A stretch of 64,000 nucleotides of DNA. Origin: Mytilus galloprovincialis. Taxonomy: Eukaryota; Mollusca; Bivalvia; Mytilida; Mytilidae. A program made the translations under genes and the position numbers. Position 1 is the stretch's first letter, and each line of letters opens with the position of its first letter. This document shows positions 1 to 64,000 of this stretch, in pieces. The notes under the pieces were generated by a model that ran no database searches, was not told where the DNA came from, and saw only the letters and a list, made by a program, of their open reading frames with translations. Location of the stretch: positions 75,789,410 through 75,853,409 of the forward strand of contig NC_134839.1 in assembly GCF_965363235.1 (NCBI RefSeq), in the 5' to 3' direction.

Positions 1-2848
1 TTCCGTGTACAAATGAACATTGTGTACTTTGAAAACTTCTCGACTTGTTCCGTTTGAAAATCGAAAGCGAAATCGTAGTACAATTACTGTATAAAATAAC
101 GCAAAAATCAGATTCCAAATAGAATAAAGATACATTTCGAAAATGTTTATGATTTGTTTGCATAATGGGAAACACATTGCAGGTTGAATTTTCAGGAAAA
201 ATGACTTTTATCTCACCTGCTTACTTTTAGATCCAAGACGAGAATAGTATAGTAAGAATTCTGCAAATTTGATATAATTAATATATTCAATCTATAACTA
301 ATGGAAGTAAAAAGGGGCAATGTCACGCGGTGAAAATCATATAAAATATCAAGGGTTTTGTCGTATGAATTAATATGCAACATACCAAGTCAGGAATATG
401 ACAGTTGTTATCCATTCATATGATGTATTATGGCCTTTTGATTTTGTCATTGGCTTAAGTACTTTCAGTTTAGAATACTATATTTCAATGTTACAATGAG
501 GATGTTGTATTCGATATCTAGTGTAGAGTGGGGTTGATATCTTTATACGATATGATGGTGGGATACTTGTTATTGAATCTTCAAGTTAATATGGTGTTTT
601 GTGAACTGTCAGTTGTCTTTTCGTCGTTTTCTTTATTCTGCCATGGTATAGTCAGTTAGTTTTTCGACTTAGTTTGAATATCCCTTTTGTATCTCTCTCT
701 GTTTTGCAACATCTTTATAAGGTTTCCGTTGTGATCTGTTGGAGGGCTAAATTTGTGTCACTATCCATTGTACCTGCCATTCCAAATTTCCCACCCTTCA
801 TCCCATTCCCCTATTACAAGACGCACCTATTAATTATTTTTTTTTTCTCGTACGAACTTGTATGAAATATTTGCCACTTGACGTTTAACAAATAACAATC
901 AATTCATTTATCAATCAATCAAAGTCTGGAAAACTTGAAGGAAAAAAGACCTTGTGTGGTTTCGTACTATTAGTCCTGTTTTATCAAATGTAACATAAGT
1001 AAAATGGATAATAAAAAGTACACTTTTATATGAGTTGTATAATGATTTAACATGGAGTAGAATCTGCTTACCCTCCCGTAGCATCTGAGATCACCCCCAG
1101 GTTTTGGAGATCTTTTTGTTGCTTAGTCTTTAGTTTTCTATGTTGTGGTTTGTGCACTTGTTTCTTTTTTTTTTTTTGTCCGTTTCTTTTTTATCCATAG
1201 CGTTGTTATTTTATTTTCTAGTACGAGTTTGAATGTTCTTCTGGTATCTTTCGTCCCTTTTTTAATACATTAAGTTTGGGAGTTGTTTAATATAGTCCTC
1301 TGTAATATTATGATAAATATAAGCAAATTGTGACTTGGATGGAGAGTTGTCTCATTGTCACTTATACCACATCTTCCTATTTTTATAAGCAACATATTTA
1401 TTTGTTCTTTTAGCAACGAAGATCAAATGTGTTTAAAGGAATCGGCCAAATTTAGCAATACATGTTTTAGTTGGAAGCATATATGACCCATTGGTAGCCT
1501 TCAGATGTTGTCTGCTCATTGGACGGGTGGTTGTCTCTTTGAAACATTCCCCATTTCCATTTTGCATTTTATATAGCCTTATCTTTGACTGCCCTTATGC
1601 ATAATATACTTTAATTTTAAGAATACAACAGTGCTCTCTAGCTGTCTTTCAGTGTTTTCTTTTGATGTATACATTTTGTATATCAACATTTATACAATTG
1701 TAACCGTAATTTCATTATTTGATACTTGTATTGCATTAGAATTTCTATTTTTCTTTTTTTTATATGTTCCGACCATGTTAAGGTGGTACCCAACATTTTC
1801 ACTAAAATTAATTTGCGAAGCTTAATATTCCTTTTACAACACAATGTAATTAAAACGTTTAGCTGACTTTACAGAGTTATCTCCCTGTAGTGTTAGGTAC
1901 CAACTTAAACTTTCTTTTTTATGAATTATTTTTAAATAATGATATGAGGTATGATTATCATTTTGACAACTATCCAACATAGACCAACCGATGAGGTTGT
2001 AAACATTTAAAGAACACTGTATGACCTTCAACAATGAACAAAATGAACAAAACCCATATCATGTAGAAAGCTATAAAAGGACATGTCATAACACAACGTG
2101 AAACAAATTAAAAGAGAAAACCATACTAGGCTTGATTTATGCTTAAAAACAACAACGAAAAAAATTACAAATAAGGCAAACAACAACCAACAATAACAAC
2201 TGAAATGTTGTCTCCGGACTTGGGACTTGTGTGTTTGTTTGTTTAACATAATGGAATTTAAGACAATGTATGTGAAACTATGACTTCAATTGAAAGCTCC
2301 CATTATATGATACTTATCATGTTTTAACCCAAACATATAAATATATGAAAATATGTTATAATATACGGATCGTTTTAAGAGTATCGAACTTAGTAGACGT
2401 TACTTGTCAAAAGTAGCGTATTTACTATCTAATTTGACAACACAAAATAATTTTATTAAGAAATACATACATTCGATACGAAATAACCAATCATTTTTAA
2501 TCAACTGCCGATTAAGGAATTCGAAATAAATATTCGGGAAACATGTGTATACTACGTAATTTACCTTTCATAATTTTAGAAGTAGTTGAGTAATAAACCA
2601 TTACTCCAATAAAAGGAAACATGTCAAATTAATTTCAAAACAAAAATACATTTTTTTTAATAATTCCTCCTACTAATCTAAAAGGAGAACTTTGTGTTTA
2701 CAATTGTTATAAACTGCATTTACCAACTCATATTTCCCTCGAAGCAGAATTGTATTTGGATTTCACAAACGAATTATAAATCGGTATCAATTCTTGGAGT
2801 TCTCTTAGAATTTACCTTTAATATCATACTTGTAGCAAAAAGACATCC
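1..2848. other. Gene-free AT-rich stretch with repeat fragments
   Basis: I see no convincing gene here; open frames are all under 75 codons and AT-rich. The stretch holds pieces of dispersed repeats. About 385-710 resembles the 3' region of the reverse-transcriptase element at 47.9 kb (shared wording around 'gacagttgttatcca'). About 1065-1265 is a second repeat beginning 'gcttaccctcccg'. About 1335-1375 is the conserved 3' end of family A and about 1515-1565 the 3' end of family B. The T-runs are part of these repeats. Confidence 0.6.
2030..2250 (-). repeat. Diverged family A repeat copy
   Basis: Resembles the minus-orientation copies at 8.7 and 12.6 kb in order: 'aacccatat', 'agctataaaagg', 'gagaaaacc', an A-rich block with 'caacaac', then 'gacttgggac'. 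It is older and more diverged than those copies. Any open frame across it is incidental. Confidence 0.6.
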
Positions 2849-2854
2849 TTTATT
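2849..2854 (-). terminator. Candidate poly(A) signal (AATAAA) of the 526-aa gene
   Basis: TTTATT on the plus strand is AATAAA on the minus strand, about 117 bases past the stop codon at 2971. That spacing suits a short 3' UTR. No other AATAAA was noticed between it and the stop. Confidence 0.5.
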
Positions 2855-2970
2855 GGTATTACAATATCCAAGTCTTTTGTTTACTTGCACATTGTAAAAC
2901 CCAGCTGTCTTTTGATTATTTGCACATCGTAATATCCATATGGTTTTACATGTACTACAACGAAACTTCC

Positions 2971-4551
2971 CTAGAGAAAGAAAGGTGGTCCTTCAAATGG
3001 GTTAAAAGGTCCTGGTGGTCCTCTTTGGTGAGAAAACGGAAAATTGAGCCTAGGAAAACTCATTTGGCTTCTAAACCATGGTGGTAATTGATCTGGACCT
3101 CCTCGAAAAGGTGGAGGCCTTGTTGGAACAGACGTACTGTCGCGAATGAATTGAGAAAACTGTCTTTGCATACCTGGTCTCTCGGATGCCATTCTTTCGG
3201 CTATCAGTCGTCTTTGAAGATTAAATCTGTTTGCAACAACTTGCTGATGTGTAAGTCCGGGTGTATCTGCTGAGTTGCGTGTATTTGCGACTAAAATTCG
3301 GTTTGCAATGATTCTATTCAAGTTTTGTCTTTGAGACTCTGGAACATTTCTGTTGTTATTCCTACTATTAGGATTGTTCAATGTTGTCCTTTGTTGCTGT
3401 CTTTGGTTTGACAAAAATACTGGATTTGCTATGTTCCGTCCTGTGTGAGTTGACGGAACATTATTTGCTGCACTTGGAGGCTGATTATTATTTCGTGCTT
3501 GTGATGGCAAAACATTTTGTCTTTGCCTTTGATTATTTACGGACAGCGTCCGTACTGGACTTGGTTGTTGTGTTGCTGCTTGTCTTGGTTGTAACACCTG
3601 TCTCGCGCCATTTTGGAAATTGTTTCTTGAAGTTATCGATCGAGTAGAATTTCTGGTCGAAAAACGCAAATCAGATCTATTTATTTGGTTGTTATTATTA
3701 AAACGGTTTATTCTCAATGTTCTGGTACTAAAAAGACCTGTATTTGCCCCCCGCCTTACATTATTAGTATCTAATCTAGTATTGTTTAGAAGTACAAGTA
3801 ATGTGTGTCTTGGTCTTTGTTCATTTCTCACCATATTCCGAGTATGACTACCCCCTTCAAAGTTTTGATTCATTGGTCGTGGTTGAAGAGGCAAAGCCAA
3901 AACACGTTGGTTACCTTGACTATTAAATGGTGATGCAATCCTGATAGGTTGTCGCATATTTGATGCAGTTGGCTGTTGCCCTTGCATTTGTCTAACTCGC
4001 ATCCTTATTTGTTCAGCAAGATCTGTGTGTCCAGCTGGTATGTTTACAATCGACGAAGTTTGGCTTCTTACTCCTGTTCCAGAAAGATCCTTCAACAAAT
4101 CTCCGAAAAGTAGTTCATGTTCTAACTTTGCATTTTGAGCAATATCATTAAAATTTATAGTTCCGTCGTTTGTATTGAGTTGAATATCACCCGAGCCGCT
4201 CCTTATTCTTACAGAATTAGGTTGAACATTCACCGATTGAGATTCATCTGAGTCCAGATCATTATCCTCAAATAATCCTTCTAAAAATTCATCTAATCCG
4301 GCACTTGGATCATCGAACGCTATAATGTCAGAGTCAAGTTCATTGTTTTCAGCTCGTTGGTTCCCAACATTAGCTTCAACATTAATCGGCCATGGATTTC
4401 TCTGTAAAGCCCGCCTAGCAGCATTCTGTGGAAATACTGGATGACCATTCCTGAATCTCTGCCATTGAGAAACTCCTTGACGAAAAGGGAACTGGCAAAC
4501 AACGAAACTTGCCAGTATTGTCAATACTGACCATGTCAGAATATTAACCAT
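2971..4551 (-). CDS. Secreted Arg/Asn/Gln-rich low-complexity protein, 526 aa
   Basis: One uninterrupted 526-codon frame in a region where random frames rarely exceed 90 codons. Residues 1-20 form a signal peptide: a hydrophobic core after MVN, ending near FVVCQ. Residues about 20-65 are basic. About 70-105 are strongly acidic (many D/E, with DEFLEGLFEDNDLDSDES). About 130-165 is a more ordinary segment containing the only two lysines. About 225-430 is rich in N, Q and R, with runs such as RNNNRN and QRQQQR. The C-terminus (about 475-526) is rich in Pro, Phe and Gly and ends GPPFFL. The single Cys lies in the signal peptide, so no disulphides are expected. All basic character comes from Arg. 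The composition resembles secreted matrix, mucus or adhesive proteins in general, but I do not recognise a family and assign no function. The start is chosen because the signal peptide begins there and a splice acceptor lies 35 bases upstream. Confidence 0.8.
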   Translation of the reverse strand: MVNILTWSVLTILASFVVCQFPFRQGVSQWQRFRNGHPVFPQNAARRALQRNPWPINVEANVGNQRAENNELDSDIIAFDDPSAGLDEFLEGLFEDNDLDSDESQSVNVQPNSVRIRSGSGDIQLNTNDGTINFNDIAQNAKLEHELLFGDLLKDLSGTGVRSQTSSIVNIPAGHTDLAEQIRMRVRQMQGQQPTASNMRQPIRIASPFNSQGNQRVLALPLQPRPMNQNFEGGSHTRNMVRNEQRPRHTLLVLLNNTRLDTNNVRRGANTGLFSTRTLRINRFNNNNQINRSDLRFSTRNSTRSITSRNNFQNGARQVLQPRQAATQQPSPVRTLSVNNQRQRQNVLPSQARNNNQPPSAANNVPSTHTGRNIANPVFLSNQRQQQRTTLNNPNSRNNNRNVPESQRQNLNRIIANRILVANTRNSADTPGLTHQQVVANRFNLQRRLIAERMASERPGMQRQFSQFIRDSTSVPTRPPPFRGGPDQLPPWFRSQMSFPRLNFPFSHQRGPPGPFNPFEGPPFFL

Positions 4552-4585
4552 TTCCTCTGTTTAAGGATCTCAAGCTATCTGTTGT

Positions 4586-4587
4586 CT
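4586..4587 (-). other. Candidate 3' splice acceptor in the 5' UTR of the 526-aa gene
   Basis: On the minus strand a pyrimidine-rich stretch ending TTATTTTCAG sits at about 4596-4586, 35 bases before the ATG. This predicts a non-coding first exon further up (above 4.6 kb) and a whole coding sequence in one exon. I could not place the upstream donor or the promoter. Confidence 0.5.
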
Positions 4588-4589
4588 GA

Positions 4590-6690
4590 AAATAAACCAT
4601 CGAAATAACCAGATTTATTTTGATGAAAAGCTACAGTTTGTGGTGATCAATCTTACAGTTTATTATTTAACGACATGAAAAGAATTAATTTCATTATGTT
4701 TTTCAAACCGCAGCAAATAATTACAATTTTAAGTGAAAAAGTTAAAATTTGATACATCATGTACAATTTGTTATTTTCAATAACGATTTGACAGTTGACT
4801 TGTCAGATGTAGGTCACTTTTAGAATATGATTGTCTTCTCTGTAACTAATGTTAGATCAGTTGCAAAGATTTAAAACTTAGGATTATATATGTTCAAAAT
4901 GACGGTTATATTATATGTGTATGAAACAGCAGCACAACAAAATCATATTAAACTGATAATATTGTAATGTATTTTGAAAGTTTTCTTCTTTTTTGGTCGC
5001 AAAACATATCAGATTTATTTCAAATTTGCATATAATTTCAGAACTATTGCCTGGTTAGCAAATAAATCGTTGTCTTGTATGTATAGAGTAGACAACTAAA
5101 GTATCCTGTTTCCTGTTTTCCCTGCTTCTATTTTTAAAAAAAAATAAGGAGATATTGTAGGGTTGCCAATGAAACAAATACCCACTAAAGAATAAAGAAC
5201 ATGAATGAAATAACTAGAGATTAGTCACGATAAGACCTTCAGCAATGGGCTTAACCCATACTATATACATGTAGTATACAAAATATGAATACCGATTTTC
5301 TGGATTTACCTTCCTCAGGAACGATAGAAGCCGACTATTTACAAGGATGTATAAGGACCGAAACTGTTGAAAAGCTATAAAGCGCTCCAGCTTGTTCAAA
5401 TGTGAGGCAATTCAAAACAGGAAACAACAGACCTAATTATTGCTGAAAGCATCACTGAATTACAGACTTACTCTCTACTTGTAACAGGCGCATGTTAACT
5501 GTGCCGGGGTTAAATATCTTTGAAAGAGCGCAAAGATTTATGTTTTAATGAGATTTGGGTCTTTAAAGAAATTCAAACCCCATGAATTTGTGTTTTCCTT
5601 CTTATATGAAAAGCAGAACAGACAATAATAAAAGTCACATTACGTAATACTTTTTTTTTTTCTCAAAAGTAATTGATAAACAGGAAATACTTTTTACAAA
5701 AAAACGATAGACTGTAGCCCGGATGCCAGTACACGTCAAATTCAAATGCCGAACACAAAGAAACTGCAGGACCTAACATTCCGGATTTATCTATATTTAC
5801 GATCACCAAACGGGTGGAATTAGTGCAACTGAAATTGATTTACTTTCTAGGGCACATGTGCTTACCCTCACGATGAATTTCGTGGTGCTCAGTCTTTCAA
5901 TATGTTTTTCGAATGTAAACTACATTGTTCCCACCTCCTTTTTGGTCGGCGTGACGTCCAATCATGCATGCCTTTCCCCGTAAACAAACCGATGTATCCT
6001 CCATCCCTTTCTGCGAGTAAAACCATTGCTTAATAGGTGCAACCCTTTGACTGTGATGTTTGTTTAAGTACAAAGCCATGTCCTCTCAAATCCGACGCCT
6101 CATATATAGAGAGTGTCATGTTCTGTGCACTTTAAGGGTTATTTCAACGTCCTCGTTTTCGCCTGGCAGGGAAATTTCATTGCCTTTACCCCATTGACTA
6201 AATTTTCAGAACCTATCAATTTACTGTTGATTTGTTCTCGTTCTGACACATGTATGCATTTAATATTTGCCTCTACAGTTCGTGTACCATACATATCTCA
6301 GAAGAGGGGAAACGGAGGAGATACATTTTAAAACTAGTTTGTTTGAATAATAATTAAATTTTATATAATAATCTACAAAATTACAATTTATTCGTTTTCC
6401 TAGCACGATTCATTTAGTTCCAATATAAATTAATGTAATAAAGATTGAATGGTTTAATACATGCTTACAAATATGATTAATTATACGAAATTTTAAGTAT
6501 TAAAAATCAAATTCTTTAAATATTACAAGAAAAGTGATCATGAGGTGACTGCTAAATTCGAATTTAGAACTATAATCGTGAATTTTAACATTTTGTTTTT
6601 ATCAAAATGCTAGAAGAGATAGAAGTATCGAAATAACACATCCACATGAGTTAACGACTTCATACGCAGTATGGTTTGTTTCTAAATACA
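4590..6690. other. Gene-free AT-rich stretch
   Basis: No supported gene. The 5' exon and promoter of the minus-strand gene ending at 2971 should lie here but cannot be pinned down. About 5700-6100 looks like an old dispersed repeat (it includes 'gtgctcagtctttc', also met in mussel-type repeats near 1.1 kb). Confidence 0.5.
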
Positions 6691-6691
6691 T

Positions 6692-6751
6692 TTTGATATG
6701 AGCGTCACTGATGAGTCTTATGTAGACGAAACGCGCGTCTGGCGTATCAAA
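6692..6751 (+). ncRNA. Type I hammerhead self-cleaving ribozyme
   Basis: All core parts are present in order. Helix I 5' strand: TTTGATA (6692-6698), a TGAG bulge, then CGTCA (6703-6707). Core CTGATGA at 6708-6714. Helix II: GTCT/AGAC (6715-6718 with 6724-6727) closed by a TATGT loop. GAAA at 6728-6731. Helix III is very short, with A6731-U6738, C-G and G-C pairs and a 2-nt loop. The cleavage triplet is GUC, with the cut after C6739. Helix I 3' strand: TGGCG (6740-6744) and TATCAAA (6745-6751). The TGAG bulge in helix I and the helix II loop are placed for the loop-loop contact that natural type I hammerheads use. Minimal helix III is typical of metazoan retrozymes and of ribozymes linked to Penelope-like retroelements, both reported from molluscs. 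Only one copy is seen here, so this is probably one relic of a dispersed element. Confidence 0.85.
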
Positions 6752-6759
6752 TTATAAGC

Positions 6760-8690
6760 CTAGTACCTTTGCTAACTATCATGTCACATTTTTTTAAATT
6801 TCAGACTAGTTTAAAATAAGCTATGTTGCGTTCATAAAATATCGAGTAAGATTATTGTACTCCGTCTCAGAAATCGACCAATCAATGGACTGGATTTAAT
6901 GTTTCAAACACAATTTTTGTACTCAAGTACTGAGTAAAGTTGTATGACCGAGAGCCCAGTAAGACGCAAAATAAAATAGCAAATTAATGCTGAAGTTTAA
7001 ATTTTACGTAGTAAACAGATTAACGCAATATCTGAAGGCAAATGCTTACCTAACAACTTCTTCAGAGCGACTTCATCGTTTGGACAGATTTGGTGCAGAT
7101 GGCTCTCGCTATTAAATTGTACCAACGAGTAAACGCCTTGACAGAAGCAATTTATCAATAACATAATTTGCAATTAATTTTCTAAAGATGACAAATCATA
7201 TTTCCGGCCAAAATAGTGAGTTGGCTTACAAAATACATCTTTAGTGTTGCAAGGTTAGTGGTTGTTTAATCATAAATTACATCAATTAAACAAAAACAAG
7301 ATCGATATTTGAGGAAAGCAATGAAAATATCTTTAAATTACCATAAATTAATATTAAATTGTTTTTAAAAAAATAATTTAATCAAAATGAAATTATTTGT
7401 TTAGATTTCCAATTTATCAGGTAGTTTTTGGAGCATGTTGATCTTATTTAGAAAAATATTTCAATCCTGTTCTACTGTTCGATACTAAAAGCAATTGATC
7501 ATACCTGATGACGCCTATTCCGGAAAGTAACACGTGCATTCATAAATCGGTTTAATTCTATTTTTTATAATTTTATGAGTGTTATCATTATTAATCATGG
7601 TTACATGAAAAATTGAGGTTATTCAAAAAGGTGAAAAAAAGCCAGCAAAGTGGGTGCATTTGACTGCTTACATTTTCGAATTCTATTAAAATCTATAGAT
7701 TCTAAAGAGCATGTGTCGCTCATCTGCATCCTTGAACACCACACCCGTAAGCGGGGATTTTTATTTTATTTCATAAATAAGTTTGCACCCCTTAACGAGC
7801 TACCATTTGACCTTCCACACAGGCGGGGTTATTAATATTGTAGCCATCGCTGAGCCGCGGAATATTACGACTATACCGCCTTATGTTATTTGCAAAAATG
7901 TAACTTAAACCTTAATTCTATCACGTGGCATGCATGTAACATTAACAGTTGCTTGGTAAATATTCTAGGTACTTCTAAAAGATTCCAAAAACAACAAATC
8001 TAATTTCGGGGAATTTTCGTATACTATTGAAATGAAAAATTAACATTTAAAATATGAACATATAACTCAAAATTACCGTTAACTGTTACTGTGTGTTCAC
8101 TGTGAAAACCCATAAGATAAATTTAACTATGAATTATATACAAATTATTACTCATACATATGTAGTTAATGTGATTTATATCCTATCAATAATCAATGGT
8201 CCAATATTGGGAATCCCATATTCATTTTATGTCATTAAGATACAGCTTTCTTATATGATGTCAAAGCGTCAATTTTTTGTTTAATTTCCTTTACTCGACC
8301 TTTATCAGCTAAACCACATATATGGGGGTTTTGCCAATTTATTAAATCTAAGTGTGAAAATACCGCTTTATTACTAAACAAAAGAGCCAAAGACGATTTG
8401 AAGCAAAATATCCCTTAACTGAATAAATTAAAAATAAAATTTCTGAAATTTGTTAAAAATTGAATCTTTGTACTTCTATAAAAACATTGTAATACAGCTA
8501 TGAATTAGACCCATTATTAATTAAAACTTTGAACTTAAAAAATGAGTGCGATAATTTGATGCTAGTAGTCTAAAGAGCACGGCACTCTCCCAGAATATAT
8601 TGATTCGTGTTTATCTACTAATTTTAGACAAGCTTGTGCTTAGAAATATTCATAAAAATCAACAGTTTTTTTAACAGCAAAAAAAAACTG
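6760..8690. other. Gene-free AT-rich stretch
   Basis: The ribozyme is followed by 'agcctagtacctttgctaac', probably the rest of its host element. Beyond that I see only AT-rich DNA with old repeat pieces (for example about 7650-7870). No gene is supported. Confidence 0.5.
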
Positions 8691-8694
8691 CCGT

Positions 8695-9015
8695 TGAATA
8701 TAAAACAAGATGTGGCATGATTGCCAATGAGACAACTCTCCACAAAAGACCAAATGACAAAGCGTTATGTCACCGTACGGCCTTAAACAATGAGCAAAAC
8801 CCATACCGCATAGTCAGCTATAAAAGGCCTCGAAAAGACATATGTAAAACAATTAAAAGGAGAAAACCTACCGCCTAATTCATGTACAAAATTATGAACA
8901 AAAAACAAATATGTTACACAGTAACAAACGACAACAACTGAATTACAGGCTCCTGACTTTGGACAGGCATATACAGAATGTGGTGGGGATAAACATGTTA
9001 AACTCCCCAAACATG
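8695..9015 (-). repeat. Family A repeat copy
   Basis: On the plus strand it reads 'gatgtggcatgattgccaat', then 'gccttaaacaatgagcaaa', 'cagctataaaaggcc' and 'caggctcctgactttggac'. The same order recurs at 12.55-12.91 kb and, inverted, at 10.69-11.05 and 48.23-48.57 kb. The end reading 'ataccacatcttctttttt' (reverse strand) is constant while the other end varies. That pattern fits 5'-truncated retroposed copies. Confidence 0.75.
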
Positions 9016-9061
9016 GGACAGTGGTCTAACAGTACTTCATAATAACTAACTATAAAAGTCA

Positions 9062-9790
9062 CTATGGAACGCCAACACTGTCTTATTATGCCCATTTTTC
9101 ATTATATGTTGTGCATTTACCTTTATATGATGTGCATTTACCTTTATATGATGTGCATTTACCTTTATATGATGTGCACTTGTCATCATATGATGTGCAA
9201 ATATCCTTATATGATGTGCAAACATCATTATATGATGTGCAAACATCATTATATGATGTGCAAACATACTTATATGATGCGCATATATACTTATATGATA
9301 TGCAAATATACTTATATGATGTGCAAATGTACTTATATGATGTGCAAACATTCTTATGCGATGTGAAAATATGCTTATATTATGTTGTAAGATCCTTATA
9401 TGATGTGCAAATATAGTTATATTATGTTGAAATATCCTTATATGATGTGCAAATATACTTATATGCTGTGCAAATATACTTATATGCTGTGCAAATATAC
9501 TTATATGCTGTGCAAATATACTTATATGCTGTGCAAATATACTTATATGATGTGTACATATCATTATATGATGTGCAGTTTCCCTTATATTACGTGCAAA
9601 CATCTTTATATGATGTGGTTGTGTCATTATATTATGTGCTTGTAATCTTATATTATGTGGTTAGGTTTACTTCATTATATGATGTCGAAACGTCATTATA
9701 TGATGTGCTTTCATCGTCGTTATGGTCAATGAACATGATTACGATTAGAATGATTACTGTCTACGTCATAACTGATTCCGATCTGCGTCT
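9062..9790 (+). repeat. 21-bp minisatellite element, copy 1
   Basis: About 28 imperfect copies of a 21-bp unit (ttatatgatgtgcaaatata type) from about 9100 to 9710. Single-copy-looking shoulders flank it: ATGGAACGCCAACACTGTC on the left and a stretch ending CGATCTGCGTCTG on the right. The same shoulders and array occur inverted at 17.63-18.50 kb, so the mobile or duplicated unit is the whole shoulder-array-shoulder block. Because 21 is divisible by 3 and the unit lacks stops in several frames, long frames open on both strands (100-240 codons). They are artefacts of the period, not genes. Confidence 0.85.
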
Positions 9791-9939
9791 GCGGGGTAAC
9801 CGTTACTACTAATTAGGATCAAATCTGTTGCTACCGTTTGGAAAATGGTTGAGACTTGAGATAAACCTTAGCATGTTAGTACCTCGTTTTAAGATGCAAA
9901 AAAATCACATCTGATATTGTTGGAAAATTGTAAAAAATA

Positions 9940-11992
9940 CAGCCCGTAACAGAGAAGTGATCGAATTGATGTTTCTTTACCGTCAAAATTAGCTACGTTA
10001 TCGACAAATTGAGTAGTGACCGAACTAGTGGTACTTTAAAGTTAAAAAGATTGACAATGCTGACAAACTTTCATGTGTCGATAATCAAGTTTAATACCGA
10101 TAATATTGAAAATAATTCTAATAATATGAAACAAAATATGTCCATGCACCATTTCGATTGGGCGAAAAGTAGTCATTTCTTCAAAGTCAGAACAGAAAAA
10201 AAAAGATTTATGGAAGGACGTCTTGATAGACTAGTATTAGTTCCTTTACAATTTTACCCAAAACTAAAAGAAATATACTGGTAAACAATTAAAAAGGTGT
10301 TTGATAGGAATGAAGTCCTTTATTTTTTCGGACTACAATGTGTACCGTAAGTGTGATGGATTTGAATTAAAATCAATAGCTTTGAAATGTTTTCTCATAT
10401 GTATACACAAAAGGGAGGACTGGTATTTGTACTTCTGTTAGAATATGTCTTCGTCCGTTTCACATACCAAACATTTTTCTAGTACAGTTTAAACGGGAAA
10501 ATTTTGTTGAGAATTTTTTTTAATATGACAAAATAACGAGCAAAACTATTTCTTGCAATGGCACACACAGAGAATATTTTTTTTAGTAAAAATCAGTAAA
10601 AAAAAATTTCTCCAAAATATACCATGGCCAGGACCTGACAGTTTCTTTAGCAGTGTTCAAATGAAAATCGTCCGGAAAACTTATGTTGTACTGTTATACC
10701 ACTGTCCCAGGTTAGGGGGAGGGTTGGGATCCCGCTAACATGTTTAACCCCGCCACATTATTTATGTATGTGCCTGTCTCAAGTCAGGAGCCTGTAATTC
10801 AGTGGTTGTCGTTTGTTTATGTGTTACATATTTGTTTTTCGTTCTTTTTTTTTACATAAATAAGGCCGTTAGTTTTCTCGTTTGAATTGTTTTACATTGT
10901 CTTATCGGGGCCTTTTATAGCTGACTATGCGGTATGGGCTTTGCTCATTGTTGAAGGCCGTACGGTGACCTATAGTTGTTAATGTCTGTGTCATTTTGGT
11001 CTTTTGTGGATAGTTGTCTCATTGGCAATAATACCACATCTTCTTTTTTATATAATGTATGAATATTATATGTCGTGTACATGATTGGATTTTGTAGATA
11101 TAACTACCGCACAGAAAAAGTATCATGGATTTCGAGGCTTTCATATTCAAGGTTTTGAATTCTACCCTTGTTGAAAACCTGTGGAGACCTCTACAGTTCC
11201 TTAAAACATCAATTACTTTTTGTAAATTGAGTGCCGTCTCCCTGAACATGCTAACACTTAAGTCATATCTTTTCATTTTCATATTTTTTCTCCTGTTTGT
11301 CTCTGTTGTCTTGATTGTTGGAACGATTAGTGGTATCTAACAATATTTATGAAAACTTTCTGAGAATTATGAATATTTCTTCTCCGTCAGATATGGATCA
11401 TTACCAATGATAAAATGAAATACCGTACATCGCATCTTATAGAGGTTTAAATTTCAAATATTCGTCAATAACTTAAGATATAGAGCAATTATGTCTTCAA
11501 CATTTCAAATGTTAAAGGGTACATTTGTATTTTTTACTTCGATGTGAAGGAAATTTATTTCAGTTTTTTCTGTGACAAAGTACAAGCATGTCGGTATTGC
11601 AACAATGTATGATTGACATAATCCAGGGGACATAATAAACAGATAGGTATGAAAAAGAAAAGATATGGGGTATTCTGTATCAGACGAAAGAAAAACTATT
11701 ACAGTGTTGAATCCCATTAATATTCACAGTGCAAGCAGTATATAATATCTACATTGAGCAATCCTTTACCATTAAAATGAAAATGCCAATGACAGAGGTT
11801 GATTATAAAAAATGTTTTACTGTGTTAAAAAAACTTCGACTTAAACAATGAAAACTTACATGTTGGACATGAAATATTTTTTCGATGAAGAAAATTAAAT
11901 TATGTCACTTCTGAAATAAGTTTGTCGATAACGTCGTAACTTTTTCTGACGGTAAAGAAACGCGAATTCGATCACTACTCTGTTACGGGCTG
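9940..11992. mobile_element. Inverted-repeat DNA transposon with TA target duplication
   Basis: Both ends carry an about 70-bp terminal inverted repeat beginning CAGCCCGTAACAGAG, with a later shared block TTTCTTTACCGTCA and TATCGACAAA. The element sits between TA dinucleotides (9938-9939 and 11993-11994). CAG...CTG ends with a TA duplication fit Tc1/mariner-type elements. No transposase is recognisable; the 91-codon frame at 10009 starts just inside the left repeat and matches nothing I know. A family A copy is nested at 10.69-11.05 kb. Non-autonomous. Confidence 0.75.
10690..11052 (+). repeat. Family A repeat copy nested in the TIR transposon
   Basis: Begins near 'tgtcccaggttagggggagg' and ends 'ataccacatcttcttttttata'. 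It is the inverse of the copy at 12.55-12.91 kb and one of the best preserved copies in the window. Its position inside 9940-11992 dates it after that transposon. Confidence 0.75.
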
Positions 11993-11999
11993 TATATAT

Positions 12000-12540
12000 G
12001 AATTGCAAAGTTTTGTTTAAATCGCAAATCTTTAATAATAAACATACGGAGTCTTCAATACGGTTAAGGTTATTGAATTGAATAAATAATTCTTTTATGT
12101 CATGCTATATGATCGTTTTAACGAGGGAAGGCATTATATTTGTCAATTTCGGTATACCTAACGTTAGCAATTTTTCTATAAGAAGATAATACACGAAGTT
12201 TAGTATTTTCATTTATGTAAATATTGCCTTTCTGATCATGGTTAGATGTTCGAGTTTCTCTTTATATATTCTCAAGATAGACACAAACAATTCGGAATAA
12301 ATCGGACTCTGATAGAGTAATGGCTCATATAAGGAACCGGTCATTTGTAATAAAAAAAAGAGGGGATAGGAAAAGTGGCATTCAATTTTATATACGCCTC
12401 GTTTCGCTCATCTGAATTGTTAAAACCTGAAAATTTAGTTTCAACAATTTCTTCTAGCAGAGAATTTTTCATCTGATGCTATTATTGAATGAAGGTGTGG
12501 TAAATATTAATGAAACCACAAACGGCAAATCCAAACTAAT
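12000..12540. other. Gene-free AT-rich stretch
   Basis: No gene, RNA or clear repeat boundary seen between the transposon end and the next family A copy. Confidence 0.4.
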
Positions 12541-12544
12541 ATAA

Positions 12545-12910
12545 AAAAGAAGATGTGATATGATTGCCAATGAGACAACTATCCACAAAAGACCAAAATG
12601 ACACAAACATTAACAACTATAGGTCATCGTACGGCCTTCAACAATGAGCAAAGCCCATACCGCATAGTCAGCTATAAAAGGCCCCGATAAGAAAATGTAA
12701 AACAATTCAAACGAGAAAATTAACGGCCTTATTTATGTAAAAAAAAATGAACGAAAAACAAATATGTAACACAAAAACAAACGACAACCACTGAATTACA
12801 GGCTCCTGACTTGGGACAGGCACATACATAAATAATGTGGCGGGGTAAAACATGTTAGCGGGACCCCCCCCCCCCCCCTAACCTGGAAAGTGGTATAACA
12901 GTGCAACATA
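12545..12910 (-). repeat. Family A repeat copy with poly(C) tract
   Basis: Nearly complete, in minus orientation: 'agaagatgtgatatgattgc' through 'caggctcctgacttgggac' to 'taacctggaaagtgg'. It contains a run of about 15 C at about 12866 where the other copies have a short G/C-rich patch, so the homopolymer has expanded within the repeat. Confidence 0.75.
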
Positions 12911-12980
12911 AGAATAAACTAGTTCCCTGAAGTCGCAAACGATTTTCATACTTCAGTACTTTGATTATATATGTTCTTGT

Positions 12981-13800
12981 CTATACCTTGCAAGAAAAGA
13001 TTTCTCTATTATTAGTTATCAAGATAATAGCCAATAAAACAACAAAACTCTGAAAAGCCAAAACTGCCCAAAAAGTACCTTTACTATAGAGTATATTCAG
13101 ACACATTGCACTATTTGTTTTTTTTAAATCTATTATGTTTCCAGGATAAACGCAAAATATTAAAAGCCGCTGCCGTAAATCTTCACTTTGGAAATCCAAA
13201 ACACCACTCTCTATATGTAAGAGAACAACAGGTCTCAGTAAAAAATAAATAAATGCAGTGCATGTTTTAAGTTCATTTAGACACCAGATTAAAAACGCTC
13301 AATTCTCTGGTTTTGTTGGATTGATACACACCTTCAAAAATTTGAAGGCTGAAATGTCATTGGCTGATGTAATATATACAAGGACAGAAAATAAAATGAC
13401 GTGTTGTCAGATCCTTGTATCCAAAGCTGAAACAGATGATCTGTACATTATATATTAATAAATAAATGTGTTAGACACCGACTCTAGTTTGAGGGAAGGA
13501 GCACGTGTATTTCCTTTTTCGAAATTAAAAAAACAACAAAAAACATGGTTTATTTTTTTTTTTAAGTTTCATCATTGTTTTATTTTTTCCTCATTTTGAA
13601 TAGAAACAAACTATTTCGCTTCCCTTCTGAAATAGATAAAATCTCTTTCAAGAAATTTAGAATCAAACGTTTAAAAAACAACTTGCCCCCCACCCTCACA
13701 TAAAAATATCAATGGTCGGTAAGTTAGCCCTGTTTAATTGAGTCTAGAGGTGAATACTAGTATATGAGCGGCTTCCCACGAAACCTTTTATATTGCGGGT
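12981..13800. other. Gene-free stretch
   Basis: Open frames of 66-72 codons on both strands show no recognisable motif and no splice-site support. Treated as non-coding. Confidence 0.4.
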
Positions 13801-14090
13801 TACTGCATGTCTAGTGGTGGTACTTTCGTCGTAGTATGTTCGCCTTGAGTGAGAGAGGTCGTGGGTTCGAACCCCGGCCGGGTCAAAACCAAAGACTTTA
13901 AAATTCTTATTTACATGCTGCTTCCCAGCTAATTATATAAGCACGCGGGATTAAGGATTAAGAGCAAAAGCTGGTCGGCTCGGAATCAGAAAAATGTGTC
14001 CGGGTAAGGTGAAATACATGTCTTCCTTCGGAATGCTTCCTTTTGAACTAGCATGTTAAAAAGTCCGGCTCAGGGTGTCGGTCTAGTACA
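13800..14090 (+). mobile_element. tRNA-derived SINE
   Basis: A tRNA-like head contains an A-box-like segment after 'ctagtggtggtac' and an exact B-box GGTTCGAACCC at 13864-13874, within a T-arm-like stem (GTGGGTTCGAACCCCGGC). It is followed by a non-tRNA body ending near 'gtgtcggtctagtacaaaac'. The anticodon arm does not fold into a clean tRNA, so I call a pol III-promoted SINE and not a tRNA gene. Confidence 0.65.
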
Positions 14091-14109
14091 AAACAGGGTT
14101 AATATTCAT

Positions 14110-14430
14110 ACCACATCAAAATTGAGAATGGAAATGGGGAATGTGTCAAAGAGACAACAACCCGACCAAATAAAAAAACAACAGCAGAAGGTCACCAACA
14201 GGTCTTCAATGTAGCGAGAAATTCCCGCACCCGGAGGCGTCCTTCAGCTGGCCCCTAAACAAATATATACTAGTTCAGTGATAATTTACGCCATACTAAT
14301 TTCCAAATTGTACACAAGAAACTAAAATTAAAATAATACAAGACCAACAAAGGCCAGCGGCTCCTGACTTGGGACAGGCGCAAAAATGCGGCGGGGTTAA
14401 ACATGTTCTTGTACGAATATGCATATATCA
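14110..14430 (-). repeat. Family B repeat copy
   Basis: On the plus strand it runs 'tgagaatggaaatggggaat', 'gtcaaagagacaacaacccg', 'gcacccggaggcgtccttc', 'tcctgacttgggacaggcgc' and ends near 'gttaaacatgttcttg'. The inverse orientation is at 23.09-23.28 and 25.7-26.5 kb. The constant end is 'cattccccatttccattctc'; the other end varies between copies. Confidence 0.75.
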
Positions 14431-14580
14431 ATTTGCTGCTGGACCTCAAGAATCCACCCATAATCATCTATAGTTGAAACTGTGAAATATATGCACAAAA
14501 AACATGATAAAAAGCTGCACGTTAATGTAATACACCGAGTTCAGGTTCATTCCATATCTCCTTTCATCCATTTCGGGTGA

Positions 14581-14860
14581 AAGTGATGGGCGCTGGGTGG
14601 TCGAGTGGTTACATTGTCATTTCGTGGCCTTTTATAGCTGAATATGCGGTATGGGCTTTGATCATTGTTGTAGGCCGTACGGTGACCTTTACTTGTTAAT
14701 TTCTGTGTCATTTTGACCTCTTGTGGAGAGTTGTCTCTTTAGCAGTCATACCACTTCTTCTTTTTTATAAGTAGTCGAACTGCTGTATCACTAGCATGTC
14801 AACCCTTAGGTGTGCGATTTCAAATCCCGCACGTGGCAGGTAAGCTCGATTCCAATCTTA
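14581..14860 (+). mobile_element. tRNA-derived SINE split by a family A insertion
   Basis: 'gcgctgggtggtcgagtggtta' (14590-14611) looks like the A-box half of a Leu/Ser-type tRNA head. After about 150 bases of family A sequence it resumes at about 14768 ('gtcgaactgctgtatcacta'), with a B-box-like 'gatttcaaatccc' near 14817. The two halves make one tRNA-like head interrupted by the insert. Confidence 0.45.
14620..14770 (+). repeat. 5'-truncated family A fragment
   Basis: Starts at 'cgtggccttttatagctgaa' and ends 'cataccacttcttctttttt', that is, only the last about 145 bases of the family. It sits inside a SINE. A short copy with an intact 3' end is what target-primed retrotransposition leaves. 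Confidence 0.6.
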
Positions 14861-15179
14861 ATTGACCAGAATTGTATGTTTTCCAAACGAAGGTCAGGGG
14901 GTCTCTCCGGGCACTTTTGCTTTCTCCACCAATATAAACTCACCGCCACGAAATAGCATGAAAGTGTTGAAAGTTGCGCGAAATAACAGTCAATCAATCA
15001 TCCATACCGGTATACTTATGGCCTCTAAATCTATATAATAGCAATGTCAATGTATGACATCAGTATACAGAGATAAAAATAATAACTATTTACAGTATAT
15101 ACAAAACAAGAGAGAGAGAGGTTTCAAAATTACTAAGCCAGCTGGAGGACAAACGCACGTGTTTATATATTTTTTATAA

Positions 15180-15735
15180 ACGAACAAGCTGAAGTTGACA
15201 TTTTACAGAAATCTTATACATCCTTCCTGTTTTCAAGTTTTCGTACATGGCTTAAAGCCTTATCGGATAAATGTTTTTTGTCATATTGAAATTTCCCGTT
15301 TTAGTAACAACAATACCCAAATAGTTATATTGTTTTATCATCTCAATGTTAGTATCATTGTAAGAAAATCGGAGATTTTTTGGCATCCGTCCAAAAAAAA
15401 AAACTCACTAAGACTTTAATTTTGACAACTTTCCTTTCAAGTTCCAAGCCTTACAATAATCATGGAAAGCATTTAGTTGAGTCTGCAGGTCCTGTGCTGT
15501 TTCAGCCAACAACACCGTGTCATCTGCAAACAATATAACAAAACACTTAAGATATATTCCTAATTCTCTTTCCAGATCTTCTGGTATAGTTCTGTTAAGT
15601 CATGTAATATTTCTAGTCACTAAGAAATTATTTTAGTCAATCAAAAGTAAATAAAATAGGAAAGGTGATAAGTTTTCTCCTTGTCGAACACCATTGTCAC
15701 AAGCAAGCAAAGTATTCCGAATTATAATTACTATT
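15180..15735 (-). pseudogene. Non-LTR retrotransposon reverse transcriptase, broken
   Basis: On the minus strand, running from 15735 downward in shifting frames, it shows ACDNGVRQGENLSPFLF (RT block before the catalytic site) at about 15715-15665. Next comes LFADDTVLLAETAQDLQTQL (the catalytic F-A-D-D box) near 15540-15480, then YNYLGIVVTKTG (thumb-side motif) near 15310. Spacing and motifs fit the RT of LINEs of the RTE/Jockey/CR1 range. Frameshifts and stops separate the blocks, the endonuclease is absent and the upstream part is cut off at an inverted-repeat element starting at 15736. Dead copy. Confidence 0.75.
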
Positions 15736-16244
15736 TTGTATCATCGGTACAGCGGATATAGCTTTGTAGGTACTTCGAAGCATGAAAAACTATATACCGT
15801 ACATTCATTTAACTATGCACCGTACAGAACGATTCATGTGGTCAGCTATACACAACGCTTCTTGTCGGAATAAAATATCGAAAAATAACATATGTACAAA
15901 ATATTTCAATGCCAATTATTGAAACAGCTATACTTATTACGCACAAACAGTGGCCTTCTATCAGAAAAAGAGTTGCAATGAATATAGAATCATATCGGAT
16001 GAGACGAGCGCCAACTTCTTTGACAAGTATTTGCACATGTTTTTAGTAAGGATTCTTGTTTTGGGCAAATAGTGAGACTAATCACCAACCTACGACCAAA
16101 ACATTTCTTAAAACAACAAATATGTTTAGATTGAAGTACACATTGATATAATGTAAACAAAACAAAGATTTTCGTACCGTGTCAGAAGAAAAATCGATCA
16201 CGACCCCTTGGTTAGTACCTATATCCGCTGTACCGATGATACAA
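15736..16244. mobile_element. MITE-like element with 26-bp TIRs
   Basis: TTGTATCATCGGTACAGCGG followed by ATATAG (15736-15761) recurs as its exact reverse complement at 16219-16244, enclosing about 509 bases with no gene. It abuts the truncated end of the LINE reverse transcriptase, suggesting insertion into the LINE. I could not find a convincing target duplication. Confidence 0.6.
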
Positions 16245-16470
16245 GGAGACGCCAGCGAGTGGGCAAGTGTTGAAACAAAGAATGATGATACAGTAATAAG
16301 GTGGACACAGTAATTACAAAGTTAATGCTTTTTATTCTATTTTTTGTTAAAGAGACGAAAAAGAGGAACAAAATGCGAAAGACGGGCGTCACCCCATTCA
16401 TCTCGGTTGGAAAATAAAAATATTAAATACCCTAAATTGGAAAAAGAGTGGCAAAGTGTGATTTTCAGTG

Positions 16471-16496
16471 TCCCCCCCCCCCCCCCCCCCCCCCCT
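16471..16496. repeat. Poly(C) tract
   Basis: An almost pure run of about 26 C. On the opposite strand it is G-rich and able to form quadruplex. Length is likely to be variable and hard to sequence. Confidence 0.8.
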
Positions 16497-16764
16497 TTTA
16501 ACTCAATAACTGTATCGTCTACGTAAAATCCGTTGCCATTACCGAAAAGGATCAAAATAAGTACCACAAAGGTAAAATCCGATCTAATTGGACGAAAAAT
16601 TAAATCTAAAACACTTCATCAGGAATCAACCCCTTATATCTCAGAAATCGTTAACGCTACTCCAAATCTGTTGACATACTAGTACTAATGTTTCAGAATT
16701 TTATTAGGAATTAAAAAAATCTTTATTAAAATAAGTTGAAAATAAACAATCTGTATATGCCAAT

Positions 16765-16880
16765 ATGTGCTCATTGTTGAATACCGTATGGTGACCTATA
16801 GTCATTAGTTTCTGTGTAATTTGGTCTGTTGTGGAGAGTTGTCTCATTAGCAAAGATACCACTTTTTCATTTTTTATAAT
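16765..16880 (+). repeat. Family A 3' fragment
   Basis: 'tgctcattgttgaataccgt' through 'gttgtctcattagcaaagat' to 'accactttttcattttttat'. Diverged, 5'-truncated. Confidence 0.6.
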
Positions 16881-17304
16881 TTCCCACATAGCCATTTCGC
16901 ATTTTGTGGGCACTACGTCGACTAAGCTTGCAGTCTTCGAAATTGGGTATTTTCTCACATAATTGGCGTTTTCTGTGGAAAAAAGATTGGTTCAAAGACA
17001 AATTAAAAGTCCTATCACACATATTTCCGACTTGGTATGGTTTTAGAGGAGTTGCGACTCAATGAAATCGGTCTACTCCTTTAGTAGCACAGATTATATG
17101 ATATACTAGATGTAATATCATTGTACATATTCAATACTACATTATACATCTTACCATTTACAGATTAATATTATTCAATAACATTTTATAAAACAAACCA
17201 TCTCGCCATAGTATGCATCAGTAGATAATTGTATAGCTATTGTTATGAAATATTTTTGAAACAGACTGTGATTTCAATGGTGTCTTTTGCAATAAATAGA
17301 AATA

Positions 17305-17445
17305 AGCAGATGTGGTATGAGAGCCACTGAGACAACTCTCCATCCAAGTCATAATTTGTAAGAGGAAACAATTATAGGTCATAGTACGACCTTCAACACG
17401 GAGCCTATGCTTAAACCGAATAGCAAGTTATAAAAGGCTCTTATT
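17305..17445 (-). repeat. Family A 3' fragment
   Basis: 'gcagatgtggtatgagagcc' ... 'gagacaactctccatccaag' ... 'agttataaaaggc'. Diverged copy in minus orientation. Confidence 0.6.
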
Positions 17446-17626
17446 TGTTATCATTTTCTCCACAGCCGGAGATTTCTTCAACTAGCTCCTGTATCAACTG
17501 ATTTTAATCTTCAACCGAAATGTTTGAAACGTTGATTTTGTTAAATTGCTTTGTCTCATTTTCCCTATAATTTGCACTTTCGCTAGCGATAGACACATAT
17601 TTGAGCCGGGTTAATAATTTACAGAA

Positions 17627-18497
17627 GCAGATCGGAATCAGTTATGACGTAGACAGTAATCATTCTAATCGTAATCATGTTCATTGACCATAACGACGAT
17701 GAAAGCACATCATATAATGACGTTTCGACATCATATAATGAAGTAAACCTAACCACATAATATAAGATTACAAGCACATAATATAATGACACAACCACAT
17801 CATATAAAGATGTTTGCACGTAATATAAGGGAAACTGCACATCATATAAGGATATGTATACACCATATAAGGATCTTTGCACATCATATAAGTATATTTG
17901 CACATCATATAAGGATCTTTGCACATAATATAAGGATCTTTGCACATAATATAAGTACATTTGCACATCATGTAATAATGTTTGCACATCATATAAGAAT
18001 GTTTGCACATCATATAAGAATGTTTGCACATCATATAAGTATATTTGCACATCATATAAGGATCTTTGCACATCATATAAGGATCTTTGCACATAATATA
18101 AGTACATTTGCACATCATGTAATAATGTTTGCACATCATATAAGAATGTTTGCACATCATATAAGAATGTTTGCACATCATATAAGTATATTTGCACATC
18201 ATATAAGTATATTTGCACATCATATGAGTATGTATGCACATCATATAAGTATGTTTGCACATACTATAATGATGTTTGCACATCATATAAGGATATTTGC
18301 ACATCATATAAGGATATTTGCACATCATATAAAGGTGTTTGCACATCATATAATGACAAGTGCACATAATATAATGACAAGTGCACATCATATAAAGGTA
18401 AAAACACAGCATATAAAGGTAAATGCATATCATATAAAGGTAAATGCACATCATATAATGAAAATGGTCATAACAAGACAGTGTTGGCGTTCCATAA
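17627..18497 (-). repeat. 21-bp minisatellite element, copy 2 (inverted)
   Basis: Inverse of the block at 9062-9790: the shoulder CAGATCGGAATCAGTTATGA at the left, about 35 repeats of the 21-bp unit, and the shoulder GACAGTGTTGGCGTTCCAT at the right. Inside is a higher-order direct repeat of about 150 bp (compare about 17900-18020 with about 18060-18180), absent from copy 1. This shows that local expansion followed the duplication. Frames of up to 244 codons are period artefacts. Confidence 0.85.
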
Positions 18498-18499
18498 GT

Positions 18500-21330
18500 C
18501 ACCTGTAAAAAGCTTATCAGGTGGATACAAGTAGAAATACTTCTAACAAAAACACAGAGTGGAATGGACAGTTATTTGTTCATCCCAACAACAAAAAGAC
18601 ACTAAATGCCGAGATCTTAGAGTGCAATCAGTTACCGACAGATAAATAGAATAACGTATGACTGTTTGACACCGTCTCAACATTGATTTTGTTATTTTGG
18701 TTTGTTTGATTGCTGTCTAAGAAAAGAATACCAAACACCTTTTTCCACTACATATTGCAGAAAACTTACAAATGTTTCAGTGCAACAGACTGAGTCAGAT
18801 CGAATGACATGAGAGATGGAGTGTAAAACTGTAGTCGATAAAGTACTGTGAACAACAAGAACTATCCTGTTTGTTGATAAACTATATTTTAATTAGGTAT
18901 TTTAGTAAAAAAAAATCTGTACTGTAGATGAAACCAAAACAATAACCAACTACTACAAAGACCTCAATTTGTAATGTGAATTGTAATGTATAGATATCAC
19001 AAGTTTTCACAGTATAAAGCTACAATGTCAGTGGATGTTATGACTAGCCATGGACTGTCTGATCTGTAGATCACTTCTCAAAATCAATGTACACTGGAAA
19101 GAAAATATACAAAGTTATTCAATACATCATTCACATGTTCATGATAGTTCAATATAATCTTATAGATTTAAATGAAAAACCGCAACATAGTATAATGTTA
19201 TTATGTCTGAATATTTTTTTGATGTTTTCAATGTTTACATGGACAATGTAGGTAATTTATACAAAATACATGCCGAAGCTGCTGATGTACACAAAATATA
19301 TGGCGGCTTTCTATCTAAACATTTTTCATAATACTTAGTGTTGTCAAATCATTATACCCGACTTTTGACTTGGATAATCTTAGAACGATTAACAGGTTAA
19401 CAAGAATTAAAGTTGATGGTTTCTGACATCAGACTCAGAGATCTTTTTAAACTGAGTTTTACTGTTAATAGTGTTGTGTGTTTGTTAATTCTACATTGGC
19501 TAGATGAATAGGGGAGGGTTAAGATCTCACAAAAAATGTTTAACAATGACCAATTTATGTGTCTGTCCCAAGTCAGGAGCCTCTAGCCTTTGATAGTCTT
19601 GAATGGTTTTTAATTTTAGTTCATTTTAATGTTTTGGAGTCTAGTATGACGTCCATTTTCACTGAACTTGTACACATTTTTACTTAGGGGTCAACTGAAG
19701 AAAAAAAAACCCGCCCTCTTCTGGGTGTGGGATGTTCTTGTTGTGTAAGAGATCCATTGGTTGACTTGAGCTGTTTTTTGGTCAGGTTGGTGTCATTTAA
19801 CACATTCCCCATTTCCATTCTCAATATATTTTAAAGAAAATGAGGGCAGTCGTGTGCAGTACTTTACGAGTGCACAGTTATATAATATGATGTATTCAAT
19901 ATTTTAAATAATGTATACCTTGACATCCTTACCTAGATCCATAAGAATAGTTCTTGTCTGCATGATACCACCAGTATACACACAGAACAGCATTTCAAAA
20001 TTGCTGAATCATCATTTTGATAAAAAAAAATTACCAAGTACATGTATTATATGTTTGTCAACGGAACTCTTACGATTTTTTTATATAGTATTTCATTTGT
20101 ATTAATGTCATGTTGCAAGGGCAAAATATTTAAACCAATAGGCAATACTTCATATTTCTGTCATGTATCTGTATTACAGTGTTGTCAAAATTATCATTGT
20201 GGGACAAGTTTGGGATGACACTTAATTTTTAATAAAATAAAATAAGTCACCACAAAAACTAGTGTCTCACTGTGTCTTAACATTATTACGATCAGGCACC
20301 AATAAAAGAAATTAATAACGTTTTCTCAATATATGCCAGTGCACTTTAAGAAGAATCACTAAGGTGACTATGCCATAAGTCAAACGTAATTCTGTAATTC
20401 CTTACATTATGTACATGTAACAGAGCTGTCACATATCTGTTTGACATAATGGAAGTTTAAGAACTGGAATTCTACCTTACTTAGTATAAATCCTCCAAAT
20501 TAATAGTACATCACATCCGGTTGCATACGAAAAAGGATCGAAATAAACGAACCTTTGAATTTGACAGATATAGTAAATTATCTTACATTTAATTACAGTA
20601 AACAGTTTCTGGGTCATAAACATACATCTTGGGAGTTTCAAAGCACATTTTTTTTATTTAGTGTTTTTATAGAACTTTTTGGAAGCTTGAGGATACATGG
20701 TTACTTAAGCTTGTAATCAATTAAAAAAAGTGAAATTTGACTGGTTAACTTTTAGTGAAGGTTATTATCTTAGATACAATGAAATGTATGTAAAATTGTG
20801 TCTATAATACTGGACAGGATAAAACTTTACTCATACCAAGTATTTCTTTATTTGAAACAAAGACATATCTTTCATTTTTTTTAAGTGCAAATACTAAGGC
20901 TTATAGGGGAAAGGGTTTTTACATACTCTACAAATGAAAAACAATTACAGTTTAGTCATAGTATTTACATGTCAGAAATAAGTAATAAGAAGGGCATTTT
21001 TTTCTATCAAATTTCTTTGTTTTTATGAAGGATGAGTAATTAAATGCATATTGAAAACTTCCTAATTGACAAATTATTAAGTTAATCATTGTTAATCATA
21101 AAGGATTCTGGGTACCGACCGGCATACTGATGTACATTAATTATTAATTCATACCTTAGATGTATGATCTATAACAGGATCTAACCAGTCTTACCACCAC
21201 ATCAATTATACTAATGATTTAAATTGCTTGTTTTAAATCTGAATTTAAATGTATTATCATGATCATTCAAATTTAGTTAAATTAAATCATTCAAATTTAG
21301 TTGATAATTCCATAGTTTAAAACAACTAAC
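18500..21330. other. Gene-free, probably intronic stretch
   Basis: No coding sequence is firm. A good minus-strand splice acceptor (TTTCTTTCCAG) ends at 19094 and would open an exon at 19093 that meets a stop within a few dozen bases in each frame. It could be the last exon of the ankyrin gene but is unproven. A family B copy lies at 19390-19835. Confidence 0.4.
19390..19835 (+). repeat. Family B repeat copy
   Basis: 'tttctgacatcagactcaga' ... 'caagtcaggagcctctagcc' ... 'cattccccatttccattctc'. It also serves as the uninterrupted reference for the MITE insertion at 25905: here 'gatctttttaaactg' runs straight through. Confidence 0.7.
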
Positions 21331-21379
21331 CTTGCTAATTCTAATGGGGTCATTCCTTCGTCAGCACCTCTCTTGAATC
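21331..21379 (-). CDS. Internal exon of an ankyrin-repeat gene (partial)
   Basis: On the minus strand a strong acceptor (TTCTTTTTCTTAG) ends at 21380. The 49-nt exon that follows is open in one frame (2+45+2 nt) and is closed by a donor GTTAGT at 21330-21325. The peptide FKRGADEGMTPLELA has the ankyrin signature GAD..G.TPL.LA, that is, the end of one repeat and the TPLxxA turn of the next. Neighbouring exons of the gene are not recognised; ankyrin genes commonly have short exons and long introns. Which ankyrin protein it is cannot be told from 15 residues. This suggests that the mobile cluster at 22-46 kb may sit in an intron. Confidence 0.5.
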
Positions 21380-21816
21380 CTAAGAAAAAGAACAATAAAA
21401 CAAGTTGAATTAATACAGTTTCACGTACCATGGTTACTTAACTATACAGGTTTACCAATGACAAAATGCATACAAAAAAAGATAAATCTGACTTGGTACA
21501 GGCTATGTCGAAAAATACATAAGTTATATACAGGTTAAACATTTGATAAAAAGAAATTGTAAACTTTTTTTTGTAAAGATATCACCATGATCATGGTTAT
21601 GAAAAAACTCAGACAAGTCAGAGATTAGCTCTTTCCTTTGAATCATTCCACATGTAAATAATCATGGGATATGTCTGAAATCATGGATAGAAAAACATAG
21701 GATAGCGGGTATCTATCCATCTATCCATGACACAAAAACATTATACATGAATATCAAATGGAAAAAAATGCAAAGGACACCACATTTTAAACTATGTACA
21801 TTATTTTTATTCAATT

Positions 21817-22092
21817 TTATTCTTTATTTTCCAAACACCATGTTTTGATGTGTCTCTGTAGATCATGGATAGTTTCAAACAAAACGCCACAATCGTCACA
21901 TGAAATCTTTTTGAGAGATCTTTATTAAACATCTGTTCACTTTGAATCTCTTCTGTATAATACTGCAAGTCTTCTCTGACTGATGTATTTGTATTAATTT
22001 GCATCTGTGTGACGTCACTAACGTTTTCTTCTAAAATATTGGCTCTTAATCGTAAAATTTCCAGAGTTGTCGGTTTCAAATCTTCAAATAAT
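21817..22092 (-). pseudogene. P-loop ATPase relic, C-terminal segment (piece 3 of 3)
   Basis: The minus-strand frame starts after the ATAAT at 22092-22088 and reads DLKPTTLEILRLRANILEEN, continuing to about 21900. A one-base shift then gives ISCDDCGVLFETIHDLQRHI, a C2H2-type finger (C-x2-C-x12-H-x3 position), and a stop near 21820. The LKPTT segment is the expected continuation of the segment ending PFG at 29008, which lies beyond a 6.9-kb insertion. The frame agrees across the site. I infer the same zinc-finger/P-loop protein as at 40.7 kb. AATAAA-like sequence follows the stop. Confidence 0.65.
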
Positions 22093-23089
22093 GGAATTTA
22101 AGTTAATAGACTTAAATTCAGTTATCGCTGGGGCCACTCACGGATTGTGTTTCATGTTTTAGATTTACCCAACATGAGTGACGTTATATTCTGTGACGTC
22201 ATTTAGTCCTTTTTAGAATTTCATCGCAGCAAGCAAGCTGTTTAAATTTCGTAAGCGGTAAACTTGAAAATTGAAAATTGAAATTGTAAAGTAGACTAGT
22301 GTTAGAATTTGTATGGTTATAACCTGCCTCATGCTTCTAATGTTTATTAGAAGTAATCTTAGAAAGAATTCGTTTTATCGATCGTCATTTTTAACCATAA
22401 TTCATCGCCACGTGGAGAGCACATGCAAAGACTGAATGAGAAATTGGTCCCATGAATGTCGTTTTCATTTTTATAATTATTATTTATTTTTTTACAAGTG
22501 TGGGTAATTAGATGCAACATTGTCCTAAGATTTGCAGATTATAATAATGTTTACCATGCGTCATTGTATATTTCTACATAGAATTGGATGCGATATTCGT
22601 GTGTATAATTATCATGATATATTTATATCGTGACGATGAGTTTAATTTGTTTTTATTTTAAATTTTTTATATATTACTTTTTCCCCATATCTTATACTAT
22701 TGAAATTGAGTATTGACAGATCGTCTAGTGCCTATGCCTATGGGTAAGCCTAACTAATTGTATTTTGCGCTGTAACAGATCATGCAGGTTAGTAACGTGT
22801 CTTTAATGATTATGTGTTGTGGGGCAGGTGTTATCTAATGAATTCCCGAAAACTTCCGAATTAAAAGTAATACATCGGTAATTGTGTATCTGGATCTTTC
22901 ATAGCACATATACAGCAAATATTCCACGAAAGGATATGAACGTAAAAGGGACGTACTCTTTGGGGCGAAGGACCCAGGTTCGTAACCGGAAGTTCAACTT
23001 TCGATACAAATAAACAAATCTTGGAAATCTTGAACAGAGACCATACCCGGAGTTAAGAAGCAGTAGCCAAAAGAAATCATCGCTAAATG

Positions 23090-23275
23090 TTAGCTTGCTG
23101 GTGGATTTAAGCAAACTAGTATATATTTGTTTAGGGGCCGGCTGAGGGACGCCTCCGGGTGCGGGAGTTTCTCGCTGCATTGGAGACCTGTTGGTGACCC
23201 TCTGCTGTTGTTTTTTATTTGGTCGGGTTGTTGTCTCTTTGACGCATTCCCCATTTCCATTCTCAATTTTATTAT
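23090..23275 (+). repeat. Family B 3' fragment
   Basis: Starts at 'gcaaactagtatatatttgt' and ends 'cattccccatttccattctc'. A 5'-truncated copy nested in the Helitron-like element. Confidence 0.7.
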
Positions 23276-25714
23276 CATTATCTGTATATATCCGGCTATA
23301 AATTTTGCGTGTACCTACACTTTTGTGTACTAAAAACTGTCAAGAGTCGTTCATCACAGTGACATGTATACATTTTTTAGTTGCTACTACTCTCTAGCCT
23401 AGACTAGGTCGATATGGTATGAATAGTTCCGTTAAATCAAGAATTTAGCCATATGTCAACAGGCCACAGCTTGAATTATTATTGTAATAACTCAATTATA
23501 TACAGTACAAATATTACACTATGTTACTATCAACTGACTATGGATAATATATAAATCTGTATATATACTAATTTTGAATTATTAATTTTTTTAAATTATT
23601 GTAACTATTATCGACACAACTACATGTATGAGTATACATAATTTTTTATTGTTATTGTTTCTTTGTACAGTCATTGGGTTTTGTTATGTCAATGCTATGT
23701 AGCATTGTGGAACTAATATTTACTTTTTGTTGAGTTGTAGCACAATGTTGGGAAGATCAGTTAGAGACTTTGCTCGGCCACAGAACACGGCCAAGGGTTA
23801 TAACAGTTGGACCAGAGACTTAGACAACAAGGACACGCCAGTTTTTACGATGGGTCACCAGACTGGACTGGATTCACGACTCATCATGCCACTAACTCAA
23901 CTCCTTTGGTCACATACATTTGTACATTGGATCATCATCAGACGTTATTTATGCAAACCCCTAGAGCTCTGCATTAGTATGATCCAATTGAGAATTTATC
24001 AGGTAATCGCCAGATTTACTAGTTAAAAGCAGTATTTACTTTTAAGTTAAACCCCTCATGTACAAAATGTACATGTGATTCCAACATATAACAAACATAT
24101 TTATAAAGATTAAGACAACTTTTTCTAATCTTAAGGGTTAGATTGAAAAGATTTGTGCAACGTTTATATCTCAGTTTCTAAACTTAAAATCCATAAAATA
24201 TTGCTGAATGTGTTACTTTTACAAATTTATATGGCCATAACATGATGGGATGCCGCATCATGTGTTTGAAATAAAAAACATTCGTAAATATGAGGTTAGT
24301 ACAATTATATATAATTGTTATATAAATATATTACATGTGAAACTTTTAAATGTTGTTTGGTATATTATCACATTTTGAATGGAGGACGCTACCGATTTAT
24401 ATAACATTATAATAATTTATCTTGTTTAATAATCTGAATATTAAAAATCAGATATGCATGTACTGCTTGAATACAGATTTTGCAATAAAGTACCACAATT
24501 TAAAGGACAAAATTTATAGAAGTCTATATTTATTGATCACCATTTTAGGACAGACTGCAAATATTTCTGTTTGCCACAAACCCTACCAACCAGTCTTAAG
24601 TGTGTGGGAACTTTTCATTATTATTGTTTTTTTTTTATATATATATATATTAAGGGAAAAAAGGGGCCAAATGGTTTTATCTTGTAACCAACTTTTAAAA
24701 TGAGACTTACAAGTTTTGTGTAATTTAAATTTGTCGTCGCAGTTAAACGGATATATACATGTATGTACATGTAATATTAGCAAATCTAGTACAAACTAAG
24801 TAATTATTTACAGCTTGTCTTGCAGTCTGCTCCACCGTTAAAAATCTTTAGTATTTAGGTGTCGACAATGTTCAGCTTTAATTTATATATATACTAGAAT
24901 GTATTGTAATCTTCATCCTGGGAGATTCTAGGAGTTGCGCAATTTATGAGGAACTTTTCATTTGCATAAAATCATTGGCCCTACTGGTTGCTTGGCAACA
25001 GTTGATTCTAAATTATGGTTGTTATTTATTAATGAAAATTATAGTACAGGTTGAATTTCAGTTAGCATGAACGCTGGGACTATTTGAAATGTTATGCTTT
25101 TAATTATGAGGGTATCTAGATGTTGTTAAGCACTTGTTTGTGTTTTTTTTTTTTTTTTTGTGTAACACAGGTCATCCTTTATAACTTTTGGATGTCCTAA
25201 CAGGTAACTTTAACCATGTTTACTTTGCATAATCTAGGCCTTCTTGTGATATCCAAGTTCAAATCACCTAGTCCTTTAATGGAAATAAGTGTTTTTTTGG
25301 GCAACCTGGTTCAAACCCAAGCCGAGAGAGAGAAAGAGTGGTTGCTGCTGTTATGCTAAATGTTTGTTTCTGCTTACATGGATTTAGACTCTAGTATAGG
25401 GTTCTCAAAGTCATTCTTTTAATTTCCGTTTGCCTGAGTTGATCCAGTTATTCTTGCTTTGTATTTATGGGCGTTTACATTATAAGAATTTTACAACAGA
25501 CAAATGTCAGCATTTACCTCAAAAACTAACGAAACATAAAAGCAAACTTATATAAAGTAGGGATACTGTTGCCTGCATATATACGGCTTATTTTGGCTTC
25601 AATATTGATTCACTTGCACATCTTTGCATCGGACTAAAACTCCTTTATTTTTAAACCAGTTGCAGGTATGATAAGAGTTATGTTTCTCTAATATATTTTA
25701 TGATGATATGATAT

Positions 25715-26520
25715 TAAACCCCCATGACGGGATGGTGCTAGATATTTCGTATATTGAAGACATAGTTTTTCGAACAGTTAAATTGAGGTCTGGAGCTGGC
25801 ATGTCGGTAACTGTTAGTAGTCCGTTGTTGATTTATGTAATATCGTCATTTTCAATTTTTGTTTGGTTTGATTTGTTACCTATTCTGATATTTGACTCTG
25901 ACTTCATAGGCGGATCCGGGGGGGGGGGGGGCCTGGGCCCCCCCTTTTGTGGGAAAAATTTGGTTGATTATATAGGGAATCATTGAAGCATGACTGGAGC
26001 GGGCCTCCCCTTAGGTCAGTCAGCGGGCCCCCTTAGGAAAAGTTCTGGATCCGCCACTGGACTTCTTTAAACTGTGTGATTTTTACTGTGCATATTGCTG
26101 TGTGTTTGTTTCTTCTTCATTTGGTTGAGATTTTAAAAACTTGTTTAACCCCTTGGCATTTTAGTATCTGTTCCAAGTCTGGGGCCTCTGGCCTATGTAA
26201 GTTTGGTATGAACTTTTATTTTAGATTAGAGTTTAGTATGACATTCATTATCACTGATCTGGTACAAATTTTGCATTATGGCTGAAGCCATTTCTGGTTT
26301 TTAGAGGGATTGCTTCAGATGCTTGGTCCCAACTGCAGATGTTTATCCTGCTATTACCCCAAGTGAATTTATTACTGTTATTTCAGACCTTTTGTAACCG
26401 TTTATTTGTAAGTTCCACACCACCCAGTACATACAGATGTATCAGAGAGGACAGTCTTTCCTTTTTTTCATGAGTTCGGTTCTCTAGTTGATTTATTGAA
26501 TACATTTCCTATCTCTTTAT
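25715..26520 (+). repeat. Long family B copy, interrupted by a MITE
   Basis: Begins near 'ttaaacccccatgacgggat', passes 'ggtctggagctggcatgtcg' and 'caagtctggggcctctggcc', and ends in a degenerate 3' region. It is the longest family B copy here. It is interrupted at 25905-26059 by a MITE; removing that and one GACTT restores the sequence order seen at 19.4 kb. Confidence 0.65.
25905..26059. mobile_element. 155-bp MITE with 5-bp target duplication
   Basis: Ends CATAGGCGGATCC and GGATCCGCCACTG form an imperfect TIR, flanked by GACTT at 25900-25904 and 26060-26064. Inside are runs of G and C. It belongs to the same kind of element as 44429-44589 and shares the CAGTGGCG-type end and 5-bp duplication with 42982-45669. 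Confidence 0.8.
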
Positions 26521-27599
26521 GAATGGTTAAGGTATTGTTTACTTGTACATTTTGTATCTCTCTCAACAAAAATTGTGACATTACTAATTTACTAGGATTG
26601 GATATTTTTTTCGTAATTTAATGATGTGTCAAAATTGAGGTTTGAGTTTTTAAGAAGGTATTAAACACTCCAGGCCTTTACATTTACCACAACCAGAGTC
26701 ATGCTGAAGTCTAGCAATATTTTCTTATCTTGTGTTGGTTATACTTGGTATGAATTCAGTGTATTTGAAGCTGTCCTTTCAATTGTTTTTGGACGATTAT
26801 TAAAAGGGTTGGAGATCCAATACTGACACTTAATACAGGGTTTTACAGAGAATGATTATTTTTCTTGATTTATTATGCTTTAAATTGTATTCGTATTACT
26901 ATGTAACTATACATGTACTTCCATGTAGCTATTTGCCGTACAAGATTTGTAGGAGATCCTTTAGCTTTAATGTTTGATGTTTGAATAGTAAAATCCTCAA
27001 TAGTAAGTATGTTTTTGCAGCAGACTGACATCCTCCAGATGGGGTTGACTTAGGTCTAGCCACAGAAATGCATTTTTGTGGTGGCATATTTGTCGCATGT
27101 TAAAAAGTTAACTCAGAATATATAATGAAACTATAAGGATCCAACATATTTTTAATTAACTTGTAGCAGGTAATGACACAAGTAGTTCTAGAGTGGGTCT
27201 TTGCACAATGAGATGAAGAACATGATCAGATGGATTGTGAGATTCATCATTCTTAAGTAAGGATGGTCTCAAATTTGACCAATGCAAACATGGACGGTGC
27301 TGCTATAGAATTTACAACTATTTATTGCCTTTATAATTAGCTGTCAGGGTTGCTACATAAAATATTATAATTTTCGATCAGACCAGAAATTTTTCAACTG
27401 GATGTTTTTCACTTGTCACCCTTAACCTGCTTATGAAATGAATTCTTAAACATCTTTAATATTATTTGTTGATATACTATAATATACTATATTTTATGAT
27501 ATACAAATACAATCAACTATCTTATGGTTTGCTGTAGTTTTGGTAAGTATTTTTATCTGTGTAGGTAAATATGTTTTGAACAGTTGTTCACAAAACATC

Positions 27600-27852
27600 A
27601 TCTAGATTATTTAACATATATATGTACCAAGTTGTACTTTAAATAAAATATCTATCTATCTAGAATATTGATCATGTATATGTACCAAGTTGTACGTTAA
27701 ATAAAATATCTATCTATCTATCTAGATTATTTACTATATATATATGTACCAAGTTGTACGTTAAATAAAATATCTATCTATCTATCTAGATTATTTAATA
27801 TATATATGTACCAAGTTGTACGTTAAATAAAAATATCTATCTATCTATCTGT
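27600..27852. repeat. About 60-bp tandem repeat with TATC microsatellite
   Basis: Four copies of a unit containing 'atgtaccaagttgtacgtta', 'aataaaatatc' and a (TATC)n run, ending 'tagattattta'. Copies differ in the number of TATC units. It lies inside the long Helitron-like copy, next to its right terminal region, which also holds TATC and TA microsatellites. Confidence 0.8.
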
Positions 27853-28177
27853 AGTTATCTCATATCTGGTTCACAGCTTTGCAGCGAACCGCCCTTTTTA
27901 TGGCGGTTGACAGAGTCTCTGTTTTCCTCCGTCAATGTGGCAGAATTCGCTGCATAGAATCTTAATGTTAACTATGAAATTTTAGGTTTTTGGATAATAC
28001 AGACTACACTTGTGTATCCCACGGTGTTTTCTAAATTTAAAGCACCAGTGTATCCCACGGTGCATCTTTACATTTTCATATATATCTATCTATCTATCTA
28101 TCTGGTTGCCATATTATCTTCGGGTAACCGACCATAGATCTATCTACATATACATATAAATCTATGGTCTATCTATC

Positions 28178-28211
<34 letters not shown>

Positions 28212-28303
28212 TATATGAATCTATCATATTATGAATAAAAGCTGTGGCCAGATATCGCCAAACCATATATGTATTTTGTTTTAATGGCACCATCTGAGAT
28301 AAT

Positions 28304-29002
28304 GGAATTTAAGTTAATAGACTTAAATTCAGTTATCGCTGGGGCCACTCACGGATTGTGTTTCATGTTTTAGATTTACCCAACATGAGTGACGTTATAT
28401 TCTGTGACGTCATTTAGTCCTTTTTAGAATTTCATCGCAGCAAGCAAGCTGTTTAAATTTCGTAAGCGGTAAACTTGAAAACCCGCCCTCCCACTCCTTT
28501 TTATTGTACAAGATACTGCTCTTTTGTATTTATTTTTCAGGTTTGTGTCGGTGGCAGTGGTGATACAGATTTGACTGATGATGTTAACTTGTTTGCTGTT
28601 GAGAAAAGTGACTTATTTGAACTTTGAGCATCATAAATATATTCCCGTAAATGGCAGAATTCGCTGCATAGAATCTTAATGTTAACTATGAAATTTTAGG
28701 TTTTTGGATAATACAGACTACACTTGTGTATCCCACGGTGTTTTCTAAATTTAAAGCACCAGTGTATCCCACGGTGCATCTTTACATTTTCATATATATC
28801 TATCTATCTATCTATCTGGTTGCCATATTATCTTCGGGTAACCGACCATAGATCTATCTACATATACATATAAATCTATGGTCTATCTATCTATATATAT
28901 ATATATATTATATATTATATGAATCTATCATATTATGAATAAAAGCTGTGGCCAGATATCGCCAAACCATATATGTATTTTGTTTTAATGGCACCATCTG
29001 AG
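28304..29002 (-). mobile_element. Helitron-like element, short copy in tandem
   Basis: Shares both termini with the 6.2-kb element to its left (28304-28481 equals 22093-22270; 28652-29002 equals 27938-28298 apart from microsatellite length) and is joined to it through a single ATAAT. Between the shared ends are only about 170 private bases, which hold an exon-like fragment at 28541-28627. The outer right flank is ATAAT (29003-29007). Near-identity of the shared ends suggests that the tandem arose recently. Confidence 0.6.
28541..28627 (+). pseudogene. Terminal-exon-like fragment carried by the short Helitron-like copy
   Basis: A strong acceptor (TTTATTTTTCAG, ending 28540) is followed by 29 codons open in the frame starting VCVGGSGDTDLTDDVN and ending SDLFEL with a TGA at 28625-28627. 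The acidic, non-repetitive peptide and its junction look like the last exon of a cellular gene, captured by the element or belonging to an unseen plus-strand host gene. I do not recognise the protein. Confidence 0.4.
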
Positions 29003-29007
29003 ATAAT

Positions 29008-29408
29008 TAACCAAACGGTTGCGCTGTAGCATCCTGAAACTTATTCATAAAATAGCTGACTTTCTCTCGATACATTTGTTTGCCTAATGTCATCACTTGT
29101 TGCTTATCTATAGGACAATTAAACATAACTAAATAATGACAGTTTCAATTCTGAGTATGATCCTTGCTGTAATACAAATTTTGGTTAAGAACTACTACGG
29201 ATACATTCCTGTTGTGTCTCCTCCAGTACACAGATCGCGGTTATTCTCGGGTCTAAGGCTGCAGTAGACATCAGATCGTCCAAAATATTCAAGTTTTGTT
29301 CTGACGGGTCAAGAAAGTATCATTTTCCAAATCGACTGAATTGTACTCCTAGAAGAACTCGTTTTTTTTTCATTTCCTCATACAAACAAAGGCTGCCATC
29401 TACGAAAC
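29008..29408 (-). pseudogene. P-loop ATPase relic, middle segment (piece 2 of 3)
   Basis: The minus strand from 29408 downward reads, with several stops and frame changes, RWQPLF at the edge of the foldback insertion, then EQNLNILDDLMSTAALDPR (29300-29240; LNILDDLM is a Walker B-like strand with paired Asp). Then come a stretch matching a helical region and ATAxPFG-type sequence at about 29030-29010, where the next insertion begins. Piece 1 is at 40294-40713 and piece 3 at 21817-22092. Multiple stops mean that it was dead or has decayed since. Confidence 0.65.
29401..29408. repeat. 8-bp target-site duplication, left copy
   Basis: TACGAAAC immediately outside the left end of the foldback element; identical to 40294-40301. 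Confidence 0.9.
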
Positions 29409-29729
29409 GGCTATTGGTACTTTACGGAACGGAACGGAACGGAACGGAACGGAATTTCATTTAAGGTATCCAAAGGGGGCATTTATCAAAATTTCGAAAA
29501 ATCTTTAAAACAAAACAAACTTTAGAATTTCTGTGTTTTACGGTTTTCCATATACAAATAACACAAATGTATACTTAATCTCATCTTCACAGGTGAAATG
29601 TGTAATAATGTATAACATCGGGAAATATTCTGTAGATGAATATGTCGGATTGTTCTGATAAATTATCATGAAATTAACGCATTTGCAAGTCATGCATTAT
29701 GATATCTAGACTGACCTCACGTCGTCCTT

Positions 29730-32700
29730 GATTAGAGACAGTGATCAAAATGAATCTGATTTAAACTTTTTAATTTATTTTTCCGTTCCGTTCCGTTCCG
29801 CAAAGTACCAATTGCTCTGAGGAATTGGTATTTAACGGAAAAAACGGAAACAGACATCTTTAATGTAATTAAAGCAGTATGATAAAAAAAATTGTCTGAC
29901 ACCTCTTTTTGCATGAGTGGTATGTGTTTTAGATAGCATTTTCGACTTGATCAATAATAAAAAAATTAACACAAAGGCAGGTTACACAAACAGTCTTTCT
30001 CCTTCCATCGGTAATTATATTTTAAAAAAGGGGCATTCAACAGCCCGTTCCGACGATGATTAGAGACAGTGATCCAGTTGAATCTGATGTAAACTTTTTA
30101 ATTTATTTTTCCGTTCCGTTCCGTTCCGCAAAGTACCAATTGCTCTGAGGAATTGGTATTTAACGGAAAAAACGGAAACAGACATCTTTAATGTAATTAA
30201 AGCAGTATGATAAAAAAAAATTGTCTGACACCTCTTTTTGCATGAGTGGTATGTGTTTTAGATAGCATTTTCGACTTGATCAATAATAAAAAATTTAACA
30301 CAAAGGCAGGTTACACAAAAAGTCTTTCTCCTTCCATCGGTAATTATATTTTAAAAAAGAGGCCTTCAACAGCCCGTTCCGACGATGATTAGAGACAGTG
30401 ATCAAGTTGAATCTGATGTAAACTTTTTAATTTATTTTTCCGTTCCGTTCCGTTCCGCAAAGTACCAATTGCTCTGAGGAATTGGTATTTAACGGAAAAA
30501 ACGGAAACAGACATCTTTAATGTAATTAAAGCAGTATGATAAAAAAAAAAATTGTCTGACACCTCTTTTTGCATGAGTGGTATGTGTTTTAGATAGCATT
30601 TTCGACTTGATCAATAATAAAAAATTTAACACAAAGGCAGGTTACACAAAAAGTCTTTCTCCTTCCATCGGTAATTATATTTTAAAAAAGGGGCCTTCAA
30701 CAGCCCGTTGAGACAGTGATCCAGTTGAATCTGATGTAAACTTTTTAATTTATTTTTCCGTTCCGTTCCGTTCCGCAAAGTACCAATTGCTCTGAGGAAT
30801 TGGTATTTAACGGAAAAAACGGAAACAGACATCTTTAATGTAATTAAAGCAGTATGATAAAAAAAAAATGTCTGACACCTCTTTTTGCATGAGTGGTATG
30901 TGTTTTAGATAGCATTTTCGACTTGATCAAAAATAAAAAATTTAACACAAAGGCAGGTTACACAAAAAGTCTTTCTCCTTCCATCGGTAATTATATTTTA
31001 AAAAAGAGGCCTTCAACAGCCCGTTCCGACGATGATTAGAGACAGTGATCAAGTTGAATCTGATGTAAACTTTTTAATTTATTTTTCCGTTCCGTTCCGT
31101 TCCGCAAAGTACCAATTGCTCTGAGGAATTGGTATTTAACGGAAAAAACGGAAACAGACATCTTTAATGTAATTAAAGCAGTATGATAAAAAAAAAATTG
31201 TCTGACACCTCTTTTTGCATGAGTGGTATGTGTTTTAGATAGCATTTTCGACTTGATCAAAAATAAAAAATTTAACACAAAGGCAGGTTACACAAAAAGT
31301 CTTTCTCCTTCCATCGGTAATTATATTTTAAAAAAGAGGCCTTCAACAGCCCGTTCCGACGATGATTAGAGACAGTGATCAAGTTGAATCTGATGTAAAC
31401 TTTTTAATTTATTTTTCCGTTCCGTTCCGTTCCGCAAAGTACCAATTGCTCTGAGGAATTGGTATTTAACGGAAAAAACGGAAACAGACATCTTTAATGT
31501 AATTAAAGCAGTATGATAAAAAAAATTGTCTGACACCTCTTTTTGCATGAGTAGTATGTGTTTTAGATAGCATTTTCGACTTGATCAATAATAAAAAATT
31601 TAACACAAAGGCAGGTTACACAAAAAGTCTTTCTCCTTCCATCGGTAATTATATTTTAAAAAAGAGGCCTTCAACAGCCCGTTCCGACGATGATTAGAGA
31701 CAGTGATCAAGTTGAATCTGATGTAAACTTTTTAATTTATTTTTCCGTTCCGTTCCGTTCCGCAAAGTACCAATTGCTCTGAGGAATTGGTATTTAACGG
31801 AAAAAACGGAAACAGACATCTTTAATGTAATTAAAGCAGTATGATAAAAAAAAAATTGTCTGACACCTCTTTTTGCATGAGTGGTATGTGTTTTAGATAG
31901 CATTTTCGACTTGATCAATAATAAAAAATTTAACACAAAGGCAGGTTACACAAAAAGTCTTTCTCCTTCCATCGGTAATTATATTTTAAAAAAGGGGCCT
32001 TCAACAGCCCGTTGAGACAGTGATCCAGTTGAATCTGATGTAAACTTTTTAATTTATTTTTCCGTTCCGTTCCGTTCCGCAAAGTACCAATTGCTCTGAG
32101 GAATTGGTATTTAACGGAAAAAACGGAAACAGACATCTTTAATGTAATTAAAGCAGTATGATAAAAAAAAATGTCTGACACCTCTTTTTGCATGAGTGGT
32201 ATGTGTTTTAGATAGCATTTTCGACTTGATCAAAAATAAAAAATTTAACACAAAGGCAGGTTACACAAAAAGTCTTTCTCCTTCCATCGGTAATTATATT
32301 TTAAAAAAGAGGCCTTCAACAGCCCGTTCCGACGATGATTAGAGACGGTGATCAAGTTGAATCTGATGTAAACTTTTTAATTTATTTTTCCGTTCCGTTC
32401 CGTTCCGCAAAGTACCAATTGCTCTGAGGAATTGGTATTTAACGGAAAAAACGGAAACAGACATCTTTAATGTAATTAAAGCAGTATGATAAAAAAAAAA
32501 TTGTCTGACACCTCTTTTTACATGAGTGGTATGTGTTTTAGATAGCATTTTCGACTTGATCAAAAATAAAAAATTTAACACAAAGGCAGGTTACACAAAA
32601 AGTCTTTCTCCTTCCATCGGTAATTATATTTTAAAAAAGAGGCCTTCAACAGCCCGTTCCGACGATGATTAGAGACAGTGATCAAGTTGAATCTGATGTA

Positions 32701-33880
32701 AACTTTTTAATTTATTTTTCCGTTCCGTTCCGTTCCGCAAAGTACCAATTGCTCTGAGGAATTGGTATTTAACGGAAAAAACGGAAACAGACATCTTTAA
32801 TGTAATTAAAGCAGTATGATAAAAAAAATTGTCTGACACCTCTTTTTGCATGAGTAGTATGTGTTTTAGATAGCATTTTCGACTTGATCAATAATAAAAA
32901 ATTTAACACAAAGGCAGGTTACACAAAAAGTCTTTCTCCTTCCATCGGTAATTATATTTTAAAAAAGAGGCCTTCAACAGCCCGTTCCGACGATGATTAG
33001 AGACAGTGATCAAGTTGAATCTGATGTAAACTTTTTAATTTATTTTTCCGTTCCGTTCCGTTCCGCAAAGTACCAATTGCTCTGAGGAATTGGTATTTAA
33101 CGGAAAAAACGGAAACAGACATCTTTAATGTAATTAAAGCAGTATGATAAAAAAAAATTGTCTGACACCTCTTTTTGCACGAGTGGTATGTGTTTTAGAT
33201 AGCATTTTCGACTTGATCAATAATAAAAAATTTAACACAAAGGCAGGTTACACAAAAAGTCTTTCTCCTTCCATCGGTAATTATATTTTAAAAAAGAGGC
33301 CTTCAACAGCCCGTTCCGACGATGATTAGAGACAGTGATCAAGTTGAATCTGATGTAAACTTTTTAATTTATTTTTCCGTTCCGTTCCGTTCCGCAAAGT
33401 ACCAATTGCTCTGAGGAATTGGTATTTAACGGAAAAAACGGAAACAGACATCTTTAATGTAATTAAAGCAGTATGATAACAAAAAATTGTCTGACACCTC
33501 TTTTTGCGTGAGTGGTATGTGTTTTAGATAGCATTTTCGACTTGATCAATAATAAAAAATTTAAGGCAGGTTACACAAAAAGTCTTTCTCCTTCCATCGG
33601 TAATTATATTTTAAAAAAGGGGCCTTCAACAGCCCGTTCCGACGATGATTAGAGATAGTGATCCAGTTGAATCTGATGTAAACTTTTTAATTTATTTTTC
33701 CGTTCCGTTCCGTTCCGCAAAGTACCAATTGCTCTGAGGAATTGGTATTTAACGGAAAAAACGGAAACAGACATCTTTAATGTAATTAAAGCAGTATGAT
33801 AAAAACAAGTCAGACCCTTCTTTTTTGAATGAGTGGTAAGTGTTTTAGATAGCATTCCGACTTGATCAATATTTAAATAA
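29730..33880 (-). repeat. About 328-bp tandem array, left arm (13 monomers)
   Basis: Monomers begin ('gattagagacagtgatc') at about 29730, 30058, 30387, 30707, 31034, 31364, 31692, 32010, 32337, 32667, 32995, 33324 and 33647. Two (30707, 32010) share the same small deletion at their start, and neighbouring units repeat in pairs or blocks, so the array grew by block duplication. Each unit has a short minus-strand frame of 60-87 codons; it is conserved only because the DNA is, and contains frame-changing A-run lengths, so I do not call genes. The last unit decays into private sequence after about 33800. Confidence 0.9.
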
Positions 33881-34009
33881 ACAGCTGCGCCATGAGCGCA
33901 TGATACGCCCGTCGTCTTGTGAAAAAACATAAAAATCTTTTTTGAATAACACAGGGTTGTACAGGATGTCATGCTTAGTATATCCTGACTCATTCCTTAT
34001 TCCCGCTCA

Positions 34010-34505
34010 ATAGGAAGATTGTACAAGATGTATTTGGAAACCCGACGCAACATTAGCCTGTTAAGTTTTAAGCAATAGAGATACAGCGCAACATGTGAAA
34101 AACACCTCTTTTTTTTACAATAAACTCAGTAACTCGAAAATATAAAAATGAATCATCACCAAAAAGTATACAGATCTTTAGATTAATATAACTAAGAAGT
34201 ATTTAAAGTTTTAAGCCATAATCAAGAATCGTTTTTGAGATACGGTGCGACATGTGAAAAAAACACACCCCTGTTTTAGTTACAAAGTGCCGTAACTCAA
34301 AAAGTTGTAATCTTATTTTCACAAAAAAGTATACAGATCATTTTACCATCATAAGAAACAACTATGTTAAGTTTCATGAAATTTGGATAAGTCGTTCTCA
34401 AGTTACGGTGCGACATGTTTACACCGGACAGACGGACGGACGGACGGACGGACACTGGACATTTGTATACCATAATACGTCCCGTCAAATTTGACGGACG
34501 TATAA
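34010..34505. repeat. GACG-minisatellite repeat ending in a hairpin
   Basis: Two diverged internal repeats ('acggtgcgacatgt') are followed by (GACG)n at about 34427-34452 and a strong hairpin at 34476-34502 (TACGTCCCGTCAAA with TTTGACGGACGTA, one bulged C) just before TATAAAAAA. The same end plan, trinucleotide or tetranucleotide run then TACG..CGTATAAAA hairpin, recurs in repeats at 43.96, 53.22, 54.46 and 60.78 kb. Confidence 0.6.
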
Positions 34506-34509
34506 AAAA

Positions 34510-34860
34510 TAACACAAAGACAGGTTAGACAAAAGGTCTTTCTACTTCCATTGGTAATTATAAATTAAAAAAGGGGCCTTCCGAAGATGATTAGAAACAG
34601 TGATCAAGTTGAATCTGATTTCCGTTCCGTTCCGCAAAATACCAATTGCTATCATTTTCTGTAAAATGGTCCACTTACACGTTTTCAATTTCCGGATGTA
34701 CTCACTCATATTCGCGCTATGACAAAAGGGTTCAATCGTCCCAAGATACATAGTTTCGTCCCTGGATTTGTTCGCAACCTTTGTTAAAAATATTGATAAT
34801 TGTTGAATGGAAGATTTCTTAAAAAAAATCCGGGAGCTCATCAGGTAACGCCTGCCTAAT
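34510..34860 (-). repeat. Diverged outlying monomer of the foldback array
   Basis: Shares 'acaggttagacaaaaggtct', the 'ttccgttccgttccgcaaaa' block and 'taccaattgct' with the 328-bp monomers but is much more diverged. It is an older unit left in the central region. Confidence 0.6.
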
Positions 34861-35338
34861 ATCAATTACAAGATAGGCTGTGTCAATGTGCCATTTAGAG
34901 CCGTAGGCTGTGTCAATGTGCCATCTAGCACACATGTTGGGTCAAGTAGAATATATGGATTGTAGTTCAATTGGAAGAATAGAGTAGTAAATCAGTTAAT
35001 GTGTACATAAGTCGGTTATGTTGACAGGTCGACAGATTGCAAATTTGACAGATTGACAAGTCGAAAGGATTACAGGTTGACAGGTCGACAATTTGAAAGC
35101 TCCATTGGTTTAATTTTACAGAATGTTTTTTTTTTCCCAACTGCCAGCTGATTGATATTAAGTTGACGTTAATTTCACCTCCAAAAGTCGCCATATGAAC
35201 AATTCAACATTATGATATACAAAAACTGTTTAAACAGTGTTGAAGTCTGCGCCAACGTGCCATCTAGCCGTAGGCTGTGTCAAAGATTGATCTAGCACTG
35301 TAGGCCGAGTCAATGAGTGACCTCGTGTGCCGTATGGT

Positions 35339-35405
35339 TAGGGTATGGGTAAGGTTAAGGGTTAGGGTGATTTGAAGAGTTAGGGACAGTGTTAGGGTTC
35401 GGGTA
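35339..35405 (+). repeat. Degenerate TTAGGG-like interstitial repeat
   Basis: 'ttagggtatgggtaaggtta' followed by 'agggttagggtga' and scattered TTAGGG up to about 35405. It resembles the metazoan telomere repeat but is too short and imperfect to be more than an interstitial or chance tract. Confidence 0.4.
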
Positions 35406-35773
35406 TAATGCTATTGTTCTTCCTTTTAAATTGTCAACCATAGTAGTACATTTTGTAGTTTCAATTGCTAAAAAAGTAAGTAAATACTGTGAAAAATATA
35501 TTTTTCCTGATTCAAAGTAAGTCGTTATACGCTATATTTGATAACACTTTTACCTATTCGAATTTACAACCAGATACGAATGATATTTAAAAAGTTATCC
35601 CTTAATATGTGCTATGACTAGTATTTTTGTCATACTTGTATCTACATGGTGTGGTTTTCATTTCTACTATTATAATATAATTTTTAATATTATTCCTAAT
35701 CAACCACATTTTTATATTTCTAAAAACTATATTAGTTTAGAATATGCATAAGATATTTGCCACTGGAAGATAA

Positions 35774-36072
35774 GGCAGCAACCATTTGATTTTCTGGGGG
35801 GGGGGGGGGGGGGGGCTATGGTTTTTTTTGGAAAAAAAAGTTTGTTTCCAGGTTTTGGTGAAAAAAATAATTTGTTTTGGTCCCTGAGAAAAAAAAATTG
35901 TTTGTTTCACCCTCGGCTGCCACTATATGTAATGCTAAAATTGAAAGAAAACAAATGTTTTCGGTTTGTCGCTAAAAAAATAGATTGTTCTTCGCCGAAG
36001 GCGAAAAAAAAGTTTGCACAGAAAAAAAACCATAGGCCCCCCCCTCCCCCAGAAAATCAAATGGTTGCTGCC
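35774..36072. mobile_element. 299-bp Harbinger-like MITE
   Basis: TIRs start GGCAGCAACCATTTGATTTT at 35774 and end with its reverse complement at 36072. The two arms pair for about 40 bases including the poly(G)/poly(C) tract. TAA flanks both sides (35771-35773, 36073-36075), the 3-bp TWA duplication expected of PIF/Harbinger. The inside is T-rich on one side and A-rich on the other, so the whole element can fold. No coding capacity. Confidence 0.8.
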
Positions 36073-36234
36073 TAAGAAATTAACAAAATGTCTTGCAAAG
36101 AAAACTGTATATTTTTTATGAGGTGTCCTTATATAGTGTATTGGGTGTACAATATTTGGGTTTCGATGGATTGTTGTCTTGTTGGCGTCCATGGGGATGT
36201 TATAGCACTAAAAGTTTTGGAACGTTTTGGCGTT

Positions 36235-36395
36235 ATAAAATGGACACGTTTCGGCGGACGTTCTTCATCGGACACGTTTCGGCGAGATAAAAATTGGACA
36301 CTTTTGTGCGAAGGACAACATTGGACACGATACGGCGAAATGGACACGTTTTGGCGATCGGACACGTTTGGGGGGATGGACACGTTTGAGAGAGT

Positions 36396-36440
<45 letters not shown>
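36235..36440. repeat. GGACACGTTT minisatellite and (TA)n
   Basis: Seven to eight imperfect units around 'ggacacgtttcggcg' (about 36240-36390), then an (AT)n tract of about 40 bases (36399-36439). Frames containing Tyr-Ile runs are the microsatellite read through. Confidence 0.75.
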
Positions 36441-36443
<3 letters not shown>

Positions 36444-36975
36444 AGACTCAATATGAAAAGAATTTATTGTCATTGTTACAAGTGTGGACACAGATCTGTA
36501 TGGATAGTATATTAGAATAATCAGTGAAATGGCATTTGACAGTGTTAACCCCTATCTGTTATTTCTTATTTTTTCTCAAAAGGAATGGTTAAACTTCAGT
36601 CAAAAGTGACAGAAATACCAGATTCAGTACAATAAAAAATCAAAATGTGTGTGCACTGTTGGAGGGTAGTGATGTAAGAGAACAACAATGGCTAATTAAA
36701 AATGTGCTAGCGTAGGCAAATATGAAAATGAATATTCCAGCTCCATATTTTAGCACCAAATAGGCAACAAACATGTAGATGTTAATTCTTGCAGTTGTAT
36801 TTGAAATTTCAATGGCTAACTACCTTTATTATGCCTCATGAGGCCTAGGCATGCCCTTAATTGTTATTGTACCTTCATTAAATACCCAATCAATTATACA
36901 AAAAAAATACATACCAGCATGTTTCAGCTAACCCTAATTTGTAGTGCATACCCAGTGATTCCAGAATTTCTAATT

Positions 36976-37005
36976 GGGGGGGGGGGGGGCGGGGGGGGGG
37001 GGGGG
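36976..37005 (+). repeat. Poly(G) tract
   Basis: About 14 G, one C, then about 15 G. Potential quadruplex; likely length-unstable and prone to assembly error. Confidence 0.85.
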
Positions 37006-37690
37006 CATTGGCTGCGTAAGAGGTAGCCAGATCTAGTCATGCTTCCGTGATTCCCTAAATAATCAATACATTTGTCTTAGATTCCCTTCAGCTCTATTAA
37101 AGTCAGACTGGTTCCCTATAGCTAGTAGTTATTAGCTAAAAATGTTTGTATATAAATAAAATAATATTACCCACAACTTACCCTATTTTTCAGCATACCA
37201 GCGGAAATACATGTATTATTTCTTTTTGTCTTTTGAAATTTGCTATAAGTTGTGCTAGGGGCAGTCTTAAACATGTACATGTAGCTACATGTATTAAAGG
37301 TATATTTTAGGTTGTTTTAAAGCATTATAGTTTATTGTGACTTTTAAATTAATTTAAAGAAAAGCAATAAAAACATGGGTTCTACGTTTTTTTTTCTTTA
37401 AATGTTTTAAGTTGGTCCAAGGACATATATAGAGGGAGGATAACATCTTAACAATCCTTGATGTATTAAAAAAATATGTAGAGAATCATTGGAGAAACCA
37501 CACTGTACACCTTAAACCTTTAAAACTTGTTGATGGATTTTAATGGAATAAATATTTTCCTAAACTTAAATGATCCCCACATTTGTATTTCAAATATACA
37601 TTTGTATAATTTTGGGAAATTTCAGTCACTCAACAAATACTTGTTATCCTATATGCATATATATATATAAGTAAAAGGGTTATGGAGCGA
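37006..37690. other. Central foldback spacer, no gene
   Basis: AT-rich spacer between the poly(G) tract and the right arm array. No coding or repeat signal noticed. Confidence 0.4.
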
Positions 37691-37699
37691 AAAAGGTCC

Positions 37700-39967
37700 T
37701 TGACATGAGATATGTTTACCAAAAAAATAATTACCAATGAAAGAAGTAAGACTTTTTGTGTAACCTGCCTTTGTGTTAATTTTTTTATTACTGATCAAGT
37801 CGAAAATGCTATCTAAAACACATACCACTCATGCAAAAAGAGGTGTCAGACAATTTTTTTTATCATACTGCTTTAATTACATTAAAGATGTCTGTTTCCG
37901 TTTTTTCCGTTAAATACCAATTCCTCAGAGCAATTGGTACTTTGCGGAACGGAACGGAACGGAAAAATAAATTAAAAAGTTTAAATCAGATTCAACTTGA
38001 TCACTGTCTCTAATCATCGTCGGAACGGGCTGTTGAAGGCCTCTTTTTTAAAATATAATTACCGATGGAAGGAGAAAGACTTTTTGTGTAACCTGCCTTT
38101 GTGTTAAATTTTTTATTATTGATCAAGTCGAAAATGCTATCTAAAACACATACTACTCATGCAAAAAGAGGTGTCAGACAATTTTTTTTATCATACTGCT
38201 TTAATTACATTAAAGATGTCTGTTTCCGTTTTTTCCGTTAAATACCAATTCCTCAGAGCAATTGGTACTTTGCGGAACGGAACGGAACGGAAAAATAAAT
38301 TAAAAAGTTTACATCAGATTCAACTTGATCACTGTCTCTAATCATCGTCGGAACGGGCTGTTGAAGGCCTCTTTTTTAAAATATAATTACCGATGGAAGG
38401 AGAAAGACTTTTTGTGTAACCTGCCTTTGTGTTAAATTTTTTATTTTTGATCAAGTCGAAAATGCTATCTAAAACACATACCACTCATGCAAAAAGAGGT
38501 GTCAGACAAATTTTTTTATCATACTGCTTTAATTACATTAAAGATGTCTGTTTCCGTTTTTTCCGTTAAATACCAATTCCTCAGAGCAATTGGTACTTTG
38601 CGGAACGGAACGGAACGGAAAAATAAATTAAAAAGTTTACATCAGATTCAACTGGATCACTGTCTCTAATCATCGTCGGAACGGGCTGTTGAAGGCCCCT
38701 TTTTTAAAATATAATTACCGATGGAAGGAGAAAGACTTTTTGTGTAACCTGCCTTAAATTTTTTATTATTGATCAAGTCGAAAATGCTATCTAAAACACA
38801 TACCACTCATGCAAAAAGAGGTGTCAGACAATTTTTTTTTATCATACTGCTTTAATTACATTAAAGATGTCTGTTTCCGTTTTTTCCGTTAAATACCAAT
38901 TCCTCAGAGCAATTGGTACTTTGCGGAACGGAACGGAACGGAAAAATAAATTAAAAAGTTTACATCAGATTCAACTGGATCACTGTCTCTAATCATCGTC
39001 GGAACGGGCTGTTGAAGGCCCCTTTTTTAAAATATAATTACCGATGGAAGGAGAAAGACTTTTTGTGTAACCTGCCTTAAATTTTTTATTATTGATCAAG
39101 TCGAAAATGCTATCTAAAACACATACCACTCATGCAAAAAGAGGTGTCAGACAATTTTTTTTATCATACTGCTTTAATTACATTAAAGATGTCTGTTTCC
39201 CTTTTTTCCGTTAAATACCAATTCCTCAGAGCAATTGGTACTTTGCGGAACGGAACGGAACGGAAAAATAAATTAAAAAGTTTACATCAGATTCAACTGG
39301 ATCACTATCTCTAATCATCGTCGGAACGGGCTGTTGAAGGCCCCTTTTTTAAAATATAATTACCGATGGAAGGAGAAAGACTTTTTGTGTAACCTGCCTT
39401 AAATTTTTTATTATTGATCAAGTCGAAAATGCTATCTAAAACACATACCACTCACGCAAATGAGGTGTCAGACAATTTTTTGTTATCATACTGCTTTAAT
39501 TACATTAAAGATGTCTGTTTCCGTTTTTTCCGTTAAATACCAATTCCTCAGAGCAATTGGTACTTTGCGGAACGGAACGGAACGGAAAAACAAATTAAAA
39601 AGTTTACATCAGATTCAACTTGATCACTGTCTCTAATCATCGTCGGAACGGGCTGTTGAAGGCCTCTTTTTTAAAATATAATTACCGATGGAAGGAGAAA
39701 TACTTTTTGTGTAACCTGCCTTTGTGTTAAATTTTTTATTATTGATCAAGTCGAAAATGCTATCTAAAACACATACCACTCGTGCAAAAAGAGGTGTCAG
39801 ACAATTTTTTTTTATCATACTGCTTTAATTACATTAAAGATGTCTGTTTCCGTTTTTTCCGTTAAATACCAATTCCTCAGAGCAATTGGTACTTTGCGGA
39901 ACGGAACGGAACGGAAAAATAAATTAAAAAGTTTAAATCAGATTCATTTTGATCACTGTCTCTAATC
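37700..39967 (+). repeat. About 328-bp tandem array, right arm (7 monomers)
   Basis: Same monomer as 29730-33880 in opposite orientation, with units closing ('ctaatcatcg') near 38020, 38350, 38675, 39000, 39320 and 39645 and the outer domain starting at about 39968. Three adjacent units share a deletion ('ctgccttaaattttttatta', lacking 'tgtgtt'), again showing block duplication. Outermost units of both arms share a variant (AAATCAGATTCA.TTTGATC type), so arm edges match each other better than the middle. Confidence 0.9.
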
Positions 39968-40293
39968 AAGGACGACGTGAGGTCAGTCTAGATATCATAA
40001 TGCATGACTTGCAAATGCGTTAATTTCATGATAATTTATCAGAACAATCCGACATATTCATCTACAGAATATTTCCCGATGTTATACATTATTACACATT
40101 TCACCTGTGAAGATGAGATTAAGTATACATTTGTGTTATTTGTATATGGAAAACCGTAAAACACAGAAATTCTAAAGTTTGTTTTGTTTTAAAGATTTTT
40201 CGAAATTTTGATAAATGCCCCCTTTGGATACCTTAAATTCCGTTCCGTTCCGTTCCGTTCCGTTCCGTTCCGTTCCGTAAAGTACCAATAGCC

Positions 40294-40301
40294 TACGAAA
40301 C
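40294..40301. repeat. 8-bp target-site duplication, right copy
   Basis: TACGAAAC directly after the right terminus; identical to 29401-29408. In the ATPase frame these bases code for part of the peptide shared by both flanks. Confidence 0.9.
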
Positions 40302-40713
40302 AACCATATAATTCTATGTGGTTTTGTTGAAACATGGTCTAAATTTTGACTTATTTTTTTAAATACTTCTTCCCACAAAAAGTTGCGCCAGTCACCGTCA
40401 TTGTAAATGGATGTTGAAAAGTAAACCGGTCCTGATATTTTTGTTCACTGCATGGCCTTGACTGTGACGATCGTTCTAGTGGTATGTGCGACGGAGGCGG
40501 CGGTGATGGGATAACTTCCTTCTGTGGTAGCGTCGGCGGTGGATATACTTCAGTGGTCTGCGGATATGCATTTCTGATTTTCCTCATCAACACATCTTTT
40601 CTTGAAAACTTCATTTCACAAATAGGACAATAATTTTTATCCATATTCGCACATGTAAGATTGTTGTGAAATGAACAAAATTTCCGAGATTTTATATAGT
40701 CTTTTAAATGCAT
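40294..40713 (-). pseudogene. Zinc-finger/P-loop ATPase relic, N-terminal segment (piece 1 of 3)
   Basis: A minus-strand frame of 120 codons from 40713. C29-P-I-C32 starts a C2H2-type finger, but the two expected His are K45 and Y50, so the finger is broken. A Pro-rich linker (PPPTLPQKEVIPSPPPPSH) follows, then FTFQHPFTMTVTGATFCGKK, a P-loop with Lys where Ser/Thr of GxxxxGK[S/T] should be. A one-base shift gives SQNLDHVSTKPHRIIWLFR, which stops at the foldback insertion (40293). This order (finger, P-loop, RIIWL) fits ATPases found with polymerase B genes in self-synthesising elements of invertebrates; the packaging-ATPase identity is an inference. It lies divergently beside the polymerase relic, 190 bases away. 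Confidence 0.65.
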
Positions 40714-40904
40714 TCTGGGAAATAAAATAAAGAATAAAATAATGATGTATATTCTAGATAAATCTAGTGTACTCTGATATCGTTTTTTTAAGTTGCATTA
40801 TGGGTAATATGAGCATATGTAAACCTATAAATTGTTTTCTTTTTAATAGATACTCATTCACTTGTGAACCACCAACAAGGAAAGATGGAAAGTAAAGTAC
40901 ATGT

Positions 40905-41330
40905 TTTAAAACATCACCGAAATGGGAAGACATTCGAAAAGGGCGACTCATTCAGAAACAACTTGCTGGTTACTACAATCTACAGGAAAACACTCCATTC
41001 AGGTCTTGAAATGGTTGAGATATGTATCTAATCAAAAAGAATACATATACAACACGCACGTAATGGCGGAGACAAGAATATATGCAACTACAGAGTTGAT
41101 GGCTATCACAAGAATGAGGATTGAGAAGAAAACGTTTTTGAATATCATGGATGTTTCTGGCATGGGTGTTCAAAGTGCTACCGTAAACAAACAGTAGACA
41201 CGGTTAATCAAATGGCTGATCTCCATCAATGCACCTAGAAAACCAGGTCATAAATACATATCTAAATGGGAAAACGAGTTTAACAAGGAAATAGTTGAAA
41301 AATATTGATATTAAAACTTTTGTTGACTGA
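40905..41330 (+). pseudogene. Protein-primed-type DNA polymerase B relic
   Basis: Plus-strand coding blocks in changing frames. The diagnostic one, at about 41080-41190, is NYRVDGYHKNED, a stop, then EENVFEYHGCFWHGCSKCY. The run V-D-G-Y ... V-F-E-Y-H-G-C-F-W-H-G-C-x-x-C is the hallmark N-terminal part of the DNA_pol_B_2 family (Polintons, adintoviruses, linear plasmids). Further blocks (SIQVLKWLRYVSNQKE before it, KYISKWENEFNKEIVEKY at about 41255-41310) fit the same protein. Frameshifts and at least three stops make it dead, and the catalytic C-terminal half is missing. The neighbouring ATPase relic on the other strand supports one former element. Confidence 0.75.
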
Positions 41331-41914
41331 TGTTTTGATAGATATGTATGGATATGTTCTTATTTATAATTATTCAATAATCTTACCTAGAAAATCCATA
41401 CAAAAAAACACAACTTGCACAATGCACAAATACCAAGGACACGACCAGCAAACCAAATAGGTTCTGAAGAAAAAGCAGATCATGCGTCGTAAATACAACG
41501 TGTTAAATATATTTTTATCAGCATTGCATGTTATAAGGGAGACTACAGTTGCAATGCCCAACATCAAACAAAGTTGTTATCTTTTAAAAAAACATGTTGC
41601 CTAATACATACAATTTAATATACATATACAAACTTGTCTAAAATTTTACTCAGTTGCCTGTACAAAGTAAAGGCAAAAAGTGCCCTGAAGAGACCTGGAT
41701 GACTACTGCTATGTTTCATCTCATAGAGACATAAATTGGGACTGTTGCCAGTATAAAATAATATTGTTGCGGTTAAAAAATTGAATTCTGAAGTAGACAA
41801 AAAGTGAAGGTAGGACAGAATTTTAGTATAAGTTCAAACTCTAACAAGTTCGGGGCGTATACATGTCAAAAATGTTCCCTATGTTTTGACCTTTGGGTAA
41901 AATAGTAGTGCATA
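41331..41914. other. Relic DNA between polymerase B and the Ginger-like element
   Basis: A 61-codon minus-strand frame at 41615-41800 (NFLTATILFYTGNSP ... TLYRQLSKILDKF) has the look of a decayed transposase or viral-type protein but I cannot name it. Otherwise nothing is seen. Confidence 0.3.
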
Positions 41915-42150
41915 TGTCGTGTACAAGTTGCAATTTTGTACAGGTTATAACATGTACAAAAATGTTGTACATGTTATAATTTGTACAATGCTAAAATACA
42001 AGTTATAACATGTATAACATGTACAAAATTTTAGAAAGAATAATAAAGCAGATTATACAAGCACGATTGAAACTTAAGATTAAATAATAAAGAACAATAA
42101 TCAAAAGCAAAAGAAGGTGCATTATTTACAGCATGCATAAAATACTACAT

Positions 42151-42980
42151 TTATTTTTTACTTGTTGCTAAAAGACAGACACATGCGACACCTTGAGTTG
42201 CACAAACTTTCATTCTCCTACAATTACATCTACCAGAATTACAACTCCCTTTCTTACACTGAAAATGCACAAAAACTTGTCCTCCTCTCAATAATAACTT
42301 ACCCACTATCTCTCTCACACTCGTATCACTCATTAGGACTTCAGACACATTTGAAGTTGCATTTTAAAAAAAATGAACCTAGTTTCTCTTTATTTGTCCA
42401 ACTTAAGTTCCAATTTTATAGCCGCCATATTCATTCACGTTCATCACCCCGCCTTTAATGTTTCTCTCATCGACAGGGCCCCTATAAATGGACGGAATAG
42501 GACTGATAACGTTATCACCTTGGGAGAGAACAGTTTATCTAGTTTTGAGTTTTTTGGTAAGACATCAGCTTGTACCTGATGTCCAGAAAGGACCCTCTTT
42601 CGTGCACGCTTGATGTCAATATTTGAAATTTCAGACTAACTCTTTCTAGTATTGACAGCAGGAATATCAACACAAGAAAGCACCCTCTTACGAGGAAGTT
42701 TACAAGGAGTTGTCATGCTGAAACTTGCTTCATCAGCTATGTTTACTAAATTCACTCACCATTGTTTCTGTTTTTAACTCAATGGTTTGTTAATTGTTGT
42801 CTGCTGAATCAGGACTATTCAATTCACCATCATTTTTAGAGTTTGTTTCAGTAATAATGTCCGTCTCTGATATTGTTTTGTCAGTTTCAATTTCAGTGTC
42901 AGTATTATGTTCCGTCTTTGTCAAAGGGTCTTCACTATCAGTATAATTGGATACTGAACTTGCTTCAAAGATTGCTTCTG
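42151..42980 (-). pseudogene. Integrase C-terminal relic of the Ginger-like element
   Basis: Minus-strand pieces from the insertion edge at 42981 down to the stop at 42151: first an acidic, Ser/Thr-rich segment (ASSVSNYTDSEDPLTKTEHN), then KRVLS repeats. Next comes GDNVISPIPSIYRGPVDERN with a GGYKIGT-type strand (the small C-terminal beta domain), and last a Cys-rich tail (CKKGSCNSGRCNCRR). The order 'GDNV..P.P..DR ... YKIGT ... CxxGxCxxxRCxCR' is what I expect of the integrase tail in Ginger/KRBA2-type proteins. Stops and shifts between the pieces show decay. The upstream flank continues at 45675-45740 beyond the nested element, with the frame agreeing across one TCTGC. Confidence 0.6.
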
Positions 42981-42981
42981 C

Positions 42982-43357
42982 CAGGCGCGTAGCTACGTTT
43001 ACGTCAAAACGCCCGGGCGTACACTTGAATTTGGAGAAGAAAAAAAATATTTTAATCTAAATAAATTAAAAAGAACTGGTTAAAAGCACATCAGCCTTGT
43101 AAATCTCTCCTCAGACAGTAGCTTTTAATTGCAAATAAAAGTGACGACATTTACTTTTCAATCAAATGCCAGGCGCGTAGCTACGTTTACGTCAAAACGC
43201 CCGGGCGTACACTTGAATTTGGAGAAGAAAAAAAATATTTTAATCTAAATAAATTAAAAAGAACTGGTTAAAAGCACATCAGCCTTGTAAATCTCTCCTC
43301 AGACAGTAGCTTTTAATTGCAAATAAAAGTGACGACATTTACTTTTCAATCAAATGC
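42982..43357 (+). repeat. 188-bp tandem duplication of the transposon's left end
   Basis: 42982-43169 is repeated at 43170-43357, apparently without differences. The second copy again starts CAGGCGCGTAGC directly after 'caaatgc'. Near-identity implies a recent event after insertion. Confidence 0.85.
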
Positions 43358-43959
43358 CTTATGGTACCGTTTTATATTTGTTCATTTTCTGTCAAGGTCT
43401 GAATCTACTGGGAATTGTACTTTGTTTCCTTTTGTTTAAAGCATTTCATTATCTGCTGAGTTCTATATGTGGTTTGCATTTTTATTGAGTCTGCGACATT
43501 TATGTCGCGAAATCGAGACATAGCAATCGTAGATTTCGTTGGCGTCGTCACCATTTACTTAGGTTTAGTATGTGGTTAAAGATTTTTTTAAATATCATTA
43601 CTTTTGTCAAACCTTCATGAAATTTTACGTAAGTTGGACAGAAACTTGTTGTGATCAAAAGACTTAGAGTATCCAGAGCATAATGATAAAATTATATATA
43701 ATATTTTTAATTTTCCAGTATTTAACTGATTAAAAGGAAAACCTATTTGAAGTTAACAGGTAGATACAGTCTGTGGTAAAAGTTTGGTACACACCAAATA
43801 CTTTGTCAAACCTTCATCAAATTTTATGAGTCTTTGGCAGAAGCTTTTTATGATTAATATCTGAAGTAAAATTTTTAAGTATTTTTTTTTTTTAACTTTT
43901 CAGTTGACAGACGAACTTATCTTTTCGCATTTAACAGACGGTCTGGGATTATTATTTTT

Positions 43960-45130
43960 ATACGACCCCAAAAAAATTTTGGGTTCGTATAATGGTATGA
44001 TGTCGTCGTCTGCGTCGTCGTCGTCCGAAGACACTTTGGTTTCCGGATAATAACTTTAGTTTAAGTGAATAGATCTTAACGAAATTTTTTCAGAAGGTTC
44101 AATACCACAAAAGGAAGGTTGGGATTTATTTTGGGGATGATGGTCCCAACCGTTTAGGAATTAGGGACCCAAAAGGGGCCAAAACAAGCATTTTTCTAGT
44201 TTCAGGATAATAACTTGTTTACAAGTATTTCAATTGCTCTGAAATTATACCGCAATGTTTAAAATCACAAGTAGAAGGTTTGGATTCATTTAAGGAGTTA
44301 TGGGGCCAAAGTATAGGATTTAAGGGCCAAAAAGGGGCCAAAACAAGCATTTTTCTAGTTTCCAGACAATACCTTGTGTGTAATTGCATGGATCTCTCTG
44401 AAATTGTACCACAATGTACCATATAACACAGGGGCGGATGCAGGAATTTTCGAAAGGGGGGGTGCTAACCCAGGGCACCCAGGGCAAAGGGGGGGTGCAA
44501 AACATATGTCCCGATACAAATGCATTGATCGGCAAAAATAAAGGGGGGGTGCGCACCCCCGGAACCCCCCCCCCCTGGATCCGCCACTGTAACAAAGAGG
44601 AGGCTGGGATAAAGTTTTGGGTTAATTGCCCAAAATATGTAGGAACTAAGGGCCAAAAAAGGGCAAAAAGAAGAATGTTTCTAGTTTCCCAACAATCATG
44701 ACAATAACTTGTGTTTAAGTGTATGGATCTCTCTGAAATCGTACTACAAGGTTCAATATTACAAAGGAAAGCATGGGATTGAGTTTATGGGTTATTGCTT
44801 CAAGGAGGTGGGGGGTTCAATAAAGTGGGGGGGGGGGGGGTCTCAGTTTACCATTTTTTAAGGGATTTTGTTTTTTTTCAACATTTTTCAAATTTCGAAT
44901 TTTGAAAAGTTTCAAGAAGAAATATTCAATTGCACAGTATTGTGCAATAGATGTGTTAGATCTTTAACCACATTAATTTTGTGGCAAAAATCTACATTAT
45001 ATCAAAAATTTGATCACAATCAAAATTCAGACAGTATCAATCTTGAATATTGTGACCAAATTTGGCCCAACTGTTCAGGGTTTCGACCACTGGGGTCGTA
45101 TAAAGCTGCGCCCTGCGGAGCACCTGGTTT
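43960..45130 (-). repeat. Hairpin-ended repeat (CAGGTGCTCCGC family), inverted copy
   Basis: In reverse it starts CAGGTGCTCCGCAGGGCGCA at about 45130 and ends in a (GAC)n tract and the hairpin TATACGAACCCAAAA/TTTTGGGGTCGTATA at 43992-43960. The forward counterpart is at 52511-53256. Internal units contain 'cctaattcctaaac'-type sequence. It carries a MITE at 44429-44589. Confidence 0.7.
44429..44589. mobile_element. 161-bp MITE with 5-bp target duplication
   Basis: Ends CAGGGGCGGATGCAGG and CCTGGATCCGCCACTG, flanked by TAACA (44424-44428, 44590-44594). Removing it restores 'atataacaaagaggagg', matching the uninterrupted relative near 44750 ('atattacaaaggaaagc'). Confidence 0.8.
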
Positions 45131-46689
45131 ACATGGTAAATTTGAAAACCGAAGTTAATATTCCAGATCAAGATTTTTTAAAACATGTAGTTATAAATGA
45201 TAAATGGATTCTATTTTCGAGGGAATTAATCCCAGGCGAGAACCAGCGTTCCATGGAACTCTTTAAGAATTTTCATAATACACCTGAACATCTATGCAAA
45301 TTAATTACTTCATGTCATTTACGAAATTTGCACAAACAAGGGGTTTTGATCGAGTGCGGCTCCTTTTATATATTTTTTAAAGTAACTGCTTTGGACATTT
45401 TCTCTTAAACCACTGACCATTAGATTCCAAATCAACACAATGAATAAATTAAACACAAGAGATAAACAAATTAGACTCCAAAGTATGTTGCTATTGATGA
45501 GTTTTTAATGACGGAAATGGTATCTCATTCTCAATAACTCGTTAGGTTCAGGGGCCTCGGCCTCTCGAACCCACAACCAGTTGATGATTTAACCTGGACC
45601 CGATTGAGGCTCTCAAACCTCTCGCCGAGGTTTGGGCGTACACTTGAAAATAGCCTAGCTACGCCACTGTCTGCGTCTTCTTCCGTTTGAATACCAGGCG
45701 AGAATACCGAATAATGTGTATTGACTTCATGTGTATTTTAAAATCTTTAAGGTATTAAGTAATTATAAAAAGTATTAAACTGGTCATTGACTTTATCAAA
45801 AAGGTATCACACTAACATGAATGGACAGTTACAAAACATGATGAAAATGTTATTGAGGTTAATAGCATGTGTTGTAATAATAGAAACATATTTTCATTTT
45901 CAAATATTGTACAAGTTAAAACCATTTTTAAGCAATATTTTGTACATTTTATAACATGTATGAGGTACTTTTGTACATGTTATAACTTGTATTTTTGCAT
46001 TGTACAAATTAAAAAATGTACAAAATTTTTGTACATGTTATAACCTGTACAAAATCGCAACTTGTACACGACACATATAAACTTTCCATTCTATGCTTTA
46101 ATTTGTTGTGAAACTTCATAGATAAAGTGGCACAGTTTTAGTCGCAAAGGGAGTTCCTATTGGAAATTGCATTGTCTATATTTACAGAACCTATATTAGG
46201 TGAAGAAAGAGAACATGCAGAATTTCACCAAATCTGGTTTATCTCAGAGATTTAAATAAAATTAACTCAAATATGAAATTTTATAAATAATTCTTAAAGA
46301 TTGAGAAAATCATGGGCCTTAACTATGAAGAATCAGCATAAATTTAATGTTTATGGTATGTATAGTTTACTTAAAGCCCTGAATGCAACATAAATGCATA
46401 ATATATGTATATTTGTAATTTGAATTGACTTGAAGTGGTTATTTTTACTCTCCGCGGTCATTGAAACTCGTAGATCCTTCCTGGATATTATTGGTGGGGT
46501 GTTTTTGTCCTGTCAATAACCCAAAAGTAAGCTTAACACCTGAAACTTTTTTTGTGACCGCGGCATAAACATTTACAAGCTAGAAATACAAAATTACCTC
46601 AATAAATCTTATAATAGTGTAATCTATCACAAAAATGTATACTAGTATATGTATTGACAATTCTGCATACCATGGTGTTATATATTAAC

Positions 46690-47265
46690 AATATGCTGGA
46701 GTTTCTCTTGACAACATATTTGTTGAACATGGAGGTAGACTTTTTCAACAAATTGTTGCATTCCTGTGAGAACGAACTGCGCGCCTCTCTTTTCCGACTT
46801 CTTCTGATTTTCATTTGAATCGGAGTTCCTTCCGACACTTGTCAAAAACAAGAAGATCAAAGATTGAAAGAAGCCAGCTTATTTAATTTCACATTCAGAT
46901 GTATTGATGAGGTTCTTTCCATAAACAATCCGAACTTTTCTGATTGGGTTTCATTAATACACACCCGAGAACTAGAAATTAAAGAAATAACAGACACGGC
47001 TTCATCCGCCTCATTTTTAGACTTATACCTCGAATTATACGTACACAGTCATCTAAGTTCCAGAATCTATGACAAACGGGACTATTTAAATGTTGAAATT
47101 ATCAATTTCTCCCACCTCAGTAGCCATATACCAATTTCACCTGCATATGGAATATACATTTTCCAACTTATTTGGTATTCAAGAGCTTGTAACACCTACT
47201 CAGACTTTGTAAAACGTCGCCAGTGTCTGAGCAAAAATTTGATGAACCAGTGGTTTGTCAAATAA
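46690..47265 (+). pseudogene. Reverse transcriptase relic
   Basis: Blocks read in three frames: HGGRLFQQIV at about 46728-46757, then a frame with TNCAPL-type coding at about 46772 (here diverged), then a 133-codon frame from 46864. The last contains FNFTFRCIDEVLSINNPNF, the palm motif where Y-x-D-D has become C-I-D-E, so the catalytic site is lost. ELEIKEITDTASSASFLDLY and YDKRDYLNVEIINF follow, then PAYGIYIFQLIWYSRACNTY and a stop at 47263. This RT type is widespread in bivalve and cnidarian genomes. I cannot settle whether it is non-LTR or Penelope-like. An oligo(A) tract and 3' region follow. Confidence 0.75.
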
Positions 47266-48100
47266 CGTCTCGTCCTTTTTTTCTAAAAAAAAAAAAAAAA
47301 AGTCTATCGGAAGGTACCAAGTCCTTTTTGATAATATTCCGTATCAACTTCACAAATACTAATACACGATGGTCTAGAAGTATAGATGCTGGGTACTGAC
47401 GTTTTTTATCATCTTAATAACGTGTTATAGTATTCTTTTATTTGTCTCTATGAATATCACTTTTACTGTTAAGTCTGGTTTTATTTTATTTTTTGTATAT
47501 CAATTTAACGTGACTCTGTACTTAAACATCCCGTCAATGTGTTATTGTTCTATGGTAATTTTTGCATAGTTGTCTTTTATTTTTTGCTAATGTGCTTTGT
47601 CTATATGCCATCTTGTGTTTCTTTAATACACATGACTTGGCTCTGTACTTATACATCCCGTCATTGTATTAATGTGCTATTGTAAATTTTTATATTCTTG
47701 ACTTTCATTTTTGTTTATGTGCTTTGCCTATATACTTTATGTGCATATTTGTTTGTTTGTTTTTATGGTGATTAATATTATAATACACTGTTGACTGCTG
47801 TACCCCTGTTTGTTGACATTTTTACCTATTATGTCTGTTTGTTTTGTTCACACATCGTTGTCAATATAATGGTATTTTATGCGACTGTCATACAAGTGAG
47901 AGGTTAAGCTAGCTTTAAAACCAGGTTTAATCAACCATTTTCTACATGAGAAAATGCCTGTAACAAGTCAGTTATATGACAGTTGTTATCAATTCGTTTG
48001 ATATGTTTGAGCTTTTAAGTTTGCCATTTGATTAGGGACTTTCCGTTTTGAATTTTCCTAGGAGTTCAGTATTTTTGAGTTTTTACTTTTTTCTATTGCG
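47266..48100 (+). repeat. 3' region of the reverse-transcriptase element
   Basis: Non-coding. Contains an A-run at about 47286 and a direct repeat of about 140 bases ('ttggctctgtacttatacat' at about 47637 and a relative at about 47513). It ends with the conserved 'gtcagttatatgacagttgt' and 'ccatttgattagggactttc'. A relative of the last part is at about 385-480. Confidence 0.55.
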
Positions 48101-48229
48101 TGTTCTCATGGTGTACTGTTGGTTTAAGCAGTGTTTTTTTTCAAAAGTGCACAACATACGATTATCCAATAGAATACAGTATTCGAAAACAAGAAGAAGA
48201 ACGTATATAAATCTGTATCTCACACCTGT

Positions 48230-48565
48230 CCAATCTTAGGGAAGGGTTGGTTTCCGCAAACATGTTTCACTACGACGTATTCTATATGCGCTGTACCAAA
48301 TCAGGAGCCTGTAAATCATTGGTTGTCTGGAGTTGCTTTTTATGATATTTGCTTTTCGTTTATTTTTGCTTTTCACATAAATCAGACCCTTTGAATAGTC
48401 TTACATTTGTCATATCAGAGCTTTAAAGCTAGCCATGTGTTGTTCATTGTTGAAGGCCGCCGGTGGTCTATAGTTGCTACAAGTAAGTAAACCCTCGGCA
48501 TTTGTTCGTTCGTGGAAAGTTGCCTCATTGGAATGGCAATCATACCACATATCTTATATTTTTAT
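48230..48565 (+). repeat. Family A repeat copy
   Basis: 'cctgtccaatcttagggaag', 'aatcaggagcctgtaaatca', 'tgttgaaggccgc' and the 3' end 'cataccacatatcttatatt'. Moderately diverged. Confidence 0.7.
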
Positions 48566-48599
48566 TATCACACAGAAAAAAAAAACTGAAATCGTCATG

Positions 48600-49671
48600 C
48601 TTCTGTTTTTTTAGCATCTGTTCCTAGATATCACAATCAAAATGTAACTTTATCAATTATCGCCATAGATTTTCCGTAATTAACAACATTGCAATTTTTG
48701 TTATTCGGTATCCCAGGAAACTATGCAATATAACATTATGCGGTTCAATATTTAGTCCAGCATATTTTATTTCAAAATGTGTTCTAAACGAATTTTTAAG
48801 GGTGAAATTAAGAAAATACGAAAGATGACAATTTACTTAAAATGGGGCACGCATTTATATAAGAGTTCATTTACAATATTTGTGTTTTACTTCATTCTAT
48901 TTCTGTTACAATTTTTGTGTGTTTAATTTATCATAGTTTTGTCACAATTTTTTGGGGTTTAGTTAATTCTATTTCCGTCATAAATTTTCTGAGTTTAGCT
49001 TATCCATTTAATCAAGAGAAAAATTATCACCCAAATCCAATACACAATTAAAATTAGATTCACTCAGCAATGAAGTCATCATTGTGTCAAAACCTACCAT
49101 TTTACACTTAATTATCACCAGAACCTAAACTGCTAAATTTCTCTGCTTAACTCCATCCTTAATATGTTCAAAAGCAGATGTTCTATTCGAATGGTTGCGT
49201 CTAGGCTGATTCAAACAAGGTATGATATTTAACAATAATGGTACATTTGTTCTTTTGGTATGCTGTCAATTTAAGATGAACTTCTTAATTAAATATGATC
49301 TCAACTTAATCCTATAATTGTAAAATACTTTTTGAGATAACATATATCTATTTTGTAATGTTAAAAGACAATGAACTGTTGAAAAGGTGATAAATAATGT
49401 TTATATTTTTTCTAGGTATCATAGTCTTGAAGGGGTAATAGTATATTCATTCAGTCGGTACCATTTTAAGTATCTAAATGTGTGATTGATTTGCAATTAA
49501 GATATTGATGTGGTAAAAAAATAGAAATATCATTTAATCATGCATACATTCTCAGCACAAACTAATAGTCGCCATTCTTCGTCTGGTTTTCCGTTCTTTA
49601 CATCTTGCCTACAGTCTTATCTCATAGATACATCATCTAGGTTGTTTATCATTGTGTTTCTTTTGTTTTAG
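48600..49671 (+). other. Upstream region of the receptor gene, with candidate 5' UTR splice sites
   Basis: No coding sequence. A polypyrimidine acceptor TTTCTTTTGTTTTAG ends at 49671, one base before the ATG. A plausible donor CAAG|GTATGA at 49219/49220 could close a non-coding first exon lying around 49.15-49.22 kb. The promoter itself is not identifiable. Confidence 0.45.
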
Positions 49672-50910
49672 ATGACAGTTGCTGTCGAGAAAATTATAGC
49701 ATATATGTTTGGTACTACAATAATTCTATTTAACCTACTGTTCTCAGCCATTGGTATAAAGACATTCTCCAAGAAGATCCACAGCCTTTTGGTTTTGTTA
49801 TTAGGCGTAAGTGAAGGGATTCATGGTATTGCCGTTATATGTATTACCTACAACTCCATTAACGAGGACATTCCAAAAACAGAAACCCTCCATATCAACT
49901 ATCCTGTTTGTACTCTACAATTAATAGCTTATTTTGTTTCCATTGGATTTTCATTAACATTATTACTTCTTATTTCAATAGAGAGGTATGTGACGGTGAA
50001 GAATTTTAATTTCGTATCTACAAGGCTAAGTCTAAAGAAAAAGTATGTAGCCATTGTCATCTTGATGGGACTGGTATGGACATACATCTGTGTTTTTGTC
50101 ACGACAGCACCGGTTAAGAAAATCAAAGAGTGTAGCGTCGGTACTATCTACCACAATGATAATATTGACTTAAACGGATGGGCTATCATTGGCTTGTATG
50201 TATCGTTGATAATAGCAAATCTAATTCTTTATGGAAAAACGACAAGTAATTTGTGGAAAATTTTCTACAAGGCTTCAGTTCTGACCAAAAAAAAGGCCAA
50301 GAAATCCGTCCCTGACTCATCAGTTCCTGAACCTAGACAGGACCAGGCATTGTCGGATACCGATATACCGTCGACATCTAAGGATCCTATACACAACCCC
50401 TCATTTGCAGCTACTAGAAAAACTTCCCTTTGGAATGTTGCCAAAAATAAGGTAATGCAAAGTAGATCGTCATTTCGGTCAACAGGTATACAGGGAAAAC
50501 CTTACACCTCTCGGAAGACTATTCAGTTCGAGGACGGACACTCAATTAACTTGGATAATGTTATGGTGTCAGACAAAAGAAGGAGACAGCGGAAAGTATC
50601 TACAGTCATACTTAATCCATGGGAAAGAAGGGCGATGTTCACTAACTTCTATTTGATAGTCGCGCAGATTGTCTTCTTTCTTCCATTCATCTCTCTTCTA
50701 GTAGCTGAACTGTTTGACGCAGACGTTCCGCTAGATGCATGGTCATTTGGCACACTCTGGCTCATGGTACATTTTTTGATAAACCCATTCATATTTGCCT
50801 GGAGGATCAAAGAAGTTCATTCTGAGATGAGGAAGTTTTTCAGATGCAGTACCCAGGTAGAACCAAGTATTGCAGGATTTTCTCTTCAAAAGCGGAAGTC
50901 GCTGAAATAA
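49672..50910 (+). CDS. Rhodopsin-like (class A) G protein-coupled receptor, 412 aa
   Basis: Seven hydrophobic helices: about 8-29 (with N21 in the conserved TM1 Asn position), 37-60, 80-106, 124-145, 168-189, 321-345 and 355-377. C80 at the top of TM3 and C154 in loop 2 can form the usual disulphide. E104-R105-Y106 is the DRY box. TM6 has FFLPF (335-339) in place of CWxP. TM7 ends N371-P-F-I-F, the NPxxY variant. Loop 3 is long (about 190-320), basic and Ser/Thr-rich, as expected for G protein and arrestin contact. TM2 has Glu48 near the usual Asp. It should sit in the plasma membrane; the ligand is unknown and I do not recognise an ortholog. The whole coding sequence lies in one exon beginning exactly at a splice acceptor. 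Confidence 0.85.
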   Translation: MTVAVEKIIAYMFGTTIILFNLLFSAIGIKTFSKKIHSLLVLLLGVSEGIHGIAVICITYNSINEDIPKTETLHINYPVCTLQLIAYFVSIGFSLTLLLLISIERYVTVKNFNFVSTRLSLKKKYVAIVILMGLVWTYICVFVTTAPVKKIKECSVGTIYHNDNIDLNGWAIIGLYVSLIIANLILYGKTTSNLWKIFYKASVLTKKKAKKSVPDSSVPEPRQDQALSDTDIPSTSKDPIHNPSFAATRKTSLWNVAKNKVMQSRSSFRSTGIQGKPYTSRKTIQFEDGHSINLDNVMVSDKRRRQRKVSTVILNPWERRAMFTNFYLIVAQIVFFLPFISLLVAELFDADVPLDAWSFGTLWLMVHFLINPFIFAWRIKEVHSEMRKFFRCSTQVEPSIAGFSLQKRKSLK

Positions 50911-51020
50911 GTCTGAAAAGTGATAACCTTGAAATATATTTATCTTCATGAATGTCAAGTGAAAACATTTTATTAATTTTTGGACAATACTTGGTTGATA
51001 AAGAAACGATCAGGACATTA

Positions 51021-51026
51021 AATAAA
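51021..51026 (+). terminator. Candidate poly(A) signal (AATAAA) of the receptor gene
   Basis: AATAAA 111 bases after the stop, preceded by AT-rich 3' UTR. Confidence 0.55.
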
Positions 51027-51059
51027 ACATAATGATGTAGATTTGTTTTGATTGTCATC

Positions 51060-51980
51060 AAGGAAACTTTATCATATATACTTTTTAAATAAGAAACTGC
51101 GTGCTTATGTTCTAGCTGCCGATTATGTTATAACTTCTGTGGTTATTTTTACCCTTCCTTTCTTTCATTTTCAGCATCAATGTACAATTTGTAAATAGAG
51201 ATATGAATGAAAGAGCGTGTTAATTCCAGACAACTGAATTAAAAGTGAAATTTGTCTATTATCTGTCCCATAAATTTAATTGACTTTGTTGTGTAAATCA
51301 CCCGAGTTGGCTTCACGTGTTTGAAGTTGGTGAAGACAGTCTGCTTTGTTGTATGGGTTCTAATGGTGTGTTAAAATATGTTCTTTTCTAATCGTGTCAA
51401 GTTGGGACAGTCTATACTATAGAAAGTCCCTGGTCAAGTTAAGGAGAATAATAGATGAAACCCACAGAATGTTTTTTTTGTAAAAGATGGTATTATTCAT
51501 GGACACAATGTTTGTAACTGCACCAATTAAAGAAGGATAACATAAAGAAAACTTTAAGCTGAAGAAAAACTTCTGAAGCTAAACACATTTTTTTGTAATT
51601 TCGGAAAACTTTTAAATTATATATTTTGGTTCCCAAATATGGAACAGTTTACCAAATTAAATAAAAATGACTTATACACTTGTAATCGACGGTGATCTCA
51701 CATCTAGCAGATTAAAACTTTAATATTTATGAATTTGTGCTTTTTGATACATAATGAACATATTAATATCATTTCTTATTTTTTTGGCGAAGTTTCCTTT
51801 AAAGCACAATGTTAACATTTTTTCATGAAAAATTGTATACTGTGTATATATTATTAATACATGTATAATATTGTATGTACTATATGTATATGTTATTATG
51901 CTTTTGGGATTTCTCGGGAAGATTACTTTTTTAACTGATGGATTTTCCCCTTGAAATATATATTATTTAGTAGTCTATCT
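51060..51980. other. Gene-free AT-rich stretch downstream of the receptor
   Basis: Nothing recognisable; could be alternative 3' UTR. Confidence 0.4.
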
Positions 51981-51989
51981 AAAAATAAT

Positions 51990-52320
51990 ATGTGGTATGC
52001 TTGAAAATGAGAGAACGATCCACTAGGAGACAAATGTCCAGCATGACGTAGATGTGTTAAAGTAACTACCAGTATAGGTCAACATACGTCCATCGACAAT
52101 GAGCAAAACATAATCGGTATAGCGAGTTGTTAACAGCCCCGACATGACAATGTGAAATAATTAAAAAACAACAAAAAAAAAACAACAAAAAAAAAAAACA
52201 ACAACAACGATTTATGTATAAAATAATAAACGAAAAACAAAATTGGTACTAGCCGCAACTACTGATTTACAGGCACAAACTTAAAGTGGAGGGGTAAATA
52301 TTTATTTGTAAGCACTCAAC
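51990..52320 (-). repeat. Diverged family A copy
   Basis: 'atgtggtatgcttgaaaatg', 'gacaatgagcaaaacataat', 'gacatgacaatgtgaaataa' followed by an expanded A-rich tract, then 'ctgatttacaggcac'. Old copy. Confidence 0.6.
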
Positions 52321-52510
52321 CCTCCCATAGATGATCAGAATCTCAAAGAAAAAAAGGTCTGATGAGAAACCCTGAAATAATGTCTTATTATCACAAAGCA
52401 TCCCTGTCAGAAACCCATATTATATAATATATATATATATACCAGATTACCTTAGGGTCTAAACATATATGCTTTATTTAAAGTCGGTATATGCATTATC
52501 TAATATCTAA

Positions 52511-53256
52511 CCAGGTGCTCCGCGGGGCACAACTTTATACGACCGCAGAGGTCGAACCCTGAACAGTTGGGGAAAGTTTGGACACAACATTCAAACTCGA
52601 TACAGCTCGGAATTTGAATTGTGATCAAATTCTTGACATAATATGAGTTTCTGACACAAAACAAATGTCAAGATCTTACAAATCTATTATGCAATATTTT
52701 CAAAAATTTGGAATTTGAGAAATTTGGGGAAAAAAATAAAAACTACTACCACCCCTCTTCTTTTTTGCAATAAGTCCAAAACCTGACATTTCTTTATACA
52801 TCATTTACAAGTAGTGTAAGGGAGGTAAATCCGAACATACCCAACATTTTATGTTAACTGTTTTTGAATTACCTCCCTTACACTGATGTATATTACCTTA
52901 ATTGTCCATTGACCAGAAAAACCTAGTTGGTGATATAACTTGTGATATAATTTCAGAGATATTCATACACTTAAACACAAGTTATTGTTTTAAAACTACA
53001 AAAATGTTTAATTTGGGCCCCCTTTTTGGACCCTAATTCCTAAACCATTGGGACCATAACCCCCAAAATTAATCCCAACCTTCTTTCTTTAGTGGTATTG
53101 AACTTTCTGGTAGAAATTTATAGAGATCCATTCACTAAATACTAAGTTATTGTCCGGAACCTAAATATGTCTTCAGACGACGCAGACGATGACGACATGA
53201 TACCGGGCCCCATGATACCATTATATGACGCAAAAAAATGTTTGCGTTCATATAAA
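52511..53256 (+). repeat. Hairpin-ended repeat (CAGGTGCTCCGC family)
   Basis: Starts CAGGTGCTCCGCGGGGCACA at 52511. It has a GACGACGCAGACGATGACGA-type tract near 53175 and ends with the hairpin TATATGACGCAAA/TTTGCGTTCATATA (53222-53252) before AAAA. A small peptide rich in Asp read across the trinucleotide tract is not a gene. Confidence 0.7.
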
Positions 53257-53639
53257 AATATTGGAAGGAAGGACATACAGTTGCCCTCATCCTTGGAAGA
53301 AATTTCATGCTTAAATGCCAAAATGTTCACAAATAAATACCACCTTTTTTACTTTTGATAAAAAAAAAAAAGGGGTGCACCTTACCCAGAGAGAAACATT
53401 TTTATTCCTTACGAAAATTTCTCTATCAGTCATATATTTTCATTGATAATTAACAAATTTGTGTCAGAAATGCACATATAAATGGAATGTTTTAGCTTTG
53501 TAAGTTCCAAATGTTTGATTATTGATCAGTTTGGCAATCTAAATTTTGTTAAAATGGACAATTTTTAACTAATATTATTTTTTAAACCAAAAAAACTTAT
53601 GACTTTCTTTTTTTTTTTTTTATGAATATATAGAATGTT

Positions 53640-54485
53640 CAACTTGTCTTTCAATTTTGGACCCTTTGGACCTTAATGTAGACCAATTTGAAAACGGGAC
53701 CAAAACTTAAGAATCTACATACACAGTTAGATTCGGTATATCAAAAAACCCCAATTATTCAATTTTTGATGAAATCAAACAAAGTTCAATTTTGGACCCT
53801 TTGGGCCCCTTATTCCTAAACTATTGGGACCAAAACTCTCAAAATCAAACTCAACCTTCCTTTTATGGTCATAAACCTTGTGTTTAAATTTCATAGATTT
53901 CTATTTACTTATAATAAAGTTATGGTGCAAAAAACCAAGAATAATGCTTATTTGAGCCCCTTTTTGGCCCCTAATTCCTAAACTGTTGGGACCTCAACTC
54001 CCAAAATCAATCCAAACCTTCCTTTTGTGGTCATAAACCTTGTTTTTACATTTCATTGATTTCTATTTACTTATACTAAAGTTATTGTGCGAAAACCAAG
54101 AATAATGCTTATTTGGGCCCTTTTTTGGCCCCTAATTCCTAAACTGTTGGAACCAAACATCCCAAAATCAATCCCAACCTTCCTTTTGTGGTCATAAACC
54201 TTGTGTTAAAATTTCATAGATTTCTATTTACTTGAACTAAAGTTATAGTGCGAAAACCAAGAAAATGCTTATTTGGGCCCTTTTTGGCCCCTAATTCCTA
54301 AAACTCCCAAAATCAATCCCAACCTTCCTTTTGTGGTCATAAACCTTGTGTTAAAATTTCATAGATTTCTATTCACTTTTACTAAAGTTAGAGTGCGAAA
54401 ACTAAAAGTATTCGGACGAAGACGACGCAGACGACGACGCCAACATCATACCAATATACGACCATTTTTGCAGTCGTATAAAAAC
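53640..54485 (+). repeat. Hairpin-ended repeat with 160-bp internal tandem units
   Basis: 'ttattcctaaactattgg' and its relatives recur at about 53811, 53971, 54131 and 54290, giving a 160-bp period. A (GAC)n tract at about 54415-54440 and the hairpin TATACGAC/GTCGTATA (54455-54480) end the element. The CAGGTGCTCC end is missing or lies in a separate fragment. Confidence 0.75.
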
Positions 54486-54954
54486 GTGATGAAAATTGAT
54501 TATTTACGTGAATTTCTTAAGACAAAGGACCATAACTCTGCACAAATAATCAGACCAGAACAAAAATGGAAAATGATATTTACAGGAACATATATATTAG
54601 ATAATTGTTCCACAATCTGTAACTTGTCTGGATAAAACTTTACACCAATTTTTAAATCAATATCTTCAAGAATGACAAAAAAAAGTGCAGAAAACTTATT
54701 ACTTTGATGAATTTTTTAAGTCAAAGGACCATAACTCTGCACAAAATCATCAGATCGGAACAATTTTGAACTTGACCTGTAACTTGTCATGATAAAACAA
54801 TGCACCAGATATCAAATCAATATATTCAAGCATGAAGAAAAAAAATGTGTGGAAAACTGATTTAACAGACTGACAGATGGACTGACAGACTGAGCTCAAC
54901 CTCAAGTCCCCTCAACTTCGTCGGTATGGGGACTAAAAACAGACCAAAACATAA

Positions 54955-55200
54955 CCAGGTGCTCCGCAGGGCGCAGCTTTATACGACCGCAGAGGTCGAA
55001 CCCTGAACAGTTGGGGCAAGTATGGACAAAACATTCAAGCGTGATACAGCTCTGAATTTGGATTGTGATCAAATTTTTGACATTACATGGTGTTTTTTTA
55101 CACAAAACAAATGTCAAGATTTTACAAATTTTACAATTAAAGATTTCTTCTTCAAACTTTTTAAATCTAAAATTAAATAGTTGACACAGCATAGGTTTCT
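54955..55200 (+). repeat. 5' fragment of the CAGGTGCTCCGC family
   Basis: CAGGTGCTCCGCAGGGCGCA followed by about 230 bases like 52.5 kb, then it breaks off before any tandem units or hairpin. Confidence 0.7.
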
Positions 55201-55719
55201 GACACAGAATGAATGTGGTCTAATGAACTTAAAAGTTTGTTTTTGCCTTTTAGCAATTCACTATGCTGTTGAATATTAATCCTCTCAAAAAAATGTTTGA
55301 AGAAATTTTCTTTTTATTTATGAAATCTGAAATGAGAAAAATTTACCTCCCCCCTTTTTTTCACATCCCCGTTTCCCTTTTTTCCAAAACTGATATCAAG
55401 TCAAATTTCTAATGGAGTTTGCAACAATAACTACTCTTTTAAATATATCATAAAATATTAAAATGTAAAATAAAGTGCTTGTTATCACTGAATGGTAAAG
55501 ATTGGTTGGTAGTAAAAGTGAATATACATTGTTTATTGTATAAAACAATAAAAATCAAAGTGCTGGATAGCACCTCTGGAAAGTTTGCAACTGTATATGT
55601 GTATTATTTCAAATAGGTCATGTAGTTTATAGACGTGTATTATTTCAAATATGTATTTAATCAAAGTTTTGATTTTTCAAACTAAACCATTGTCTCGCCA
55701 GCAATTTCCAAAATTCTCA

Positions 55720-55870
55720 TTTTATGCCCCATTTATGGGCATTATGTTTTCTGGTCTGTTCGTCCGTCCGTCCTCCCGTCCATTCGTCTGTCTGTCCCAT
55801 TCAGGTTAAAGTTTTTGGTCGAGGTAGTTCAAGTCCAATCAATTTGAAACTTAGTACACACTAGAACACA
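55720..55870 (+). repeat. Dispersed repeat with (GTCC)n tract
   Basis: 'atgccccatttatgggcatt', 'atgttttctggtctgttcgt', then CCGTCCGTCC and GTCTGTCTGTCC tracts. A dispersed family I recognise as common in bivalves; only this copy is in the window. Confidence 0.5.
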
Positions 55871-56344
55871 CCCGTGATATCTTGGGTCCGTGGCTCAATT
55901 AAAGTATATAACTATGCGAAAGCCTTATTTTAGTATTGGGATTGTCATCTGATAAAGTCATGTCGAATATAAGATGCAGTTTTCTCTGCTTTCAAAATCT
56001 TTCTGTTTGAATCCGTCGACCTGGAACTTATCAATTATTAGTAATATTAATTATTTGGAAAACAAAAGGTCCTGGAATGGAGTATTTTTTAATCAACAGC
56101 ATTGTCCTATACATGTATTTATTAATTTAGTTATAAATAATGTTGAACTCTTTGATTCGCTGTTTTATGTCATGCCCGCTAACAAATTGAAAACTGTACC
56201 TATACGCCTTATTTTAAGTCCAGATTTTTAGTATTCGAATAGTCATCTTAGAAAGTTTTACTGCTAAAAATACTACAATAGGGAACAATTTGACAATGAT
56301 TGAATTTAGTAGTGTCAACCTTGTGATTATGACCCGTGTATATA

Positions 56345-58450
56345 CACGGCCGACACTCGGCTAACCGAGAGATTGGTCGGTTAATCTATATTGAGTATGC
56401 GGCTATATCGGCGGTTGGTCTGTTAATCGGGTTGGCTAAAGTCTGTTAATCAGGTGTTATCGAGAAAATCATTAAAAGTTCAGAATGTTTCATTGTGTTA
56501 CTTTTTAAATATATTCTTATCATAAAAATAATTCATGTCTAACAAAATAATTCAATGCACTGAATCCAGTGGCGTAATTATTACTTTTCTAGCTTCGATG
56601 TACGATCTATAAAATGAAAAGGCGGGTTACTCATCAATAAACTTATACACATTTTACACACACAAAATGTACACAAAATGACACGTTGGTTGAATTTACT
56701 TGCATGCAATATTTTGAACATCGTAAAAAGACAGGCATTATGTTTGTTAAAGATATTGATATCATTGTGTGAAAAATCTACACGAAAATCTGTATTTTGG
56801 TGACATAAATCAATCTTTATTTAAAACCTGGTCTGTTAATGGGTCGGATGTTTAAATCCCGGTCTGTTAATTGGTCTATTAAGAGCTATGAATGGCAATA
56901 AAAGTATAATTTTATTGCTATATGGGGTGTTATCGGATCAAATGGGTAGGCTCTATACGGAAACAACACATGAGCAATGAAACATAAAATATACGGAAAC
57001 AACACATGAACAATGGACAATTTAGACAATGGAAATTGAAAATTGATAAAAATGGTTTCAAAAAGTGTAATATTAAGACATTATTAAAGTAATATTAATT
57101 TCATCCAAGAATGGGAAATATATTGGGATGCTAAAATATAAAGAATCTGGACCCTCATGGTATACACAAGAGTCAGGATGGAGAAACAGAATATAGAATA
57201 ATAGATAAGGGCAGTAGAGAGTGATGCATTGCTAAAAAAGAGAGAAAAAATAATAATTGTTTAAGGATACAGACATGAAACACCCATGGGTGTTGAAACA
57301 GTAATGAATCGCAATGTACTCATATTGGTGACAAATGCTAGAAGTTTACATGCGAACAACTGCAGTTCTCCTCTGCACTTATGTAGAAAGGAACTAAACG
57401 GAATAAAATGAATAAAAACTTAAGATAACCAAATGTAGTTGCATTCGCTCGTTTCCATTACTTCTTTAGAATGAGTTGTAAACAATTATATATGATTAAG
57501 TAATAGTAATAGAAGAAAACAACCAATTGGATGATGCTGACGAATTAGGGTTTAACGTCAAGTGACAAATATCATTTGCATATGAGAACGACAACACGTT
57601 ATATGTACCCTGTATTGTATTAGAAAGGCACTTTTAGTCGGATTCGAGAACGTGCTACTTTGAACAGACACAAAAAATTAAGGCTGATTGAAAACGTTAA
57701 TAATAAATGAATTCATGCATATCTCAGCGGCCAATCCATATCACGCTTGTATATTGAACTGACACACCCTTCAAAAAAATGCAAAGAAAGTCAAAATAGA
57801 AATGCTCTTACTAGGAGGATACTGTTTCACCGTATTGTCATTTTTTTTACTCAAGAACATCTCATCCTTAACTTTTTCAATGGGAACATATAAAAGTAGC
57901 AAAACTCAAGTATTGTCGTGGCTAAATAACTCTTAACTGACACAATTTCAATTGTCCAAACCATTAACAGACTTTATTCCCATAATTTTCACTAAAACGT
58001 GGTATTATTCACGTTATATTACAATTATGAAATATTTACTACTGTCAATTTATTTTTTAGAACCAAAGTACTATTTCGTGTCCATTAAATTATATCTAAA
58101 ATTGTTCGTTTCGCCTTTTATTAAACTGAATTGCTATGCGTATAAGCTTAAATTCTACGTACATGCACGACGCCTTTTAGTTTTACTGAAAACTGCGCAG
58201 ACTATGAAATGTTTTTACAGGTGGAAAATGTTCTATGATAGATATCATTTTGTCAGACACTTTTCTTTCTTTAATTTGGTTCTTATAATATGCCAAAAAT
58301 CTGTATATTTAATAGAGTTTAACATAACATTTTGCGTTTTGCTCTTAACAGACGTATAACCAACCCGATTAACAGACCAATCGCCCATATAGCCACATAC
58401 TCAATATAGATTAACCGACCAATCTCTCGGTTAGCCGAATGTCGGTCGTG
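56345..58450. mobile_element. 2.1-kb transposon with about 100-bp TIRs
   Basis: Left CACGGCCGACACTCGGCTAA continues through 'gattggtcggttaatctata' and 'ctgttaatcgggttgg'; the reverse complement occupies 58356-58450 with about ten differences. Two more partial 'ggtctgttaat' motifs lie just inside (about 56460 and about 56830-56880). No transposase: a 135-codon frame (57952-58356) runs into the right TIR, is Phe/Tyr/Leu-rich and looks like AT-rich noise. No clear target duplication. Confidence 0.7.
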
Positions 58451-59130
58451 ATGTAGCAAAATCCGAGTTTGATACACTTGAGCATGCTGAACAAGCGAAG
58501 GTCCTTATATCAACATTGGAATATGAAACAATTTATAGTATTTAAATAACAGAAGTTTTCAAATGATGTGTGGCATCAAAACTTTCAGATCGATGTCAGT
58601 TTGACAAAAACAATGCACTCTTCTATTAAAGCCGGTAATAATGTTCAAACCATTATCACTTGTCAGCTATCCGACAACTTGATCAATTATCAACTTGTTC
58701 TCGCATACCGGACTCTTTCGATGCACTCGGGCTTTTACTTATTCAATAATAAACAGTTGTAAATGTCGTACATAGTAAATAATAGTGCGGGAAAATGTTC
58801 ATTCATGAAATATTTATGAATGAAACTCTGTCTCGCGTAGATTTCTTTTGATTTTCTCTTCAGCCAATGGCCGATCCGCAAAGTATTGTTTGTGATACTT
58901 ATTTTCAACATGAAGTTGAATTCATCTGAATTAATTGTCGGTGAACATTCATTCATTTTTTTTATTCAAGCTGTAATCTTTTCAAAAGAGTAGCAACTTA
59001 AAATATTCAAGAATCAGAATTCGAACACTAGTACTACATTATCTTGGAGCAGAACATTGCGATAATCTGTCTCACTGGAAGTTGAGGCCGACGCCTATGG
59101 AAAGAAGCTATAGCAAGCTATAGCAAACTT
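58451..59130. other. Gene-free stretch
   Basis: Nothing recognisable between the transposon and the tandem duplication. Confidence 0.4.
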
Positions 59131-59138
59131 TCCAAAAA

Positions 59139-59420
59139 CTTCATCAGCAACATTTTATATTGGCAAATTTCCAATGAAGTTATTTACATAAAGTTATTGG
59201 CAAATAAAAATAGAAAATGACATCATAGTCATGTCTGGCAAATGTCCAACATACATTATCTAAAAACATTTTAGATAAGATAAGGAAAAACAGCTTCATC
59301 AGCAACATTTTATATTGTCAAATTTCCAATGAAGTTATTTACATAAAGTTATTGGCAAATAAAAATAGAAAATGACATCATAGTCATGTCTGGCAAATTT
59401 CCAACATATATTATCAACTA
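59139..59420 (+). repeat. 155-bp tandem duplication
   Basis: 'cttcatcagcaacattttat' at 59139 recurs at 59294. The copies match over about 115 bases and diverge in the last about 35. Confidence 0.8.
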
Positions 59421-59459
59421 CTATTCTATACAAAGAAAGATAACTCCAATTGAAAATTA

Positions 59460-60820
59460 ATTGCTATTGCACAATATTGTGCAATTTAATAGATATTTCT
59501 TGCTATTGTGCAATACTGTGCAATTGAAAATTTCTTGCTATTGCACAATACTTGATATGGAATCCTGATTTGGACCAACTTGAAAACTGGGCCCATAATC
59601 AAAAATCAAAGTACATATTTAGATAAAGCATATCAAATAAGCCCAAGAATTTAATTTTTGTTAAAATCAAACTTAGTTTAATTTTGGACCCTTTGGACCT
59701 TAATGTAGACCAATTTGAAAACTGGACCAAAAATTAAGAATCTACATACACAGTTAGATTTGGCATATCAAAGAACCCATTTATTCAATTTTTGATGAAA
59801 TCAAACAAAGTTTAATTTTGGACCCCCATTTGGACCAACTTGAAAACTAGGCCAATAATTAAAAATCTAAGTACATTTTTAAATTCAGCATATCAAAGAA
59901 CCCCAAGGATTCAATTTTTGTTAAAATCAAACTAAGTTTAATTTTGGACCCTTTGGATCTTAATGTAGACCAATTTGAAAACGGGACCAAAATTTAAGAA
60001 TCTACATACATAGTTAGATTCGGCATATCAAAGAACCCCAATTATTCAATTTTTGATGAAATCACACAAAGTTCAATTTTGGACCCTTTGGGCCCCTTAT
60101 TCCTAAACTGTAAGGACCAAAACTTCCAAAATCAAACCCAACCTTCCTTTTATGGTCATAAACCTTGTGTTTAAATTTCATAGATTTCTATTTACTTATA
60201 CTAAAGTTATGGTGCAAAAACCAAAAATAATGCTTATTTGGGCCCCTTTTTGGCCCCTAGTTCATAAACTGTTGTGACCTCAACTCCAAAAATCAATCCC
60301 AACCTTCCTTTTGTGGTCATAAACCTTGTGTTAAAATTTCATTGATTTCTATTTACTTAAACTAAAGTTATTGTGCGAAAACCAAGAATAATGCTTATTT
60401 GGGCCCTTTTTTGGCCCCTAATTCCTAAACTGTTGGAACCAAAACTCCCAAAATCAATCCCAACCTTTCTTTTGTGGTCATAAACCTTATGTCAAAATTT
60501 CATAGATTTCTATTTACTTAAACTAAAGTTATAGTGCGAAAACCAAGAAAATGCTTATTTGGGCCCTTTTTGGCCCCCAATTCCTAAAATGTTGGGACTA
60601 AAACTCCCAAAATCAATCCCAACCTTCCTTTAGTGGTCATAAACCTTGTCTTAAAATTTCATAGATTTCTATTCACTTTTACTAAAGTTAGAGTGCGAAA
60701 ACTAAAAGTATTCGGACGACGACGACGACGCCGCCGACGCCGATGACGACGCAGACGACGACGCCAACGTGATAGCAATATACGACGAAAAATTTTTCAA
60801 ATTTTGCGGTCGTATAAAAA
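59460..60820 (+). repeat. Hairpin-ended repeat with about 115- and 160-bp tandem units
   Basis: First part (59570-60060): units around 'ttttggaccctttggacctt' with about 115-120 bp spacing. Second part: 160-bp units ('ttcctaaactgt' at about 60099, 60258, 60421, 60580). Then a long GACGACGACGCCGCCGACG tract (60716-60765) and the hairpin TATACGAC/GTCGTATA (60779-60816). At the start TTGCACAATATTGTGCAA-type palindromes recur three times. The Asp- or Val-rich frames over the tract are not genes. Confidence 0.75.
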
Positions 60821-60829
60821 CTTATCACT

Positions 60830-63045
60830 GACCAAGTAACCATGAAATTGAGATCACGGTCTGACAGATGAAACCTACCAGACTGATATGTTATTCTTAC
60901 AACCATTCCATTCACCACATATAGTTTAACTAATGCTTATAGTGTCTAAGAAACAAACCTAATCATGTAAATCTAACCCTGATCATAGATATAATAGTCA
61001 TTGGAATTAACCTCTCTTTCCAGGGTCATATCTTCAAAGGACAAGCCAACAAATATTGAGAACTTGCACACATACACAATAGGTATAAAAGTAAATAAAA
61101 CATTTTCTAAGAAATTTATTTATCATAATCTATTCTCCATTATGATGGACTGTGAACTAAACATAAATAAATGATATATCAATTATTGAAACACTGAAAA
61201 AATGCACCATTAATACTATATAGTTATTAAAACCATGTTTCTTTACATTTTTGTGAAATTAACAATGTTTTCATAATGTAAAAAATATCCTATATGTCCA
61301 TTTTCAAGTTCTAAGATCCTTTATCCATTTTTTTAAAGATTTTGCCAAGCAATCCCAATATTATTTACCTCCCTTACATTTTCATTATTTACCTCCCTTA
61401 CATTTTCATTATTTGAAAAAAAAAATTATAATCCTTGCTGATGAATTGTTTCATCATTTTAATGCTGACTTGTCTCAACACATTTTCTCTTAAAAATAGA
61501 TTCACTTATTTTCCAACCATATTAAAATAGTTAAATAAGGTTCCTAAAAGATTGAAGATGTAAAAAAAAAGGTGTATTATGCTTTCTTCATTTTTCGATT
61601 ATTTTAATGAAATCTATATACATGTACTTTCTTGCAAGAAATGTTAAAATTAAGAAAACACTTGTTATTTTTTATATCTATGGTAAACATCCTATATTTT
61701 CTGATTCTAGGAGGTTGTTTTTTTCGTCTACATTGCACAGGTTTTACAGACAAATTATATGTATGTATCCAAACACAATATCTTTTTTAAAAGATTTTTC
61801 ATGTAATAATGATTAATATATCCAACAGAAAAATGGACTTTGATATATTGAAACAGCAACTTCAATGTACAAAAATGTAGTTTCTGAACATTCTCTTAAA
61901 TGAAGTAAGAAAAATTTTGAGCAATGATTAAATTTCAAGAATGTGTATACCATACTTTATGATTCAACATTATGTCTTCGAAAATAATTTCATTTATTTA
62001 CAGCAGAAAAAAAACAGTTTGATGTCTTTATACAGTATTTTGTAAATTACAGCTGTTTAAAATCAAGGTTAATTAGAAGTGATCAATTTCTTGACTGACT
62101 GTCTGAAATTATCTGTGCAACTGTAAACATCATTAAAATGAGTTTCAAAATGTATGATTTAAAAAAAAAATAACCCTGTAAGTTGCATTGGAACTGAAAC
62201 ACCGGCATTGTATCTTAAGATTTGCAGACCTCAATTTCTTTTTGATGGTTGCAAATATACCTTTACTGGATCCAATTACATGTCTCCAATAAACTAAATT
62301 TGTAACAATCAAATTGCAAATTGATGCCCCCGAAATCTTTACATACAATACTGTTATCTCATTATAGTACAATGTTTTAATTAGACTATGAATATAAAGA
62401 CATTCTTAGTCAGTTGTAAATGATAAAATTATATATGCCACATTTTCTGAGGCGAATATATACAAAGTTAATTATTATTTCTTAGTTGAAGGAGTGCAGA
62501 ACAAATACATTTAGCCAAGACATAATTTATACATAACAAATCATGCATATACTTATAAACACTATAAAACAACTGTTTCAATCTTTACAATATTAAATAA
62601 AACTTAAATAAGAAAGATGAAAATAAAATATTAAAGCCATTCAAAACAAGTTACCCGTTGACTTGTGAACAATTCTTTGGTATAACACTACCAGCCTTAA
62701 GGTTTGCTTAGCTCTGTACAAATTGTCTAAAAATTGCAGAACAGTAATATTTGTAAGGTAAAATAAGTTAAAAAAAACTACTGACTAGGTATTTATTGAA
62801 AAGTATGTGGACAGGAAGGGTTTCTTAAAATTTAATGTAGTGATATGTAAATAACACATATCTAAGAGGGCGATAGAGTTGATTGTTACCCCTAGAAAAC
62901 ATTGTCAACTTAGGCTTAGCTATGGGATAAAGTAAACTATATCCCTTATATTAGCCAATCAAAATCCGGTATTTTAACTTGAAGTATAATAAAAGACAAT
63001 GTACAATGTATGATCTAACAATTGATTGTCAAAATATAAACACAA
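60830..63045. other. Gene-free AT-rich stretch
   Basis: No gene seen. A perfect direct repeat 'ttatttacctcccttacatt' sits at about 61362 and 61386. The even AT-rich texture with many A-runs could be a long 3' UTR or an intron. Confidence 0.4.
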
Positions 63046-63049
63046 TGTT

Positions 63050-63170
63050 ATCAATATGTAACAATGTTATTTTATATGTAACAATGTTATTAATATGTAA
63101 CAATGTTATTAATCTGTAACAATGTTTTTAATCTGTAACAATGTTATCAATATATAACAATATTATTAAC
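63050..63170 (+). repeat. 18-bp minisatellite
   Basis: Six to seven units of 'tatgtaacaatgttatta' with small variations. Confidence 0.85.
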
Positions 63171-63767
63171 TATCCCATGTAGAATATTTCTGTTAACCTC
63201 TGGTGTTTGGTATTATTGTAAGTGGATACAAATATCTTTCCAGTTTCATGTTTTTAACATCAAAGCAAGTGTATGCAAGTGTAAACTATAAGACATATTT
63301 TTTTTCTCTCAAAACAACTCATAGATATAAACTGAAGAAAAACAGAAGTTATAACATATATATATACTTAATATTGTTGGAGCATATATGACCATATATA
63401 AAACACAAAACACTTGAACACTCATAAATAATTAAACAAAATTACAACAAACAGACAATAAACTGTTGAGTATTATTATTCTTTAAAAAATCCCTGATTT
63501 GAATGATAACAGTGAAAATAATGTCATGTTAGGTGTTAAAATTACTTCTGAGAGTAAAAGTTCTGTAACATTTCACCTTAAACAAATACTCAGACTAAAA
63601 CATGTATGTAATTATGATTTTTTTTTTATTTCCAATGATTCATATAATTGACCTAAACGTCTTTTAAAACAGCATTATCTCCCTTTAATAAACACTGTAA
63701 TACAGTTTAATTATCTCCCTTTAACACACATTGTAAACTGTGAATACTGTATTATTTGAATATTATA

Positions 63768-63885
63768 GGGTTATTGCACGAATATTGAGAATATTGTCCG
63801 GAGTAGAATTTTATATTGCACGAGCTTGCGAGTGCAATATATGTTCTACGAGGGACAATATTCCCCAATATTCATGCAATAACCC
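63768..63885. mobile_element. 118-bp palindromic repeat (MITE-like)
   Basis: GGGTTATTGCACGAATATTG pairs with CAATATTCATGCAATAACCC, then GTCC/GGAC, and an inner TATATTGCACGAGCTTGCGAGTGCAATATA palindrome, so nearly the whole element folds as one hairpin. No clear duplication of flanking bases beyond a short T/A match. Confidence 0.7.
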
Positions 63886-64000
63886 TTTTATTGTAATTGT
63901 AAAGCAATATAATATTTGAAAGTAAAAATTGGTTTAAGCTAAGATTTTTTCGTTGATGACGTCATGAATTTTGAAGATTTATTGCACTGTTGCAATATAA

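What the first reader, a model, noticed from the sequence alone, without database searches (positions are those of the whole stretch)
29401..40301. 10.9-kb foldback transposon with tandem-array arms and an exact 8-bp target duplication
TACGAAAC sits directly outside both ends of an inverted structure whose arms are arrays of 13 and 7 about 328-bp monomers. The array is internal to the arm: an about 320-bp unique cap lies between each terminus and its array. Foldback-type arms of satellite-like units are known in Drosophila FB, but an element of this size in a mollusc, with caps, unequal arms and a 3.8-kb cargo of other repeats, may be undescribed. Seen: ends, duplication, arrays. Inferred: transposition as one unit.
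Basis: partly seen in the sequence, partly recalled or inferred. Interest (0 to 1): 0.88.

Follow-up and report, generated by a model that had tools for sequence, protein, structure and literature searches.

The report
Young foldback transposon family with arrays
The 10.9-kb structure is one copy of a jumping-DNA family found dozens of times in this genome; it moves as a whole although no transposase gene was recognised in it, it jumped recently, and it appears to have flipped one large chromosome segment.

Summary
Window 29409-40293 has matching inverted ends, an exact TACGAAAC duplication, 321/326-bp caps, arms of 12.7 and 6.9 units of 328 bp, and a 3.85-kb core. The held genome (1.38 Gb) contains 172 exact copies of the 22-bp terminus. 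Of 72 neighbouring left-right end pairs, 63 have an exact 8-bp (39) or 9-bp (24) target duplication; sizes are 1.4-63 kb, median 11.1 kb. Two copies on C5, 770 kb apart, are both exactly 11,137 bp, match in 6,000 of 6,000 sampled bases, and have different duplications and flanks, so the whole unit moves. The array units hold a palindromic pair of terminus-like motifs. Two copies on C6 have reciprocally exchanged duplications, the mark of a 254-kb inversion by recombination between copies (misassembly not excluded). No transposase was recognised in the open frames scanned; no MULE, P, Merlin or hAT hit that was scored and checked falls between paired ends. It is best read as a non-autonomous foldback-type TIR transposon family of unknown superfamily, in a species not verified here (the large contigs fit a mussel). 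The architecture parallels Tetris of Drosophila virilis. The paper listings searched show no bivalve foldback family. New member of a known kind.

The parts
29401..29408 (+). left target-site duplication TACGAAAC
29409..29729 (+). left cap: terminal motif, ACGGA tract (29424-29454), then flanking domain
   Evidence: 35 caps from the sampled copies differ by 0.57% between elements
29729..33871 (+). left array, 12.7 units of 328 bp; the unit holds a palindromic pair of terminus-like motifs
33872..37721 (.). core without recognised coding capacity; about 33901-34650 is an inner domain shared with the main core types, and most of the core is shared with L022 (C2:31618516) at 96-97%
   Evidence: all 18 open frames of at least 55 aa scanned, no Pfam hit above a curated cut-off
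37722..39968 (-). right array, 6.9 units of 328 bp, inverted relative to the left one
39968..40293 (-). right cap, ending in the inverted terminus
40294..40301 (+). right target-site duplication TACGAAAC

Best explanation
The structure is one copy of a young, non-autonomous foldback-type DNA transposon family with terminal inverted repeats. Shown: a fixed 22-bp terminus, a cap of about 320 bp, an array of 0-21 units of 328 bp per arm in the sampled copies, and a variable core are inserted as one block with an 8- or 9-bp target duplication at dozens of sites. Inferred: a transposase made elsewhere binds the terminal motif and excises and inserts the block. The arrays multiply that motif (two inverted copies per unit) and so may act as extra binding sites. 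Array length changes by unequal exchange between near-identical units, and arms of different copies recombine, which can invert the DNA between two insertions.
For: 172 exact 22-bp termini (84 forward, 88 reverse), with 0 matches to the reversed control patterns. 63 of 72 neighbouring +/- pairs have exact 8-bp (39) or 9-bp (24) duplications, and the 41 compared are all different. Twin copies C5:61368737 and C5:62139179 are both 11,137 bp, 6,000 of 6,000 sampled bases are identical, and flanks and duplications differ. The unit holds a 33/35 copy of the terminus, and 173 of 202 full units hold an exact 37-bp form of the motif pair. Arm lengths vary from copy to copy. Units differ by 1.45% within arms, 1.50% between the arms of one element and 1.79% between elements. 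No transposase domain in the 18 window-core frames, the 8 type-A core frames or the 10 frames of at least 130 aa listed. 0 of 140 MULE, 51 P, 48 Merlin and 141 hAT hits lie inside paired ends. Reciprocal duplications on C6.
Against: 9 of 72 pairs lack an exact duplication: by eye, 3 differ by one base or one indel, 2 are the C6 pair, and 4 are unexplained. 28 ends are unpaired. No transposase was identified, so mobilisation in trans is by elimination, and 46 of the 72 paired interiors were not read. The motif pair is not specially conserved: 69 of 282 equal-length stretches of the unit vary less, so its role as binding sites is an analogy with Galileo. One sampled copy (L026) shows no right cap, and L024 has a shortened left cap.
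Confidence: 0.9

Rival explanations
1. Two unlinked or successive insertions, or a chance palindrome formed by inverted duplication of a satellite array, flanked by a chance 8-bp repeat.
For: Arms are unequal, and satellites can be inverted by rearrangement.
Against: 63 of 72 end pairs show exact 8-9-bp duplications, and the 41 compared are all different. Twin copies whose sampled interiors are identical lie at two sites.
Confidence: 0.02
2. A satellite-bearing Helitron-type element, like the pearl/HINE elements known in bivalves.
For: Bivalve Helitron-like non-autonomous elements carry tandem arrays (PMC7492417, passages read).
Against: The family has long inverted arms and 8-9-bp target duplications. 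Helitrons insert without target duplication (recalled).
Confidence: 0.02
3. A self-mobile element whose transposase lies in copies not read here, in a superfamily that I did not test (for example KDZ) or in a form split by introns.
For: 46 of the 72 paired interiors were not read and 6 more only sampled. Only four transposase families were searched, and for MULE and hAT only 150 of 324 and 150 of 638 candidates were scored. Copies with changed termini were not sought.
Against: 0 of 380 transposase hits checked lie between paired ends. The open frames scanned from the copies read gave reverse transcriptase in three and a kinase in one, and no transposase.
Confidence: 0.25
4. The C6 reciprocal duplications are an assembly error that flipped a segment between two repeats, not a natural inversion.
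For: Both breakpoints lie in repeats, and only one assembly was seen.
Against: One of the two copies is only 803 bp, short enough for long reads to cross (inference), and the two fetched loci contain no N.
Confidence: 0.25

Closest known systems
Tetris / DAIBAM of the Drosophila virilis group (PMC4079207; abstract, Results section on characterisation and part 1 of 2 of the Discussion read)
   Same: External flanking domain, then an internal array of about 220-bp units, inner domain and variable middle; a 37-bp stretch (about 80%) shared by flanking domain and unit; 8-10-bp duplications; no transposase found; relatives at inversion breakpoints.
   Different: Unit of 328 bp, its sequence not compared with Tetris; arms up to about 7 kb against 1.7 kb; 63 copies with exact duplications against 3 complete copies; very little divergence between copies.
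Galileo, P superfamily, Drosophila (PMC3688188; abstract and outline read)
   Same: Long internally repetitive inverted repeats whose tandem repeats carry further transposase-binding sites; generator of inversions.
   Different: None of 51 P-type transposase hits lies inside a paired copy; duplication 8-9 bp here, 7 bp in Galileo (recalled).
Tm1 Mutator/Foldback family of root-knot nematodes (PMC3169594; abstract, outline and passages read)
   Same: [quoted passage not shown] 8-10-bp, mostly 9-bp, duplications.
   Different: Units of 13-15 bp; some copies encode a Phantom-type transposase; none found here.
Drosophila FB (recalled)
   Same: Inverted arms made of tandem units.
   Different: Short units; 9-bp duplications.

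Membership tests
Foldback-type elements (structural class) | Long inverted arms containing tandem repeats, variable in length | tested here: met
Foldback-type elements (structural class) | Precise ends with target-site duplication at many sites | tested here: met
   63 of 72 pairs
Foldback-type elements (structural class) | Movement as one unit | tested here: met
   C5 twins: equal length, 6,000 of 6,000 sampled bases identical, different flanks
Mutator superfamily | 8-11-bp target duplication (range recalled) | tested here: met
   39 of 8 bp and 24 of 9 bp; not specific to Mutator
Mutator superfamily | MULE transposase between the ends of some copy | tested here: inconclusive
   0 of 140 PF10551 hits inside 72 pairs, but only 150 of 324 candidates were scored
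P superfamily (Galileo) | P-type transposase between the ends of some copy | tested here: not met
   0 of 51 PF21787 hits inside 72 pairs; all 76 candidates were scored; copies with changed ends not tested
Merlin superfamily | IS1595-type transposase between the ends of some copy | tested here: not met
   0 of 48 PF12762 hits inside 72 pairs; all 63 candidates were scored; copies with changed ends not tested
hAT superfamily | hAT dimerisation domain between the ends of some copy | tested here: inconclusive
   0 of 141 hits on C1-C14 inside pairs; 9 further hits lie on small contigs that hold no listed end; only 150 of 638 candidates were scored
KDZ superfamily | KDZ transposase | not tested
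   No search made

The most novel reading that the evidence does not exclude
A foldback transposon family active now or until very recently in a bivalve multiplies its own transposase-recognition motif as array units inside both arms. It carries nested elements and gene pieces, breeds new satellite arrays in its middle (an identical 1,291-bp unit in samples spread over about 35 kb of a 53-kb copy), and reshapes chromosomes by recombination between copies, including a 254-kb inversion.
Probability: 0.5. Interest if true: 0.75.

Novelty: new member of a known kind. Interest (0 to 1): 0.6.

Why it matters
In the foldback paper read most closely, only three structurally complete copies were found (Tetris). 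Here 63 copies with exact duplications, nearly identical sequence and arrays of 0-21 units form a natural series for asking how arm arrays grow, whether they raise transposition, and how foldback copies cause inversions and seed satellites.

Tried and rejected
Tried without result. (1) The autonomous partner: four transposase families were searched over the genome (MULE, P, Merlin, hAT), with no checked hit inside a paired copy. (2) The 19.9-kb copy C3:12740924 looked at first like a virus-like autonomous element: it encodes pieces with DNA_pol_B_2 and rve plus chromodomain matches above cut-off, and an ATPase whose Pox_A32 match is below cut-off. It is a nested Polinton-type insertion (my reading): five other copies (L015, L017, L020, L021, L026) hold the uninterrupted site, the two sides overlapping by 7 bp. 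(3) The giant copies were suspected of carrying host DNA or a transposase. In the 52.8-kb copy, 4 of 5 interior samples are an identical 1,291-bp tandem unit and the fifth is type-A core. In the 46.5-kb copy, 3 of 4 samples are arrays of a different 345-bp unit. The 63-kb copy was sampled at four places without a clear answer. (4) Special conservation of the motif in the units: not found. (5) Interchromosomal exchange: among 46 ends without their own partner, only the C6 ends pair up; one C5 and one C13 end share the same ten flanking bases. (6) The number of units in the genome and the copy number of the window core by DNA search did not complete.

Full report
Observation. The window holds an inverted structure at 29409-40293 with matching ends and an exact TACGAAAC on both outer sides. 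Tandem Repeats Finder gives 12.7 and 6.9 copies of a 328-bp unit at 29729-33871 and 37722-39968. Stretches of up to 664 nt are 100% complementary between the arms. The caps are 321 and 326 bp; they differ in the pentamer tract and the bases next to it and are identical inward of that. One addition: the unit contains TTCCG...CAAAGTACCAATTGC TCTGAG GAATTGGTATTTAACGG, a palindromic pair of terminus-like motifs, the better one 33/35 identical to the terminus. An exact 37-bp form of the pair is present in 173 of 202 full units.

Family. The window lies at C2:75789410-75853409 of a 1.38-Gb genome. The large contigs seen, C1 to C14, fit a mussel with 14 chromosomes (recalled); the tool does not name the species, so this is not verified. 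A cap search gave 40 scored hits of 194 candidates, 96-100% identical. An exact 26-bp terminus pattern gave 84 forward and 87 reverse places, and the reversed control gave 0 and 0. Patterns with ten flanking bases listed 172 exact 22-bp ends, 78 and 94 in two halves. Pairing neighbouring + and - ends within 70 kb gave 72 pairs and 28 single ends. Exact duplications are present in 63 pairs: 39 of 8 bp and 24 of 9 bp. Of the 9 others, three are by eye one base or one indel from a duplication (C2:63595070, C7:3429853, C12:33230134), two belong to the C6 case below, and four are unexplained (C7:6665942, C9:37686419, C10:34301683, C12:28428423). In 41 matched pairs read with longer flanks, all duplications differ and are A+T-rich in the middle; dealing right flanks out anew gives a mean of 1.0 matches, the self-pairing expectation. 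The 63 copies range from 1,405 to 63,271 bp, median 11,137, and sum to 817 kb.

Movement as one unit. C5:61368737-61379873 and C5:62139179-62150315 are both 11,137 bp. They have different duplications (CCGTAAAAT and ATTTATGG), and their 60-bp flanks look unrelated. Sampled stretches of 6,000 bases out of 11,137 have no mismatch. The element, arrays included, was copied very recently. Units differ by 1.8% between elements.

Anatomy across copies. In 20 sampled copies or partial copies, arms hold from 0 to 21 units, and left and right counts usually differ; L026 shows no right cap and L024 a shortened left one (four of the 20 are cut by the end of the fetched stretch, and L023 was entered uncut). 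Unit divergence within an arm (1.45%, 878 pairs) and between the arms of one element (1.50%, 663 pairs) is almost equal, and both are below that between elements (1.79%, 18,760 pairs). The differences are small, and for 85 of 202 units the nearest relative lies only in another element, so how units spread stays open. Core types: type A (L018, L016, L027, L012, L028), type B with a reverse-transcriptase piece in several (L015, L017, L020, L021, L026; RVT_1 E = 5.7e-11, 3.1e-11 and 4.6e-9 in L020, L017 and L026), and the window type (window, L022). The types share an inner domain of about 0.9 kb.

Coding capacity. All 18 open frames of at least 55 aa of the window core and all 8 of the type-A core of L018 were scanned against Pfam, with no hit above a curated cut-off. 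All 10 frames of at least 130 aa in L009-L028 and window 29001-40800 were scanned as well: three are reverse transcriptase, one is a protein kinase, six have no hit. The kinase piece (PF00069, E = 5.1e-23) lies in copy C11:54599838, duplication TGATGTCT, perhaps a captured gene piece; its donor was not sought. The 19.9-kb copy C3:12740924 contains a nested Polinton-type provirus. No MULE (0 of 140), P (0 of 51), Merlin (0 of 48) or hAT (0 of 141 checked) hit lies inside a pair; 20 of the 72 paired interiors were read wholly or mostly, 6 were sampled, 46 were not read. The family is therefore best read as non-autonomous. Since transposition is recent, a transposase supplied in trans is inferred. 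The superfamily is open: 8-9-bp duplications fit several.

Rearrangement. C6:1977673-1987039 has flanks GTGCACAA (left) and TAAATGAC (right). C6:2240858-2241660 has TTGTGCAC (left) and GTCATTTA (right). The two left flanks are reverse complements of each other, and so are the two right flanks: exactly what results if two insertions, each with its own duplication, recombine and invert the 254 kb between them. Among 46 ends without a partner of their own, these are the only two matches of this kind. Neither fetched locus contains N. Misassembly cannot be excluded. On C1 a right end with 60 bp of identical flank occurs twice, 9.9 kb apart, a local duplication.

Comparison. Tetris of D. virilis has the same order of parts, a shared 37-bp stretch between flanking domain and unit, 8-10-bp duplications and inversion-linked relatives (PMC4079207; abstract and sections read). 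The tandem repeats of Galileo carry further transposase-binding sites (PMC3688188; abstract). Tm1 combines variable tandem arms with a Mutator-type transposase in some copies (PMC3169594; abstract and passages). Searches of the held papers for foldback with Mytilus (4 papers, all listed), bivalve and related terms (15 of 34 listed) or mussel (4, all listed) returned no title or abstract start describing such a family; passages of PMC7492417 and PMC10294476 were read. Subscription papers and repeat libraries were not searched.

Verdict. The observation and the transposition reading are right. The element is a new member of the foldback kind, with unusually good evidence of recent movement and a probable inversion. 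Which transposase moves it is unknown.

Noticed in passing
G000 C4:92129623-92182442 (L097-L100): A 52.8-kb copy with exact duplication GAAATGAC holds a tandem 1,291-bp unit, 100% identical in 4 of 5 interior samples (over 32 kb; the fifth, L096, is core); another exact match lies at 92177870-92179870.
   Followed up: partly
G000 C9:1448547-1495067 (L109, L110, L112): A 46.5-kb copy (duplication GAAATTTC) contains arrays of a different 345-bp unit, inverted between L109 and L112, perhaps a second foldback family nested in it.
   Followed up: partly
G000 C3:12740924-12760862 (L101, L103, L104): A Polinton-type provirus with integrase, PolB and ATPase-like genes is nested in a foldback copy; five other copies show the empty site with a 7-bp overlap.
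   Followed up: partly
L028:9025-9672: Open protein-kinase piece inside a copy with duplication TGATGTCT, possibly a captured gene fragment.
   Followed up: no
window 29028-29216 and 40354-40797, - strand: The element may sit in a decayed packaging-ATPase-like gene: the left flank matches the ATPase of L101 (29% of 65 aa, E = 4e-5 in a search of the two flanks); the right-flank open frame has no Pfam or tblastn match and only a P-loop-like stretch seen by eye.
   Followed up: partly
G000 C1:106121931 and 106131830: The same right end with 60 bp of identical flank occurs twice, 9.9 kb apart: a local duplication beside a foldback copy.
   Followed up: no
G000 C5:91628076 (+) and C13:49336229 (-): Two unpaired ends on different chromosomes share the same ten flanking bases.
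   Followed up: no
window 53791-54402 and 60078-60702: Arrays of the same 161-bp unit (GGGCCCTTTTTGGCCCCTAATTCC...) occur twice, 6 kb apart, and a relative occurs in L114.
   Followed up: no
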